DNA of 54,019 bases. Origin: Corallococcus carmarthensis. GTDB lineage: Bacteria > Myxococcota > Myxococcia > Myxococcales > Myxococcaceae. This document shows, in pieces, positions 1 to 54,019 of this stretch. The stretch spans positions 1 through 54,019 of the forward strand of contig NZ_RAWE01000049.1 in assembly GCF_003611695.1 (NCBI RefSeq), read 5' to 3'. Position 1 is the stretch's first letter. Each line of letters opens with the position of its first letter. The notes beneath the pieces are model-generated. The model saw only the letters and a list, made by a program, of their open reading frames with translations, was not told the origin of the DNA and made no database searches. A program made the position numbers and the translations under genes.

Positions 1-1
1 C

Positions 2-1495
2 TCCCGTCCCTCCGCCCCGTCCTCGACGGACGCGCCCGGCCCGGGCCTGCTCGCGCTGCTGGAGGGGCTGCCGGAGGCCTTCCTCGGCGTGGACGCGGGC
101 TGGCGCATCACCTGGCTGAGCCCGCGCATGCGCGAGCTGTTGGGGCCCCGCGTCCAGCCGGGGGACGACCTGCGCAAGAAGGTGGCGGACGTGCTGGACC
201 TGGGCTCGCACCTGCGCCTGGACGCGCCCGCGACCGCGCAGCCGTCCGCCGCGCGCTACGAGCACCGCTGGCACGAAGGCGGCTTCTGCTTCGAGGTGTC
301 CACCCGCCCCGTGGACGGCGGCCTGCTGGTGCACTGCCGCGACATCACCCGCGAGTTCCAGGCCCGCCACGAGTTGCAGCGCGTGGGCCAGCTCTTCCAG
401 GCGGTGATGGAGGGCACCACCGACGCCATCTACATCAAGGACATGGAGGGCAGCTACCAGGTCATCAACTCCGCGGGCGCGCGCGCGCTGGGCCGCACCG
501 TGTCCGAAGTGCGCGGGCGCACCGACGCGGAGCTGTTCCCGCCCGAGGAGGCCCGGGCCAACCTGAAGCATGACCGGGACGTGCTCAAGGCGGGCCACCC
601 CCTCACCTACGAGGACGCGCAGAAGGCCCCCAGCGGGGAGCAGCGCGTGTGGATGTCCACCAAGGGCCCGCTGCGCGACCCGGAAGGCAACGTGTTCGGC
701 CTGTTCGGCATCAGCCGCGACATCACCCAGCGCAGGTGGGCCGAGGAAGAGGTGCTCCGGCACTCCGAGTTCCAGGAGCACCTGATGGGCATCATCAGCC
801 ACGACATCCGCAGCCCGCTCGGCGCCATCATGAACTGGTCGCGCGTGCTCGCGGCCGGTGGCCCCGCGGAGGAGACGGCGCGCACCAGCCAGCGCATCGC
901 CACCGCGGCGGTGCGCATCGAGCGGCTGACGCGCCTCTTGCTGGACTTCACCCGCGCCCGGCTGGTGGGCGGCGTGGTGATTGAACCGCGCGGCACGGAC
1001 ACGCAGGAGCTGCTGGCCAAGGTGGCGCACGAGTTCCGCGTGGCCTTCCCGCAGCGCGCCATCGTCGTGGAGCACAAGGGCAACACGCAGGGGCACTGGG
1101 ACCCGGACCGCCTGGCGCAGGTGGTGTCCAACCTGGTGGAGAACGCCCTCAAGTACAGCCCCGCGGACGAGCCCGTGCGCCTGGCCACGCACGGCCTGCG
1201 CAACAAGGTGGTGGTGACGGTCCACAACCAGGGCCGCCCCATCCCGGAAGCCACCCTGCCCCACCTCTTCGAGCCCTTCCGCCAGGGCCCGCAGCAGACG
1301 CGCACGCTGAAGATGAGCTACGGCCTGGGGCTCTACATCGTGCGCGAAATCGTGCACGCCCACGGCGGCACCATCGAGGTCACCTCCACCGAGGGCGACG
1401 GCACCACCTTCACCGTCACGCTGCCGCGCCGCGCGCCGCCCAGGAAGGGCCCGCCGCCGCCTCCTCCTCCGCCGCCTCCCGCGCACCGCCCCTGA
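2..1495 (+). CDS. PAS-PAS sensor histidine kinase, 5' end outside window
   Basis: The frame is already open at base 2 and reads straight into a PAS domain, so the gene begins upstream of the window. A second PAS domain follows (the stretch around VMEGTTDAIYIKDMEG), then a HisKA domain with the phospho-accepting His in ISHDIRSPLG (codon at 800), then a HATPase domain with N-box NLVENALKY and G2 box YGLGLYIV. The G1 box reads VHNQGRPIP, with Asn where most kinases have Asp. There is no transmembrane segment in the visible part, so it is probably cytoplasmic. The C-terminus ends in a run of ten prolines. It is one of five closely similar kinases in this window. No output partner is fused; the downstream genes are on the other strand. 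Confidence 0.9.
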   Translation, partial: SRPSAPSSTDAPGPGLLALLEGLPEAFLGVDAGWRITWLSPRMRELLGPRVQPGDDLRKKVADVLDLGSHLRLDAPATAQPSAARYEHRWHEGGFCFEVSTRPVDGGLLVHCRDITREFQARHELQRVGQLFQAVMEGTTDAIYIKDMEGSYQVINSAGARALGRTVSEVRGRTDAELFPPEEARANLKHDRDVLKAGHPLTYEDAQKAPSGEQRVWMSTKGPLRDPEGNVFGLFGISRDITQRRWAEEEVLRHSEFQEHLMGIISHDIRSPLGAIMNWSRVLAAGGPAEETARTSQRIATAAVRIERLTRLLLDFTRARLVGGVVIEPRGTDTQELLAKVAHEFRVAFPQRAIVVEHKGNTQGHWDPDRLAQVVSNLVENALKYSPADEPVRLATHGLRNKVVVTVHNQGRPIPEATLPHLFEPFRQGPQQTRTLKMSYGLGLYIVREIVHAHGGTIEVTSTEGDGTTFTVTLPRRAPPRKGPPPPPPPPPPAHRP

Positions 1496-1528
1496 AGGGC
1501 CGGGCGCGGCGGCGTCCCTTCGGCTTCC

Positions 1529-2560
1529 TCAGACGAAGCGGGAGATGAGGGGCACCAGCTCGTCCAGCGGCGCGCTGCCGTTGGACAGGCCCGCCTCCGC
1601 CACCGCGCGCGGCATGCCGTACACCACGCAGGAGGACTCGGCCTCCGTGATGACCACGCCGCCCGCTGCGCGCAGGGCCCGCGCGCCCTTGAGCCCGTCG
1701 TCGCCCATGCCGGTCAGCACCAGCCCCAGGGCGTCCCTGCCCCAGACCTCCGCCACGCTCTGGAAGAGCACGTCCACGGAAGGGTGGTGCGGGGTGCCCA
1801 GCGGATGGCGGTCCAGGCGCGCCAGGTTCAGCGCCCCGTGACGCGCCACCTTCAGGTGGTACCCCGCGCGCGCCAGCACCGCGCGGCCCGGCACCAGCTC
1901 CAGGCCGTCGCTCGCCTCCACCACCTCCAGCGCGCTCTGCGAGTCCAGCCGCTTCGCCACCGCCTCCGTGTAGCCGGCGGGGATGTGCAGCGCGAGCACC
2001 ACCGGCGCCGGGAAGTCCCTGGGCAGCGCGGACAACAGCCGCGTCAGCGCCTGCGGCCCGCCCGTGGACGTGCCCACCGCCAGGAGCTTCGGGGACGTCG
2101 CGGGCAGCGGACGCGCGGGCGGGGCGTTCACGGAGGCCTCCAGCTCGTTCGCGTAGCGCGGCACCGCGCGCCCCGCGACGCGCACCTTCTCCACCAGCTC
2201 CGCGCCCAGCTCGTAGAGCCGGTCCGTGGCGAGCGCCGTGGGCTTGTGCACCATGTCCACCGCGCCCGCCTGGAGCGCGGCCACCGCCAGCTCGCTGTCC
2301 GTGCCCGCGCTGCTCACCACCACCACGCGCGGCGCATCCGGCATTCCGGACAGCGCGCGCAGGAAGCCCGTCCCGTCCAGCGACGGCATCACCAGGTCCA
2401 GGGTGATGACGTCCGGCTTGAGCTCCGCCACCCGCTCCAGCGCGTCCAGCCCGTCGCGCGCGGTGCCCACCACCTCCAGGCCCTCCGCGTCCGACAGCAC
2501 CTTGCGCAGCACCTTGCGCGCGAACGCCGAGTCATCCACCACCAGCACGCGCAACGTCAT
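1529..2560 (-). CDS. cheB: CheB protein-glutamate methylesterase
   Basis: CheB removes methyl groups from chemoreceptor glutamates and is switched on by phosphorylation from CheA. The 343-residue product has an N-terminal receiver (acidic pair D9/D10, phospho-acceptor D55, K106) and a C-terminal methylesterase domain with the expected triad: S165 in GTSTGG, H192 in LHIP and D287 in TGMGDDG. The start is the ATG that overlaps the cheR stop in an ATGA tetranucleotide. The frame stays open further upstream, but that part only shadows cheR. It is the last gene of the seven-gene chemosensory operon. Length and motifs are normal, so it should be active. Confidence 0.95.
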   Translation of the reverse strand: MTLRVLVVDDSAFARKVLRKVLSDAEGLEVVGTARDGLDALERVAELKPDVITLDLVMPSLDGTGFLRALSGMPDAPRVVVVSSAGTDSELAVAALQAGAVDMVHKPTALATDRLYELGAELVEKVRVAGRAVPRYANELEASVNAPPARPLPATSPKLLAVGTSTGGPQALTRLLSALPRDFPAPVVLALHIPAGYTEAVAKRLDSQSALEVVEASDGLELVPGRAVLARAGYHLKVARHGALNLARLDRHPLGTPHHPSVDVLFQSVAEVWGRDALGLVLTGMGDDGLKGARALRAAGGVVITEAESSCVVYGMPRAVAEAGLSNGSAPLDELVPLISRFV

Positions 2561-3378
2561 GGCCCTGCCTTGCAGTAGAAGAACGACCCGCGGCGCTCCT
2601 CGCAGTGCAGCGCCGTGCCGAAGCGCATCAGCGATTCGGACGTGCCCACCACCAGGTGCCCGCCGGGCCGCAGCGTCCGGGTGAGTCCGTCCACCACGCG
2701 GCGCGCGGTGTCGTCCTGGAAGTAGATGAGCACGTTGCGGCAGAGGATGGCATCGCAGCTGCCCGGCGCCGGGTAGTTCGCGGTGTCCACCAGGTTGAGC
2801 TGCCGCCACTCCACCCGGGCCACCAGGTCCGGCCGCACGCGCGGACGGCCGTCCACCACGTCCAGCCAGCGCCCCTGCACACCCGGGGGCAGCGCGCGCA
2901 GACAGCGCAGGTTGTACTCCCCCGTTTGCGCGCGCTCCAGCGCCCGGGCGCTCAGGTCCGTGGCCAGGATGGACACGTCCTCCAGCACGCCCCGCGCGTC
3001 CAGGAGCATGGCCAGCGTGAGGGGCTCCTCGCCGGTGGCGCATGCCGCGCACCACACCCGGGGCTTCCGGCCGGCCCGGACCTCGGGCACGAGCAGCGAG
3101 TCCACCAGCACCTCCAGCGCCTGGGGCTCGCGGAAGAAGTACGTCTCGTGGACCAGCAGCGCTTCCACCAGCGAGTCCAGCACCGCGGGGCCCTTCGGGT
3201 CGTAGCGAAGGAAGTAGTAGTAGTCGAGCAGCGAGTCGAACCCGGCATCCAGCGCGCGGGTGGACAGCTTCTCCGCCAGCAGGTCCCGGTCCTCGGGCCC
3301 GTAGTGCAGGCCCGAGCGCTGCTCGATGAGCATCGCCAGGATGGCCAGGACCTGCGGGGACAGCGGCAGCGTGCTCAT
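2557..3378 (-). CDS. cheR: CheR chemoreceptor methyltransferase
   Basis: CheR transfers methyl groups from S-adenosylmethionine to glutamates on the chemoreceptor. The 273-residue protein has the helical N-terminal domain of the family. Its SAM-binding motif is WCAACATGEEP, a variant of the usual WSAGCSTGEEP, and CRNVLIYF follows. It starts 14 bases after the HEAT-repeat gene and its stop overlaps the cheB start, so the pair is translationally coupled. Substrate is presumably the MCP encoded in the same operon. There is no C-terminal TPR extension of the kind seen on some myxobacterial CheR/FrzF proteins. Confidence 0.94.
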   Translation of the reverse strand: MSTLPLSPQVLAILAMLIEQRSGLHYGPEDRDLLAEKLSTRALDAGFDSLLDYYYFLRYDPKGPAVLDSLVEALLVHETYFFREPQALEVLVDSLLVPEVRAGRKPRVWCAACATGEEPLTLAMLLDARGVLEDVSILATDLSARALERAQTGEYNLRCLRALPPGVQGRWLDVVDGRPRVRPDLVARVEWRQLNLVDTANYPAPGSCDAILCRNVLIYFQDDTARRVVDGLTRTLRPGGHLVVGTSESLMRFGTALHCEERRGSFFYCKAGP

Positions 3379-3392
3379 GGGCCGTGGCTTCT

Positions 3393-5762
3393 CTAGCGGC
3401 CCAGGGCCAGCAGGCAGGCGCGGCGCACTTCGGGGTCCTCGTCACGGTGGGCGGACCGGTCCAGCGCCTCGCGCGCCTCCACCGTGCCCAGCGCCGCCAC
3501 CGCGGGAGCGGCGGCCCTGCGGCCCGCGGGGCTCGCGCCGATGAGCGACTGCATCAGCGCCGCCCTCGCGTCCGCCCGGCGCATGCGCGCGAGCGCCGCC
3601 ACCAGCAGCGGCGCCGTCGCGTCGTCCGACACCTCCAGCGCCGCCATCAGCCCGGGCAGCCGCCCTTCCACCGGCAGCGCCAGCGCGCCCACCACCTGCT
3701 CGCGCAGCATCACGTCGCCCAGCAGTGACACCAGCTGCTGCGTCGCGTGCGTGCCCGTGCGCGTGGCGAGGAAGCCCACCGCCGCGCTGCGCACGCTGTC
3801 GTCCCGGTCTCCCGCCGCGCGCAGGAGCGCGGGCAGCGTCTCCGGCGCGTCGTATTCGGCGACCGCCGACAGGGCGACGAGCCGCGTGGCCGGGTCCTCC
3901 GAATGCACCGCCTCCAGCAGCACCGGCAGCGCGTCCGGACGCCGGGCCACGCCCAGCCCCAGGAGCGCCGCGCGGCGCACGTCCGCGTCCGTGGACGAGG
4001 CCGCCCGGCGCAGCGCCGCCATGGCGCTCTCCGTGTGCAGGTGCGCCAGCGCGTCCACCACCGCCACGCGCACCTGGCCCGCGTCGTCGTTGGCCAGCGC
4101 GACGATGGCGTCCGCGGCGGCCTCCTCGTTGAGCTTCCCCAGCGACTGGCACGCGTAGTAGCGCACCCACGGGTCGCGGTCGTTCAGGCCTCCCAGCAGC
4201 GTGGAGGTGATGCGCGCCTGCTTGTCCGTCTGGCCCAGCGCGCGCATGGCGGTGGCGCGCGTGCGCTCCGACTCGTGGCTCGCGGCGGCCAGGAGCGCGT
4301 CCACCGCGCGCGGGTCGTCGATGAAGGGCAGGCCGTAGATGGCCGCGTCGCGCAGCCGTTCATCCGGATCCCGCATGGCCGAAAGCAGCGCGTCCAGGCC
4401 GCGCGGGTAGCCGAAGTACGCCACGATGCGCAGCGCCGCCCGCCGCTGGCGCGCGTCCGCCGAGCGCGCCGCCTCCAGCGCCAGGGCCTCCGTGGTGTCG
4501 CTGCCCAGGGACTGGATGGCGCCCACCACCGCCTGCGACACGCGCGGGTCCTCGTCCGACAGCCGCGCGAACAGGGCCGGCACCGCGGACGTGTCGCCAA
4601 TGCGCGACAGCGTCTCCGCCGCCAGCGCGCGCACCGTCGCGTCCCGGTCCTCCAGGCACAGGAGCACGTCCGGCACCGCCGCGGAGCGCTTGCCCACGAG
4701 CGGCAGCAGCACCCGCCTGCGCGAGCTGTCCCCCTCGCGCAGCGACTGGAGGATCTGCGCGTCAGCCTCCGCGCCCAGCTCACCCAGGGCCGCCGCGGCC
4801 GCGCGCGACACGCCCAGGTCCTGCGAATCCAACAGCTTCAAGAGCCCCGTGGCCGCGTCCGCGCCGCCCACCCAGCCCAGCAGGCGCGCCACCGCGGTCT
4901 TCTCCCCCGCGTCCGCGCCCGCGATGACCTGGGCCAGCCGGCGCCCGGTGGGGTGCGGCTCCGAGGAGGTGGAGCGCAGCACCGACGGCACCGTGCGCGC
5001 GCCGCCGAAGCGCTGCACCTGCGCGTCGTGGATTTCGACCAGCGCCACCGCCGCCACGCGCACCACCGCGTCGTTGCCGCGCTGGAGCAGCCCCACGAGC
5101 GCGGGCACTGCGGCCTCCTGGCCGGTGCGGCCCAGCGCGCGCGCCGACTCCAGGACGTAGAAGGGGTCCGACAGCAGCGCCATCAGCGCCGGCACGACGG
5201 TGGGGTCGGCCGCGCGGCCCAGCACGTCGATGGCGGGGAAGATGCGGAAGAAGTTGCCGCTGCCCAGCGAGGACAGGAGCGCGTCCACCGCCGCGCCGCC
5301 GCCCACGCGGCCCAGCGCTTCGATGGCGGCCACCGCCACGTTGTCGTCCGGGTGGACGATGAGCCGCGACAACAGCGGCACGGAGCGCCGGCTGCGCCGC
5401 CGGCCCAGCACCTGGGCGGCGTCACAGACGATGGCCGGGTTGGGGTCGTCCCCCAGCGCCTCCACCGGCCCCTCCACGTCGCCGGTGGCGGCCACCAGCG
5501 CGTCCACCGCCGCGGCGATGCGCGCCTCGTTGTCCCGGCGGTGGCAGAGCACGTCGCACAGGGGCCCCACGGCGGAAGTCCCCAGGCGCGCCAGCGCGGA
5601 CACCACGGCGCGGCGCACCGCCCACGACGGCGCGTCCAGCCCGTCCACGAGCACCGGCAGACTCTCCGGGCCCCTGCGAGCCAGCTGCTCCACCTCTTCC
5701 ACCCGGGCGCGGTCATCCGCGGACAGCGACAGCGGGTGTTGCTTCACTGTCGACCCTGTCAC
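3393..5762 (-). CDS. HEAT-repeat protein of the Che operon
   Basis: A 789-residue protein made almost entirely of HEAT/PBS-lyase-type repeats of about 31 residues. The recurring pattern is V..LL..L.D.d..VR.aAa.aLg.lg. There is no signal peptide, membrane segment or catalytic motif, so a scaffold or docking role is most likely. The start is a GTG that overlaps the MCP stop (GTGA), which couples it to the receptor gene. HEAT-repeat proteins sit beside some Myxococcus Che clusters (I recall Cpc7 of the Che7 cluster), but orthology with any named protein cannot be decided here. Its place between the receptor and CheR/CheB suggests it acts on the receptor array or relays its output. Confidence 0.88.
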
Positions 5763-8299
5763 GTGGGCTGCTCCCGCGTATTTCGTGGCGTCCCTGACTC
5801 CTGGGCGCCCAGGAGCCCGCTCAAGTGGGCCAGTCCCTCCACCTGCTCCCCGTTCAGCCGCGCCAGCTGCCCCAGCCGGCCCGCGACCTCCCGCACCTCG
5901 TGGGCGGTGGCGGCCGTGGAGCGCGCCTGCTGGGCGGTGGTGACGGCGATCTCCCGCGCCCGCGTCCGCATCTCCTCCACGGACCGGCCCAGCTGTTCGG
6001 TCACGGTGGCCTGCTCCTGCACCGCCTTGGCCACCACCGCAGCGCCGGAGGCCTGCTTCGCGGTGGACGTGGTGAGCATGCTCAGCGCCTCTGACTGCTC
6101 ATCCAGCGCGCGCGCGGTCGTCTTCGCCACCCGGCGCACCTCCTCCGCGCCGCGCACCAGCGACGTGAGCGCCTGGGCCTGCTCCTCCGTGGCGCGCGTC
6201 ACCTCCTTGGCCAGGTTCGCCACCTGGCGGCTGGCCACCTCGCCCTGCTTGAGGGCGCGGGCCTGCTCCGCCATGGCGCGCGTGGACTGGGCCACCTCCT
6301 TGCGCGTGGCCTCCATGGCGCGCGTCACCTCCTGCGCGGCCTTGGCCTGCTCCGCGATGCCGGTGAGCGTGCGCTGCGTGGAGGACGCCACCTCCTGCGC
6401 CGTGGCCCCCAGCACCGCCACCTGCTGGCCCTGCGCCATCACCGCGCCGCTCACGCCCTGCACCAGCTGGCGCATCTGCGCCGTGCTCCGGGCCAGGTCC
6501 GTGGCGGCCTGCGCCTGCTCCTGCATCGCGCGCGACACCTTCTCCGCCACCTCCGTCAGCTGGGTGTTGGAGCGCACCGCGTCGCGCAGCGCCTTGGCCT
6601 GGTCCTGGGTGGCCTGGGTGGTCTGCCGCGCCATGCGCCGCATCTCCGTGCCACCCTGGTTCAGCGCCTGCGCGGCCTGCGCCTGCTCCACCGAGGACGC
6701 GGCGATGAGCCGTCCCTGCTCGCTCACCTTCGCCGTGGCCTGCACCAGCGCCTGCACCGCCTGCACCTGCTCCGTCGACGCACGCGACGCCTCGCGCACG
6801 TTCTGGCCCAGGTCGTCCACCCCCTTGAGGATGGTGCCCAGCGCCCGCTCCGCGTCGCCCGCCAGCGCCGCGCCCTCGTCCGCCGCGCGCACGCCCTCGC
6901 CGGTGGCCGCCGCCGCCTCGCGCGCCGTCGTCTGGAGGCCCCGGACAATCTTCGCGACGTCGCTGCTGGCCGCCGCCGCGCGGTCCGCCAGGGCGCGGAT
7001 CTCCTCCGCCACCACCGCGAAGCCGCGGCCGTGTTCCCCGGCGCGCGCCGCCTCGATGCTGGCGTTGAGCGACAGGAGGTTGGTGCGGTCCGCGATGAGG
7101 TTGATGGTCTGCACGATGTCGCCAATCTCCTCGGCGCGCCGGCCCATCTCCTTCATCACCCCGGACGACTCCACGATGGACTGGCGGATGCGGCCGAAGC
7201 CCGCGATGGAGCGCGCCACGGTGACGCCGCCCTCGCGCGCGCTCGTGCCCACGCGCTCCGCCGCCAGCCGCGCCTCTTCCGTCAGCTGCGCCGCGCGCCG
7301 GGTGGACGACTCCAGCTGCGAGGACGCGGTGGCGCTGGTGGACGCCAGGCCATTGATGCTCTCCGCCGCGCGCGCCACCGCCTGGGCGGAGCGCGACAGC
7401 TGTTCGATGGTGGCCGCGTTGGTGTCCACCACGGCGGCGTTCTTCTCCGCGGTGGCGGCCACCTCCTCCACGCTGGCGGCCACCTCCTGCACGGTGGACG
7501 CGGTGGTGAGGGCGCTCGCCTCCAGGGCGCGCGTGTGCTCCGCGACGCCGCGCGTGCTGCGCGCCACCTGTTCGGTGGCGGCGGCCGTCTCCTCCACGCT
7601 GGAGGCCATGGTGGCCGCGTCGCGGCCCACGTCCTGGAGCGTCTTGCCCAGGGACACGACGGCGCCGGACACCTGCCCCATGCGCTCGCCCACGCCCTGC
7701 GCGTCGGCGGACAGGCGGGTGATGCCCTTGGACATCTCCTCGATGGTGGCGGCGACCTCTTCCGTGGTGGCGGCGCTCGTCTGGTTGCGCGACACCAGGT
7801 CCTCCACCGTGGCGGTCATCTCCTGCATGCTCGCCAGCAGCTCCTCGCTGGAGGCGGCCAGCTCCTCCGCGTTGGCGCTCACGCCCTTCACGGAGCGAGC
7901 CACCTCTTCCAGCGTGGTGGCCGTCACGTCCGCGCTGGTGGCGAGCGTGCCCGCGTCCTTGCGCACGCCGGACACCGACGCGGTGATCTCCTGCATCGTG
8001 CCCGCGGTGGCCTCCACCTCCTGCTGCACGCTGCGCGCGGAGGCGCTCACCGCGCCCTGGTTGCGCACCAGCGACTGCACCGCGGCGCTCGTCTCCTCCA
8101 CCTGCGCGGCCACGGACTCGATGGCGATGCGCACCTGCTCGCCCGCCGCGGCCTGCTCGTTGCCCGCGGAGGCCAGCCGGGACGCGAGCTGCTCCGTGGA
8201 CTTCACCAGGCCCGCGCCCTCCTCCACCTGGAGCGTGGTGCGCTCCGCCAGCGCCCGCGCATCCGCCAGCCGCACGCTGTTACCGTTGTCCGTCGACAT
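5759..8299 (-). CDS. Soluble methyl-accepting chemotaxis protein, all coiled coil
   Basis: An 846-residue MCP with no signal peptide, no transmembrane helix and no recognisable ligand-binding domain. The signalling hairpin tip, with [17 protein letters not shown], lies near residues 400-425, almost at the middle of the chain. About 390 residues of heptad-repeat coil precede the tip and about 430 follow it, rich in patterns such as [14 protein letters not shown]. The stretches [11 protein letters not shown] and similar look like methylation-type regions, though individual sites cannot be assigned. It is cytoplasmic by composition, in the manner of FrzCD but about twice as long. The start ATG overlaps the 3' end of cheW by 20 bases; its stop overlaps the HEAT gene start. 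Confidence 0.92.
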
Positions 8300-8726
8300 C
8301 CGCTGTCTCCTCCCCTACCACGCGGGGAAAATCGATGAGCATCACCAGCCGCTGACCCACCTGCGCCACGGCCTTCACGAAACCCTTCGCGCCCTCCACC
8401 ACCATGGGTGGGGGCGGCTGGATGGTGCGCGGGTCCAGCTTCAACACCTCGCGCGCGCTGTCCACGAGCAACCCCACCGTGCGCTCGCCCAGCTGTCCCA
8501 CCACCACCCGCGAATCCAGCGACGGCGTCCCCGCGGGCAGCCCGAAGCGCATGCGGGCGTCCACCACCGGGATGACCCGGCCGCGCACCTGCACCAGTCC
8601 CGCCACGTGCGCGGGGGCGCCCGGCACCGGCGTCGCGCCGGTGAAGGACTCCATCTGCACCACGTCCGCCGCGGGCATCGCGTATTCCGTCCCGTCCACC
8701 TTGAACAGCACGTGCAGCACGTTCAT
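8280..8726 (-). CDS. cheW: CheW coupling protein
   Basis: CheW bridges the receptor tip and the P5 domain of CheA. The 148-residue product is a single CheW domain, with the core pattern [16 protein letters not shown] and [12 protein letters not shown] chose the ATG at 8726 because it overlaps the cheA stop as ATGA; a GTG four codons upstream is possible but would overlap more. The downstream MCP start lies inside its 3' end. Length is normal for a stand-alone CheW. Confidence 0.94.
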
Positions 8727-10816
8727 GACACCCACTCCCCTGACCGTGACGGCGCACGCTTGCGGCGGCCTGCTCGCGCGGCGCCAAGCGCACCCAGGTC
8801 CAGCACCAGCGTGGGCTGGCCGTCACCCAGGTCCGTGGCGCCGGCCACGCCGGGCACGCGAACCAGCGGATCCTCCAGCGGCCGCAGGACGATCTCCTGC
8901 TGCCCCAGGAGCCGGTCCACCGCGAAGGCCACCGGCTCCCCGCGCTGCCGCACGATGAGCGCCTTGGTCCCCCGGCCCGCGTCCCCGTCCGCGGACGCAG
9001 CGCCGTCCAGCAGCCGCGCCAGCGACACCAGCGGCACCGCCGCGCCCCGGCGCTCCACCAGCCCCAGGCCGTCCGCGCCCGCGGGACGCACCACGCTCCC
9101 CACGTCGATGAGCTCCTCCACCGTGCCCACCGCGACCGCGTAACGGCGGCCCGCGCACTCGAAGACGATGGCGTCCATCAGCGTCACCGTGAGGGGGACG
9201 CTGAGGGTGAAGGTGGTGCCCGCGCCCTTGCGCGTCTCCATGCGCAGCTCGCCGCCCAGCTGCTCCACGACGATGCGCCGCACGATGTCCATGCCCATGC
9301 CCCGGCCGCTGGTGCGCGTGGCCTCCTGGCGCGTGGACAGGCCGGGCCGGCACAAGAGGTCCAAGAGCGCGTCCACGGAGTCCGGCACGGGGGCGTTCGC
9401 CGCCTTCGCCACCGCCTTCGCGTCCACACCCCGCCCGTCGTCGCGCAGGGTGAGCTCCAGCTGGCCGCTGGCGCGCGCATGGCAGGTGAGGCGCACCAAT
9501 CCCTCCGGAGCCTTGCCCGCGGCCTGGCGCTCCTCGGGCAGCTCCAGCGCGTGGTCCACGGCGTTGCGCACCAGGTGCACCAGCGCGGGCAGCAGCCGGT
9601 CCGCCACCGCCTTGTCCAGCTCCGCGTCGCCCACGTCCAGCTCCAGCCGCACCGCCTTGCCCGTGGCGCGGCGCAGGCCCCGCACCAGCAGGGGCAGCCG
9701 CTCCAGCACGTCGCCCACGCGCACCATGCGCAGGCGCAGGATGGCCGAGCGCAGGTCGCGCAGCTGGCGGCCGTTCTCCTGGAGGATGGCGGTGAGCTCG
9801 CGCGTGGGCGCGCCCGCCTGGGTGAGCGCCGCCACCGCGCGCGTCAGCCGGGAGCGGTTGACGACGAGCGCCGCCAGCCACTCCATGGCCTCGTCCAGCC
9901 GGGACACCTCCACGCGCAGCAGGCCTCCGCCCCGGCGCACCTCCGGCTCGTCCAGCTCTTCTTCCAGGCCCGCGGCGCCCGGCGGGACAGCGCTGGCGGG
10001 CAGGACCGCGCTCCCCGGGGCCACGTCCACCGCCGCGGGCTCCGCGGACGCGGGCGCCTCCAGCGAGCGCACCACGGCGGGCGGGCCGCCCACGGCCTCC
10101 AGCAGCGCGGCGTCTTCCGCGCGGGTGATGAGCAGCAGCGCGAACGCGAGCGACGCGCCCCCCGCGGCGGCGCCGGACAGGGGCAGCACCTTCACGATGT
10201 CCGCGAGCTTCGCCACGCGCTCGCGCACGGTGTTGATGTTGAGGCCCTTCGCGGCGCGCTCCGACGACGGCACGAAGTCCAGCCGCAGCGCGCGCTGGCC
10301 ACCGGACAGGCCGCCCTCCAGCTGCTCGCGCTCGGACGGGGCCAGGCGGGAGGCGAACGCGGCCTCCGCGTCCAGCATCACCGGCCGGGCCCGCTTGGGG
10401 GCCGCGTCCAGCACCTGGGGTCCCAATGCCTCCAGCCGCTCCAGCAGGTTCGCGGGCGCGGGCGACGCGACCTTCCCGGCGCCCAGCTGCCGCACGCGCA
10501 CCTCGATGGCGCGCAGGCCTTCCACCAGGGGCTCCACGCTGGACTCGGGCAGCCGTCCGCCGGCCTGATCCGCCAGCCGCAGGGACGCCTCCATCCAGTG
10601 CGCCAGGGAGACGACGGGCTCCACGTCCACCATGGCGGACAGGCCCTTGAGCGTGTGCAGCGCGCGGAACAGCTCGCGCACGGCGCGCGGCTGGGCCAGC
10701 CCCTTGCGCACGGCCTCCTCCACCGCGAGCAGGTCCTTCTGTGCGGAGGCGAGCAGCTCATCCACCTCCGCCAGGTAGGCGGGGAGGAACTCCGCGAACT
10801 CCCCGGTCCCGCTCAC
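8723..10816 (-). CDS. cheA: CheA chemotaxis histidine kinase
   Basis: CheA autophosphorylates on a histidine in its HPt domain and passes the phosphate to the receiver and to CheB. The 697-residue protein has an N-terminal HPt domain with H54 in LHTLKG, a P2-like segment around residues 190-250, a dimerisation domain, and a catalytic domain with N-box LVHLVRNAVDHALE, G1 box DDGRGVD and G2 box GRGMGMDIVR. The C-terminal P5 CheW-like domain starts near DAIVFECAGRRYAV. All catalytic motifs are intact. It overlaps the upstream receiver gene by four bases and the cheW start by four bases. Confidence 0.95.
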   Translation of the reverse strand: MSGTGEFAEFLPAYLAEVDELLASAQKDLLAVEEAVRKGLAQPRAVRELFRALHTLKGLSAMVDVEPVVSLAHWMEASLRLADQAGGRLPESSVEPLVEGLRAIEVRVRQLGAGKVASPAPANLLERLEALGPQVLDAAPKRARPVMLDAEAAFASRLAPSEREQLEGGLSGGQRALRLDFVPSSERAAKGLNINTVRERVAKLADIVKVLPLSGAAAGGASLAFALLLITRAEDAALLEAVGGPPAVVRSLEAPASAEPAAVDVAPGSAVLPASAVPPGAAGLEEELDEPEVRRGGGLLRVEVSRLDEAMEWLAALVVNRSRLTRAVAALTQAGAPTRELTAILQENGRQLRDLRSAILRLRMVRVGDVLERLPLLVRGLRRATGKAVRLELDVGDAELDKAVADRLLPALVHLVRNAVDHALELPEERQAAGKAPEGLVRLTCHARASGQLELTLRDDGRGVDAKAVAKAANAPVPDSVDALLDLLCRPGLSTRQEATRTSGRGMGMDIVRRIVVEQLGGELRMETRKGAGTTFTLSVPLTVTLMDAIVFECAGRRYAVAVGTVEELIDVGSVVRPAGADGLGLVERRGAAVPLVSLARLLDGAASADGDAGRGTKALIVRQRGEPVAFAVDRLLGQQEIVLRPLEDPLVRVPGVAGATDLGDGQPTLVLDLGALGAARAGRRKRAPSRSGEWVS

Positions 10817-11205
10817 CCGCGCGGCGCCTCGGCCGGGGTCTTCTCCAAGAGGGCGCGGGCGGCGCCCTGGATGGAGTCCGGCGTGAAGGGCTTGGTCATG
10901 AAGCGGTTCGCGCCCGCCTGGAGCGCGCGCTCGCGGGACGCCTCGTCGCCACGGGTGGTGACGATGATGATGGGCAGGTTGCGCAGGTGGTCCTGGCCGC
11001 GCACGAACTCCACCACCTCGATGCCCCCGATGTCCGGCATGTTGAGGTCCAGCACCAGCAGGTCGTACGGCTTGAGCGACAGCTGCTCGATGGCTTCCAA
11101 CCCGCTGGAGGCCTGCGTGAAGCGGCTGTCCGGATAGGGCCGCAGGCAGGCGACCACCATCTCGCGCATCACCTTGCTGTCATCGACGACGAGTACCTCG
11201 GGCAT
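10813..11205 (-). CDS. CheY-like single-domain response regulator
   Basis: First gene of the chemosensory operon. The 130-residue protein is only a receiver domain: acidic pair D8/D9, phospho-acceptor D53 in VLDLNMPD, T84 and K105. There is no DNA-binding or enzymatic domain, so it should act by protein contact as CheY does. A good ribosome site (AGAGGA) precedes the ATG, and its stop overlaps the cheA start by four bases. The promoter of the whole operon should lie in the roughly 200 bases shared with the divergent hybrid kinase gene, but I see no clear consensus box there. Whether it controls motility or something else cannot be told. Confidence 0.92.
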   Translation of the reverse strand: MPEVLVVDDSKVMREMVVACLRPYPDSRFTQASSGLEAIEQLSLKPYDLLVLDLNMPDIGGIEVVEFVRGQDHLRNLPIIIVTTRGDEASRERALQAGANRFMTKPFTPDSIQGAARALLEKTPAEAPRG

Positions 11206-11406
11206 GGCGTCCTCTGGAAACGACCGGCCAAGCTAGATCGATTCCGACCCGCTGAAAGAAATGAGTCATCAGGCATGTGTTGAACGTTGGCTGGTCCACG
11301 CCCGCGCTGGACGATCTGCCACGGCGGGCAACGGGGCGCCACGTCCGCCCGCACATCCGGCACCCTGTCCGCTCCTGCTTTTCCGCTCCGGGAACCGACT
11401 TCCTCC

Positions 11407-12951
11407 ATGCGCCCGCCTCCCACGCCCGCCGCCTCCTTCCCACGCCCGCCGGGTCCTCTCCCGCACGACCCGGGACCCGCACCTTGCGTCTGGGTGGTGG
11501 ACGACAGCGCCAGCGAGGCGCGCTTCATCAAGACGGCGCTGGGAACAGGCTTCCAGGTGGAGACCTTCCCGGACGGCGCGGCCATGCTCGAAAGGCTGCA
11601 CGCCGGGCGGGCGCCGGACGTGGTGGTGCTGGACTGGGAGATGCCGGGGATGTCCGGCCCGGAGGTCTGCCAGTTCCTGCGAGGCCAGCCGCAGACGCAG
11701 GCCCTGCCGGTGCTGCTGCTCACCGCGCACAGCCGGCCGGAGGACCTGGTGCAGGGCCTGCGCGCGGGCGCCAACGACTACGTGGCCAAGCCCTTCCGCA
11801 CGGAGGAGGTGCGCGCGCGGGTGGACGCGCTCGCGCGCACCAAGCGGCTGGTGGACGACGTGCGCCGCACCAGCGAGGAGAAGGCGGAGGTGTTCGCGCA
11901 GCTGGACGCGCTCCTCACGTCCTCGCCCGTGGGGCTGTCGCTGATGGACCGCGACCTGCGCTTCGTGCGCGTCAACGCGCGCATGGCGAAGCTGGACGGG
12001 CTGAGCGTGGACGACTATCCGGGCAGGACGCTGGCCCAGGTGCTGCCCCAGTTCGCCGCACGGCTGGAGCCCCTGCTCCGCCGCGTCATGGAGACGGGCG
12101 AGCCCGCGGAGGAGCTGGGCTTCACGCTGGAGCGGCCGGACGCGCCCGGTGGACACCTGCACGTGATGGCCAGCTACCACCCGGTGCGCACCGCCCGGGG
12201 GGAGGTGGTGGGCGTGGGCAGCGTGCTGGTGGACGTCACCCGGCACAAGCAGGCGGAAGCGGAGCTGCGCGCGTCCGCGGAGTTCCGCGAGCGGTTCCTG
12301 GGCATCGTGGGCCACGACCTGCGCAACCCCCTCAACTCCATCCGCATGGGCGCCAGCTACCTCGTCGCCAGCGAGCAGCTGCCCCCGCCGCTGGTGCGCA
12401 CCGCCAGCCGCATCATCAGCAGCACGGACCGGATGACGCGGATGATCACCGAGCTGCTGGACTTCACCCGCAGCCGGCTGGGCGGCGGCATCCCGCTGGC
12501 GCCGGGCACCACGGACCTGGGCCAGGTGGCGCGTCAGGTGGTGGAGGAGCTGGAGCTGGTGCACCCGCACCGCACCGTGAAGGTGACGGCCACGGGCCCG
12601 CTCACCGGCCACTGGGACGCCGACCGGCTGGCGCAGGTCCTGAGCAACCTGGTGGGCAACGCCCTCCAGTACAGCCCGGCGGAGGGCACGGTGGAGCTGG
12701 TGCTCGCGGGCGAGCCGGAGCAGGCCGTCGTGCGGGTGAGCAACCCCGGAGAGGCCATCCACCCGGAGGAGCTGGCGCTGCTCTTCCACCCCTTCCAGCG
12801 CGCGCGCACGGGCGCCCACGTGCCGTCGGGCCTGGGCCTGGGCCTCTTCATCTCCGACCAGATTGCCCGCGGCCACCGGGGCATGCTGAGCGTCTCGTCG
12901 GACGCGGAGCGCACGGTCTTCACCCTGACGCTGCCGCGCGGAAGCGCATGA
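11407..12951 (+). CDS. Receiver-PAS-histidine kinase hybrid
   Basis: A 514-residue cytoplasmic hybrid kinase. An N-terminal receiver (VWVVDDS, phospho-acceptor D76 in LDWEMPGMSG, K in VAKPFR) is followed by a PAS domain around residues 160-290, a HisKA domain with H303 in GHDLRNPLNS, and a HATPase domain ending in GLGLGLFIS. The G1 box is VSNPGEAIH, with Asn for Asp. The start is the ATG at 11407; the frame is open for 40 more codons upstream, but that stretch has no matching domain. The order receiver-then-kinase suggests it is modulated by another kinase. It is divergent from the che operon. Confidence 0.9.
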   Translation: MRPPPTPAASFPRPPGPLPHDPGPAPCVWVVDDSASEARFIKTALGTGFQVETFPDGAAMLERLHAGRAPDVVVLDWEMPGMSGPEVCQFLRGQPQTQALPVLLLTAHSRPEDLVQGLRAGANDYVAKPFRTEEVRARVDALARTKRLVDDVRRTSEEKAEVFAQLDALLTSSPVGLSLMDRDLRFVRVNARMAKLDGLSVDDYPGRTLAQVLPQFAARLEPLLRRVMETGEPAEELGFTLERPDAPGGHLHVMASYHPVRTARGEVVGVGSVLVDVTRHKQAEAELRASAEFRERFLGIVGHDLRNPLNSIRMGASYLVASEQLPPPLVRTASRIISSTDRMTRMITELLDFTRSRLGGGIPLAPGTTDLGQVARQVVEELELVHPHRTVKVTATGPLTGHWDADRLAQVLSNLVGNALQYSPAEGTVELVLAGEPEQAVVRVSNPGEAIHPEELALLFHPFQRARTGAHVPSGLGLGLFISDQIARGHRGMLSVSSDAERTVFTLTLPRGSA

Positions 12952-13049
12952 GTCCTGGCGGACGCACTCCTCCCCGCTCCCGTGCTTCCCGGCCATCCGG
13001 CCGTGCGAGCCCCTTGGAAACGCCCGGGCCCGTGCCCTACCGTGCGTGT

Positions 13050-13427
13050 GTGTCCACGCCGCAACGCCACGCCCCCCTGCTCCTCGTCGAGAACAACGAA
13101 GACGTCCGCGAGGCGCTGCGGGAGATCCTGGAGTCGGAGGGCTACCGCGTCCACACGGCGGTGAACGGCCATGATGCGTTGAGCGTGCTGGCGAAGCTGG
13201 AGCGGATGCCCGCCCTCATCCTGCTGGACCTGGTGATGCCGGTGATGGATGGCCACGCCTTCATCGAACACCTGCGCGGCACGGGCGCGCTCGCGCTGAC
13301 GCGGGTGCTGGTGCTGACGGCGCACCCCACCCTGCCGCTGCCGCAAGGGGTCTCCGGACGGCTGGGCAAGCCGGTGAAGCTGGAGGCGCTGCTGGACGCC
13401 ATCGCCGTGCACTCCGCACCGGAGTGA
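13050..13427 (+). CDS. Single-domain response regulator
   Basis: A 125-residue receiver without an output domain. D60 in LLDLVMPVMDG, T90 and K107 are in place. The usual acidic metal-binding pair is changed: the motif reads LLVENNED rather than LLVDDDED, leaving a Glu-Asn pair. Magnesium binding may therefore be altered, although receivers with EN pairs exist. The start is a GTG, because no ATG lies in the right place and the domain begins directly after it. It is separated by about 100 bases from the hybrid kinase upstream and faces another receiver tail to tail with a 10-base gap. It is a likely phosphorelay partner of the neighbouring kinases. Confidence 0.85.
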   Translation: MSTPQRHAPLLLVENNEDVREALREILESEGYRVHTAVNGHDALSVLAKLERMPALILLDLVMPVMDGHAFIEHLRGTGALALTRVLVLTAHPTLPLPQGVSGRLGKPVKLEALLDAIAVHSAPE

Positions 13428-13437
13428 CCTGACCGCC

Positions 13438-13815
13438 TCAGGCGGCGGCGGGGCAGTGCCGCGCCACCATGCGCAGCAACTCCGCGATGTCCACGGGCTT
13501 GCGCAACAGGCCCACCGTGCCCGGGGGCGCCTTGGCGGAGAAGTGGGCGGTGAGCATCAGCACCGGCAGCTCTCGGTGGCGCTCGTCCTCGCGCAGCCGG
13601 TGGAGGAACTCCAGCCCGTCCATCACCGGCATCATCAGGTCCAGCAACACCAGACAGGGGTGTTGCTGGGTGGCCAGGACGTCCAGGGCGGCCTGGCCGT
13701 TGGCGGCCTGGAGCACCGTGTAGTCCTCCATCTCCAGCAGCTCCGCCACGACCTCGCGCAGATCCGGTTCGTCATCGACGATGAGGATGGTGGAACGCGG
13801 GGTCTCTCTGCGCAC
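13438..13815 (-). CDS. Single-domain response regulator
   Basis: A 125-residue receiver with no output domain: acidic pair D14/D15, phospho-acceptor D59 in LLDLMMPVMDG, T89 and K106 are all present, so it should be phosphorylatable. It is convergent with the receiver gene at 13050-13427 and the two products are similar over their length. The kinase at 13999 starts divergently about 180 bases away and could share its regulatory region. It would act by protein-protein contact, as CheY or a phosphorelay intermediate does. Confidence 0.9.
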   Translation of the reverse strand: MRRETPRSTILIVDDEPDLREVVAELLEMEDYTVLQAANGQAALDVLATQQHPCLVLLDLMMPVMDGLEFLHRLREDERHRELPVLMLTAHFSAKAPPGTVGLLRKPVDIAELLRMVARHCPAAA

Positions 13816-13998
13816 CGCGGCAGCCTACGCACGTCGAGACGCGAGCGCCATGAATGACGTGCCTCCCTGCCCTCACCGCGCGCACCGGCTTCTCGCGGTG
13901 CGGGCCCCCGCCCGTCCGCCTGTTGGGAATCCCAGGAGAAAACAGGGTGTCCCGTTGCACCTGGGAGCCCGAGCCCCTACCCCCTTCTCTACGGGCCC

Positions 13999-16896
13999 AT
14001 GAACCTCATCGCGGACTTCATCGAAGCGAACCTGGACGTCCTGGTGAGGCGCTTCGCGGAAGCCGCGCGAGGGCTGGAGAGCACGCAGGGACTGAAGCCG
14101 TCGGAGCTCATCTCCACGCTGCCGGAGTACCTCCACGCGGTGGCGGCCATCTGCCGGCACGGCGCCACGCCGGAGCGCCTGGAGACGCGGGCGCGCCTGG
14201 AGGAGGCGCACATCAACCTGCGCCTGCGCGTGGGCGCCACGCAGGAGGACGCGACGGACGAGTACACGCTCCTGGGCCGGCTCATCCCCCAGCTCTGGGA
14301 GGACGTGCGGCCGGAGCGCAAACCCACCGCCGACGACCTCCAGTGCCTCTTCCAGCAGTTGGAGAAGGCCATGGACCACGTGGTGGTCCTCTTCTCCGGC
14401 TACTCGCTGGAGGACCGGCAGCGCGAGAAGCGCTTCCTGCGCCAGATGGACGCGCTGGCGCCCCAGTGGTTGGAGTCGCGCGCGGATCCGCGGGGCCTGC
14501 TCAGGCCCCTGGTGGAGCTCATCGTCCGCGCGCTGGAGGCCACCGGCGCGGAGCTGTTCCTCATGGACGCGGGGGGCCGGAGGATGGTCCCCATCGCGCA
14601 CACGGAGCACTCCGTCGTCGCCCCCGGCCGGTCGGTGGATGCGCAGGGGCCGTCCTTCCTGGGCCGCGTGGCCCGTTCGGAGGAGCCGCTCGTGCTGGCG
14701 CAGGCGCGGGGCCTGGAGGACTTCGAACGGGAAGGGCTGGACGCCACCGGGTGGAGCACGCTGCTGGGCCTGCGGCTGTGGCCCCATGGCGACCTGATGG
14801 GAGTCCTGTGCGTGGGTTTCGCGGAGGCCCGGCCGGTCCCGCCGCAGACCAAGCGCTTCCTGGAGACGCTGGTGGAGTACCTCTCCGGCATCCTCGACCG
14901 GGCCCTGCTCATGGGACAGCTGCACGAAGCCAACGTGCGGCTGGAGGCGTCCGAGACGCGCTACCGGCTGGCCAGCCAGGCGGCCGCGGACACCGTCTGG
15001 GATTGGAACCTCCTCACCGAGGAGGTGACCTGGAGCGGAGAGACGCTCAAGCTGCTCGGCTTCGCGCCAGGCGAGACAGGGCCCACGGCGGACTGGTGGG
15101 TCGAGCGCATCCACCCCGAGGACCGGGAGCGGGTCGTGCACGGCATCCACGCGGCCATCCAGGGCATCCAGGCGCGCTGGCAGGACGAGTACCGGTTCCT
15201 CAACCGCCAGGGCGACATCGTGCGGGTGCTCGACACGGGCGTCATCCTGCGCGACGCGGAAGGCCGGGGCGTGCGCATGGTGGGCGCCATGCAGGACGTC
15301 ACCTCCCGGCGGGAGGCGGAGAACGGACACGAGCAGCTGCTCCAGGAGGCCCGCACCGCGCGCGTCCAGGCGGACACGGCGCTGAGCCAGCTGCGCGCGC
15401 TCTTGCAACAGGCGCCCGTCGCGCTCTCCATCTTCCGGGGCCCCGCGCACGTCGTGGAGCTGGCCAACGACCGCGTCTGCCAGCTCTGGGGCCGCCCTTG
15501 CGACCAGGTCCTGGGCCGTCCCATCCTCGAAGCGCTGCCGGAAGTGGCGGGCCAGGGCATCCGGGAGCTGCTGGATGGCGTGCTCGCCACGGGCAGGCCC
15601 TACGTGGGCCATGAGCTGCGCGTGCGGCTCGCGAGGGCCGCGGGCGGAGCCCTGGAGGACGCGTACTTCAACCTCATCTACCAGCCACTGCGCGAGGCGG
15701 AGGTCGGCTTCGAGGGCATCCTCGTCGTCGCCAACGAGGTCACCGAGGCCGTGCGGGCCCGTCAACGGGCGGAGTCCCTGGCGGCCACGCTCAAGGCCAG
15801 CGAGGAGCGCCTGCGGCTGGCCCTGGACGCGGCGGACATGGGCAGCTGGGACATCGAACCCGCCACCGGCCGGGCCACCTGGGACGCGCGCTTCCGCGCC
15901 ATGCTGGGCCTGCCCGCCGAAGGCGACGTGACGCTCGACGAGGCCATGCAGTTCGTCCTCGATGAGGACCGGCGACAGGTGCTGCACGCGATGACGGAGG
16001 CCTCCCGGCTGGGGGGCTCCGGCGAGTACGCGAGCGAGTTCCGCGTGCGGCCTCTCCATGGCGGCCAGCCCGTGCGGTGGATCTCCGGACGGGGCCACTT
16101 CCACTTCGGGCCGGACGGCCGGCCCGTGCGCTTCGTGGGCACGGGGCTGGACGTGACGGAGCGCAAGCTCGCGGAGGAGACAGCGCGTCAGCGCGCGGAG
16201 TTCGAGCAGTACCTGGTGGGCATCGTGTCGCACGACCTGCGCAACCCGCTGAGCGCCATCATCCTGGGCACGACGTCGCTGCTCCGGCGCGACGACCTGA
16301 ACGAGCGCGCGACGAAGGCCGTGCTGCGCATCCAGACCGCCGCGGAGCGCGCGGTGCGGATGATCCGCGACCTGCTGGACTTCACCCAGGCACGTCTGGG
16401 TGGCGGCATTCCGGTGCATTGCCAGGACCTGGAGCTGGGCGCGCTGGTGCGGCAGGGGGTGGAGGAGGTGCGGATGACCGTTCCGGAGCGCGTCGTCCAG
16501 ACGTCCCTGCCCGCGAAGATGCTCCAGGGGTGCTGGGACCCGGACCGCATCACGCAGGTGCTCACCAACCTGCTGGGCAACGCGCTGAAGTATTCGCCGG
16601 AAGGCACGCCCGTGTCGGTGCGCCTGCGGGAGGCGCCCGGGAGCATCCTGCTGGAGGTGCACAACGCGGGAGCCCCCATCGCCTCCGACCTGCTGCCCCG
16701 CATCTTCCAGCCCATGCAGCGAGGGGAACCGGGCGTGGACGCGGCGACGCGCAGCGTGGGCCTGGGGCTCTACATCGTGCGGACCATCGTGCATGCGCAC
16801 GGCGGCACCATCGACGTGACGTCCACGCAGGAAGCGGGCACGACGTTCACGGTGAGGCTGCCGCGCGCCGGCGCGAAACCGGCACCCTGCGTGTAG
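13999..16896 (+). CDS. RsbRD-GAF-PAS3 histidine kinase
   Basis: A 965-residue soluble sensor kinase. Residues 1-140 are all helical and match the RsbRD-type N-terminal domain of stressosome-like regulators (starts NLIADFIEANLDVLVRRF). A GAF domain covers about 155-305, three PAS domains about 315-720, then HisKA with H745 in SHDLRNPLSA and HATPase with N-box LTNLLGNALKYS and G2 YIVRTIVHAHGG. The G1 box is VHNAGAPIA, with Asn in place of Asp. There are no membrane segments; signals are probably internal (small molecules on GAF/PAS). An 11-bp stem-loop follows the stop. No receiver is fused, so it must signal to a separate one. Confidence 0.9.
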   Translation: MNLIADFIEANLDVLVRRFAEAARGLESTQGLKPSELISTLPEYLHAVAAICRHGATPERLETRARLEEAHINLRLRVGATQEDATDEYTLLGRLIPQLWEDVRPERKPTADDLQCLFQQLEKAMDHVVVLFSGYSLEDRQREKRFLRQMDALAPQWLESRADPRGLLRPLVELIVRALEATGAELFLMDAGGRRMVPIAHTEHSVVAPGRSVDAQGPSFLGRVARSEEPLVLAQARGLEDFEREGLDATGWSTLLGLRLWPHGDLMGVLCVGFAEARPVPPQTKRFLETLVEYLSGILDRALLMGQLHEANVRLEASETRYRLASQAAADTVWDWNLLTEEVTWSGETLKLLGFAPGETGPTADWWVERIHPEDRERVVHGIHAAIQGIQARWQDEYRFLNRQGDIVRVLDTGVILRDAEGRGVRMVGAMQDVTSRREAENGHEQLLQEARTARVQADTALSQLRALLQQAPVALSIFRGPAHVVELANDRVCQLWGRPCDQVLGRPILEALPEVAGQGIRELLDGVLATGRPYVGHELRVRLARAAGGALEDAYFNLIYQPLREAEVGFEGILVVANEVTEAVRARQRAESLAATLKASEERLRLALDAADMGSWDIEPATGRATWDARFRAMLGLPAEGDVTLDEAMQFVLDEDRRQVLHAMTEASRLGGSGEYASEFRVRPLHGGQPVRWISGRGHFHFGPDGRPVRFVGTGLDVTERKLAEETARQRAEFEQYLVGIVSHDLRNPLSAIILGTTSLLRRDDLNERATKAVLRIQTAAERAVRMIRDLLDFTQARLGGGIPVHCQDLELGALVRQGVEEVRMTVPERVVQTSLPAKMLQGCWDPDRITQVLTNLLGNALKYSPEGTPVSVRLREAPGSILLEVHNAGAPIASDLLPRIFQPMQRGEPGVDAATRSVGLGLYIVRTIVHAHGGTIDVTSTQEAGTTFTVRLPRAGAKPAPCV

Positions 16897-16905
16897 GGCC
16901 CGACG

Positions 16906-16935
16906 ACACGGTGGCGACGCCCGGCGCCACCGTGT
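16906..16935. terminator. Stem-loop after the RsbRD-GAF-PAS kinase
   Basis: Perfect 11-bp inverted repeat (ACACGGTGGCG and CGCCACCGTGT) with an 8-base loop, starting 10 bases after the kinase stop codon. It has no T-run, so it is either a weak intrinsic terminator or an mRNA 3'-end structure. Confidence 0.5.
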
Positions 16936-17060
16936 TAGTGAACCCGCAGCCACTCGACGCCCCGATGGCGGCACGACCTCGCGTCGTGACCGTAGGGGGT
17001 CCTCGGGTGGCCTTTGTCGGCTGGCGCCCCCCGAGCTCACTCTCGTTGCTGGAGGCCCCC

Positions 17061-18083
<1,023 letters not shown>

Positions 18084-18096
18084 CGCCAGCACGGCC

Positions 18097-18124
18097 CGCC
18101 CGCCGCCGCCTCACGCGGCGGGCG
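18097..18124. terminator. Bidirectional terminator-like hairpin
   Basis: 9-bp inverted repeat CGCCCGCCG / CGGCGGGCG with a 10-base loop, lying where the DHS-like gene and the pseudokinase gene converge. It overlaps the last codons of the pseudokinase. Confidence 0.5.
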
Positions 18125-19274
18125 TTGGCAGGTGCAGCACGCTCCCCGGTGGAAAGGCGCCCACGTCCATCTGGAACGCGCTCAGCACCGGGGCAGTCGC
18201 CGCGAGCGCCCGCTGGAACTCCGCCGCCGCCTCCGCGCCGCCGTAGTGGCCGCCCAGCCGCGCAGCGTGGGCGCGGAGGTCCACCTCCAGGTCCTCCGCG
18301 GTCGCGTAGCGCTCCGTCCGCTCCCGCCGCAGCAGCCGGTGGAGGATGGCGCGCAGCCCTGGCGACAGCCGGAACATCAGCGACTCCAGGTCCTCCGGCC
18401 GGTAGGTGGCGGCGTGCATCACCACGTCGGCGTACTCACCGGAGCCCTGCCCCGCCTGCGCCGCCACCATCATCCCCTGGAACACGCGCTTCGCGTCCGC
18501 GTCCGTCAGCCGTGCCTCCAGGTCGCCCATGAGGGCGCGCGGCAGGCTGTAGAGGTGCAGGCTCGTCGCCAGCTCCAGCAGGATGAGCCCCAGCGAGAAG
18601 AGATCCGACCGCGCGTCCGCCCCTTCCCCGAACAGCACCTCCGGCGCGCCGTAATACACCTCGCCGTGCGGGCGCGTGATGCTGGAGGGCGCCCGGCCCG
18701 GCAGCCGGGAGAAGACATCCCCCAGGTCCGTGAGCATCAGGGCACCCTCCGGCCCGAACCGGAGGCCCTGGGGATGCAGGTCGCGGTGCACGAAGCCCAG
18801 CGGCATGCCGCGCGCGTCTGTCTTTCCATGCAGGAACGCGAGCAGTGACGCGAGCTGGAGGCCCACGTGCACCAGGAAGGCCTCGGAATAGGAATGCACA
18901 TACACCAGCGGCAGCATCGCCACGTCATCCAGCGTGTAGCCGGGGACGTGCTCCCATTCGAGGTAGAGCATGTCGTCCACCTCGTGGCCGCCGTACAGCC
19001 GGGCGATGCGCGGATGTTCGAGCAGCCGTGAGAGCGCCAGCGTCTCCTGCAACCGCGCTCGCGGCTCCCTCGACAGGAATGCCTCCCCTCTTCGGAGGGA
19101 CAGCGCCTGGAGGAACACCGGCACAGGCTCACGCCCGGGCTGCCGCCTCACGGCCAGGAAGTGCTGCTCCCCATGGCCGCGCCGCCGCAGGATCCGCTCC
19201 AGCTCGAACACTTTGGACCCGGTCTTGAACAGCACTTCGGGAGGGGAAGGCTTCACCGTCCTGGAAGGACTCAT
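18111..19274 (-). CDS. Protein kinase-like protein, probable pseudokinase
   Basis: A 387-residue protein with the Ser/Thr kinase fold but lacking key residues. The glycine loop is poor (RRRGHGEQ), the beta-3 strand reads VFLQAL with Q57 where the ATP-anchoring Lys should be, and the catalytic loop is HRDLHPQG, with G170 replacing the metal-binding Asn. The HRD Asp (D165), a DLG motif (183-185), the alpha-C Glu candidate E77 and APE (GAPEV) remain. It likely binds a partner rather than phosphorylating. I chose the ATG at 19274 because AGGAG lies 10 bases upstream; a GTG at 19325 would add 17 residues. It is 117 bases downstream of the kinase-lipoprotein gene in the same direction, perhaps an operon. 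Confidence 0.85.
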   Translation of the reverse strand: MSPSRTVKPSPPEVLFKTGSKVFELERILRRRGHGEQHFLAVRRQPGREPVPVFLQALSLRRGEAFLSREPRARLQETLALSRLLEHPRIARLYGGHEVDDMLYLEWEHVPGYTLDDVAMLPLVYVHSYSEAFLVHVGLQLASLLAFLHGKTDARGMPLGFVHRDLHPQGLRFGPEGALMLTDLGDVFSRLPGRAPSSITRPHGEVYYGAPEVLFGEGADARSDLFSLGLILLELATSLHLYSLPRALMGDLEARLTDADAKRVFQGMMVAAQAGQGSGEYADVVMHAATYRPEDLESLMFRLSPGLRAILHRLLRRERTERYATAEDLEVDLRAHAARLGGHYGGAEAAAEFQRALAATAPVLSAFQMDVGAFPPGSVLHLPTPAA

Positions 19275-19391
19275 GCCGTGCGGGCTCCTGTGAGAACAAC
19301 GGCAGACTACTTTTTGAGTAGCCACATTCTCCAGGACCCGTCAGGTTGTATTAGAACGTTTCGCGCCTCGCGACCCTCCGACAAGCACGGT

Positions 19392-21326
19392 TCATGGGAA
19401 CGAGTTCACGACCGTATACGCGAAGGTGCGTGGCATCCGGACCGCGCCGGGCTTGGAACCCTCATTCCACTCAAGGCCATCAAAGTTCCCGTAGACGAAG
19501 CACACAGGATAGATACGCCCGTCTGGAAGTTCCGCCTTGGTGTAGCGGCCCGTCACCCGGCCCTCCCCCGTCCAGAGGCGCCCATACAGGCGGGTCCCGA
19601 CGGGCAGATCCCCGTACTGCTCGATGACGAGGCTGACAATGGGGCCATCGTGGACAATGAGTTCTTCCGACCCCCGGCCCGGCCGCGTGATGTCGGTATA
19701 GACGCTGCCGCTGCCGCCCTTGTTCAGGGAAAGCTTCCGCATGGCGTCCAGGGAACCCGCCGGGCACCGGCTCGCGTCGGGCCGCACCTGGGCGCCCGTG
19801 CAGGCCGTGAGGACGGCGGCGCCGACCGCCGCGGAGCAGCGCTTGAGTGTGCTGGACCGCGCGGGCATGGGGATGACGGCCGCCTGCTGCGGCGAATGGG
19901 GAGTCATGGCTTCCTTCTCCTGTGGAAAGGGGACGGGTGGGGAGGTGCCCGTCGATGACCTGCGAGCTTCTTCCGGTCCGGAACGGGACGCCATTTGCTG
20001 GACGACCCGCTCCTGGCTCACGGCCAGTGGGCTGCCCTCCCTCGCCAGGGTCCGCCGCAAGCTCCAGACCGTGAGGCCCGCGACAAGGGGGCCCACCAAC
20101 ATGACCGCGAGCGCACCCCAGACGAGGGGATGCGAACGCCCTCTCCTGACACGTCCCTGAAGCGCGGGAATCGACCGGGCTTCCGCGGCGGCCACCTTCG
20201 CGGGATCCCGCCGGCGCAGCTCGCGGGCCCCTCGCAGCCGGAGGGAGTCCTCCAGGTGCCGGGCCCGGGCATCCCGCAGGGCGATCTCCTGCCCCGGCAT
20301 CACGGGCCCCCGGACCTCATCCGCCTCCACCGTCGTACGTGAGCCACTGGCCGTCCGTTCGCGCCAGTCGAACAGCGGCGCGTCCCACCCCGGGCCTCCA
20401 TCCGCCAGTCGCTGGCGCAGCTCACCCGCCAGCAATGCCATGCTTTCGGGGCGCCGCTCCGGCTCGAAGGCAAGCATCCGCATCACGGCGTCCGACAGCC
20501 CTTCCGTCACGTGGGGGTTGAGGTCCCTCACGGCTCGCAGACCATGGGGCGCCGAGACTTCACGGGGAGCGCCCCACTGGGCGGCGGGGTACTGGTCCGT
20601 CAACAGGCGATAGAAGGTGACGCCGACCGCGTACAACTCGTCCGCCACGCAGTAGGTGTAAGGGCTGGCGGCACCGGGACGGCGCTCCGACAGCACGCGC
20701 CACATGAAGAGCTGGGGGCTGTAGTAGCGCGGACTGCCCGGTGGCAACCGGGCGGTGGCGGTGAGCGGGGGTGCTCCCGCGTACCAGCCAGCGCCCCAAT
20801 CCAGCACCTTCACCCTGCCATCCGGCGTGATCAGGACATTGTCGCCCTTGAAGTCCCGGTGCAGGGCTCCATGACGGTGCGCGGCAGCCAGGGCCTCCAA
20901 CACCTGCACCAACACGTTCGTCATCTGGCGGGCCGTGGGATTGCGGGCCAGTGCCCATACGTAGAGGGATTCTCCCTCCACGTACTCCATCACCAGGTAG
21001 GGGTGCTCCACGGGGCCGAGCCGCCAGACACCGTGGGAGATCAACCGCACCACGGAGCGGTGGCGCACGCGGGTCAGCAGTTCCGCCTCCCGCGCGAACC
21101 ACCGTTCGCCGGGGCGGCGGGACAACTTCAAGGCATACAGCCGCCCGCGAGAGCGGCCCACCCTGCGCACGGAATACGTGGTGCCGTAACCTCCCGCTCC
21201 CAGCCGTGCCATCACCTCCCAGCGGCCCACCTGTGTCCCAGGCAGCAACCATTCGGCGGACAGCAGGACCCGCCCCAGTACCGCCTCCGCATGGCGGAGC
21301 CCTAGCTCCGGCGACTCACTGCTCAC
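19392..21326 (-). CDS. Ser/Thr protein kinase with C-terminal lipoprotein-like domain
   Basis: A 644-residue envelope-spanning kinase. The catalytic domain looks complete: LGAGGYGTTY loop, K67 in YALKL, HRD at 156-158, N163 and DWG at 176-178. A single transmembrane helix lies at about 399-422, so residues after it should face the periplasm. From M474 on, the frame continues into what reads like a separate lipoprotein: it has its own AGGAG site, a basic-hydrophobic leader and the lipobox LTAC (C509), then a beta-rich domain of about 135 residues. The GTG start is chosen because it overlaps the upstream DUF2381 stop (GTGA) with AAAGGA 8 bases upstream; an ATG six codons earlier lacks a ribosome site. 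Confidence 0.85.
   Translation of the reverse strand: MSSESPELGLRHAEAVLGRVLLSAEWLLPGTQVGRWEVMARLGAGGYGTTYSVRRVGRSRGRLYALKLSRRPGERWFAREAELLTRVRHRSVVRLISHGVWRLGPVEHPYLVMEYVEGESLYVWALARNPTARQMTNVLVQVLEALAAAHRHGALHRDFKGDNVLITPDGRVKVLDWGAGWYAGAPPLTATARLPPGSPRYYSPQLFMWRVLSERRPGAASPYTYCVADELYAVGVTFYRLLTDQYPAAQWGAPREVSAPHGLRAVRDLNPHVTEGLSDAVMRMLAFEPERRPESMALLAGELRQRLADGGPGWDAPLFDWRERTASGSRTTVEADEVRGPVMPGQEIALRDARARHLEDSLRLRGARELRRRDPAKVAAAEARSIPALQGRVRRGRSHPLVWGALAVMLVGPLVAGLTVWSLRRTLAREGSPLAVSQERVVQQMASRSGPEEARRSSTGTSPPVPFPQEKEAMTPHSPQQAAVIPMPARSSTLKRCSAAVGAAVLTACTGAQVRPDASRCPAGSLDAMRKLSLNKGGSGSVYTDITRPGRGSEELIVHDGPIVSLVIEQYGDLPVGTRLYGRLWTGEGRVTGRYTKAELPDGRIYPVCFVYGNFDGLEWNEGSKPGAVRMPRTFAYTVVNSFP
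19905..19921 (-). promoter_or_regulatory. Internal ribosome site and ATG inside the kinase gene
   Basis: AGGAG (19917-19921) sits 9 bases before an in-frame ATG (19905-19907). Initiation here would yield a free 171-residue protein with a lipoprotein signal peptide ending LTAC. This could give two products from one gene, or be the scar of a fusion of two genes. Confidence 0.45.
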
Positions 21327-22254
21327 AGGGACAGTCCTTTCCATCGCACGGAGCGATTGCCTTCCTGATTCCAGACTTCCAGCACGTAGAGAGCCTGCGG
21401 CTCCAGGTCCTTCGGCATGTGCCATTCCAGGACCACCTGTCCACTCGCACCGGGTGGCAGACGTGCCTCCAGCATCCGCACTGGAATCTCCTGGATGATG
21501 AGGTCTTCTTTTCCATCCGCCCCCAGCCGGGTGAGCCGTCCCACGCCGGGCACCCACGGGGCAGCGTCTGGTGAGTTGCGCAGGGCGAAGGCCATCACTC
21601 GGCTTCTGATGTGGCTGTAGAGGAGAGCACTCCCCACGACCTCCAGGCCTGGTGTTTCAACAGGTAGGGGAGACCGATCCACTGACACCGGCTCCGGCCC
21701 CAGGGCCCCCGTGAGTACGCGCCCGCCAGTCCGGTCTGGTCACACTGCGCCCGCAGGGTGGCGAGCCCCGCCTCTGCGGCGGCGCACCGTCCCCGCAACA
21801 GGGACAGCTCCTCGCCCAGGTCTTCCGCGGACAGCGCATGGCGGGACACCTCCACCACGGTGTCCACCTCCTTGGGGTCGGTGACGAGCAGGAACGACAC
21901 ATGCCGGGGCGCGTCCTCCCCCGCGAAGCGCACGGTGACGAGCGGCCGGGACGCGTCCGGCATGGCCACGGCGGGCCGCAGCACCATCACGCCCGGATAC
22001 ACCTTCACCTGGGCGAACAGCGGCGCCAGGGCCTTCGCGTCCACGGAGGCTGGCAGGATGTCGTCGTTGAACACGACCGTGGTGACCGCCCCGGGAGCGA
22101 CACGCAGCAGGTGCAGCGTCGCGGCGTCTTCCGCGCGCACCACCAGCTTCCGCTCCCGAGGGACGCGCGGTCCAGGGGCCGAGGCCCATGCCGGAACCAC
22201 CGCACCCAGCAGCATCAGCAGCATTGGACAGACAACCACACGGGGCGTAAGCAC
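21323..22254 (-). pseudogene. DUF2381 (TIGR02268) family protein, frameshifted
   Basis: The protein reads as a typical DUF2381 protein only if one frame change is allowed. The first frame gives a signal peptide (LLMLLGAVVPAWASA) and the N-terminal half including DPKEVDT and a helical segment ending TGLAG. The second frame continues VLTGALG and then the beta-rich half to a stop at 21323. One base appears to be missing near 21720-21722, in a GCGCG run; restoring it gives GLAGAVLTGAL, the usual family pattern. The stop is coupled to the kinase start (GTGA), which supports the second frame. I chose the GTG at 22254, behind GGAGG. DUF2381 proteins are secreted paralogues of myxobacteria with unknown function. 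It may be a real mutation or a sequencing error. Confidence 0.8.
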
Positions 22255-22287
22255 GCGGGGCAACCTCCAGCATCGCACCCTAACAGA

Positions 22288-22346
22288 TGGGGGTGACGTG
22301 ACGGGGAGGTTTGAGGTTCGCGATGCCTCAGGTCACCAGCGGTTCG
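22288..22346. repeat. Flanking repeat, left copy
   Basis: Imperfect direct repeat of about 55 bases shared with 24559-24612. Both copies begin GGGGTGACGTGACGGGG and continue through GAG.TTCG.GATGC.TCAGGTCACC. Each copy is itself an imperfect palindrome: GGTGACGTGA at the left and TCAGGTCACC at the right. The pair encloses the sitA/sitI-like genes. This copy lies just upstream of the DUF2381 start. Confidence 0.75.
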
Positions 22347-22357
22347 GCCCTGCGGGT

Positions 22358-22543
22358 TCAGGGGCCCCCTCGCGCCTCCCTACAAAGGCACTGGAAGTCT
22401 CGGCGCTTGATACCGAACGTCCCCACGCGGAGCGGACGATCCATGGGAGGATGCCCCTCGATGACAAGCACGTCCGCGAAGCGCAGGTCCGCCTTCGCCA
22501 CGCTCCCATGTGATTCAATGCGGGGCTGTTCGGCCTGAGCGGC
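22358..22543 (-). pseudogene. Possible 3' fragment of an unidentified gene
   Basis: A 61-codon open stretch with no start codon near its upstream stop. The middle (SVAKADLRFADVLVIEG) has coding-like third positions rich in G/C, unlike the surrounding leader. It reads like the C-terminal end of a protein and ends in TGA at 22358-22360. It lies between the left repeat and the toxin gene, on the opposite strand to the toxin. I do not recognise a family. It may be chance; the remainder of 22347-22671 (leader of the toxin gene) shows only the GGGGGA ribosome site. Confidence 0.25.
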
Positions 22544-22671
22544 TTACACTGCCACGAATTCCTTTCATGACCCATCGAAATCAAGAACAGACCTTGTTGA
22601 TGAAATAAGCCTCATAGCAAAGTCAGGATGCCAAGCCCCCTGATTTCCAGAGGGCACCTTCGGGGGATTCC

Positions 22672-23973
22672 ATGAGGCTCGCCGGAGTAGTCTCCCTGCT
22701 ACTGCTTGCAGCAGGATGCGCAACCACCCGCGTTGTCCATATCGATGCGGGGAATGGTCAGCGGGTCGTCCACGAGTCAGTCGATGTCGAGCCAGTCGAG
22801 GTGACCGAGGAGGCGTTCAAGGAGGCTCTCACGCAACTCATCCTCGACATGCGCATGGACGTTGCATTCCGCGAGTCGGACGAAGCGGATCAGCGTGGAT
22901 GGGTACGGTCTAGGACCCTGCTCGCGTCCTCGAGGGGTTTCGCAGATTCCGGCTCGGGGAGTTCACCTGAGTCGTTGTACGCGCGCATCTGCCCCGACTC
23001 GGACGAATGCTTGTCCCTGGTGGGTGGGACGGGGCTGACGTTCTCGCGCAAGGACCGGACGCTGATGGCCCTGTCCTTCGCGCTCGATACCGTGTGGGAG
23101 AGCGTCGAGGCCGAGGTTGGCAAGACGCTGAACCCCGTGGCGCTCAAGGCGATGGTGACGTCGGCCGCGCTGACCATGCTCCTCACGATGGCGCTTCCCG
23201 AACCGGTCACCAAGACCATCGCGGTGGCACTGACCGCGGCGATGGTGGCCTACCTGGGCGTGGTGCCGGTCTGGGAGATTGGCCGGGGCTTCGTCCGATT
23301 GTGGGACGACGCGGAGAGGGCAACGAGCGTCGTCGGGTTGCAGGAGATTGGGCATCGCTTCGGAAAGGTGCTCGGTACGAACGGCACACGCGTCCTGGTG
23401 CTGCTCGTCACGGCGGCACTTGGCGGAAAAAGCGCGATGGCGACCCAGGGCCCGAAGCTGCCGGGCTTCCCCCAGGCCGCGCTTCGAGCGCAGGCGGAGG
23501 CGGGGTTCCAGCTTGGGGCAGCACTGAATGGTGGAGTGACATCAATCGCGTTGCCCGCTACAGGTGTGCTCAACGTCGTGCTTGCGCCAGGGGCCGTTGC
23601 GGCTCTTGCGATGTACTCGAACAACCGGCTTCCAGGTGATTCCGAAGGGCCGGTTCATCACATCTGCACGAACAAGAACGCCACCTCTGCCGCGACAGGC
23701 GGTCCCTGGACGCCGATCTGCGAGGAGATCTTCGAAAAGGCGGGAATGAGTTTGGAGGACGTGGCAAACAAAGTGCGTCTCAAGGGGCACGAGGGACCGC
23801 ACACCGAGGCGTACCACAGAGAAGTGGTGGGGCGCCTGCAAGATGCCGTCAGTCTATGCAAGACCCCTGAGACCTGTCGGGCCGAGCTATTGAAAGAACT
23901 CGCGAAGATTGCAAATGAGCTGCTTACACCGGGCTCGAAGTTGCGGAGTCAAATCGTGAAGGCGGGAGATTGA
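22672..23973 (+). CDS. SitA-like polymorphic lipoprotein toxin, AHH-type nuclease end
   Basis: A 433-residue lipoprotein: signal peptide with lipobox LAAGC (C16), a conserved CATTRVVHID start, a long middle with hydrophobic segments around 155-200 and 240-310, and a C-terminal toxin-like domain. From about 325 on it has HHICTNKN (H329, H330, N334) and later KGHEGPHTEAYH, the pattern of AHH nucleases of the HNH/endonuclease VII group. SitA lipoproteins of Myxococcus pass between kin cells by TraA-dependent outer-membrane exchange and kill recipients lacking the immunity protein. The next gene, one base downstream, looks like the immunity gene. Codon use is clearly less GC-rich than in the neighbours, which fits transfer. 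Family call good; exact Sit subfamily not certain. Confidence 0.85.
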   Translation: MRLAGVVSLLLLAAGCATTRVVHIDAGNGQRVVHESVDVEPVEVTEEAFKEALTQLILDMRMDVAFRESDEADQRGWVRSRTLLASSRGFADSGSGSSPESLYARICPDSDECLSLVGGTGLTFSRKDRTLMALSFALDTVWESVEAEVGKTLNPVALKAMVTSAALTMLLTMALPEPVTKTIAVALTAAMVAYLGVVPVWEIGRGFVRLWDDAERATSVVGLQEIGHRFGKVLGTNGTRVLVLLVTAALGGKSAMATQGPKLPGFPQAALRAQAEAGFQLGAALNGGVTSIALPATGVLNVVLAPGAVAALAMYSNNRLPGDSEGPVHHICTNKNATSAATGGPWTPICEEIFEKAGMSLEDVANKVRLKGHEGPHTEAYHREVVGRLQDAVSLCKTPETCRAELLKELAKIANELLTPGSKLRSQIVKAGD

Positions 23974-23974
23974 G

Positions 23975-24571
23975 GTGGAACGTCATTTCTATTGGGTGGA
24001 TATCGCGGATGTACCCCAGTGGTACATCACGACTCCCGTCCCGGCCTCAGGAGGGAAATTCGAGGAGCCTTGGATGTTCACCGCTGGGCGTGTTCTTTCC
24101 GATCCTGGGCCCATCAAGGCTCGGGTTCGGAACCAGGGCGTGAGGCGCACCTTCATGTTCGCTGGGGTGGAGCGAGTGCCCATTGTCAGCGAAGGAGTTG
24201 CGAATGTCTTCAGGTTGCTTGCCCCTGACGATGTGCAACTGCTTCCGGTGACGGTGGAGAGCGAGCCCGAGCGCTACTTCATTGCCAATGCAACCAAGGT
24301 CGTTGACTGCATTGATGAAGTCAACTGCGAGGGACGACAACCCTACGATCAAGACGACCCTCATCCTGAGCGCAGAGGTGCATATCGCTGGATCTCTGGC
24401 TTACGAATTGACCCGGCGAGGACCGAGGGCACCCGTGTTCTCAGGCCGATGAAGTTCAAGATCGCATTTATCGTTTCAGAGGAGGTCAAGAATGCACTCG
24501 AACAGGTAGGGAACCTGGGCGTGCTGTTCGATCGTGTGACAGGCCCTCGTGGAGGGCATGGGGTGACGTGA
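23975..24571 (+). CDS. Imm11 (DUF1629)-type immunity protein
   Basis: A 198-residue cytoplasmic protein beginning one base after the toxin stop, with a GTG start behind GGGAG. The order of features fits the Imm11/DUF1629 family: aromatic start, a segment LSDPGPIKARV, VPIVSEGVANVF, LLPVTVES followed by a tyrosine and an Asn, and VVDCIDEVNCE. It should bind and neutralise the toxin domain of the preceding gene. Its last codons (Gly-Val-Thr-stop) lie inside the right copy of the flanking repeat. Codon use is less GC-rich than the host genes. The functional pairing is inferred from position and family. Confidence 0.82.
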   Translation: MERHFYWVDIADVPQWYITTPVPASGGKFEEPWMFTAGRVLSDPGPIKARVRNQGVRRTFMFAGVERVPIVSEGVANVFRLLAPDDVQLLPVTVESEPERYFIANATKVVDCIDEVNCEGRQPYDQDDPHPERRGAYRWISGLRIDPARTEGTRVLRPMKFKIAFIVSEEVKNALEQVGNLGVLFDRVTGPRGGHGVT

Positions 24572-24612
24572 CGGGGGGGTGAGCTTCGTGATGCGTCAGG
24601 TCACCGGCTTCG
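24559..24612. repeat. Flanking repeat, right copy
   Basis: Second copy of the repeat at 22288-22346. It contains the immunity gene's stop codon and an internal imperfect inverted repeat (GGTGACGTGA ... TCAGGTCACC, 24562-24605), so it could also form a stem-loop at the 3' end of the toxin-immunity transcript. Confidence 0.75.
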
Positions 24613-24886
24613 TCTGGACAGCCCGCCGTCACATGCGCTTCCGCACGTCCACCCCTCACGGGCAAGAAGTCGGGCGACGCAAACGGAACCAGACCTACGA
24701 GCCGTGCGGGACAGCATCCGCCTCGCACCCTGGCACTGGCGGAAAGAGAGGAGTTCCCCACATCCCGGTTTCGTTCGGGAGAAAAGGTTCACGCCTGCAC
24801 GCCAGGGCACCTGCCAGGTCGTTGAAAGTGGGGGGTGTGGGTGGACGCGGCTCGGGCCGCCCGGTTAGGAACCCGCCCATCCCTTG
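24613..24886. other. Intergenic stretch, no gene seen
   Basis: About 270 bases between the right repeat and the next kinase gene. Short open frames exist on both strands, but they have no ribosome site, no recognisable domain and no consistent codon bias. Presumably it is the leader of the hybrid kinase gene. No clear promoter boxes. Confidence 0.5.
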
Positions 24887-26515
24887 ATGCCGCACGGCCC
24901 CCCCACGATGCCCGCCACCCGTTCGCCCGTGGTGTGGCTGCTGGAAGATTCTCCGACGGAGGCCCAGGCCGCGCGGGCCGCGCTCAGCACGACCTGCGAC
25001 GTCATCCTGTTCTCCGACGGGGCCGTGCTGGTGGAGTCCCTGGGGTTCCAGAAGCCGCCGGACGTGCTCGTGCTGGACCGGGAGACCCCGGGCCTCACCG
25101 GCCTGGAGGTCTGCGCCTTCGTGCGGAGCAACGCCGTCACGGCGCTGCTCCCCGTGCTGCTGCTGACCTCCCACCAGCGCGCGGAGGACGTCGTCGAGGG
25201 CCTGGGCGCGGGCGCCAACGACTACGTGTTCAAGCCGTTCCGGTCCTCGGAGCTGGCGGCCCGCGTGCTGGGGCTCGCGCACTGGGGCTGGAAGCAGCGC
25301 CAGACGACGGCGGCGCTCGACACGACCCGCAGGGACCTGTCCGACGAGCAGGCCCGGCGCACCATGGCCGAAAGCGTGCTCGCGGAGGTCCGCGCCGCGG
25401 AGCTGCGCGCCTGGAAGAGCGACCAGCGCTTCCGGCTGGCTTCGCGCGCCACCCAGGACGCCATCTGGGAGTGGGACCCCCAGACGGACGCCCTGGAGTG
25501 GAGCAGTGGGGGTCAGGACCTGCTGGGCCGGCTGGACGACCCGCGGGTGCCGCGCCAGGACTGGTGGCGCAAGCGCATCCACCCGGAGGACCTCGCGGCC
25601 GTCCGGCAGAGCTTCATGGAGGCCCTTTCGGGAAGCAGTGACGTGTGGAGGATCAGCTACCGGTTCCACGACGCGCGCGGCGCCTGGCGCGACGTGGAGG
25701 AGCACGCCATCATCGTCCGCAACGGCGAGGGCGAGGTCCAGCAGGTGGTGGGCGCCCTGCGGGACGTGACCTCGCGGAAGCAGTTGGAGGCGGAGGCCCG
25801 CCAGCGCGCGAACTTCGAGCGGCAGCTCATTGGCATCGTGAGCCACGACCTGCGCACCCCGCTGTCCGCCGTCCTGTTGTCCGCCACGCTGCTCCAGGAG
25901 CGTGAACACCTCACGGAAGCGCAGCACAAACGCGTGGGCCGCATCCGGACCTCCGCGGAACGCGCCGTGCGGATGATCCGCGACCTGCTCGACTTCACCC
26001 AGGTGCGCCACGGCGGCCTCACCCTGCATCCCCGGGACACGGACTTCCACGCCCTGGTGGAGGCCGCCGTCGAGGAGACCCAGACCCAGGCCCCCGGCCG
26101 CGTCATCGCGTACTCCCAGGCGGGGGATGGCGCCGGGACGTGGGACGCGGACCGGCTGACGCAGGTGGTGGGCAACCTGCTGGGCAACGCGCTGGCCTAC
26201 GGCGACCCGGCCGCCCCCATCCAGGTGCGCACCCGGGGGGAAACCGACAGCGTGGTGCTGGAGGTGCACAACGCCGGCGCCCCCATCCCCGCGGACCTGC
26301 TGCCGCGCCTGTTCGAACCGCTGGAGCGCGGAGCCCCGCACCAGGAGAGCCGGGCGGACCGCAGCATCGGCCTGGGCCTCTTCATCGTCCGGCAGGTGGT
26401 GCACGCCCACGGCGGCACCGTGAGCGTGACGAGCCTGGCGCAAGCCGGCACCACCTTCACCGTGCGCCTGCCGCGGCGGTCCCCCGCGTCACCGCCTGCG
26501 TCACGGCCCGGGTGA
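24887..26515 (+). CDS. Receiver-PAS-histidine kinase hybrid
   Basis: A 542-residue cytoplasmic hybrid kinase, paralogous to the one at 11407. The receiver has acidic residues in WLLEDS, D64 in VLDRETPGL and K in VFKPFR. A PAS domain of the PAS_3 type (AIWEWDPQTD, then RIHPEDLAAV) follows at about 175-305, then HisKA with H320 in SHDLRTPLSA and HATPase with N-box VGNLLGNALAYG and GLGLFIVRQVVHAHGG. The G1 box is VHNAGAPIP, with Asn for Asp. The start could also be the ATG at 24908. Its last 59 bases overlap the end of the convergent receiver gene. Confidence 0.9.
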   Translation: MPHGPPTMPATRSPVVWLLEDSPTEAQAARAALSTTCDVILFSDGAVLVESLGFQKPPDVLVLDRETPGLTGLEVCAFVRSNAVTALLPVLLLTSHQRAEDVVEGLGAGANDYVFKPFRSSELAARVLGLAHWGWKQRQTTAALDTTRRDLSDEQARRTMAESVLAEVRAAELRAWKSDQRFRLASRATQDAIWEWDPQTDALEWSSGGQDLLGRLDDPRVPRQDWWRKRIHPEDLAAVRQSFMEALSGSSDVWRISYRFHDARGAWRDVEEHAIIVRNGEGEVQQVVGALRDVTSRKQLEAEARQRANFERQLIGIVSHDLRTPLSAVLLSATLLQEREHLTEAQHKRVGRIRTSAERAVRMIRDLLDFTQVRHGGLTLHPRDTDFHALVEAAVEETQTQAPGRVIAYSQAGDGAGTWDADRLTQVVGNLLGNALAYGDPAAPIQVRTRGETDSVVLEVHNAGAPIPADLLPRLFEPLERGAPHQESRADRSIGLGLFIVRQVVHAHGGTVSVTSLAQAGTTFTVRLPRRSPASPPASRPG

Positions 26516-26867
26516 ACTGGTCGATGTCATAGGGTTTCAACAGCAACTCGATGACCTCCGGACCGGTGTACTCCTGCGCGCCCTCCCGGTTGGTGGTGGT
26601 GAGCACGAAGGGAATGCCCGCGGCGGCCGGGTTCGCGGCCAGCTTCTGGAACGCGTGCCAGCTCAGGTCGAACGGCACGCTGATGTCGTAGACGATGACG
26701 GCCGGCGCGGTCTCACGCACCAGCGTGGCGAAGTCCAGGGGCCCGCGGATGACGTCCTGCACGCGGACGCCCCTGGTCTGGAAGCCCGAGTCCGCCAGGA
26801 GCTCCTCGAGCGCCGCGATGAGATCCTCGCTCCCGTTGAGCACCAGCACGGCCGGTTGTTTTCCCAT
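26457..26867 (-). CDS. Receiver-like protein with altered acidic pocket
   Basis: A 136-residue single receiver. D61 in VIVYDISVP, a T-T-T stretch at 90-92 and K111 in LLLKPYD are in place, but the N-terminal acidic pair is replaced: VLVLNGSEDL instead of VLVVDDDED. Metal-dependent phosphorylation may therefore be weak or absent. I started at the ATG of MGKQPAV, where the receiver fold begins; the frame is open far upstream, but only as a shadow of the next gene. Its 3' end overlaps the end of the hybrid kinase on the other strand by 59 bases. It lies downstream of the kinase at 26966-28939 in the same direction, 98 bases apart. Confidence 0.82.
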   Translation of the reverse strand: MGKQPAVLVLNGSEDLIAALEELLADSGFQTRGVRVQDVIRGPLDFATLVRETAPAVIVYDISVPFDLSWHAFQKLAANPAAAGIPFVLTTTNREGAQEYTGPEVIELLLKPYDIDQFTRAVTQAVTRGTAAAGAR

Positions 26868-26965
26868 GCGGGGAAATTGCGTCCTTCCCCGTGGCACAGC
26901 AGCAGCCATCTTCCGGCCTGTGTGACACACCAGACAAAGGCATTGAACGTCCGGACGCCTGCCCG

Positions 26966-28939
26966 TCAGGCGTGAACGGCGGGCGGGCCTGAACGGGGCA
27001 GCCGCACCCGGAAGGTGGCGCCCTGGCCCGGGATGCTCGTCACCGCCACCTCGCCGCCGTGCGCCTCCACGATGCGGTGCAGGCGGTACAGCCCCAGCCC
27101 CAGCCCGCCGTAGTTGCGCGTGGGCACGGCGCGCTCGAAGCGGCGGAAGAGGCCGTCCACCCGGTCCGGCGAGATGCCGATGCCGTGGTCGCGCACCACC
27201 AGCGAGGCCGTGTCCGCGTCCGCCTGGACCTCCAGCTCCACCGGCTTGCCCGGGCCGAACTTCACCGCGTTCACCAAGAGGTGCGTCACCACCTGCCCCA
27301 GCCGGAGCGCGTCCCAGTGGCCCACCGCGGACGCGACGTCGCGCACCACCAGCAGGCACCCGGCGCGCGACGCCATCTCCTCCGAGCGCACCACCACGTC
27401 CCGCACCACCTGCCCCAGGTCCACGTCCTCCAGGTTCAGCCGGGGCGCGTGGCCCTGCATCTGCGACACGTCCAGCAGCCCCTCCACCAGGTCCGCCAGC
27501 CGCTGCACCTGCCGGTCCGCCGCCACCAGCGCGCGCTCCAACCGCTCCGGCGCCACCGGATGCTCGTGCTTGAGCGCCGCCGCCGTGCCCTGCACGCGCA
27601 GCCGCAGCGCGGCCAGGGGCGTGCGCAGCTCGTGCGCGGCCACCGCCAGGAACTCGTCCCGCACGCGCACCGCCTCGCGCGCCTCGCGGTACAGCCGCAG
27701 CTGCTCCGTCACGTCGCCAATGATGCCCGCCATGCGCACGGGCCGGCCCTGCACGTCGCGGAGGGCCCGGCCCCGGCTCACGCACGAGCGGTAGCCCCCG
27801 GACTCGTGCTTCAGCCGGAAGGACACGTCATAGGGCGTGCCCTGCTCCAGGTGCCGCGCCAGCGCGGACGCGACCTCGTCCCGGTCCTCCGGGTGCACCC
27901 GCGCGAGGAACGCCTCGGAGGTGCCCGGGAAGGCCTCCGGCTTCATCCCCAGCATCTCCAACAGGCGCGGGCTCCAGTACATGCGCTGGTCGCGCACGTC
28001 CCAGTCCCACACGCCGTCGTAGGAGCCGGACACCACCAGCCGGTAGCGCTCCTCGCTCTCGCGCGCGGTGCGCTCGGCCTGCTCCAAGAGCCCCACGCGC
28101 CGCTCCAGCTGCCGCACCATCGCGAACAGGTGCGCTTCGGTGGACAGCTCGCCGGGCAGGGGCGCGGGCATCGGCCCCTCCGCGCGCGCTTCCCGCAGCA
28201 GCGTCCCCACCAGCTCGTCGTCGCCCTGCGCGCGCCGCACGAAGCCGTTGGCCCCCACGTTGGAGGCCATGCGCAGGTCCAGCTCGTCCGGCGCGGTGGC
28301 GTGCGTGAGGATGACCGGCACGCGCGCGAGCTTCGGATCCTGGCGCAGGGCCAGGCACAGCCGGAAGCCGTCCAGGCGGGGCATCAGCACGTCCGCCACC
28401 ACGATGTCCGGCGGCCGCCGCCGCGCCAGCTCCAGCGCGGACATGCCGTCCTCCGCCTCCATGATGTCGAAATGGAAGGGCGCCAGCGCCAGCCGCAGCA
28501 GCTTGCGGTAGACGGGGTCGTCCTCCGCCACCAGCACGCGCAGCAGGACCCGGTCGTCGTCCGCCTCCCGCGCCTCGGGCGGCAGGGCCTGCCGCGCCGC
28601 CTCCACCCGGGCCCCCAGCGACAGGCCCGGCGCGAAGAAGCCCGTCACCGGCGCGCCCAGCCGCCGCAGGGCCTGCTGCTCGGCCGTGGGCGCCTCCACC
28701 CACAGGGCCGCGCCCGCCGCCGCCAGCGCCTCCCGCAGCGCGTCCAGGGACCCCGCCGCCGAGGCCAGGAGCCCCGCCGCCGCCAGCACCAGGTGCACCG
28801 GCGGGGACTCGCGCAGGGCGCGCACCAGCGGCTCCACCCCCGCCGCCAGCAACACCCGCCACCCCTGGCCCTGGAAGGCGAGGGACAGGAGCTCCCGGTG
28901 CGGGCCCGGGGCTTCGACGAGCAGCAGGGTGGGCTTCAT
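26966..28939 (-). CDS. Tandem receiver-PAS histidine kinase
   Basis: A 657-residue hybrid kinase. Residues 1-120 look like a receiver fold that has lost the phospho-acceptor (LVLAAAGLL where LVLxDxxMP is expected). A second receiver at about 135-255 has the acidic pair in VLVAEDD and the Asp in VVADVLMPRLDG, but the conserved Lys is Arg (FVRRAQ). A PAS_3 domain (YDGVWDWDV, RVHPEDRDEV) follows, then HisKA with H436 in AHELRTPLAA and HATPase. Unlike the other kinases here its G1 box keeps Asp (VRDHGIGIS). It starts at MKPTLLLVE; the upstream open frame has no domain. It is probably cytoplasmic, and may be co-transcribed with the lone receiver downstream. Confidence 0.9.
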   Translation of the reverse strand: MKPTLLLVEAPGPHRELLSLAFQGQGWRVLLAAGVEPLVRALRESPPVHLVLAAAGLLASAAGSLDALREALAAAGAALWVEAPTAEQQALRRLGAPVTGFFAPGLSLGARVEAARQALPPEAREADDDRVLLRVLVAEDDPVYRKLLRLALAPFHFDIMEAEDGMSALELARRRPPDIVVADVLMPRLDGFRLCLALRQDPKLARVPVILTHATAPDELDLRMASNVGANGFVRRAQGDDELVGTLLREARAEGPMPAPLPGELSTEAHLFAMVRQLERRVGLLEQAERTARESEERYRLVVSGSYDGVWDWDVRDQRMYWSPRLLEMLGMKPEAFPGTSEAFLARVHPEDRDEVASALARHLEQGTPYDVSFRLKHESGGYRSCVSRGRALRDVQGRPVRMAGIIGDVTEQLRLYREAREAVRVRDEFLAVAAHELRTPLAALRLRVQGTAAALKHEHPVAPERLERALVAADRQVQRLADLVEGLLDVSQMQGHAPRLNLEDVDLGQVVRDVVVRSEEMASRAGCLLVVRDVASAVGHWDALRLGQVVTHLLVNAVKFGPGKPVELEVQADADTASLVVRDHGIGISPDRVDGLFRRFERAVPTRNYGGLGLGLYRLHRIVEAHGGEVAVTSIPGQGATFRVRLPRSGPPAVHA

Positions 28940-29133
28940 CAAGGGGGGCGGATGCGGAGGAAGCGGGCGCGGGCAACGGGTCGTTCTGGAAGGTGGGACC
29001 CCAACGGCCCGCCACCAGGGTGTGGAAAGGGCGCAGTCTCGTGACGGGGGCCCCTGAGTCAAGGCAACCGTGCGGAAGTGTTGGAAGTTGGAAGGCCACG
29101 GGCCATGCGGACCAGCGGCTGGCTTGCCGCGTC

Positions 29134-29159
29134 ACAGGTACAACCGGGCTACAGGTACA
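29134..29159. promoter_or_regulatory. Direct repeat upstream of the Fur-family gene
   Basis: Two exact copies of ACAGGTACA (29134-29142 and 29151-29159) spaced 17 bases start to start, 57 bases before the Fur-family ATG. The spacing is near one and a half helical turns, so it could be an operator. It is not a classical Fur box. Confidence 0.35.
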
Positions 29160-29215
29160 CTTCGCTTGCACTGGCGTGGGGGACGTGCGCGGGCGGGTGT
29201 GTTATTCGACCGCGC

Positions 29216-29668
29216 ATGGGTGCCAAGAAAGTCACGGCGCAGGAGAAGCTGACCGGGTTCCAGGACCGGATTCGCGCCGCGGGGCTGCGCAGCACCGCCC
29301 CCCGCGTGGCCGTGCTGCGCAAGCTGGAGACCGCCACCGCGCCCATGAGCCACGCGGACCTGGTGGAGGAGCTGGGCGGCGAGGGCTACGACCGCGTCAC
29401 CATCTACCGCAACCTCACCGACCTCACCGAAGCGGGCCTCGTCGTGCGCGCCGACCTGGGTGACCACGTCTGGCGCTTCGAGCTCAAGCGCGCCGGCGCC
29501 ACCGAGCACGCCAACAACCACCCCCACTTCACCTGCACCGACTGCGGCACCGTGGCCTGCCTCCCCGAGGAGTCCGTGCGCCTCACCACCGCCCGGGGCG
29601 TCCCCCGCGCCGTGTCGCAGCGCGCCGTGGAAGTGCAGCTGCGCGGGCTCTGCGACCGCTGCGAGTAG
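29216..29668 (+). CDS. Fur-family metalloregulator
   Basis: A 150-residue repressor of the Fur/PerR/Zur family. The N-terminal winged helix includes GLRSTAPRVAVL and the recognition region GYDRVTIYRNLTDL. The C-terminal dimerisation domain carries the structural zinc ligands as CTDC and CDRC, and the His-rich stretch NNHPHFTC. Which metal or signal it senses cannot be read off; the HPHF...CTDC arrangement is shared by several branches. I chose the ATG at 29216; the open frame upstream does not match the family. A 9-bp direct repeat lies upstream and may be its own operator. No metal transporter gene is adjacent. Confidence 0.9.
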   Translation: MGAKKVTAQEKLTGFQDRIRAAGLRSTAPRVAVLRKLETATAPMSHADLVEELGGEGYDRVTIYRNLTDLTEAGLVVRADLGDHVWRFELKRAGATEHANNHPHFTCTDCGTVACLPEESVRLTTARGVPRAVSQRAVEVQLRGLCDRCE

Positions 29669-29738
29669 CCCCCGCCCGTCGTCGTCCAACCTGATGGGGA
29701 GCCAGCCAGGGGGGCGCCCGCCCCATATGTGCTCACTG

Positions 29739-29754
29739 GTAGGCATGCGCCTAC
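29739..29754. promoter_or_regulatory. Short palindrome upstream of a receiver gene
   Basis: GTAGGC and GCCTAC around a 4-base centre, in the 201-base gap between the Fur-family gene and the receiver gene at 29870. It is the most symmetric feature in the gap and might be an operator. Confidence 0.2.
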
Positions 29755-29869
29755 ATTGGAGCTTCCGCTCTCCTGCCTCCGGGTACAGATTCGTTCTGGC
29801 GAAGGCGGGGACCCGCCGTCCCGGCTCGGGGGACGGCGCGGGCGCTCCAAGGCTCGCAGGGGGATTGGG

Positions 29870-30247
29870 ATGGAAGCCCATCACACGTTGCTGGTCGTCG
29901 ACGACGACATGGATATCCGGGATGCGCTCCAGGACGCGCTGGAGTTGGAAGGCTACGCCGTGCAGCTGGCGGCGGACGGCCTGGAGGCCCTGGAGCGTCT
30001 GCGCTCGTCGGAGCCCCGGCCCCAGCTCATCCTCCTGGACCTGATGATGCCGCGCATGGACGGCGTCGCGTTCCGCGAGGCGCTGCGGCACGAGCGCGCG
30101 TGCTCGGACATCCCGGTGGTGGTGGCCAGCGCGGACCTGGACGTGCGCGACACGGTGGATGGCATGGGCGTGGCGGGCTACCTGCGCAAGCCGCTGGATT
30201 TGTCCGCGTTGCTCAGCACCGTGAAGCAGCTGTGCCTGCCGGTGTGA
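29870..30247 (+). CDS. Single-domain response regulator
   Basis: A 125-residue lone receiver: acidic pair D11/D12, phospho-acceptor D57 in LLDLMMPRMDG, S88 in the Thr/Ser position and K107 in LRKPLD. It is complete and similar to the receivers at 13050 and 13438. The ATG at 29870 follows a G-rich AGGGGGATTGGG leader. There is no kinase next to it on the same strand, so the partner is probably one of the nearby unpaired kinases. Confidence 0.9.
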   Translation: MEAHHTLLVVDDDMDIRDALQDALELEGYAVQLAADGLEALERLRSSEPRPQLILLDLMMPRMDGVAFREALRHERACSDIPVVVASADLDVRDTVDGMGVAGYLRKPLDLSALLSTVKQLCLPV

Positions 30248-30379
30248 ACGCCTGCCTGCCCCACCTGCGGCGGGGCGGCATGGAGTCCCTGGACACGAAG
30301 GGCCGGTTGGCGGCGGAACACGGCCGCCCCACCCTTGTGAGCAGACACGAAACCCATCCAACGAAAGGGAGCGGGACCA

Positions 30380-30871
30380 ATGAAGAAGCTCATCGTCGCG
30401 GCAGTGATGTGCCTGGGAACGGCTGCCTTCGCGCAGGACACCACCGGAACGCCGCAGCATCCGGCGCCGAGCGCGCCCAGCAACCGTCAGATGAACGGCC
30501 CTTCCACGGGCGTGGAGGCCCAGCAGGTGGGCCCCGCCATCGGTGACACCGCCAAGAAGTTGGTGGGCGCGGACAAGGCCGCCCAGGAACAAGCGGACGC
30601 CGTGAACAAGACGGGCATGTGGAAGGAGAAGGACGCCTTCAGCCTGACCGGCACCGTGAAGGCCAAGGACGACGACGACATCACCCTGGCGCGCACCGGC
30701 ACGCTGCCGGAGGTGAAGCTGGACGTGCGCGACCAGACGAAGGTGACCCTGGACGGCAAGGCCGTGAAGGCGAGCGAGCTGCCCGAGGGCGCCAGCGTGC
30801 GCGCGAAGTTCCAGCTGAACGGGGATGACTCCGTCGCGCTGGAGCTGAAGGCCACCTCGCCCAAGAAGTAG
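30380..30871 (+). CDS. Secreted protein of unknown function, OB-like C-terminal domain
   Basis: A 163-residue protein with a clear signal peptide (KKLIVAAVMCLGTAAFAQ, cleavage after AFA). A Pro/Ser/Thr-rich linker follows, then a C-terminal domain of about 70 residues with the pattern TGTVKAKDDDDITLAR ... LDVRDQTKVTLDG ... LPEGASVRAKFQL. This is the look of the small beta-barrel domains annotated as DUF5666-like. It is probably periplasmic. A GGGAG ribosome site precedes the ATG. A strong intrinsic terminator follows the stop, so it is likely a single-gene transcript. Function unknown. Confidence 0.75.
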   Translation: MKKLIVAAVMCLGTAAFAQDTTGTPQHPAPSAPSNRQMNGPSTGVEAQQVGPAIGDTAKKLVGADKAAQEQADAVNKTGMWKEKDAFSLTGTVKAKDDDDITLARTGTLPEVKLDVRDQTKVTLDGKAVKASELPEGASVRAKFQLNGDDSVALELKATSPKK

Positions 30872-30906
30872 TCCGGCGGTCGGACCGGTTCATCGCGAAG
30901 CCCTTC

Positions 30907-30948
30907 GCCGGGCCCGCCTCCCCCAGGGGAAGCGGGCCCGGCTTTTTT
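30907..30948 (+). terminator. Rho-independent terminator
   Basis: Perfect 11-bp GC stem (GCCGGGCCCGC / GCGGGCCCGGC) with a 14-base loop followed directly by six T residues, 35 bases after the secreted-protein stop. It is the clearest intrinsic terminator in the window. Confidence 0.9.
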
Positions 30949-31083
30949 ACTGCTCCTTCAGGGTCGGCCGGTTGCCTTGGCTGGGAAGGAAATTGCCCTC
31001 TCCCCAGGGAATGCCGCACGAACAGCCTGCGCTCCAGGGTGGGTACGCCGCTTGCTTAGGTGGCGCGTACGCGTAGGGAGATC

Positions 31084-32631
31084 ATGGTGAATCGACGACT
31101 GCTGGGCGTGTGTGTGGGGGCGATGGTGCTGTCGGCGTGGGGTTGCGGTGGGACGGATTCGCCCACGAACCCCGTGGATGACCCAAACAACATCGACCCC
31201 AGACCGGGGATTGATGCAGGCACGGATGCGGGGACGGACGCAGGCACGGATGCCGGGACGGACGCGGGGACCGACGCTGGAACGGATGCGGGCACGGATG
31301 CCGGCACCGACGCGGGAACGGATGCGGGGACCGACGCGGGCACGGATGCCGGGACGGACGCGGGCACGGTGGATCCGTGGCCGGCGGATCCGGTGACGAA
31401 CTACTCGGACCGCTATGGCATTGGCCGGGTGCAGTCGGTGGGCGTGGACCTGGGAAAGAACATCTGGGTGCTGGATGGCGACCGCATCGGCGTGGTGAGC
31501 GCGGGCACGCAGAAGCTGGTCTGGATGCCGGCCCCGGCGGGTCAGGCGGCCGGGGGCCAGTCCTCCACCGTCATCTGCGGCGGCGCGGCGGGCCGGGCCT
31601 ACGTGGGCTACAACGCGCCGGACCTCCAGCAGGACCCGGAGTACCCGGGCATCCACACCAACTTCATCGTCACCGCGAAGCCGTGCGAAGTCCCGGTGAA
31701 CGAGCAGACCTGCTTCCCCTTCAGCGCGCGCCGGCTCCAGTACTACACGCAGGGTGACGTGGACGCGGTGAAGCTGGACGCCAACGGCCAGGTCGTCTTC
31801 GAGGACCACATCAACCAGTCGGTGCGAGCCAACACCGACGGGAACGGCAACCCCATCATCCAGACGGGACCGCGCGTGGTGGACGGCGTCAGCCTGGGCA
31901 TCCGCAACAGCAACGACCACCACTTCGACGAAGACCGCGCCATGCTGACGTGCGCGTCGGTGCTGCGCGGCGCGAACAAGGGCGACGTCTTCTTCGGCAC
32001 CAACCACGGCGTCGTGCGCATCCGCGGCCTGACGTACAACGCCCACCGGCACCCGGTGTGGTTCGACGCCAATGGTTCGCAATACGCGGGCTACACCTAC
32101 GGCCTGGGCATCTCGCCGGACGGCGACGTGCTCATGGCGAACGACTGGAACTTCGGCACCGTCACGCCCTCCACCAAGGTGGAGAACTGGGATGACACCA
32201 CCACGCCGGGCATCAACCAGCAGAAGGTGAAGTCCTCCTACCTGCAGGGCCTCAACTCGCAGTCGGAGTTCGACTACTGGCGCGGCTTCCAGCAGACCAC
32301 CGACGGGACCTACTACCTGGGCAGCAAGTCCCTGGGCCTGTGGCGGATGACCATCCTGTCCGCCACCAACCCGTATCAGAACGGCACCCGCATCGGCGCG
32401 GACGTGGGGGCGCTCGACGCCATCAACGCGCTGGCCTCCACCAACGACGGCTCGCTCTTCGTCGGCACCAACGCGGGCGGCCTCTACCGGCTGACGCCCT
32501 CCAAGACGCTGGAGAAGGTGGCGAACGTGCGCGGCAGCAAGGTGCTCCAGCTGGTGTACGACGGCTCCGGCACCTCGCCCATGCTGCTGGTGCTGACCTC
32601 CGAAGGGCTGACGGTCCTGCGCGGCCACTAG
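31084..32631 (+). CDS. Lipoprotein with TDAG repeat linker
   Basis: A 515-residue surface or periplasmic lipoprotein. The leader ends in a somewhat unusual lipobox (SAWGC), and the mature part begins GGTDSP. A linker of 13 Asp-Ala-Gly-Thr repeats separates the anchor from a folded domain of about 400 residues that looks like a beta-propeller: recurring strands such as GVDLGKNIWVLDGD, GLGISPDGDVLMAND and ALASTNDGSLFVGTN. Such propellers bind ligands or partners; no catalytic motif was seen. I chose the ATG at 31084, which has GGGAG upstream, over one eight codons earlier. A strong stem-loop follows the stop. Confidence 0.8.
   Translation: MVNRRLLGVCVGAMVLSAWGCGGTDSPTNPVDDPNNIDPRPGIDAGTDAGTDAGTDAGTDAGTDAGTDAGTDAGTDAGTDAGTDAGTDAGTDAGTVDPWPADPVTNYSDRYGIGRVQSVGVDLGKNIWVLDGDRIGVVSAGTQKLVWMPAPAGQAAGGQSSTVICGGAAGRAYVGYNAPDLQQDPEYPGIHTNFIVTAKPCEVPVNEQTCFPFSARRLQYYTQGDVDAVKLDANGQVVFEDHINQSVRANTDGNGNPIIQTGPRVVDGVSLGIRNSNDHHFDEDRAMLTCASVLRGANKGDVFFGTNHGVVRIRGLTYNAHRHPVWFDANGSQYAGYTYGLGISPDGDVLMANDWNFGTVTPSTKVENWDDTTTPGINQQKVKSSYLQGLNSQSEFDYWRGFQQTTDGTYYLGSKSLGLWRMTILSATNPYQNGTRIGADVGALDAINALASTNDGSLFVGTNAGGLYRLTPSKTLEKVANVRGSKVLQLVYDGSGTSPMLLVLTSEGLTVLRGH
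31213..31368 (+). repeat. 13 x 12-bp minisatellite
   Basis: Thirteen tandem 12-base units of the form GAY-GCN-GGN-ACN, coding for Asp-Ala-Gly-Thr. The third positions vary between units, so the array is not freshly expanded, but it could still vary in length between strains and so change the length of the linker. Confidence 0.95.
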
Positions 32632-32642
32632 GAATCCCACCC

Positions 32643-32679
32643 TGACGCCGGGGCGGTGCGCATGTCGCACCCGGCGTCA
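32643..32679. terminator. Stem-loop after the TDAG lipoprotein gene
   Basis: 10-bp inverted repeat TGACGCCGGG / CCCGGCGTCA with a second inner 5-bp stem (GTGCG / CGCAC), 11 bases after the stop codon. There is no T-run. Confidence 0.55.
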
Positions 32680-32850
32680 CCGGGGGCTTGGGTCGCCTGG
32701 AAGGGCGCGGAAATGTTCTGGAAAGAGGCCCGGTTCTGCTTCCGCCCTCTTGCCTTCGTGCAAGGGGGCAGGCGGGCCGGGCCCCCGGGCTTCACGGCCC
32801 TCCGGACCGCTCTACAATCGCCCCTCGCCTCGCTGGAGGAATCCGAACGC

Positions 32851-33759
32851 ATGCGCCTGAGACTCGCCCGCCGCCGTCACGCCGCTGGTGCCGCCTCCTC
32901 CCTCGCCGAAGCCGAGGCGGTGGAGCCCCACGGCCGCAACGAGCTCCAGGCGCGAGGCCCCGACCCCTTCCGGCCGGACCGGCGCCTGCGCTGGCGGGAC
33001 CACTTCGTCCTCACCGAGCACCTGCTCCAGCTGGACAGCATCCACCCGGAGCATGACGGCCTGAGAATCGCGCAGCTGTCGGACGTGCACGTGGGCCAGG
33101 CGACCTCCGACGTGCGCATCCGCCGCGCGGTGGCCGCGGTGAACGAAGCGCAGCCGGACCTGGTGTTCCTCACCGGCGACTACGTCACGCACAGCCCCAA
33201 GCCGCTGCCGCGCGTGCGCCAGCTGCTCAAGGGGCTCAACGGCCCCGTCTTCGTGGTGATGGGCAACCACGACCACTGGGTGGACGCGCCCTACCTGCGC
33301 ACCTCCTTCGAGGCGCTGGGCTACACGGTGCTCCAGAACGAGCACCGCGTGGTGCACGTGAAGGGCGCGCCGGTGACGGTGCTGGGCATCGACGACGGGC
33401 TCACCGGCATGGAGGACGTGGAGGCCACCTTCCGGGGCGCGCCCACGACCGGCACGCGGCTGGTGCTGGCCCACACGCCGCCCACCGCGGACAAGCTGCC
33501 CGCGCACGCGGGGCTGGTGCAGTTCTCCGGTCACACCCACGGCGGGCAGTTCATCGTGCGGGGCCTCACGGAGGCCCTCTTCCGCCGCGCGGGCCAGCCG
33601 TACATCCGCGGCCACTACCGCGTGAATGGCAACCACCTGTACGTGAACCAGGGGCTGGGCTTCGGGTTCGGCGGGCCGTACCTGCGCCGGGGCAGCACGC
33701 CGGAGGTCGCCTTCTTCACCCTGCGCAACGCCCAGGCCGCCCACGTCGGGGCGACCTGA
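32851..33759 (+). CDS. Calcineurin-like metallophosphoesterase
   Basis: A 302-residue enzyme of the YaeI/YkuE-like branch. The dinuclear metal ligands are visible in order: SDVH (D78, H80), TGD (D110), GNHD (138-141), AHTPP and GHTHGGQ. Substrates of this branch are poorly defined; one characterised member cleaves UDP-diacylglucosamine in lipid A synthesis, others act on different phosphoesters. The N-terminus is basic with no signal peptide or membrane span. The ATG has GGAGG 12 bases upstream. It is convergent with the DoxX gene, with a hairpin between them. A second, membrane-bound relative lies at 50411-51649. Confidence 0.9.
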   Translation: MRLRLARRRHAAGAASSLAEAEAVEPHGRNELQARGPDPFRPDRRLRWRDHFVLTEHLLQLDSIHPEHDGLRIAQLSDVHVGQATSDVRIRRAVAAVNEAQPDLVFLTGDYVTHSPKPLPRVRQLLKGLNGPVFVVMGNHDHWVDAPYLRTSFEALGYTVLQNEHRVVHVKGAPVTVLGIDDGLTGMEDVEATFRGAPTTGTRLVLAHTPPTADKLPAHAGLVQFSGHTHGGQFIVRGLTEALFRRAGQPYIRGHYRVNGNHLYVNQGLGFGFGGPYLRRGSTPEVAFFTLRNAQAAHVGAT

Positions 33760-33760
33760 T

Positions 33761-33779
33761 CCGGGAAGCACCTTCCGGG
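33761..33779. terminator. Bidirectional hairpin between convergent genes
   Basis: 8-bp stem CCGGGAAG / CTTCCGGG with a 3-base loop, directly after the phosphoesterase stop and before the end of the DoxX gene on the other strand. Confidence 0.5.
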
Positions 33780-33790
33780 CGCGCCCGCCT

Positions 33791-34228
33791 TCAGCGCAGG
33801 GGCGCGCCCAGCTTCATGCCGCCCAGGGACGCCTCGCGCTTCTTGCGCGACAGGCTGAAGGGGCCGGGCCCGAAGTAGACGATGAGCAGGGCGCCTCCCG
33901 CCATGGAGAGGTTCTTCATGAAGTGGATGAGGTTGTTCTGGGCCTGGATGGGGTCATCCATCTTCCAGAAGTGATGGACCATGAAGGCGGACGCCAGCAG
34001 GAACACCGCGAGCATGGCCGCGCCCAGGCGGGCGAACATGCCCAGCAGGACGCACAGGCCGCCCACCACCAGCACGCCGCCGGACACCAGCACCGCCATC
34101 CGGGGGTCGGGCACACCCGACGCCTGGGCGTAGGCCGTGAGGGCCTGAAGCTGGATGAAGTGATTGAGCCCGCTGGTGATGAAGATGACCGAGAACAACA
34201 GCCGTCCCAGCGGTGCGAGCAGCCCCAT
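33791..34228 (-). CDS. DoxX family membrane protein
   Basis: A 145-residue integral membrane protein with about four hydrophobic helices. The family signature is present: RLLFSVIFITSGLNHF at the start and a later helix VLVVGGLCVLLGMFARLGA. DoxX-like proteins are small inner-membrane proteins, some linked to quinone or thiosulfate redox and to oxidative stress; the role here is unknown. The ATG at 34228 has GGAGG eight bases upstream; the open frame further upstream is not hydrophobic and was left out. It is divergent from the outer-membrane protein gene at 34447. Confidence 0.9.
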   Translation of the reverse strand: MGLLAPLGRLLFSVIFITSGLNHFIQLQALTAYAQASGVPDPRMAVLVSGGVLVVGGLCVLLGMFARLGAAMLAVFLLASAFMVHHFWKMDDPIQAQNNLIHFMKNLSMAGGALLIVYFGPGPFSLSRKKREASLGGMKLGAPLR

Positions 34229-34446
34229 GAATGACCTCCATGCCTCCGGCGTGTCCCCCCTCAACGCGGACGGGTCGGTGTCATTCTCCAGATAGGCACG
34301 GAAGGGCGGGCGGACAGCCATCCCCCGCTCCCCCGCCTGCTGTCCAGGCCGGTGGACAACCGGTCCGTTCCCGGGGTGACGCACCCGCGGGCTGCGACAA
34401 CACGCCGCAGCGCGCCGGGACGGGGGGACGCTAGGGTGCCCACGTC

Positions 34447-35337
34447 TTGAGACCCCCTGCCCTGGCCCTCCTGAGCGCCGCGCTCCTCCTCCTGCCCGCG
34501 TCCACGGCGTGGGCGTGCGCGAGCTGCGCGTGCGGGGACCCCACCCTCACGTCCATGGGCGGCGAGCAGCCCTTCGAAGGGCGCCTGCGGCTGTCCACCA
34601 TGCTGCGCGCGTGGGGGCACACGGAGGGGCTGACGGGCGTGGACGCGCAGCGGCTGCGCGAATTGCGCATGGACGTGGCGGTGGCGTACGCGCCCAGGCC
34701 CTGGCTGGTGCTGGCGGTGAACCTGCCGCTCCAGGCCCGCGAGGTCCAGGACGTGAGCCTGGGGATGGAGCGCGGCTGGGGGCTGGGCGACATCGACGTG
34801 AGCGCGAAGGCGTTCGTGTGGAAGGACAAGGAGTTCTCGCCCGACCAGCTGGTCAGCGTGGTGGGCGGGGTGAAGCTGCCCACCGGCCCCCGGCTGCACG
34901 CGCGGGATGGCACGACGCTGGGCATCGACGCGCAGCCCGGCAGCGGCTCCGTGGACCCCATGGCGGGACTGGCCTGGCAGGGCTTCCGGGGCAAGTGGTC
35001 GTTCCTCGCCAGCGCCCTGGGCTTCCTGCCTTCGCGCGGGCGTGACGACTACCGGCTGGGCGCGTCGGTGCGCACGCAAGTGGCGGCGCAGTACCAGCCG
35101 TCCCCCATGTGGGCGGTGCGCATGGGCGTGGACAGCCGCGCGGAGCGGGCGCCGGACACGAACGGCACGCCGGAGGAGTCCGGCGGAGGCTTCATCGCGT
35201 ACGCGTCGCCGGACGTCCTCTTCAGCCCGGGCATGGACGTGGTGGTGCAGGCCGGGGTGCGCATCCCCTTCGTCAACCAGCTGCGCCGGGTGTCGTCCAC
35301 GCCCATCGCGGTGCTCTCGCTCGCGTACGACCTGTGA
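34447..35337 (+). CDS. Outer-membrane beta-barrel-like protein
   Basis: A 296-residue secreted protein with a TTG start and a signal peptide (LALLSAALLLLPASTAWA). The mature end opens with a cysteine cluster CASCACGDPTLT, then alternating hydrophobic strands typical of a small outer-membrane beta-barrel, for example MDVAVAYAPRPWLVLAVNL and VQAGVRIPFVNQL. I cannot assign a substrate; the C-x2-C-x-C start could bind metal. Its stop overlaps the start of the next lipoprotein by one base (TGATG). With the RegB/RegA-type genes further on it forms a four-gene coupled operon, so it may be the target or the sensory accessory of that redox system. Confidence 0.75.
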   Translation: MRPPALALLSAALLLLPASTAWACASCACGDPTLTSMGGEQPFEGRLRLSTMLRAWGHTEGLTGVDAQRLRELRMDVAVAYAPRPWLVLAVNLPLQAREVQDVSLGMERGWGLGDIDVSAKAFVWKDKEFSPDQLVSVVGGVKLPTGPRLHARDGTTLGIDAQPGSGSVDPMAGLAWQGFRGKWSFLASALGFLPSRGRDDYRLGASVRTQVAAQYQPSPMWAVRMGVDSRAERAPDTNGTPEESGGGFIAYASPDVLFSPGMDVVVQAGVRIPFVNQLRRVSSTPIAVLSLAYDL

Positions 35338-36077
35338 TGATCCGCTCCTCGCGTCTGGGATGGCTGTTGCTGGTGTGGGGCCTGAGTGCCTGCGGCGAGC
35401 GCGTGGATGGCATGCGCGTCACGCTGGGCCTGGAGCACCGGGCCGCGCACGGCGTGCAGGCGGCGGGGGGCGAGCGTTCCTTCACGCGCGCGGATGGACA
35501 GACGCTCACGCTGACGCGCGGCTACGTGACGCTGGGCAGCGTGGAGTTGAAGCCCTGTGACGAGGCCTTGGGCTGGCGGCTGCTCAAGGCGCTGTCTCCC
35601 ATTGGGACCGCGCACGCGCACTCGGTGGGGTCGCCCCTGAAGCTGGGCACGCCCTTCGTCAGCGGGCTGGAGCGGCCGGATGGGAACGTGCTGCCATTGG
35701 GCACGCTGCGTCCGCCGCCGGGGCGCTACTGCCGGGCACGGCTCACCTTCGAGCCCGCGGACGCGGACGCGGAAGGGCTGCCGGGCGCGGACAGCGGCGT
35801 GGACATGCTGGACCACACGCTGTGGCTGGAAGGAACGCGGGTGCCCGCGGGTGGCGGTGAGCCCCAGCCCTTCCGGCTGGTGACGTCCAACATCGCCACG
35901 GTGGACGTGGTGCTGGACGGGCTGACGCTGTCCGAGGACGAGCCAACGGCCGAGCGCACCTTCGCGCTCGCCTGGGACACGTGGCTGGCGGCGGTGGACC
36001 TGGAGTCCGCGGGCGCGGCGGCGTCCGTGCTGGACACGGTGGCCCGCTCCGTGGCGATGTCCTCCGCCACGCCATGA
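35337..36077 (+). CDS. Lipoprotein of unknown function
   Basis: A 246-residue lipoprotein: signal peptide RLGWLLLVWGLSAC with lipobox LSAC (C19). The mature part is beta-rich. It holds a patch THAHS-like in composition (GTAHAHS) and two cysteines (KPC at about 78 and YCRARL), but no known domain that I can name. It sits between the outer-membrane protein gene (1-base overlap) and the RegB-like kinase gene (4-base ATGA overlap). A periplasmic partner for either the barrel or the kinase is the natural guess. Confidence 0.75.
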   Translation: MIRSSRLGWLLLVWGLSACGERVDGMRVTLGLEHRAAHGVQAAGGERSFTRADGQTLTLTRGYVTLGSVELKPCDEALGWRLLKALSPIGTAHAHSVGSPLKLGTPFVSGLERPDGNVLPLGTLRPPPGRYCRARLTFEPADADAEGLPGADSGVDMLDHTLWLEGTRVPAGGGEPQPFRLVTSNIATVDVVLDGLTLSEDEPTAERTFALAWDTWLAAVDLESAGAAASVLDTVARSVAMSSATP

Positions 36078-37378
36078 CGCCATCGCCGCCGCCCTCCGAA
36101 CCGTCGCCGCGAGCCCGCATCAACCTGGTGTGGCTGCTCAGGCTGCGCTGGGGCGTGCTGGTGGGGCAGGCGGTGCTGGTGGCGGTGGCGGCATGGGGGC
36201 TCAAGCTGGCGTTGCCGGTGCCCGCGCTGGTGGCGCTGCTGGGCGTGGAGGCGGTGACGAACGCGGCGGTGCGCGCGGGGCTCGCGAGGGCAAGGCCGGT
36301 GGCGGAAGCGGCCATCTTCGGGCTGATGCTCTGGGACACGCTGGTGCTCACGGGGCTGCTGGCGTTGAGCGGCGGGACGCACAACCCCTTCACCACGCTG
36401 TACCTGGTGAACGTGGCGCTGGGCACGGTGCTGCTGCCGCCGCGCCGCACGTGGGCGATGCTGGGCTTCACGCTGGTGGCGTTCGGGTCGCTGTTCGTGT
36501 TGCAGGACGTGACGCTGCCGGGCCTGGAGCGGCCGGACCACGCGGAGCTGATGCGGCTGCACCTGAGCGGCATGTGGGTGGCGTTCGCGGTGGCGGCGGG
36601 ATTCATCGTGTATTTCATCCAGCGAGTGACAAGGGCGCTGGCGAGGCGTGAGCAGGAATTGGAGCAGGCGAGGGCCCGGCACGCGAGGCAGGAGAAGGTG
36701 GCCTCGCTGGCGACGCTGGCGGCGGGCGCGGCGCATGAACTGTCCACGCCGCTGTCCACCATCGCGGTGGTGGCGAAGGAGTTGGAGCGGGCGCTCGCGG
36801 CATCCCAGACGTCCGACTCCGTGCGAGAGGATTTGAAGCTCATCCGCCAGCAGGTGGACCGCTGCCGGGACGTGCTGGTGCAGATGTCCGCGGACGCGGG
36901 CCAGACGACGGGCGAGCCCTTCCAGCCCATTCCACTGGAGCGGCTGGTGGAGGAGACGCTGTCGGAGCTGTCGGGCCGCGAGCGCGTGAGGGTGGACGTG
37001 CCGGAAGCGCTGAAGCGCCATCCGGTGCACGGGCCACCGAGGGCGCTCGCGAGGGTGCTGAGAGGTCTGGTGAAGAACGCGCTGCAAGCGACGCCCGCGG
37101 GCCGGGGTGTGGAGCTGCGGGTATTGCCGGACGGCACGGGAGCGAGGCTGGAGGTGCGCGACGAAGGCCAGGGCATGCCTGACGCGGTGCTGGCACGCGC
37201 GGGTGAGCCGTTCTTCACCACGAAGGCGCCGGGCGAGGGCATGGGGCTGGGGCTGTTCCTGGCGCGTTCGCTGGCGGAGCAGCTGGGCGGGTCGCTGGAG
37301 CTGCGCTCGAAGGCAGGAGAAGGCACCACGGCGCGCTTGAGCCTGCCGGGCGCGGACGCACGGGAGGCAGCGGCATGA
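36074..37378 (+). CDS. RegB/PrrB-type redox sensor histidine kinase
   Basis: A 434-residue kinase with about six N-terminal membrane helices (residues 15-195). Three diagnostic features of the RegB/PrrB/ActS family are in place: the quinone-site heptapeptide GGxxNPF (GGTHNPF, 100-106) in a loop between helices, the H-box AAHELSTPLST with H221, and a cysteine in DRCRDVL (C264) where RegB has its redox-active Cys. The HATPase domain has G1 VRDEGQGM and G2 GLGLFLARSL. RegB homologues sense the ubiquinone pool and oxygen and phosphorylate RegA. The start overlaps the lipoprotein stop, and its own stop overlaps the regulator start (both ATGA), so all four genes are coupled. Confidence 0.9.
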   Translation: MTPSPPPSEPSPRARINLVWLLRLRWGVLVGQAVLVAVAAWGLKLALPVPALVALLGVEAVTNAAVRAGLARARPVAEAAIFGLMLWDTLVLTGLLALSGGTHNPFTTLYLVNVALGTVLLPPRRTWAMLGFTLVAFGSLFVLQDVTLPGLERPDHAELMRLHLSGMWVAFAVAAGFIVYFIQRVTRALARREQELEQARARHARQEKVASLATLAAGAAHELSTPLSTIAVVAKELERALAASQTSDSVREDLKLIRQQVDRCRDVLVQMSADAGQTTGEPFQPIPLERLVEETLSELSGRERVRVDVPEALKRHPVHGPPRALARVLRGLVKNALQATPAGRGVELRVLPDGTGARLEVRDEGQGMPDAVLARAGEPFFTTKAPGEGMGLGLFLARSLAEQLGGSLELRSKAGEGTTARLSLPGADAREAAA

Positions 37379-37932
37379 GCACGGCTCCAGTGGATCACCG
37401 TCCCAGCCTGCTACTTGTGGACGATGACAGCACATTGCGCGAGCGGCTGGCCCGGGCCTTCCGCGAGCGCGGCTGGGACGTGACGACGGCGGGCAACCAC
37501 GACGAAGCCATGGTGGTGGCGAGGCGCGAGTCACCGGAATACGCGGTGGTGGACCTGCGCATGCCGGGGCAGAGCGGCCTGGAGCTGGTGCGGGACCTGT
37601 TGGCGGTGGATGCGTCCACGCGAGTCATCGTGCTGACGGGCTACGGCAGCATCTCCACGACGGTGGATGCCATCCGGCTGGGAGCGGTGAACTACCTGCC
37701 AAAGCCAGCGGACGCGGACGACATCCTGGCGGCGTTCGCACGAGCCGAAGAGGCACCCAACGTCGCCGCGCCGGAGACGCTCCAGGCGCCGTCACTGGCC
37801 CGGGCGGAGTGGGAACACATCCACCGCGTGCTCGCGGACAGCGCCGGAAACATCTCCGAAGCCGCGCGCAAGCTGGGCATCCACCGAAGGTCGCTCCAGC
37901 GGAAACTGCAGAAGTACCCGCCTTCGCGCTGA
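37375..37932 (+). CDS. RegA/PrrA-type response regulator
   Basis: A 185-residue transcription factor of the RegA/PrrA/ActR family: receiver with acidic pair in LLLVDDD, D60 in VVDLRMPGQSG, T and K (LPKPAD), a short proline-containing linker, and a C-terminal Fis-type helix-turn-helix (NISEAARKLGIHRRSLQRKL). Length and layout are standard. It is coupled to the kinase upstream. RegA proteins control respiration, redox balance and in some bacteria carbon and nitrogen metabolism; targets here are unknown, the two upstream operon genes being obvious candidates. Confidence 0.92.
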   Translation: MSTAPVDHRPSLLLVDDDSTLRERLARAFRERGWDVTTAGNHDEAMVVARRESPEYAVVDLRMPGQSGLELVRDLLAVDASTRVIVLTGYGSISTTVDAIRLGAVNYLPKPADADDILAAFARAEEAPNVAAPETLQAPSLARAEWEHIHRVLADSAGNISEAARKLGIHRRSLQRKLQKYPPSR

Positions 37933-37972
37933 CGCAGTGCCTCTCGCTTTCGTGTTCGTGGATGGGCTTTCC

Positions 37973-37995
37973 TGCGAGGACTCCAAATCCTCGCA
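37973..37995. terminator. Hairpin between the RegA-type gene and the next lipoprotein
   Basis: 8-bp stem TGCGAGGA / TCCTCGCA with a 7-base loop. It ends three bases before the AGGAGG site of the gene at 38008, so it may end the redox operon, or shape translation of the next gene. Confidence 0.4.
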
Positions 37996-38007
37996 CCAGG
38001 AGGCCGG

Positions 38008-39504
38008 ATGCACTGTCGTTGGCTCTTCGTCGCGTTGACCCTGCTGTCCATCAGCTGCGCCCATTCGAAGCGGGGAGCGGAGGCGGAGCTGCCCAAGTAC
38101 GAGCACGTCTTCCAGAAGCCCCTGGCGGAGGCGCTCGCGGCCACGCGCCAGCTGATGGAAGAGCGGGGCCACGTGTTCGAGGACACGGAGGATCCGACCC
38201 AGCTCGTCACCACCTGGTCCGAGCCCGACCGGGCCGGCTCGCGCAACACCACGTACACGCGCTACCTGGTGACAGGCATCGCCGTGGCCCCGCGCCAGTC
38301 CGTCGTGCGCATCTTCCGCATGACGCAGCAGACGACGGGCAACGACGTCGAGTGGAAGAAGCTGTGGTGGAAGATGTACCTGGAGCGCCGCGAGCAGCGG
38401 GCCCAGCCCTTCGTGCAGGACGTGGACTTCAGCATCGACGACGCGGACACCAAGCGCCTGTCCATGCTTCGCGGCGTCCAGCACGGCATCCGCGACATGG
38501 ACCTGGAGCAGGCGCTCACCCTGCGGCTGGAGTCCGCGCCCTCCGTCGAAGTCCTCGCCGGCAACGCGGTGGAAGACAAGCGCCCCGCCCCCGTCCGCGC
38601 ACCCGGGTTCTACCTGGAGCGCTGGAAGGAAGAGGCCCCCGCGGAAGGCCCGTGCACCACGCCCGTGCGCGGCCTGCCGGAGCTGCTGCACCCCGGGCTG
38701 ACGCTCCTCATCGGCGAGCAACTGGGTTCCAACGAAGTGCCGGACGTCGTGGGCCACGTGGTGTGCCAGGCAGCCCAGACGGGGCTCGCCGTGGTGCTGG
38801 GCCTTTCGCTTCCGGACACGGAGCAGGCGCGGGTGAACGCCTACCTGGCCAGCCCCGGCGCCCCAGCCGACCAGGACGCGCTGCTGGAAGGCCGCTTCTG
38901 GACGCGGACCTACCAGGACGGCCGCAGCAGCCGCGCGGTGCTGGACCTCATTGACCGCATGCGGGCCCTGCGCACGGCGGGCCTGCGGGTGACGGTGGTG
39001 GCCTACGACACGGACGTGATCAACGGCAGCGAGCGCGACGCGGCCCAGGCCCGCGTCTGGACGAAGCGCCGTGCCGCGAAGCCAGACGAGGTCCAGGTGG
39101 TGCTCGCGGGCAACACGCACACGCGGATGGAGAAGGGCACGCAGTGGGACCCCGCCTTCACGCCCATGGCCCACCTGATGAAGGAGGACCGCTCGCTCGT
39201 CGTGCTGGACATGAGCTACGCCCAGGGCACGCGCTGGGGCTGCGACCTGGACCGCGACAGCAAGCTGGTCTGCGGCATCGTGGGCGCCACGCCCGCCCCG
39301 GCGGTGGCCGCCCGCCCCGGCCTGAGCCCGTACATCCAGATGCGCGAGACCTCCGCCACCGAAGGCCTCCAGGGTCTGCTGTACGTGGGGAAGCTCACCG
39401 CCTCCCTGCCGGCCCTCCTCGGACCGCGAGCAGAGCCGCCGAAGGACCCCCGTCAAGCCCCGAGGACCCCCGGCCGCGACCAGCCTCTCCCCGGAGTGTT
39501 CTAG
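38008..39504 (+). CDS. Lipoprotein with TIKI/ChaN-like domain
   Basis: A 498-residue lipoprotein (lipobox LSISC, C17). Residues 20-215 form an alpha/beta region without a name that I can give. The C-terminal part from about 230 follows the EreA/ChaN/TIKI fold: LIGEQLGSNEVPDVV, then VVLGLSLP, a long helical insert with FWTRTYQDGRSSRAVLDLI, VTVVAYDTD, and LAGNTHTRMEKG near the end. Members of this fold include haem-binding ChaN and metal-dependent hydrolases; the Glu and the two late His positions are compatible with metal binding. It has an AGGAGG site at ideal distance. No clear operon partner. Confidence 0.75.
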   Translation: MHCRWLFVALTLLSISCAHSKRGAEAELPKYEHVFQKPLAEALAATRQLMEERGHVFEDTEDPTQLVTTWSEPDRAGSRNTTYTRYLVTGIAVAPRQSVVRIFRMTQQTTGNDVEWKKLWWKMYLERREQRAQPFVQDVDFSIDDADTKRLSMLRGVQHGIRDMDLEQALTLRLESAPSVEVLAGNAVEDKRPAPVRAPGFYLERWKEEAPAEGPCTTPVRGLPELLHPGLTLLIGEQLGSNEVPDVVGHVVCQAAQTGLAVVLGLSLPDTEQARVNAYLASPGAPADQDALLEGRFWTRTYQDGRSSRAVLDLIDRMRALRTAGLRVTVVAYDTDVINGSERDAAQARVWTKRRAAKPDEVQVVLAGNTHTRMEKGTQWDPAFTPMAHLMKEDRSLVVLDMSYAQGTRWGCDLDRDSKLVCGIVGATPAPAVAARPGLSPYIQMRETSATEGLQGLLYVGKLTASLPALLGPRAEPPKDPRQAPRTPGRDQPLPGVF

Positions 39505-39530
39505 CGGGCGGACCTGGAGGATTGACGACC

Positions 39531-39567
39531 GTTAACGTCAGGGTTAATCATTCACCCTGACGTTAAC
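39531..39567. promoter_or_regulatory. AT-rich perfect inverted repeat, probable operator
   Basis: Perfect 14-bp arms GTTAACGTCAGGGT and ACCCTGACGTTAAC around a 9-base spacer (TAATCATTC), ending 28 bases before the VOC gene ATG. The A/T content stands out in this GC-rich DNA and there is no T-run, so an operator is more likely than a terminator. The ArsR-type regulator two genes downstream is the natural ligand. Confidence 0.75.
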
Positions 39568-39595
39568 GAATCACCCTTCGCCAGGAGCCACCGCC

Positions 39596-40027
39596 ATGAA
39601 GCCCATCCCCGAGGACTGGCCGCGCATCTCCTCCAGCCTCTTCTACGTGGACGCCCCGGCCGCCATCGACTGGCTGGAGCGCGCCTTCGGCTTCCAGACG
39701 CGCCTCAAGGTGGAGGGCGCGGACAACACCATCGTGCACGCGGAGCTGGCCTACGGCGACGGCGTCATCATGGTGAACTCCTCCGGGCGCCACGGCCTCC
39801 ACCAGAGCCCCCAGCTGCACGGTGGCGTCAACACCCAGACCCTCACCGTCTACGTGGACGACGTGGACGCCCACTGCGCCCAGGCGCGCGCGGCAGGCGC
39901 CTCCATCCTCCAGGAGCCCGAGACCAAGAACTACGGCGACGACTGGGGCACCAACCGCACCTATGGCGCCCAGGACGTCGAAGGCCACCGCTGGTGGTTC
40001 ACCCAGCGCGTCTTCACTCCGGCGTAG
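39596..40027 (+). CDS. VOC family protein (PhnB/glyoxalase-like)
   Basis: A 143-residue single-module protein of the vicinal-oxygen-chelate superfamily, with the PhnB/YraH-like layout: SSLFYVDAPAAIDWLERAFGF, LAYGDGVIMVNS, LTVYVDDVDAHCAQARAAGA and ending VEGHRWWFTQRV. Metal ligands are probably the His in VHAEL and Glu in VEGH. It is first in a three-gene set with an ArsR-type regulator and an SRPBCC protein, a combination common in soil bacteria and often linked to small-molecule detoxification; the substrate is unknown. It is preceded by the strong inverted repeat. Confidence 0.88.
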   Translation: MKPIPEDWPRISSSLFYVDAPAAIDWLERAFGFQTRLKVEGADNTIVHAELAYGDGVIMVNSSGRHGLHQSPQLHGGVNTQTLTVYVDDVDAHCAQARAAGASILQEPETKNYGDDWGTNRTYGAQDVEGHRWWFTQRVFTPA

Positions 40028-40038
40028 ATTCCCCCGCC

Positions 40039-40401
40039 ATGGCCACCCCGTCCGCGCTCGACCGCACCCTGGCCGCACTCGCCGACCCCACGCGCAGGGG
40101 CGTCGTGGACCGGCTGCGCCACCGGCCGCACCCCGCCGGGGAGCTGGCCGCCGCGTTCGACATGAGCCCTCCCGCCATGTCCCGCCACCTGCGCGTGCTG
40201 CGACAGACGGGGCTCGTGGAGGAGCGCATCGACACGGACGATGCCCGCGTGCGCGTCTACTCGCTGCGCCCGGAGCCCTTCGCCGCCCTGCGCGGCTGGC
40301 TCGACGAGGTGGAGTCTTTCTGGGCGGATCAACTGGGCGCCTTCAAGGCCCACGCGGAACGCACCCGGGGCTCCAAGCCCCCCGGAGGACGCAAGTCATG
40401 A
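40039..40401 (+). CDS. ArsR-family transcriptional regulator
   Basis: A 120-residue winged-helix repressor: ALADPTRRGVVDRLRHRP, then HTH FDMSPPAMSRHLRVLRQTGLVEE and wing DDARVRVYSLRPEP. It has no cysteine metal site, so it belongs to the non-metal SdpR/YdfF-type branch that commonly accompanies SRPBCC genes. It starts 11 bases after the VOC gene and overlaps the SRPBCC start by four bases (ATGA). It is likely the repressor of its own operon, through the inverted repeat at 39531-39567. Confidence 0.93.
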   Translation: MATPSALDRTLAALADPTRRGVVDRLRHRPHPAGELAAAFDMSPPAMSRHLRVLRQTGLVEERIDTDDARVRVYSLRPEPFAALRGWLDEVESFWADQLGAFKAHAERTRGSKPPGGRKS

Positions 40402-40892
40402 CGGCCCCCTCCGCCGACCGCGCGCGCGTCACCACCTTCGTCGCCGTGTCCCCGCTGGACGCCTTCGAGGTCTTCACGGAAGAGACCGACCTCTGGTGGG
40501 GCAAGAGCCCGCGCTACCGCGGCCTCCGGAACCCCAACAGCCTGCTGCGCTTCGACCCGCCCGGTCCCGGCGGCCGCCTGCTGGAGTCCTTCGAGGAGGA
40601 GGTCTTCGAAATCGGACGCGTGCTCGTCTGGGAGCCCGGCGCGCGGCTCGTCTTCCAATGGCGCGCGAGCAACTTCGCCCCCGGAGAGACCACCGAGGTC
40701 GACGTCCGCTTCGAGCCCACCTTCGGCGGCACCCGCGTCGTGCTCGAACACCGGGGCTGGGACGCCATCCGCATGGACCACCCCGTGCGCCACGGCCTGG
40801 ATGGACCGGCCACCGTCGCGACCATCGGGCGTTGGTGGGGGGACCTCGTCACGCGCTACCGGCTCCACGCCGCGCGGCCCCGCCCCACGTAG
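40398..40892 (+). CDS. SRPBCC (AHSA1-like) protein
   Basis: A 164-residue START/Bet v1-type ligand-binding protein. Signature stretches: VAVSPLDAFEVFTEETDLWWG, VLVWEPGARLVFQWRASNF, TEVDVRFEPTFGGTRVVLEH and GWDAIRMDHPVRHG. Such proteins have a deep hydrophobic pocket, and as partners of ArsR-type regulators they may bind or process a small molecule. Start coupled to the regulator gene. Converges on the NGMTV lipoprotein gene, with 18 bases between the two stops. Confidence 0.9.
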   Translation: MTAPSADRARVTTFVAVSPLDAFEVFTEETDLWWGKSPRYRGLRNPNSLLRFDPPGPGGRLLESFEEEVFEIGRVLVWEPGARLVFQWRASNFAPGETTEVDVRFEPTFGGTRVVLEHRGWDAIRMDHPVRHGLDGPATVATIGRWWGDLVTRYRLHAARPRPT

Positions 40893-40910
40893 GAAGACCT
40901 CCCGTCGCGC

Positions 40911-41858
40911 CTACTGGCAGGCGCCGCAGTCGGCCGCGCAGCTGTCCGGCGTGTTGCTGCCGCCGCACTTCTCCGTCAGCTGGCACACGCCGTCGCCGCA
41001 GCGGTAGATGTCCTGGGGCAGCATGCGCGTGGTGATGGGCCGGTAGTTCACGCCGTTGTACGTGCAGCGCGTGTAGTACGTCCGCGTGGTGTCCAGCGTG
41101 CAGTAGTACCGGCACGCGCCCACGTGCTTGATGACGGGCGTGCACGCCGTCGTCTCACTCCAGGAGGACAGGCCGCAGGTGCGCACCGTGCTCTCGTCGT
41201 AGTCCAGGTACGCGCCGTCGTTCGCCGCGAACGTGCCCTCGCCCGTGAAGAGGTTGCCGAAGAAGCACGCCTCCTTCTCACTGTAGGTGTTCAGCTCGTC
41301 CGTGGAATACGGCATCGTCCCGCCCACCGCGTCGCGCCCCAGCACGGAGATGTTCACGTGCACGCCGTACTTGTTCGCGTGCGCCGCCAGGCACGCGCTC
41401 ACCACCTGCTGCTCCGCCAGCGTCGCCGGCTGCCCTCCCGACCAGCCCGGCGCCAATCCCAGACTCCCGTCCCAGGTGTAGCGCGTCCCCGTGGACGGGG
41501 ACTGGTACGTCAGCGTCACGCCCGCCGCCATCGAGCACTTCGCCACGTAGCGCATCACCATGTCCGCCGACGCGGGATCCTGGTCGAACCAGGTCTTGAA
41601 GGCGTTCGCCGCCAGGCCCGTCGCCGTCAGGCCATTCAATCTCAAACCATTCACGGTCATGCCATTCACGGTCATGCCATTCACGGTCATGCCGTTCACC
41701 GTCATGCCATTGGTGGACACGAGCGCGTCCGAGGACTGCCCCAGCCCGGTGGGCGTTTCATCCACCGGAGCGCCGCAGCCGGCGAGCACCGCGGCCAGGC
41801 AGAGCGCCGTCCAGGGGGAGGAACGGAAGGGGGAGTTGCGAGGGGGATTGAGGTGCAT
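40911..41858 (-). CDS. Lipoprotein with NGMTV repeats and Cys-rich end
   Basis: A 315-residue lipoprotein: lipobox LAAVLAGC, then a short Ser/Asp-rich segment and an NGMTV repeat run (four identical or near-identical units, then looser NGLRLNGLTATG). The folded middle (about residues 85-250) is unidentified. The C-terminus carries a cysteine cluster with CGDGVC and CGGSNTPDSCAADCGAC, a calcium-binding-like Cys-rich motif frequent in myxobacterial surface proteins. The ATG has GGAGG eight bases upstream. Probably exposed at the cell surface; function unknown. Related NGMTV proteins are common in Myxococcales. Confidence 0.8.
   Translation of the reverse strand: MHLNPPRNSPFRSSPWTALCLAAVLAGCGAPVDETPTGLGQSSDALVSTNGMTVNGMTVNGMTVNGMTVNGLRLNGLTATGLAANAFKTWFDQDPASADMVMRYVAKCSMAAGVTLTYQSPSTGTRYTWDGSLGLAPGWSGGQPATLAEQQVVSACLAAHANKYGVHVNISVLGRDAVGGTMPYSTDELNTYSEKEACFFGNLFTGEGTFAANDGAYLDYDESTVRTCGLSSWSETTACTPVIKHVGACRYYCTLDTTRTYYTRCTYNGVNYRPITTRMLPQDIYRCGDGVCQLTEKCGGSNTPDSCAADCGACQ
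41646..41705 (-). repeat. 4 x 15-bp tandem repeat
   Basis: Four 15-base units coding for Asn-Gly-Met-Thr-Val. The middle two are identical; the last on the plus strand differs at two positions. The near-identity suggests recent slippage or selection on DNA sequence. Confidence 0.95.
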
Positions 41859-42053
41859 GGGGACTGCCTCCGCGTGGTTGACCGCACGAGCCGTGCGGCC
41901 TGATCAACCGGTAAACGCACTCCAACGAAGCGAGGAGCACCCCCTGCCCTCCCGGCCCATCCCCTTCGGTCCGTCGCACAACACGCGCGGCGTGCGGCGG
42001 CGGACGCTCCTCCATTCACCGCATGGCGGCGAACGCTCACCCCTTCCAAAAGA

Positions 42054-43646
42054 TCAGGCAGTCCGCGTCCGGCTCTTGCCTGCCTTCACCTTCGCCTTCG
42101 GGCGCGGAGGCCGGGGCAGCCGCACCGTGAACGTCGTGCCGTCCTTCTGCGACGACGTCACCTCCACCGTCCCCCCGTGCGCTTGGACGATCTCCTTCAC
42201 GATGAACAACCCCAGCCCCAGTCCGCCGTTGCGCCGGCCCTGCTCACGCTCGCCCTCGCCCTGGCGGAATGGATCAAACAGCCGCTCGCGCAGCTCCTCC
42301 GGGATGGGCGCGCCGGGGTTCTGCACCTCCAGCACCTGGTGCTCGCCCTTCGCCCAGCAGCGCAGGAACACCGGCGCCTCCGGGCTGCCGTGCTCCAGCG
42401 CGTTGCCCACCAGGTTGGAGAGCACCTGTGCCAGCCGCTCCGCGTCCCACTCGCCTTCCGCCTTGCCGTCCACGTCCACCGCCACCGCGCGGTCCGGGTA
42501 CGCCGCCGACAATTCGTCCACCACCTGCTGACACACCGCCCCCAGGTCCGTGGGGCCCTTGCGCAGCGGGATGCCGCCGGCCAGCCGGGCGCGCGTCAAA
42601 TCCAGCAGGTCCGCGATCATGTTCCCCATGCGCGTCGCGGAGGACTCAATGCGCTGCGCATGCTGCCGGTGCTGCTCCGGCGTGCACTCCAAGGGACCCC
42701 GGCGCTTCTGCGCCCGCGCGGACAGCACGATGGCGTTGAGCGGGTTGCGCAGGTCATGCCCCAGGATGCCGATGAAGCGCTCGCGGAAGCGCGCCTCCTC
42801 CACCATCGTCTCCATCTGGCGGGTGCGCTCGGTGACGTCCATCATCGAGCCAATCATCCGCACCGGGCGCCCCTCGTCGTCGCGCGCCAGCACGCCGCGG
42901 TCCAGCACGTGCGCCCAGCTGCCGTCCGCGCGCTGGAAGCGGTACTCCTCGCTCCACACGTCGCCCGTGGACGCGACGAACTCCACCAGCCGGTCCACCA
43001 CCCGGTCCCGGTCGTCGTCGTGCACGCGCTCGCCCCACCAGCCCAGCTTGTGCTCCAGCACCGCCGTGGCGTGGCCGAACGCGTCCCCCGTGCCCGGGTC
43101 CCACCGCACGCGGTCCGTGGCGAAGTGCCAATCCCACAACACGTCATGCGTGGCGCGCGTGGCCAGCCGGTAGCGCTCCTCCGCCTCGCGCAGCGCGCTC
43201 ACCGTCTGCTCCGCCCGAGCCAGCGCCGCCTCCACCTCCTGCCGCGCCGCCCGCTCCCGCTCCGCCTGATGCGCGTCCGCCGCCTGCCCCTCGTCGCGAG
43301 GCAACAGCCACAGCGCCAATCCCTCTCCGTGCCGCGTCACCACGTACCGCCGCCCCGCCGGGTCCCCCGCCAGCAGGCCCACGTGCGGCACCCCGCGCAT
43401 CAGGACGCGCACGAACGCCGTCACGTCGAACAGCGCGACGCCTTCCCGCGTCCACAAGGACACGTGGCGGCCCAGCTCCAGGGAGCGCACCCAGCCCTCC
43501 GCTGGGACGTTCATGGACGTCCACCGGAAGTCGAGCGCTTCACCCGTCTCCCCGTGCAGCGGCTCGAGGAGGATGCAGGGCGTCTCGTTGTCAGCGGGCA
43601 GTTCCCATGCCGGAGCCATGCCCGGCCCCCAGGACAAACCCATCAT
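42054..43646 (-). CDS. PAS-PAS sensor histidine kinase
   Basis: A 530-residue cytoplasmic kinase. The N-terminal 110 residues are PAS-like (start CILLEPLHGETGEALDFRW), joined by a coiled coil at about 125-160 to a PAS_3 domain (THDVLWDWHFATD, then GSMMDVTERTRQ). HisKA has H297 in GHDLRNPLNA; the HATPase has N-box LSNLVGNALEHG and GLGLFIVKEIVQAHGG. The G1 box is VQNPGAPIP, with Asn for Asp. I chose the ATG at 43646, with GGGGGAG five bases upstream; a GTG 12 codons earlier is less likely. It follows the TonB receptor gene by 180 bases on the same strand. Confidence 0.9.
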   Translation of the reverse strand: MMGLSWGPGMAPAWELPADNETPCILLEPLHGETGEALDFRWTSMNVPAEGWVRSLELGRHVSLWTREGVALFDVTAFVRVLMRGVPHVGLLAGDPAGRRYVVTRHGEGLALWLLPRDEGQAADAHQAERERAARQEVEAALARAEQTVSALREAEERYRLATRATHDVLWDWHFATDRVRWDPGTGDAFGHATAVLEHKLGWWGERVHDDDRDRVVDRLVEFVASTGDVWSEEYRFQRADGSWAHVLDRGVLARDDEGRPVRMIGSMMDVTERTRQMETMVEEARFRERFIGILGHDLRNPLNAIVLSARAQKRRGPLECTPEQHRQHAQRIESSATRMGNMIADLLDLTRARLAGGIPLRKGPTDLGAVCQQVVDELSAAYPDRAVAVDVDGKAEGEWDAERLAQVLSNLVGNALEHGSPEAPVFLRCWAKGEHQVLEVQNPGAPIPEELRERLFDPFRQGEGEREQGRRNGGLGLGLFIVKEIVQAHGGTVEVTSSQKDGTTFTVRLPRPPRPKAKVKAGKSRTRTA

Positions 43647-43826
43647 CGTGCTCCCCCCGACGCTTTCGGGCCTGTCCCCCACCCTCTACGTCGGTGCCGG
43701 GCAGGCTGGAAAAACCCGCGTCTCGTGGAATACTGACACATCTGGCCAGGAGTGGAGCAGCCCCACGGGGCAGGTGGCGCGAAAAAATGCTCACCCCCGA
43801 GCAGTCACCCTACCCTCCAGGACAGG

Positions 43827-46800
43827 TCAGTACCGGCCCTTGACGCCGATGATGGGCAGGGCGATGGGCAGTCCCACCGCATTCTTGGTCAGGGGTTGCC
43901 GGCTGTAGCCGCCGCCCAGGTAGTCGAAGCCCAGCGTCTCCGTGTTGAGGGTGACGTTGAGCATGTCCAGGTAGGCCTCCAGGGTGAACGTCTCGTAGGC
44001 CCAGGCCTTGGACACGCGCAGGTCGAAGCGGAAGAAGGGCGGCAGCCGGTCCACCTGATCGCGATCCACCTGCACCCACGCGGGGCGGCCGTCCGCGTCG
44101 GTGCCCTCGCGGTGCGTCTGGCTTCCCAGGGTGCCGTACTCCGGGCGTCCACTGTTGAAGTGGAGCACGCCCCCCAGGGTGATGTTGTTGGAGAACTTGT
44201 GGCTGACCACCAGATTCAGGATGTGTGTCTGGTCGAACGCGAAGGGCAGGTCCGCGATGTCCTCGGAGATGGCCTGACCTGACGAGTCATACCGATAGAA
44301 GGTGGTGCGCCGCGTGCTGCGCTGGAGGCTGTACGAAAGCCAACCGAACCAGTTGTTCCCCAGCGGGTAGCGGATGAGCACCTCCAACCCATACGCCAGC
44401 CCATGGCTGGTGAAGTCCGGGAGGTCCCAGTCGTCCCGGCTGACTGGCGGCGGATCCACATCCACCTGCCGCGCGCGCACCCGGCGGAAACCGTAGGGAT
44501 TGAAGTCCCCGCCGGGCGGGGTCGGCGGCGGCACATCCGAGTCGCCGCCGCCGTCCAGGTCGTCGGTCAGGCCCTCGTCGGAGAAGGGCGTGAGCTCGAT
44601 GGTGCGGAGCATGGGGTTCACGTAGACGTCCAGCCCCACCTCCCACTTGTCGAAGGCCTTCCACTCCACGCCCGTGGAGAGCTGCACGCCCTCCTGCAAG
44701 CCCAACAACAGACTGCCCACGTCCACCACCGGCAGGCTGATGAGGGTGGTGGGCGGCTGGTGGAAGATGCCCGCGCCGCCCTTGAGCGTCACGGTGTCGG
44801 TGAGCTTGTGGCGCACCGTGAGGCGCGGCTCGATGACCTTGTGGTCGAACCCGCCGGACAGGTGGTAGCTGTCCAGGCGCAGGCCGGGCACCACCGTCCA
44901 TCTGTCATTGGGCGTCCACACGCCTTCCCCATACACGCCTGCGAAGGTGGCCAGCGCCACGGGCACGCGCACCGTGTCCTCCTCCACCTCCTGGCCGTCC
45001 CGCACCGTGAGCACGTCCACGATGGCGCGCTTGTGTTCCAGGTCCGCGCCCGCGCGCAGGAGCAGCCGCTCATCCCATGGCACGCTGTAGCCCACGCGCC
45101 CGGAGTAGTTGCCCTGGTCGATGTAGATTTCATTCCCGCTGTCCGGCCCGCGCGACACGACGGAGAAGCGGTCCAGGCCCCAGGTGCCGCCCACCTCGAA
45201 CTCGCCCTTGCCCAGCGGGTGGCGGCCGCGCAGGTCCACGCGGTGGAAGTTGATGGACTGGAGCGCGGTGTCGCCCTGGTCGTCCTGCGCCTCCGAGCCG
45301 AAGGTGTCCGACGAACCAAAGGCAAACAACCGCAGCTTGCCCTGCCCCACGTCCTGCTCCACGCGGGCCTGATAATCCCAGAAGTCCAACACCACCTTCG
45401 GGTTGGTGCGCCCCGGCGGCGGCGGGTCCTGCAACTGATTGGCCGCCAGCGCGATGATCCACGGCGTATAGGAATAGCGGCCCGCGAGGCTGACGTTGGT
45501 GCCGGTGGACTTGAACGGCGTCTCGATGAAGAACCCCGCGTTGATGAAGTCCGCGTAGGCGCTGCCGTGTACGCGGTCGTCGCGAGGCCGGGTGAGGCGC
45601 CCGTCGATGGCGCCGCCCATCAGCCGGCCGTACTGCGGCGGCGGCGAGCCCGGATAGAAGTCGATGGCGTCCAGGAAGTCCGGGTGGATGACCGCGGGCC
45701 CCAGGAACAGGTGGAAGAGGATGGGGATGCGGATGCCATCCAGGAAGTAGCCCGTGGACGCGGGCTGGCTGCCGCGCACCACCGGGTACGCCACGCCGGA
45801 CAGCATGCTGCCCACGCCCGGCAGCAGCATGACCACGCGGAAGGGGTCGCCCATGGTGCCGGGCACTTCCCGCAGCTCCGCGTCGTGCAGCGTGATGCGG
45901 CTGACCTCCGTGCGCTCGCGGTCGCCGCGCACCACCGTCTCGTAGGGGTTCACCACGAGCGGCTCCAGGCCGTAGACGACCTCCAGCGACTCGCTGGACT
46001 TCAGCGCCTCGCGGAACAGGCCGGGCTTGTGGCCAGGAGCGAACACGCGCACCGCCTGGCCGCCCGTGGGGAAGCGCGCCTCGAAGCGGCCGTTCTCGTC
46101 CGTCTGCACCGGCGAGTCCGGCGCCGCGTCCGACACCAGCGTCGCGCCAATCAGCGGCCGGCGGTTGCCCTTCTCCCGCACCAGGCCCTTGAGGGTGATG
46201 GGCCCCCTCAGCTCGGCCCCCGCCAGGGTGCCGCCGTCCGCGCCGGAGGCCACCGGGACGGGCGCCTCGAAGCGGTACTCGAAGAACAGGCGCACCGCGA
46301 CGGGCTGGCCCTCCATCATCGCGGGCGAGAAGCGCAGGGACGGCGCGGCATGCAGCGCGGCCTCGTTGAGCAGCGGATGCACGCCCTCCACCAGCGTGGC
46401 GCGGTCCACCTCGCCCGCCTCGTCCACCAGCAGCTCCAGCTTCACCGTGCCCGCCACGCCCTCGCCCACCAGCCGGGGCGGGTACGGCGCGGGCGAGTCC
46501 CGCATCAGCGCGGGCGGCACGAAGGCGGCCAGCGTGGGCCCGCCGTCCCCCGCGTCTGGCGCCGCGCCCGCCTCCAGCGCCCAGCCCGCGTCCGTGCGCT
46601 GGAGGTCCGCCTCCTTCACGACCGTGCCCGCGCCCCCGTCCTGGCGGTCGTCCCCCTGCGTCCACGGCGCATCCATGCTCCGAGGGGCGGAGCCGGAGGT
46701 GAGGTTCTCCTCCGTGACGGGCAGGCCCGCGTCCAGCGTGTCGCCCAGCCGGGCACTGCCGGGGTCCGCTTCAGGGGATTGGGCGCGAGCGGGGAGCACC

Positions 46801-46871
46801 GGCCACAGCAGGCACATCGAAAGCGCCAGCGCGGCGGCGTGCCAGGGCGTGCTCCTCTTCGCGAAGGTCAT
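43827..46871 (-). CDS. TonB-dependent receptor fused to a TonB C-terminal domain
   Basis: A 1014-residue outer-membrane receptor. After the signal peptide (ends LPARA at about 30) comes a low-complexity acidic stretch, then a TonB C-terminal-type domain at about 122-205 (YPPRLVGEGVAGTVKLELLV ... VHPLLNEAALHA). A carboxypeptidase-regulatory-like Ig fold follows at 222-305 (LKGLVREKGNRRPLIGATLV), then a plug domain (VPGTMGDPFRVVMLLPGV, YFLDGIRIP) and a C-terminal barrel ending in an aromatic residue (KGRY). TonB C-domains normally belong to the inner-membrane energiser, so having one on the receptor itself is unusual outside myxobacteria. Substrate unknown. No exbB/exbD genes nearby. Confidence 0.88.
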   Translation of the reverse strand: MTFAKRSTPWHAAALALSMCLLWPVLPARAQSPEADPGSARLGDTLDAGLPVTEENLTSGSAPRSMDAPWTQGDDRQDGGAGTVVKEADLQRTDAGWALEAGAAPDAGDGGPTLAAFVPPALMRDSPAPYPPRLVGEGVAGTVKLELLVDEAGEVDRATLVEGVHPLLNEAALHAAPSLRFSPAMMEGQPVAVRLFFEYRFEAPVPVASGADGGTLAGAELRGPITLKGLVREKGNRRPLIGATLVSDAAPDSPVQTDENGRFEARFPTGGQAVRVFAPGHKPGLFREALKSSESLEVVYGLEPLVVNPYETVVRGDRERTEVSRITLHDAELREVPGTMGDPFRVVMLLPGVGSMLSGVAYPVVRGSQPASTGYFLDGIRIPILFHLFLGPAVIHPDFLDAIDFYPGSPPPQYGRLMGGAIDGRLTRPRDDRVHGSAYADFINAGFFIETPFKSTGTNVSLAGRYSYTPWIIALAANQLQDPPPPGRTNPKVVLDFWDYQARVEQDVGQGKLRLFAFGSSDTFGSEAQDDQGDTALQSINFHRVDLRGRHPLGKGEFEVGGTWGLDRFSVVSRGPDSGNEIYIDQGNYSGRVGYSVPWDERLLLRAGADLEHKRAIVDVLTVRDGQEVEEDTVRVPVALATFAGVYGEGVWTPNDRWTVVPGLRLDSYHLSGGFDHKVIEPRLTVRHKLTDTVTLKGGAGIFHQPPTTLISLPVVDVGSLLLGLQEGVQLSTGVEWKAFDKWEVGLDVYVNPMLRTIELTPFSDEGLTDDLDGGGDSDVPPPTPPGGDFNPYGFRRVRARQVDVDPPPVSRDDWDLPDFTSHGLAYGLEVLIRYPLGNNWFGWLSYSLQRSTRRTTFYRYDSSGQAISEDIADLPFAFDQTHILNLVVSHKFSNNITLGGVLHFNSGRPEYGTLGSQTHREGTDADGRPAWVQVDRDQVDRLPPFFRFDLRVSKAWAYETFTLEAYLDMLNVTLNTETLGFDYLGGGYSRQPLTKNAVGLPIALPIIGVKGRY

Positions 46872-47223
46872 GGGTGATGGCGTTCGTGCAAGGCGGATCC
46901 CGGCCGGCGTCCATGAGGCCAGGGGATGTCCGCCCTGACAAGCGCTGCTCCGTGACGCATGCCATCACCGCCCGGCAGGGGCCGTGCGGGCGGCACCCCC
47001 TTTCCGCTGGAGGACATTTGCCTTCCGCGTCACGTCGCGCCGTGGATGCCCGGCCCCGTCCCGGGGACGGGGCGCCCCATTTCGGATCCATCCCCACCTT
47101 CCAGGAAGTCGCCCTTTCCCATTTCCCGGATGCCATGGAACGCCCCACCCCTCCCAGACCTCTCTCCAACGACATGCTCCAGGACAGGGTGCGCGCGGCG
47201 TCTGGCGTCACGCGAGCCTGCTT
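46872..47223. other. Divergent intergenic region with a GC palindrome
   Basis: About 350 bases between the TonB receptor and the small Ig-like protein genes, which point away from each other. It should hold both promoters, but no clear consensus boxes are seen. The main feature is a 21-base near-perfect palindrome at 47053-47073 (GCCCCGTCCC, one central G, GGGACGGGGC), which might be an operator or a transcript hairpin. Confidence 0.45.
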
Positions 47224-47643
47224 ATGATTCCCCCGCCGTCCCTGCGCTACCTTCCCCACGGACTGCTCGCGTCACTGCTATTGGGCCTGATGTTGATGCC
47301 GCTGCTCTTCCCGCCGTCACTGGCGCGAGCGGGAAACGAAGGACCTGACACCTTCATCGACGAAGGGCCCCCGGGGGCCACGCCCTCCAGGGAGGCCACC
47401 TTCGTCTTCACCGCCACCACGCTGAAGCCCGTGTTCTGGTGCTCGCTGGACGGCAGCCTCTACATCCCCTGCGAATCCCCGTGGCGCCTGAAGGACCTGC
47501 CCGTGGGCGAGCACACCGTGGACGTCTACGCGGTGGACGTGAACACCGCGCACCGCGACCCCACCCCGTCTGGCTGGGTGTGGCGGGTGACGAAAACAGA
47601 CCCGCGCGTGGGCCCCCCCCGCCCCCCTGCATCCGCGCCCTGA
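47224..47643 (+). CDS. Small secreted protein with Ig-like domain
   Basis: A 139-residue protein with a signal peptide (LLASLLLGLMLMPLLF..SLARA). The mature part is one Ig-like domain of the type repeated in many myxobacterial surface proteins: EATFVFTATTLKPVFWCSL, CESPWRLKDLPVGEHTVDVY and SGWVWRVTK, with two cysteines likely paired. It ends in a Pro-rich tail. Here it stands alone, without the usual long repeats or sorting tail, so it may be a fragment of a larger ancestor or a free-standing secreted binder. Convergent with the XRE regulator gene. Confidence 0.75.
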   Translation: MIPPPSLRYLPHGLLASLLLGLMLMPLLFPPSLARAGNEGPDTFIDEGPPGATPSREATFVFTATTLKPVFWCSLDGSLYIPCESPWRLKDLPVGEHTVDVYAVDVNTAHRDPTPSGWVWRVTKTDPRVGPPRPPASAP

Positions 47644-47647
47644 GGCA

Positions 47648-47678
47648 GAAGCCCCTGGGGCGGAGACCCGAGGGCTTC
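47648..47678. terminator. Hairpin between convergent genes
   Basis: 7-bp arms GAAGCCC / GGGCTTC around a 17-base loop, lying between the stops of the Ig-like protein and the XRE regulator. Confidence 0.4.
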
Positions 47679-48150
47679 AGCGGCGCGTGGGCAGGATGGC
47701 GCTGGCCACCAGGCTCATCAGCTTGAGCTGGGGACGCGGCAGCCGGCGCACGGCGCGCAAGAGGCGGCGCATCTCCGGCAGGTCGTCCTTGTCCGTGGAG
47801 TCCTCCTCCCACAGCCCCGCGCCCGCCGCCGCCGCCACGGCCAGCCCCAGGGACGCGTCCGCGGACAGCTGCAGCGCCAGGCACAGGCGGAACAGCGTGG
47901 GGACGCTGGGCATCATCTTGCCCCGCTCCAGCCGGCCGTAGACCTCCGACGCGATGCCGACGCGATCCGCCACGTCCGCCTGCGTGAGGCCAGCCCGCAA
48001 CCGCGCGGCCCGGGCCGCCGCGCCCACGCTGACCGCCAGCTTGCGCTCCAACTGCCGCCGCGACAGCGCGGCCGCCGACGCGGGCGCCACACGGGGCTTC
48101 TTCCGGACGCGGCCGGAAGCCAGAGGACCTCGGGGGTGGGTTTTCACCAC
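47677..48150 (-). CDS. XRE-family helix-turn-helix regulator
   Basis: A 157-residue DNA-binding protein. After a basic N-terminus (KKPRVAPASAAALSRRQL) comes a Cro/CI-type HTH: RLRAGLTQADVADRVGIASE, then VYGRLERGKMMPSVPTLFRL. The C-terminal part is short, helical and without a recognised ligand domain (LRAVRRLPRPQLKLMSLVAS). The start is GTG, followed directly by a second GTG. It is 250 bases upstream, on the same strand, of nothing co-directional except the Ig-protein end, so it is probably monocistronic. Targets unknown. Confidence 0.88.
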   Translation of the reverse strand: MVKTHPRGPLASGRVRKKPRVAPASAAALSRRQLERKLAVSVGAAARAARLRAGLTQADVADRVGIASEVYGRLERGKMMPSVPTLFRLCLALQLSADASLGLAVAAAAGAGLWEEDSTDKDDLPEMRRLLRAVRRLPRPQLKLMSLVASAILPTRR

Positions 48151-48401
48151 ATCAACCTTGCACGTGACGTCCGGTGGGGTGGCCGCAAGGCTCGCGACCC
48201 CGCCACCGCCGGAGCGGTTCAGAGGTCGTTATAACCCACCACGTCACTCGGGCCCATCCCTATATGACAGGTAGTCCTGCATTCCCCCGTCCACCGGAAG
48301 GGCGTCGTTCACGGTTCCATAAGCCCACATGAAACGACATGCAATCCCGCAAGGCGTCTGAGATTGTCCGGGTTCGGGGGCCTGGGTTGCGCCGGGGGGG
48401 C

Positions 48402-49010
48402 TCAACCGTCCGACGTGGCGACGCGTTCCCAGCCATCCGGGTAGTGCGTGATGAGCCCCAGGGCGTCGGTGTCCACCTCGGCGACGAAGGTGCCGCCCGC
48501 GCTCTCGTAGCGGTAGCGCGTGGAGGACAGCCGGGTGTAGCGCTGCTCCAGCCGCTCCAGGGACAGGTCCGGCAGCCGCACCCACGCGGCCGTCACGTCC
48601 CGGGCCTGGCCGGGTTCAAGCCCCAGCCGGCGGATGGGCAGGGTGTTGGTGGAGGGGGTGACGCTCAGGTCCACGTCCACGCACCCGCGCAGCTCCGGCA
48701 GCTCCCGCCCGTCGCGCCACCAGCGCTGGTGGTCATCCACCTGGAGCACCAGCGTCCGCCGGGTGCCGCCCTGGTGCAGGGCCAGCCGCGCCTCGCGCGT
48801 GTGCCAGTCCGGGTCGCACGCCACGGTGTAGCGCACCAGCAGCGGCAGGCCTTCGCCCACCAGCACCACGGTGCCCGTGAAGAGGGGCCCTTCCGCGGAC
48901 TCCCACAGCTCGAAGTGCTCCGTGCCGGGGGACTCCAGGCGCCGCCAGGTCAGGGCCTGCAGGCAGCGGCCCTCGGGCGTGCCGCCGGGCCGGGCGGTGC
49001 GCGCCGTCAC
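48402..49010 (-). CDS. Putative glycolipid-binding (DUF1089) protein
   Basis: A 202-residue cytoplasmic beta-rich protein of the DUF1089 'putative glycolipid-binding' family. Family hallmarks: VVLVGEGLPLLVRYTVACD, WHTREARLAL, the very conserved LRGCVDVDLSVTPSTNTLP followed by IRRL, and a C-terminal AEVDTDALGLITHYPDGW. The lipid-binding assignment of the family is tentative. The start is a GTG. It follows the HExxH gene by 66 bases on the same strand and may be co-transcribed with it. Confidence 0.85.
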   Translation of the reverse strand: MTARTARPGGTPEGRCLQALTWRRLESPGTEHFELWESAEGPLFTGTVVLVGEGLPLLVRYTVACDPDWHTREARLALHQGGTRRTLVLQVDDHQRWWRDGRELPELRGCVDVDLSVTPSTNTLPIRRLGLEPGQARDVTAAWVRLPDLSLERLEQRYTRLSSTRYRYESAGGTFVAEVDTDALGLITHYPDGWERVATSDG

Positions 49011-49076
49011 GGGACGGACCTCCGGAGGCTCCCTGGCCTCCCGGACCTCACCGCGAGGCCTCCGGGGGCGGCCACC

Positions 49077-49817
49077 TCACGGCGCGCCCCGTCCGGCGTA
49101 GAGGCAGTCCAGCGCCTCGTCCAGCAGGCACAGGGCGGCGTCGCTCCAGCCGCGCAGCCGCTGCTGGGGCGTGGGGCGGCCCACGTGGGGGATGAGCTGC
49201 GCGTCGGCGGCGTCCTCGATGAACTGGGCCTGCTGCTCCGGGTTGAGCTCCGCCCAGCGCCGGTGGCCCACGGCCTTGCGCCAGTCGTAGCCGTCACCCA
49301 GGTACTGCGCCGCCAGCGCGCCGCTCAGGTAGCCCGTGCCGCCGTGCTGGTGCTGCCACACGTGCGTGAGCTCATGCACGAGCAGCCGGAAGCCCACCGC
49401 GCCGTAGCCGGGCGGAATGAAGAGGATGTCGCCGTGGGCGAACGCGCGGCCCGGCAGGCCCAGCAGGCCCAGGGCGCCTTCCTTCACGCGCACGCAGCGG
49501 TAGTCCAGGCTGTCGCCGAAGATGGGACGCAGCCGGTCCACCTCCGCGTCCGTCAGGCGGCGGCCCACGGGCTCCAGGCCCGTCACCACCTGCACGGCGG
49601 ACAGCACGCGCCCGCCCAGCATCAGCACCAGGTCCACCGGCACCTGCGCCACGCGGAACAGGCAGCGCTTGAGCTGCGGCAGGCCGTCACGCGAGCGCCC
49701 CGTCGCGCAGCGGGCCATGCCGCTGGCGAAGAGCATCAGCGCCAGGTACGCGCTGCGCGCGGCGCCCGCGGACGCCCCGGCGATGCCAGTGAACAACCCG
49801 TGGCCCGCGTCCGCCAC
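49077..49817 (-). CDS. HExxH protein, DUF4157-like
   Basis: A protein of about 246 residues with a metallopeptidase-like motif VHELTHVWQHQ (H148-E149-x-x-H152 from this start), preceded by FGDSLDYRCVRVKEG, the pattern of DUF4157 (eCIS-core) domains. Such domains are often cargo or accessory parts of contractile injection systems, but no such system is near. The N-terminal 50 residues contain a hydrophobic stretch (AYLALMLFASGMA). The start is uncertain: the GTG at 49817 and a TTG at 49829 are the first usable codons after the upstream gene's stop, and neither has a good ribosome site. Confidence 0.7.
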   Translation of the reverse strand: MADAGHGLFTGIAGASAGAARSAYLALMLFASGMARCATGRSRDGLPQLKRCLFRVAQVPVDLVLMLGGRVLSAVQVVTGLEPVGRRLTDAEVDRLRPIFGDSLDYRCVRVKEGALGLLGLPGRAFAHGDILFIPPGYGAVGFRLLVHELTHVWQHQHGGTGYLSGALAAQYLGDGYDWRKAVGHRRWAELNPEQQAQFIEDAADAQLIPHVGRPTPQQRLRGWSDAALCLLDEALDCLYAGRGAP

Positions 49818-49860
49818 CCGCGCCGTCAAGGGCGCGAGGCGGGGAGCGTCACGGCGGGAG

Positions 49861-50379
49861 TCACGGACGGCTTGCGGATTGAGCGAGGTGGGAGACCCCA
49901 AGGACCCTCTCCAGGAGCGAGCGCAGCTGACCGGCCCGCCAGGGCCGGCCAAGTGCGAAGTGGGTGTGGCAGGCCGTCGGGAGGGTGGCGCTCGCCTCGG
50001 GACGGAAACCGGAGGACAGGAGGATGCGCGGACCGTGGAAGCCACGGTCCACCAGCCGGCACAGGAAGTCGCTCACGACGCGGCGATCCGCGTCCAGGTC
50101 CAGCACCAGCCCGTCCACCGTCACGCCCGTGTCCAACCGCCGGTCCGCCGACGTCGCGCCCAGCGTCGTCACGATCCGGCACCCCAACCCCACCTCACGC
50201 GCCACCGCCAGCCGGACCTCGGGGGCCTCGGAGACCACCAGGAGCACCGGCGCCGCCTTCCCCGTCCGGGGCGCCGCGATCGGGACCACCGCCCCGCGCC
50301 GCGCACCCAGGACCGCGGGCGCCGTGGGACGGCTGAAAGCGAATTCCGGGACAAGGAGGGAAGACGGTGCGGTGGCCAC
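49861..50379 (-). CDS. Degenerate receiver-like protein
   Basis: A protein of about 172 residues. From about residue 45 it follows a receiver fold: VLLVVSEAPEVRLAVAREVG, GLVLDLDADRRVVSDFL, GPRILLSSGF and a C-terminal helix after GRPWRAGQL. The acidic pair is replaced by Ser-Glu, and the conserved Lys is missing, so normal phosphorylation is doubtful. I chose the GTG at 50379 because a near-consensus promoter just upstream would start transcription at about that base; a longer version from GTG at 50430 is possible. The HExxH gene follows. Confidence 0.6.
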   Translation of the reverse strand: MATAPSSLLVPEFAFSRPTAPAVLGARRGAVVPIAAPRTGKAAPVLLVVSEAPEVRLAVAREVGLGCRIVTTLGATSADRRLDTGVTVDGLVLDLDADRRVVSDFLCRLVDRGFHGPRILLSSGFRPEASATLPTACHTHFALGRPWRAGQLRSLLERVLGVSHLAQSASRP

Positions 50380-50385
50380 GTCCCA

Positions 50386-50414
50386 ATAATAAGCAGCAAG
50401 AACGGAAATATCAA
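50386..50414 (-). promoter_or_regulatory. Near-consensus sigma-70 promoter
   Basis: TTGATA (-35, 50409-50414) and TATTAT (-10, 50386-50391) on the minus strand, with exactly 17 bases between. The predicted start of transcription is at or next to the GTG at 50379. The -35 box overlaps the stop codon of the upstream phosphoesterase gene. Confidence 0.6.
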
Positions 50415-51649
50415 GCTTGGCTTGAATCACCGTCAGAACGGTGAACTCCTACCAGAGTGAGGGCCGCGATCTCCGGGGCGGGGCCCAGACGGAGCGGGGG
50501 GCCCCAGTAGCCGGTGCCGCGGTGGGTGTAGACCCGGGTCCCGGCGACGGTGGCCAGCCCCTGCACGACGGGCTGCTGGAACTTCACGAAGAACATGAAG
50601 GGGAAGATCTGCCCGCCGTGGGTGTGGCCGGACAATTGGAGGTCCACGCGCAGGCCCTGCAGGAACAGGGCGGTGCGGGGCTGGTGGGCCAGGAGCACGC
50701 GGGGCACATCCGCCGGGGCGCCGGCGAGCGCGAGGTCGGGGCGGCTCTGGAGGGGCGGGTCGATGTGGCCCGCGTCGTGGTCGGTGACGCCGGCGATGAC
50801 GAGCCGGGCGCCGCCGCGCTCCACCACGCGGTGTTCGTTGGTGAGGACGGTGATGCCCAGCCGGGCGACCTCGGCCATCCAGGCGCGGGCGCCGTGGTAG
50901 AATTCGTGGTTTCCGGTGACGTAGTAGACGCCCAGCGGCGCCTTGATGCCCGCGAGCGGCGTCATCTGGTCGCGCAGCTGGTCCACGGAGCCATCCACCA
51001 GGTCACCCGTGATGGCGACGATGTCCGGCTGGAGCGCGTTGACCTGATCCACCACGCGCTGAAGCCACACGCCGTCCAGGGTAGGGCCCACGTGGACGTC
51101 GGAGAGCTGCACGACGCGGAGGCCGTCCAGGCCCGGGCCCAGGTCCTGGAGGGCCACGGTGGTGCGCTCCACGCGGGCCTTGCCGCGCGCGGTGACGAAG
51201 GCGAAGGCCACGGCGGGCACGACGGTGCCCAGCACGGCGGCCGCGCGGCCCCGGGCGAGCGCGTGCATGTCGGTGACGGTGCCGGAGAGCGACAGCGCGG
51301 CGCCGACGATGTCGGAAGCCAGCACGGCGGTGAGGAACACGCCGAAGGCGCCCAGCCAGAGGTACGCGCCCCACTGGATGACGCGGGTGAAGCCGGTGGC
51401 CTCACGGCGCGCGGCGCGAAAACCCGCCAGCAGCACGAGGTAGCAGAGGCCCAGCAGGCCCCAGCCCAGCGCGGCCCAGGGAGCGGGCCAGCCGGGGGCG
51501 GTGAAGAGGCGCAGGCCGATGTACACGTGCAGCGCGGTGGGCAGGCCCAACCCCAGGAGGAGGGACAGCACCCATCGCCAGCCCGGAGCACCGGCCGAGC
51601 GCCGGCCCCGCCGCGAGGGAGCTTCTTCCGAGGACACGTCCGTCGTCAC
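50411..51649 (-). CDS. Membrane metallophosphoesterase
   Basis: A 412-residue protein with about four N-terminal membrane helices (25-48, 56-80, 91-115, 138-155) and a calcineurin-like phosphoesterase domain from about 175. Metal-site motifs: SDVH (D184, H186), TGDLV, TGNHEF, AHQPR and GHTHGGQ. GNHE replaces the GNHD seen in the paralogue at 32851. The two share DGLR..QLSDVHVG and TVL.NEHRVV. The catalytic domain should lie beside the membrane, consistent with a lipid or envelope substrate, which is unknown. I chose the GTG at 51649; another GTG lies three codons upstream. Confidence 0.88.
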   Translation of the reverse strand: MTTDVSSEEAPSRRGRRSAGAPGWRWVLSLLLGLGLPTALHVYIGLRLFTAPGWPAPWAALGWGLLGLCYLVLLAGFRAARREATGFTRVIQWGAYLWLGAFGVFLTAVLASDIVGAALSLSGTVTDMHALARGRAAAVLGTVVPAVAFAFVTARGKARVERTTVALQDLGPGLDGLRVVQLSDVHVGPTLDGVWLQRVVDQVNALQPDIVAITGDLVDGSVDQLRDQMTPLAGIKAPLGVYYVTGNHEFYHGARAWMAEVARLGITVLTNEHRVVERGGARLVIAGVTDHDAGHIDPPLQSRPDLALAGAPADVPRVLLAHQPRTALFLQGLRVDLQLSGHTHGGQIFPFMFFVKFQQPVVQGLATVAGTRVYTHRGTGYWGPPLRLGPAPEIAALTLVGVHRSDGDSSQA

Positions 51650-51771
51650 GCGCGCCACCCTGTCGTCCCGGGAGCCGGGACGCCTTCGAGGGCGGGAAGA
51701 TAACGGCCCCCCCCACGCCGCGCCCGCCGACCCCGCCGGACGCCTGGCGGCCCCTCTGAAGATGGTATTCC

Positions 51772-52179
51772 ATGAAAAATATGGAATCCTTCCGCTGGCG
51801 CTCATGGATCACGCTGATGCTGTGCAGCGTGCTGTTCGGGGGCTGCGCGACGGCGACGTGCATCGACAGCGAGACGTGCTGTATCGAGGCCCACCCGGGC
51901 AACCCCGCCGCGTGTGGGCTCACGGCGGGCGAAGCAGCAGCCCTCATGGGAGCCGCCGCAGGCGCCGGGACTGCCGCCGCGGTCACGTCGTCTCAAGCCA
52001 AGGAGGATGAGTTCGCGCACAACGCTCACCTTCCCGAATGGAAGCAGCGGTGCATCCGCGCATGGAACGACTGTGCCGACGGTAGACTCGATGGTCCCTG
52101 CACAGCCTGTCTCCGACGCTGCGAGGGGCAACACGAGTGGCCTGCCGATATGTGCGGCCCGAAGCCGAGGAAGCGTTAG
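51772..52179 (+). CDS. Small Cys-rich lipoprotein, possibly toxin-like
   Basis: A 135-residue lipoprotein: leader with lipobox LFGGC (C25), a cysteine-rich start (CATATC, CC), a Gly/Ala-rich hydrophobic segment (AAALMGAAAGAGTAAAV) and a C-terminal domain of about 60 residues with six cysteines and the pattern WKQRCIRAWNDC ... CRRCEGQHEWP-like spacing. The layout (lipobox, hydrophobic Ala/Gly segment, short variable C-terminus) recalls short Sit-type lipoproteins of myxobacteria, but I cannot place it in a named family. The DUSAM gene begins at the base after its stop codon, so the two are made together. Confidence 0.65.
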   Translation: MKNMESFRWRSWITLMLCSVLFGGCATATCIDSETCCIEAHPGNPAACGLTAGEAAALMGAAAGAGTAAAVTSSQAKEDEFAHNAHLPEWKQRCIRAWNDCADGRLDGPCTACLRRCEGQHEWPADMCGPKPRKR

Positions 52180-52554
52180 ATGACCGCCCGACCCGATTGG
52201 GACGCGATACGGGACCTGTCGCGTCGTGTGCTTCGAGAGGGAGCCCCCCTGGCCCTCACGGAGGACGTGCGCGCGCTCCTCCTCCGCACCGCCGACGAAG
52301 TCGGCATCGCCGGCGCCGACGAAGCACTCCGGACCGATGCCGGTGCGCTCACGCTCCTGCGCGAGTGCGCTCGCCGCATCACGGACGGCTCCAACAGACT
52401 CATGGACGCACTGCACCGGATGTTCCGGTACCAGGATGAGGGCGACTACGAGAGCGCGCGTCAGGAGATGCGCGACGTGCTCTCTGTCGAAGTCGTTCCC
52501 TACTACCGCGAGGCAGCACAGGGACAGCTCGACGACATGGCCGACGCGCCGTGA
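52180..52554 (+). CDS. DUSAM domain protein (TIGR02267)
   Basis: A 124-residue cytoplasmic helical protein that matches the DUSAM family, known from Myxococcus and Stigmatella and expanded in myxobacteria: DWDAIRDLSRRVLREGAPLALT, LRECARRITDGSNRLMDAL and DYESARQEMRDVLSVEVVPYYREAA. Function is unknown. It begins directly after the stop of the Cys-rich lipoprotein (TAG-ATG), which makes it a possible immunity or regulatory partner; that is inference from position only. Confidence 0.9.
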   Translation: MTARPDWDAIRDLSRRVLREGAPLALTEDVRALLLRTADEVGIAGADEALRTDAGALTLLRECARRITDGSNRLMDALHRMFRYQDEGDYESARQEMRDVLSVEVVPYYREAAQGQLDDMADAP

Positions 52555-52600
52555 CCGGCCCGGGCGCGGCGCCCACGTGGCACCGCGCCCGACCTGTCTT

Positions 52601-54019
52601 TCAATTCCGCGAGCGGCGGCGGCGCGCCAGGGCGCCCAGCCCCACCAGCGCCCAGACGCTGATCATCCCCGCGGGCGCCGCGCCACAGCCGCAGCCCACG
52701 TCCAGGTCGGTGGGGCCTCGCACCTGGAAGCCCACCTCCGGTGAACGCAGTCCCGCCTCGCCCTCCTCCGTCACCACCTGCGCGACGACCTTGTGCGCTC
52801 CCGTCGCGAGCGCCTTGTCCGCCGTCAGCACGTGGCGGAAGACGCCTTCGTCGTCCGCGGTGGCGGTCGCGAGCGCCTTGCCATCCAGCTCCAGAAGCAC
52901 GGACGTGCCGGGCAGCGCCACGCCCACGAACGAGAAGGTCGGATCCACCGTCGCGCCTTCCGCGGGCACGACCACCATGGGCATCGCCGGATCCACCGGG
53001 CCCGCGTCGGTGCCGCCATCCGTTCCGCCGTCCCCGCCGGGCACCACCACCTCGAAGCCCACGACGTCGGAGTACGGCCCGTCATCGCCCGCTTCGTTGT
53101 GCGCGTGCACCGTGACCTTGTGCGTGCCCACGCTCAGCGGCGCCGAGCCCGGCACCTGGAAGCGGAAGCGCCCCAGCAGGTCCAACGGCACGATGTTGTC
53201 CGGCCCCTCGTCAATCACGACGCCCACGCTGACGCCATTGGCCGCGGTGCCGGCGAACAACGGCGTGGGACTCACGGTGTCCCCGTTCGAGGGCACCACC
53301 AGCACGGCCATCTGCACGACACCGCCGTCCGCGAGCGCCACCGCGGGCGTGCTGAAGCGCACCGGCGTGGAGGACTTGCTCGCCACACCCAGCGAATCCG
53401 CCCAGGCGATGACGTCGTGCGCGCCCGCGGCCAGCGGCGTGGTGGGGTCGTAGGTGAAGCGGCCGTCCGAACCCGGCACCGCCGCGCCAATCTCCCGCCC
53501 GTCCACGACGAGGTGAACGACCGGCCCGTTCGTGCCCGCGGTCCCTTCGATGCGCGGGCGCGTGCTGCTGGCCGCCTCGCCCGACACCGGCGCCGTGATG
53601 ACGGGCGTGACGGGCACCTGGAAGGACTCAACCACCTGCTGCACCGTCCCCCCCGGGGTGCCACCATCCGACGTGGAGACCGGCCCCGCGCCGTACGAGC
53701 CCGCACCCGGGTACGCGGACACGCCCGCGCTGCCCGCGCTCACGTTGGGCGCACACGCGAGGCTCCTTGCCTGGAGCAACAGCCGGCCCCCGGCGCCACC
53801 GCCGCCCGGTCCGAAGGGCTGCTTGTCCATCCGCGTGTCGCCGCCCGCGCCGCCCCGCGCCTCGGCCCCGCCGCAGTTCAGGACGTCCACCGCGCGCAGC
53901 ACCACCGCGCCGCCCGCGCCACCGCCGCCCGCGCCGTCATTGCCCTGCGAGGGCGCCGCCGCCAGGCCCGAGGCGCTGAAGACGCCCTTCCCATCGAACG
54001 CGGTGGCGCGGATGAACAC
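52601..54019 (-). CDS. Surface protein with Ig-like domains and MYXO-CTERM tail, 5' end outside window
   Basis: The C-terminal 472 residues of a larger secreted protein whose start lies beyond the right edge. The visible part opens with a Gly-rich beta-type region (GAGGGGAGGAVVLRA), then at least three Ig-like modules, each with a pattern like PVITAPVSGEAAS ... LAAGAHDVIAWAD. A Gly/Asp/Thr linker (GGTDGGTDAGPVD) precedes the last. The end is a MYXO-CTERM signal: GCGCG, a hydrophobic helix and RRRRS. This tail directs sorting to the cell surface. The architecture resembles proteins annotated as gliding motility AgmC, but the visible part is not enough to claim this. Confidence 0.85.
   Translation of the reverse strand: MFIRATAFDGKGVFSASGLAAAPSQGNDGAGGGGAGGAVVLRAVDVLNCGGAEARGGAGGDTRMDKQPFGPGGGGAGGRLLLQARSLACAPNVSAGSAGVSAYPGAGSYGAGPVSTSDGGTPGGTVQQVVESFQVPVTPVITAPVSGEAASSTRPRIEGTAGTNGPVVHLVVDGREIGAAVPGSDGRFTYDPTTPLAAGAHDVIAWADSLGVASKSSTPVRFSTPAVALADGGVVQMAVLVVPSNGDTVSPTPLFAGTAANGVSVGVVIDEGPDNIVPLDLLGRFRFQVPGSAPLSVGTHKVTVHAHNEAGDDGPYSDVVGFEVVVPGGDGGTDGGTDAGPVDPAMPMVVVPAEGATVDPTFSFVGVALPGTSVLLELDGKALATATADDEGVFRHVLTADKALATGAHKVVAQVVTEEGEAGLRSPEVGFQVRGPTDLDVGCGCGAAPAGMISVWALVGLGALARRRRSRN

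Follow-up and report, generated by a model that had tools for sequence, protein, structure and literature searches.

We consider it reasonably probable that a single gene of the myxobacterium Corallococcus carmarthensis makes two proteins, an envelope-spanning receptor kinase and a shorter, lipid-anchored form of that protein, with which the kinase co-assembles. The window, the whole 54,019-nt stretch of contig NZ_RAWE01000049.1 that was analysed, holds one open frame that covers both parts, an internal Shine-Dalgarno (SD) sequence, start codon and lipobox that are conserved among homologues, and a neighbouring DUF2381 gene. From these features we infer synthesis of the short form, its lipidation and outer-membrane placement, co-assembly and signalling. 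In the mechanism that we propose, translation from the GTG at 21326 would yield a kinase held in the inner membrane by its transmembrane helix (TM1), with a Pro-rich periplasmic linker leading to a domain that is predicted to resemble the VirB10 C-terminal domain and would reach towards the outer membrane. Translation from an internal ATG (19905-19907) would yield the C-terminal domain alone, supplied with a signal peptide, as a lipoprotein. The long form and the lipid-anchored short form, both from one mRNA, would then co-assemble with the DUF2381 protein.

Organization of the fused gene

Re-reading the sequence, we found the motifs and coordinates of the earlier note to be correct, namely an intact kinase, a membrane helix, an in-frame AGGAG-ATG, a basic-hydrophobic leader and LTAC. 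The fused gene (19392..21326, minus strand, as are all its parts below) is an open frame of 644 aa that runs from GTG (21326-21324) to a stop at 19394-19392. We accepted this GTG as the kinase start because AAAGGA precedes it by 8 nt and because it shares nucleotides with the TGA that ends the upstream DUF2381 frame; the lipobox Cys is C509 when counted from it and C515 from an alternative ATG at 21344. The protein kinase domain (20430..21218, residues 42-304) matches PF00069 at E 3.3e-26 and 92.7 bits, exceeding the curated cut-off of 31.7, and carries the catalytic motifs YALK, HRDFKGDN and LDWG. Then come TM1, LVWGALAVMLVGPLVAGL (20073..20126; hydropathy 2.19 for the 18-mer), with an N flank rich in Lys/Arg, and a Pro-rich linker that extends to the internal start (19908..20072). 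Across the linkers of the family, a median of 72 residues separates TM1 from the leader core, and Pro makes up 19% of residues vs 8% in the kinase.

After TM1, and in the same frame, CAGGAGAAGGAAGCC-ATG is followed by a leader (Lys-Arg, hydrophobic core) and then by LTAC. The putative internal SD (19912..19921) overlaps a purine run; in it AGGAG (19917-19921) lies 9 nt, and AAGGA (19912-19916) 4 nt, from the candidate lipoprotein start at 19905..19907. The predicted lipoprotein signal peptide (19803..19907) has 35 residues, comprising a long n-region, Lys-Arg and the hydrophobic core, and ends in the lipobox LTAC (19800..19811; Cys codon 19800-19802). The mature lipoprotein domain would span 19395..19802.

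Directly 3' of the fused gene lies a kinase-like gene (18111-19325) that has HRDLHPQG in place of HRDxKxxN. Relatives of it follow 7 of 15 kinase-lipoprotein loci of the same genome, two of which are cut by contig ends, as well as L183 and L184. Its product is possibly a pseudokinase partner.

Homologues and genomic distribution

Homology searches place the window gene in a large Myxococcaceae family. Its C-terminal part matches 20 places in its own genome, and a genus search returned a match in 16 of 16 genomes at E 1e-30. Class-wide, the domain occurs in at least 64 of 145 genomes and at least 8 of 48 genera. We assembled 19 places from the window's own genome with their flanks, 120 places (among the matches listed) from 59 genomes of the family, and the loci of the genus search. 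In this discovery set the C-terminal domain was found in 164 frames, 133 of them in one frame with kinase sequence (hereafter fused) and 31 otherwise; the 133 include four loci whose kinase is broken further upstream (L120, L132, L133 and L163) and one cut by a contig end (L182). Loci L001-L020 and L191-L198 were excluded from the counts as second copies of loci already counted or present with other flanks. L183-L190, which largely duplicate discovery-set genes, served for structures and DUF2381 and not for conservation counts. A held-out set comprised 51 places from previously unused genomes, 48 with fused frames, belonging to the same family and partly to the same genera as the discovery set. 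All of these homologues are related by descent, so the counts are not independent. This myxobacterial gene also turns up at L188, in a record labelled Comamonas sp. KCTC 72670, a label that looks wrong.

A DUF2381 profile, rebuilt once from its own matches for these adjacency counts, matched upstream on the same strand in 151 of 181 fused loci and downstream in 5, the other 25 having less than 600 nt of upstream sequence. DUF2381 adjoins the kinase gene in 155 of 155 fused loci whose upstream sequence reaches 600 nt or more. In the window, the DUF2381 (TIGR02268) gene also lies on the minus strand. Its N-terminal piece (21595..22278; TIGR02268 E 2.4e-31) comprises a signal peptide and a domain that, from the predicted fold of the L183 homologue, resembles the N-terminal domain of VirB9. 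Its C-terminal piece (21323..21688; TIGR02268 E 1.2e-10), intact in L183, is in a different frame, and its stop overlaps the kinase GTG. The gene as a whole (21323-22278) is thus split over two frames, whereas the L183 homologue is a single frame, and a frameshift or an assembly error would account for the split.

Separate lipoprotein genes and broken kinase frames

The earlier note had proposed a comparison with homologues in which the two parts are separate genes, and lipoprotein-only genes were indeed found. Thirteen stand-alone loci show no kinase but have a DUF2381 gene directly upstream, on the same strand, and 8 further stand-alone homologues have neither DUF2381 nor kinase. In nine stand-alone loci that we examined, the distance from the DUF2381 stop to the Cys codon is 63-325 nt. 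A tree of 209 domains, built on few columns and with many unresolved forks, requires 3 changes between stand-alone genes and the rest, and we draw no origin from it. At L165 (1581-3097) and L166 (1514-3030), DUF2381 is followed by a TM segment, a linker with SD-ATG and the lipoprotein domain, and no kinase was found there.

These loci bear on an alternative that we think unlikely. The lipoprotein made from the internal start could be independent and have DUF2381 as its sole partner, the fusion to the kinase being incidental and the long form having no envelope-spanning role. DUF2381-lipoprotein pairs without a kinase fit this reading, as do loci in which the lipoprotein frame is open and the kinase frame is broken or not found (L113, L120, L132, L133 and L163, and also L164, L171, L180 and L232). 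However, the linker is in frame with the kinase in 133 of the 164 frames that contain the C-terminal domain, four of which have a broken kinase, and in 48 of 51 in the held-out set. Both fractions speak against an incidental fusion, because about one third would be expected without selection for it. Furthermore, the broken cases resemble frameshifts within the kinase or TM, perhaps sequencing errors, rather than clean separate genes. L120, L132 and L163 break at an almost identical position of the kinase profile. We considered L164, L171, L180 and L232 as clean pairs of a kinase gene and a lipoprotein gene and rejected them, since their frame changes near or after the TM resemble frameshifts.

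Conservation of the internal start

We scored an exact 5-nt SD with a spacing of 3-11 nt to an in-frame start codon (ATG, GTG or TTG) located between 60 and 15 codons ahead of the lipobox Cys. This test was devised when a weak duplex-energy result and the codon patterns were already known, and it was then fixed and rerun on the held-out genomes. In the discovery set, 116 of 133 fused homologues have such a start in the linker, compared with 47.6 +/- 4.3 (maximum 60) in 200 codon shuffles that keep the amino acids fixed. The other two reading frames yielded 1 of 133 each, eight 45-codon windows further upstream 9-30 of 128-133, and three windows in the C-terminal domain 41-49 of 133. Among the held-out fused genes, 31 of 48 passed (shuffles 17.7 +/- 2.8, maximum 27 in 500), with 0 of 48 in each of the other frames; among those less than 80% identical to the discovery set, 27 of 36 passed vs 14.9 +/- 2.6 in shuffles (maximum 21).

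Reducing redundancy left the signal in place down to 50% identity. With one gene per cluster at 70% identity, 31 of 37 passed vs 14.2 +/- 2.3, above all 500 shuffles, and representatives at 60% and 50% identity (20 of 25 and 13 of 15) likewise each lay above all 500 shuffles. At 45% identity, 7 of 9 representatives passed, which is not above the shuffles (maximum 8).

Individual codons point in the same direction. Every gene of the KG[S]..X class encodes its Gly as GGA (33 of 33; background 0.14), in what is the least variable column among 30 for Gly, and the Val at the start-codon slot is GTG in 29 of 29 (background 0.53), the least variable of 17 Val columns; Lys is AAA in 33 of 33 (background 0.085), with two other Lys columns equally invariant. 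For the K[ED]G..X class, the Glu codon is GAA in 54 of 54 (background 0.27), the least variable of 18 Glu columns. The slot is ATG in 21 of 21 genes of the window gene's own class. These class counts misplace five genes (L042, L044, L055, L056 and L078), in all of which the SD test sees SD and ATG. The held-out genes show the same codons, with AAAGGA in 10 of 10, GAA in 21 of 21 and GTG for the slot Val in 29 of 29. Across clades the codon varies among ATG, GTG and TTG, yet it remains a start codon. In one K-E-S clade, AAGGA is replaced by AAAGAAAG ahead of the GTG, and the g24 orthologues of the window gene retain the ATG with a weak SD.

A competing account has the full-length protein as the only product, with the SD-like string explained as a protein motif (K-E-G-S, K-G-S-P or E-K-x-A-M) and the leader as a further hydrophobic segment. 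The shuffles show that amino acids alone yield SD and start in about one third of genes, and a generic test of best duplex energy was weak (mean -7.49 vs -5.77 kcal/mol, median per-gene p 0.286), both of which favour this account. Against it, the codons of the SD and of the slot are fixed beyond what the amino acids require, the 116 observed cases far exceed the shuffle maximum of 60 with an excess that recurs in the held-out set, and the slot residue varies among clades while the codon remains one for a start. The lipobox Cys, moreover, is conserved in 181 of 181 fused homologues. We regard a single full-length product as quite improbable. By the SD test and by codon usage, nucleotide conservation of the internal SD and start exceeds what the amino acids need.

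Conservation is not uniform. The earlier note had held that homologues keeping the fused part and losing the ribosome site or the lipobox Cys would speak against two products. Most members show no such loss, and the Cys is retained throughout, but the 5-nt SD is absent from 17 of 133 discovery genes and 17 of 48 held-out genes. A 4-nt core, picked post hoc, is present in 128 of 133 (shuffles 80.4, maximum 93) and in 38 of 48 held-out genes (29.2, maximum 37). Together with the lipobox Cys and the separate-gene homologues, the conserved internal SD and start support, at the level of sequence, the earlier proposal that one gene gives two products.

Lipobox, leader and topology

The residue that follows the conserved Cys column in the 181 fused homologues is Pro, Thr, Ala, Ser, Gly, Ile or Val and never Asp. 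A PROSITE-type lipoprotein pattern fits 118 of 133 discovery genes and only 23 of 48 held-out genes. The signal peptides of the family are long, at 24-52 residues, which counts against the lipoprotein reading. Inside the domain, two Cys are conserved in 132 of 133 fused genes. Of the 181 fused homologues, 165 have a second Cys 5-18 residues N-terminal to that of the lipobox (19839-19841 in the window).

Both hydrophobic segments carry the same charge pattern. Lys+Arg are in excess on the N side of TM1 in 127 of 133 genes and of the leader in 105 of 133, with equality in 22, in counts that place the Cys by score and in 4 of 181 genes chose a Cys other than the aligned one. TM1 and leader are thus both charged for an N-in/C-out orientation, which one chain cannot satisfy for both and two separate products can. 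Lgt and LspA act on a lipobox helix in this usual topology. The second idea of the earlier note, that the full-length chain is cleaved at the lipobox so that the kinase is left behind and the sensor anchored, is very improbable on this charge argument, since the lipobox helix of a single chain would not stand in the usual orientation for the lipoprotein enzymes and cleavage would make the internal start unnecessary, even though the lipobox Cys lies within the full-length chain of every fused homologue.

Predicted folds of the lipoprotein domain and of DUF2381

The lipoprotein domain has no sequence match in Pfam, NCBIfam or PDB (PDB chance rows only, best E 0.21). An AlphaFold2 model of the domain from 9 sequences reached pLDDT 85 and pTM 0.81. 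Foldseek placed entries of type IV outer-membrane cores at ranks 1-23 (best E 4.9e-4), and a fold comparison put 14 entries, from type IV core complexes or ComB10, at Z scores between 9.2 and 6.7, the next row being at 2.8. Several of the matched structure titles name VirB10, CagY or ComB10; the remaining matched chains we take to be VirB10. In profile comparison with hhalign, the domain matched seven Myxococcota VirB10 domains at E 2.6e-4 and a probability of 43%, against controls at E 0.059 to 0.85; without realignment the values were E 0.0041 and 3%, with the control of DUF2381 vs the domain at 0.025. PF03743 (TrbI/VirB10) had no match at E 10 in the window's genome, nor in the Pfam scan of the domain. 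The antenna helices of VirB10 form the outer-membrane pore. They are absent from the domain model, whose sole helix comprises residues 17-23. For residues 19-134 of the lipoprotein domain, the predicted fold is that of the outer-membrane C-terminal domain of VirB10.

A VirB10-like fold led us to guess VirB9 for DUF2381 before its fold was tested. We modelled the L183 homologue, which matches Pfam DUF2381 at E 1.5e-83, from 7 sequences (pLDDT 83, pTM 0.49). Type IV core entries took VIA ranks 1-7 and 9 at Z 11.5 to 8.9, and single-domain rows covered DUF2381 residues 1-106 at Z 11.1 to 10.4. Some of the matched structures carry VirB9 or CagX in their titles, and the remaining chains are presumably VirB9/CagX. 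For the second domain of DUF2381, NPC2-like and further Ig-like folds were matches at least as good as the C-terminal domain of VirB9. Profile-profile comparison of DUF2381 with VirB9 gave no match (hhalign E 0.2), and the Pfam scan of the homologue returned DUF2381 plus one weak chance row at E 10, with no PF03524. The N-terminal domain of DUF2381 is predicted to have the fold of the VirB9 N-terminal domain. The likeness to VirB9 and VirB10 thus rests on predicted folds. TrbI and CagX families had no match in the window's genome; of 193 genomes in a phylum sample, 7 carry the canonical VirB10 family, the identical seven carry that of VirB9, and the window's genome is not one of them.

These predictions suggest a broader evolutionary reading, to which we give about an even chance. 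Myxococcaceae would have reworked a type IV outer-membrane core into paralogous envelope-spanning receptor kinases, in which DUF2381 is the VirB9-like part and the end of the kinase, also made as a lipoprotein, is the VirB10-like part. The two forms would co-assemble, and one mRNA would set the ratio of signalling to anchoring.

Relation to known systems

Myxobacterial kinase repertoires are large, and their outer sensors are mostly unexplained. For one kinase family, our analysis adds a predicted fold, a candidate partner and a putative second gene product that is hidden from standard annotation, and it gives DUF2381 a testable structural identity. If the proposal is true, a single frame feeds two membranes, and parts of a secretion machine have been reused for signalling. 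Taken singly, internal in-frame starts, receptor kinases and VirB9/VirB10 are all known already; in the open-access literature we found no account of their combination, with VirB9/VirB10-like parts, in one system, and no paper describing DUF2381. The upstream gene belongs to the Myxococcus paralogous family TIGR02268 (Pfam DUF2381), a family without an attached function, and its VirB9-like reading is new here.

The kinase resembles PknB-type receptor Ser/Thr kinases in its PF00069 domain, single TM helix and extracytoplasmic C-terminal domain. In contrast to these, it scores far below the cut-off of the PASTA kinase model (111 of 450 bits), its outer domain is unnamed in Pfam and NCBIfam, and it contains a putative internal lipoprotein start.

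VirB10 is described as a protein that extends from the cytoplasm to the outer membrane and joins VirB7 and VirB9 in the type IV core complex (PMC12624023). The present locus is like that core in having adjacent products with predicted folds of the VirB9 N-terminal and VirB10 C-terminal domains, and in combining an inner-membrane helix, a long linker, an outer-membrane-directed domain and a lipoprotein (PMC12624023). It differs in that a kinase replaces the cytoplasmic part of VirB10, the model is without the helical antenna, the lipoprotein would be the VirB10-like domain itself, and no TrbI/CagX family gene was found in the genome.

Internal initiation gives rise to the short form of SpaO. 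In the Salmonella type III sorting platform, the full-length SpaO is accompanied by a short form, its own C-terminal part, that binds the long form in the machine (PMC13059759). The gene studied here would likewise give a long form and a C-terminal short form, whose binding to the long form we propose by analogy with SpaO (PMC13059759). Unlike cytosolic SpaO, the short form here has a predicted lipoprotein signal peptide, and the two products would occupy different membranes.
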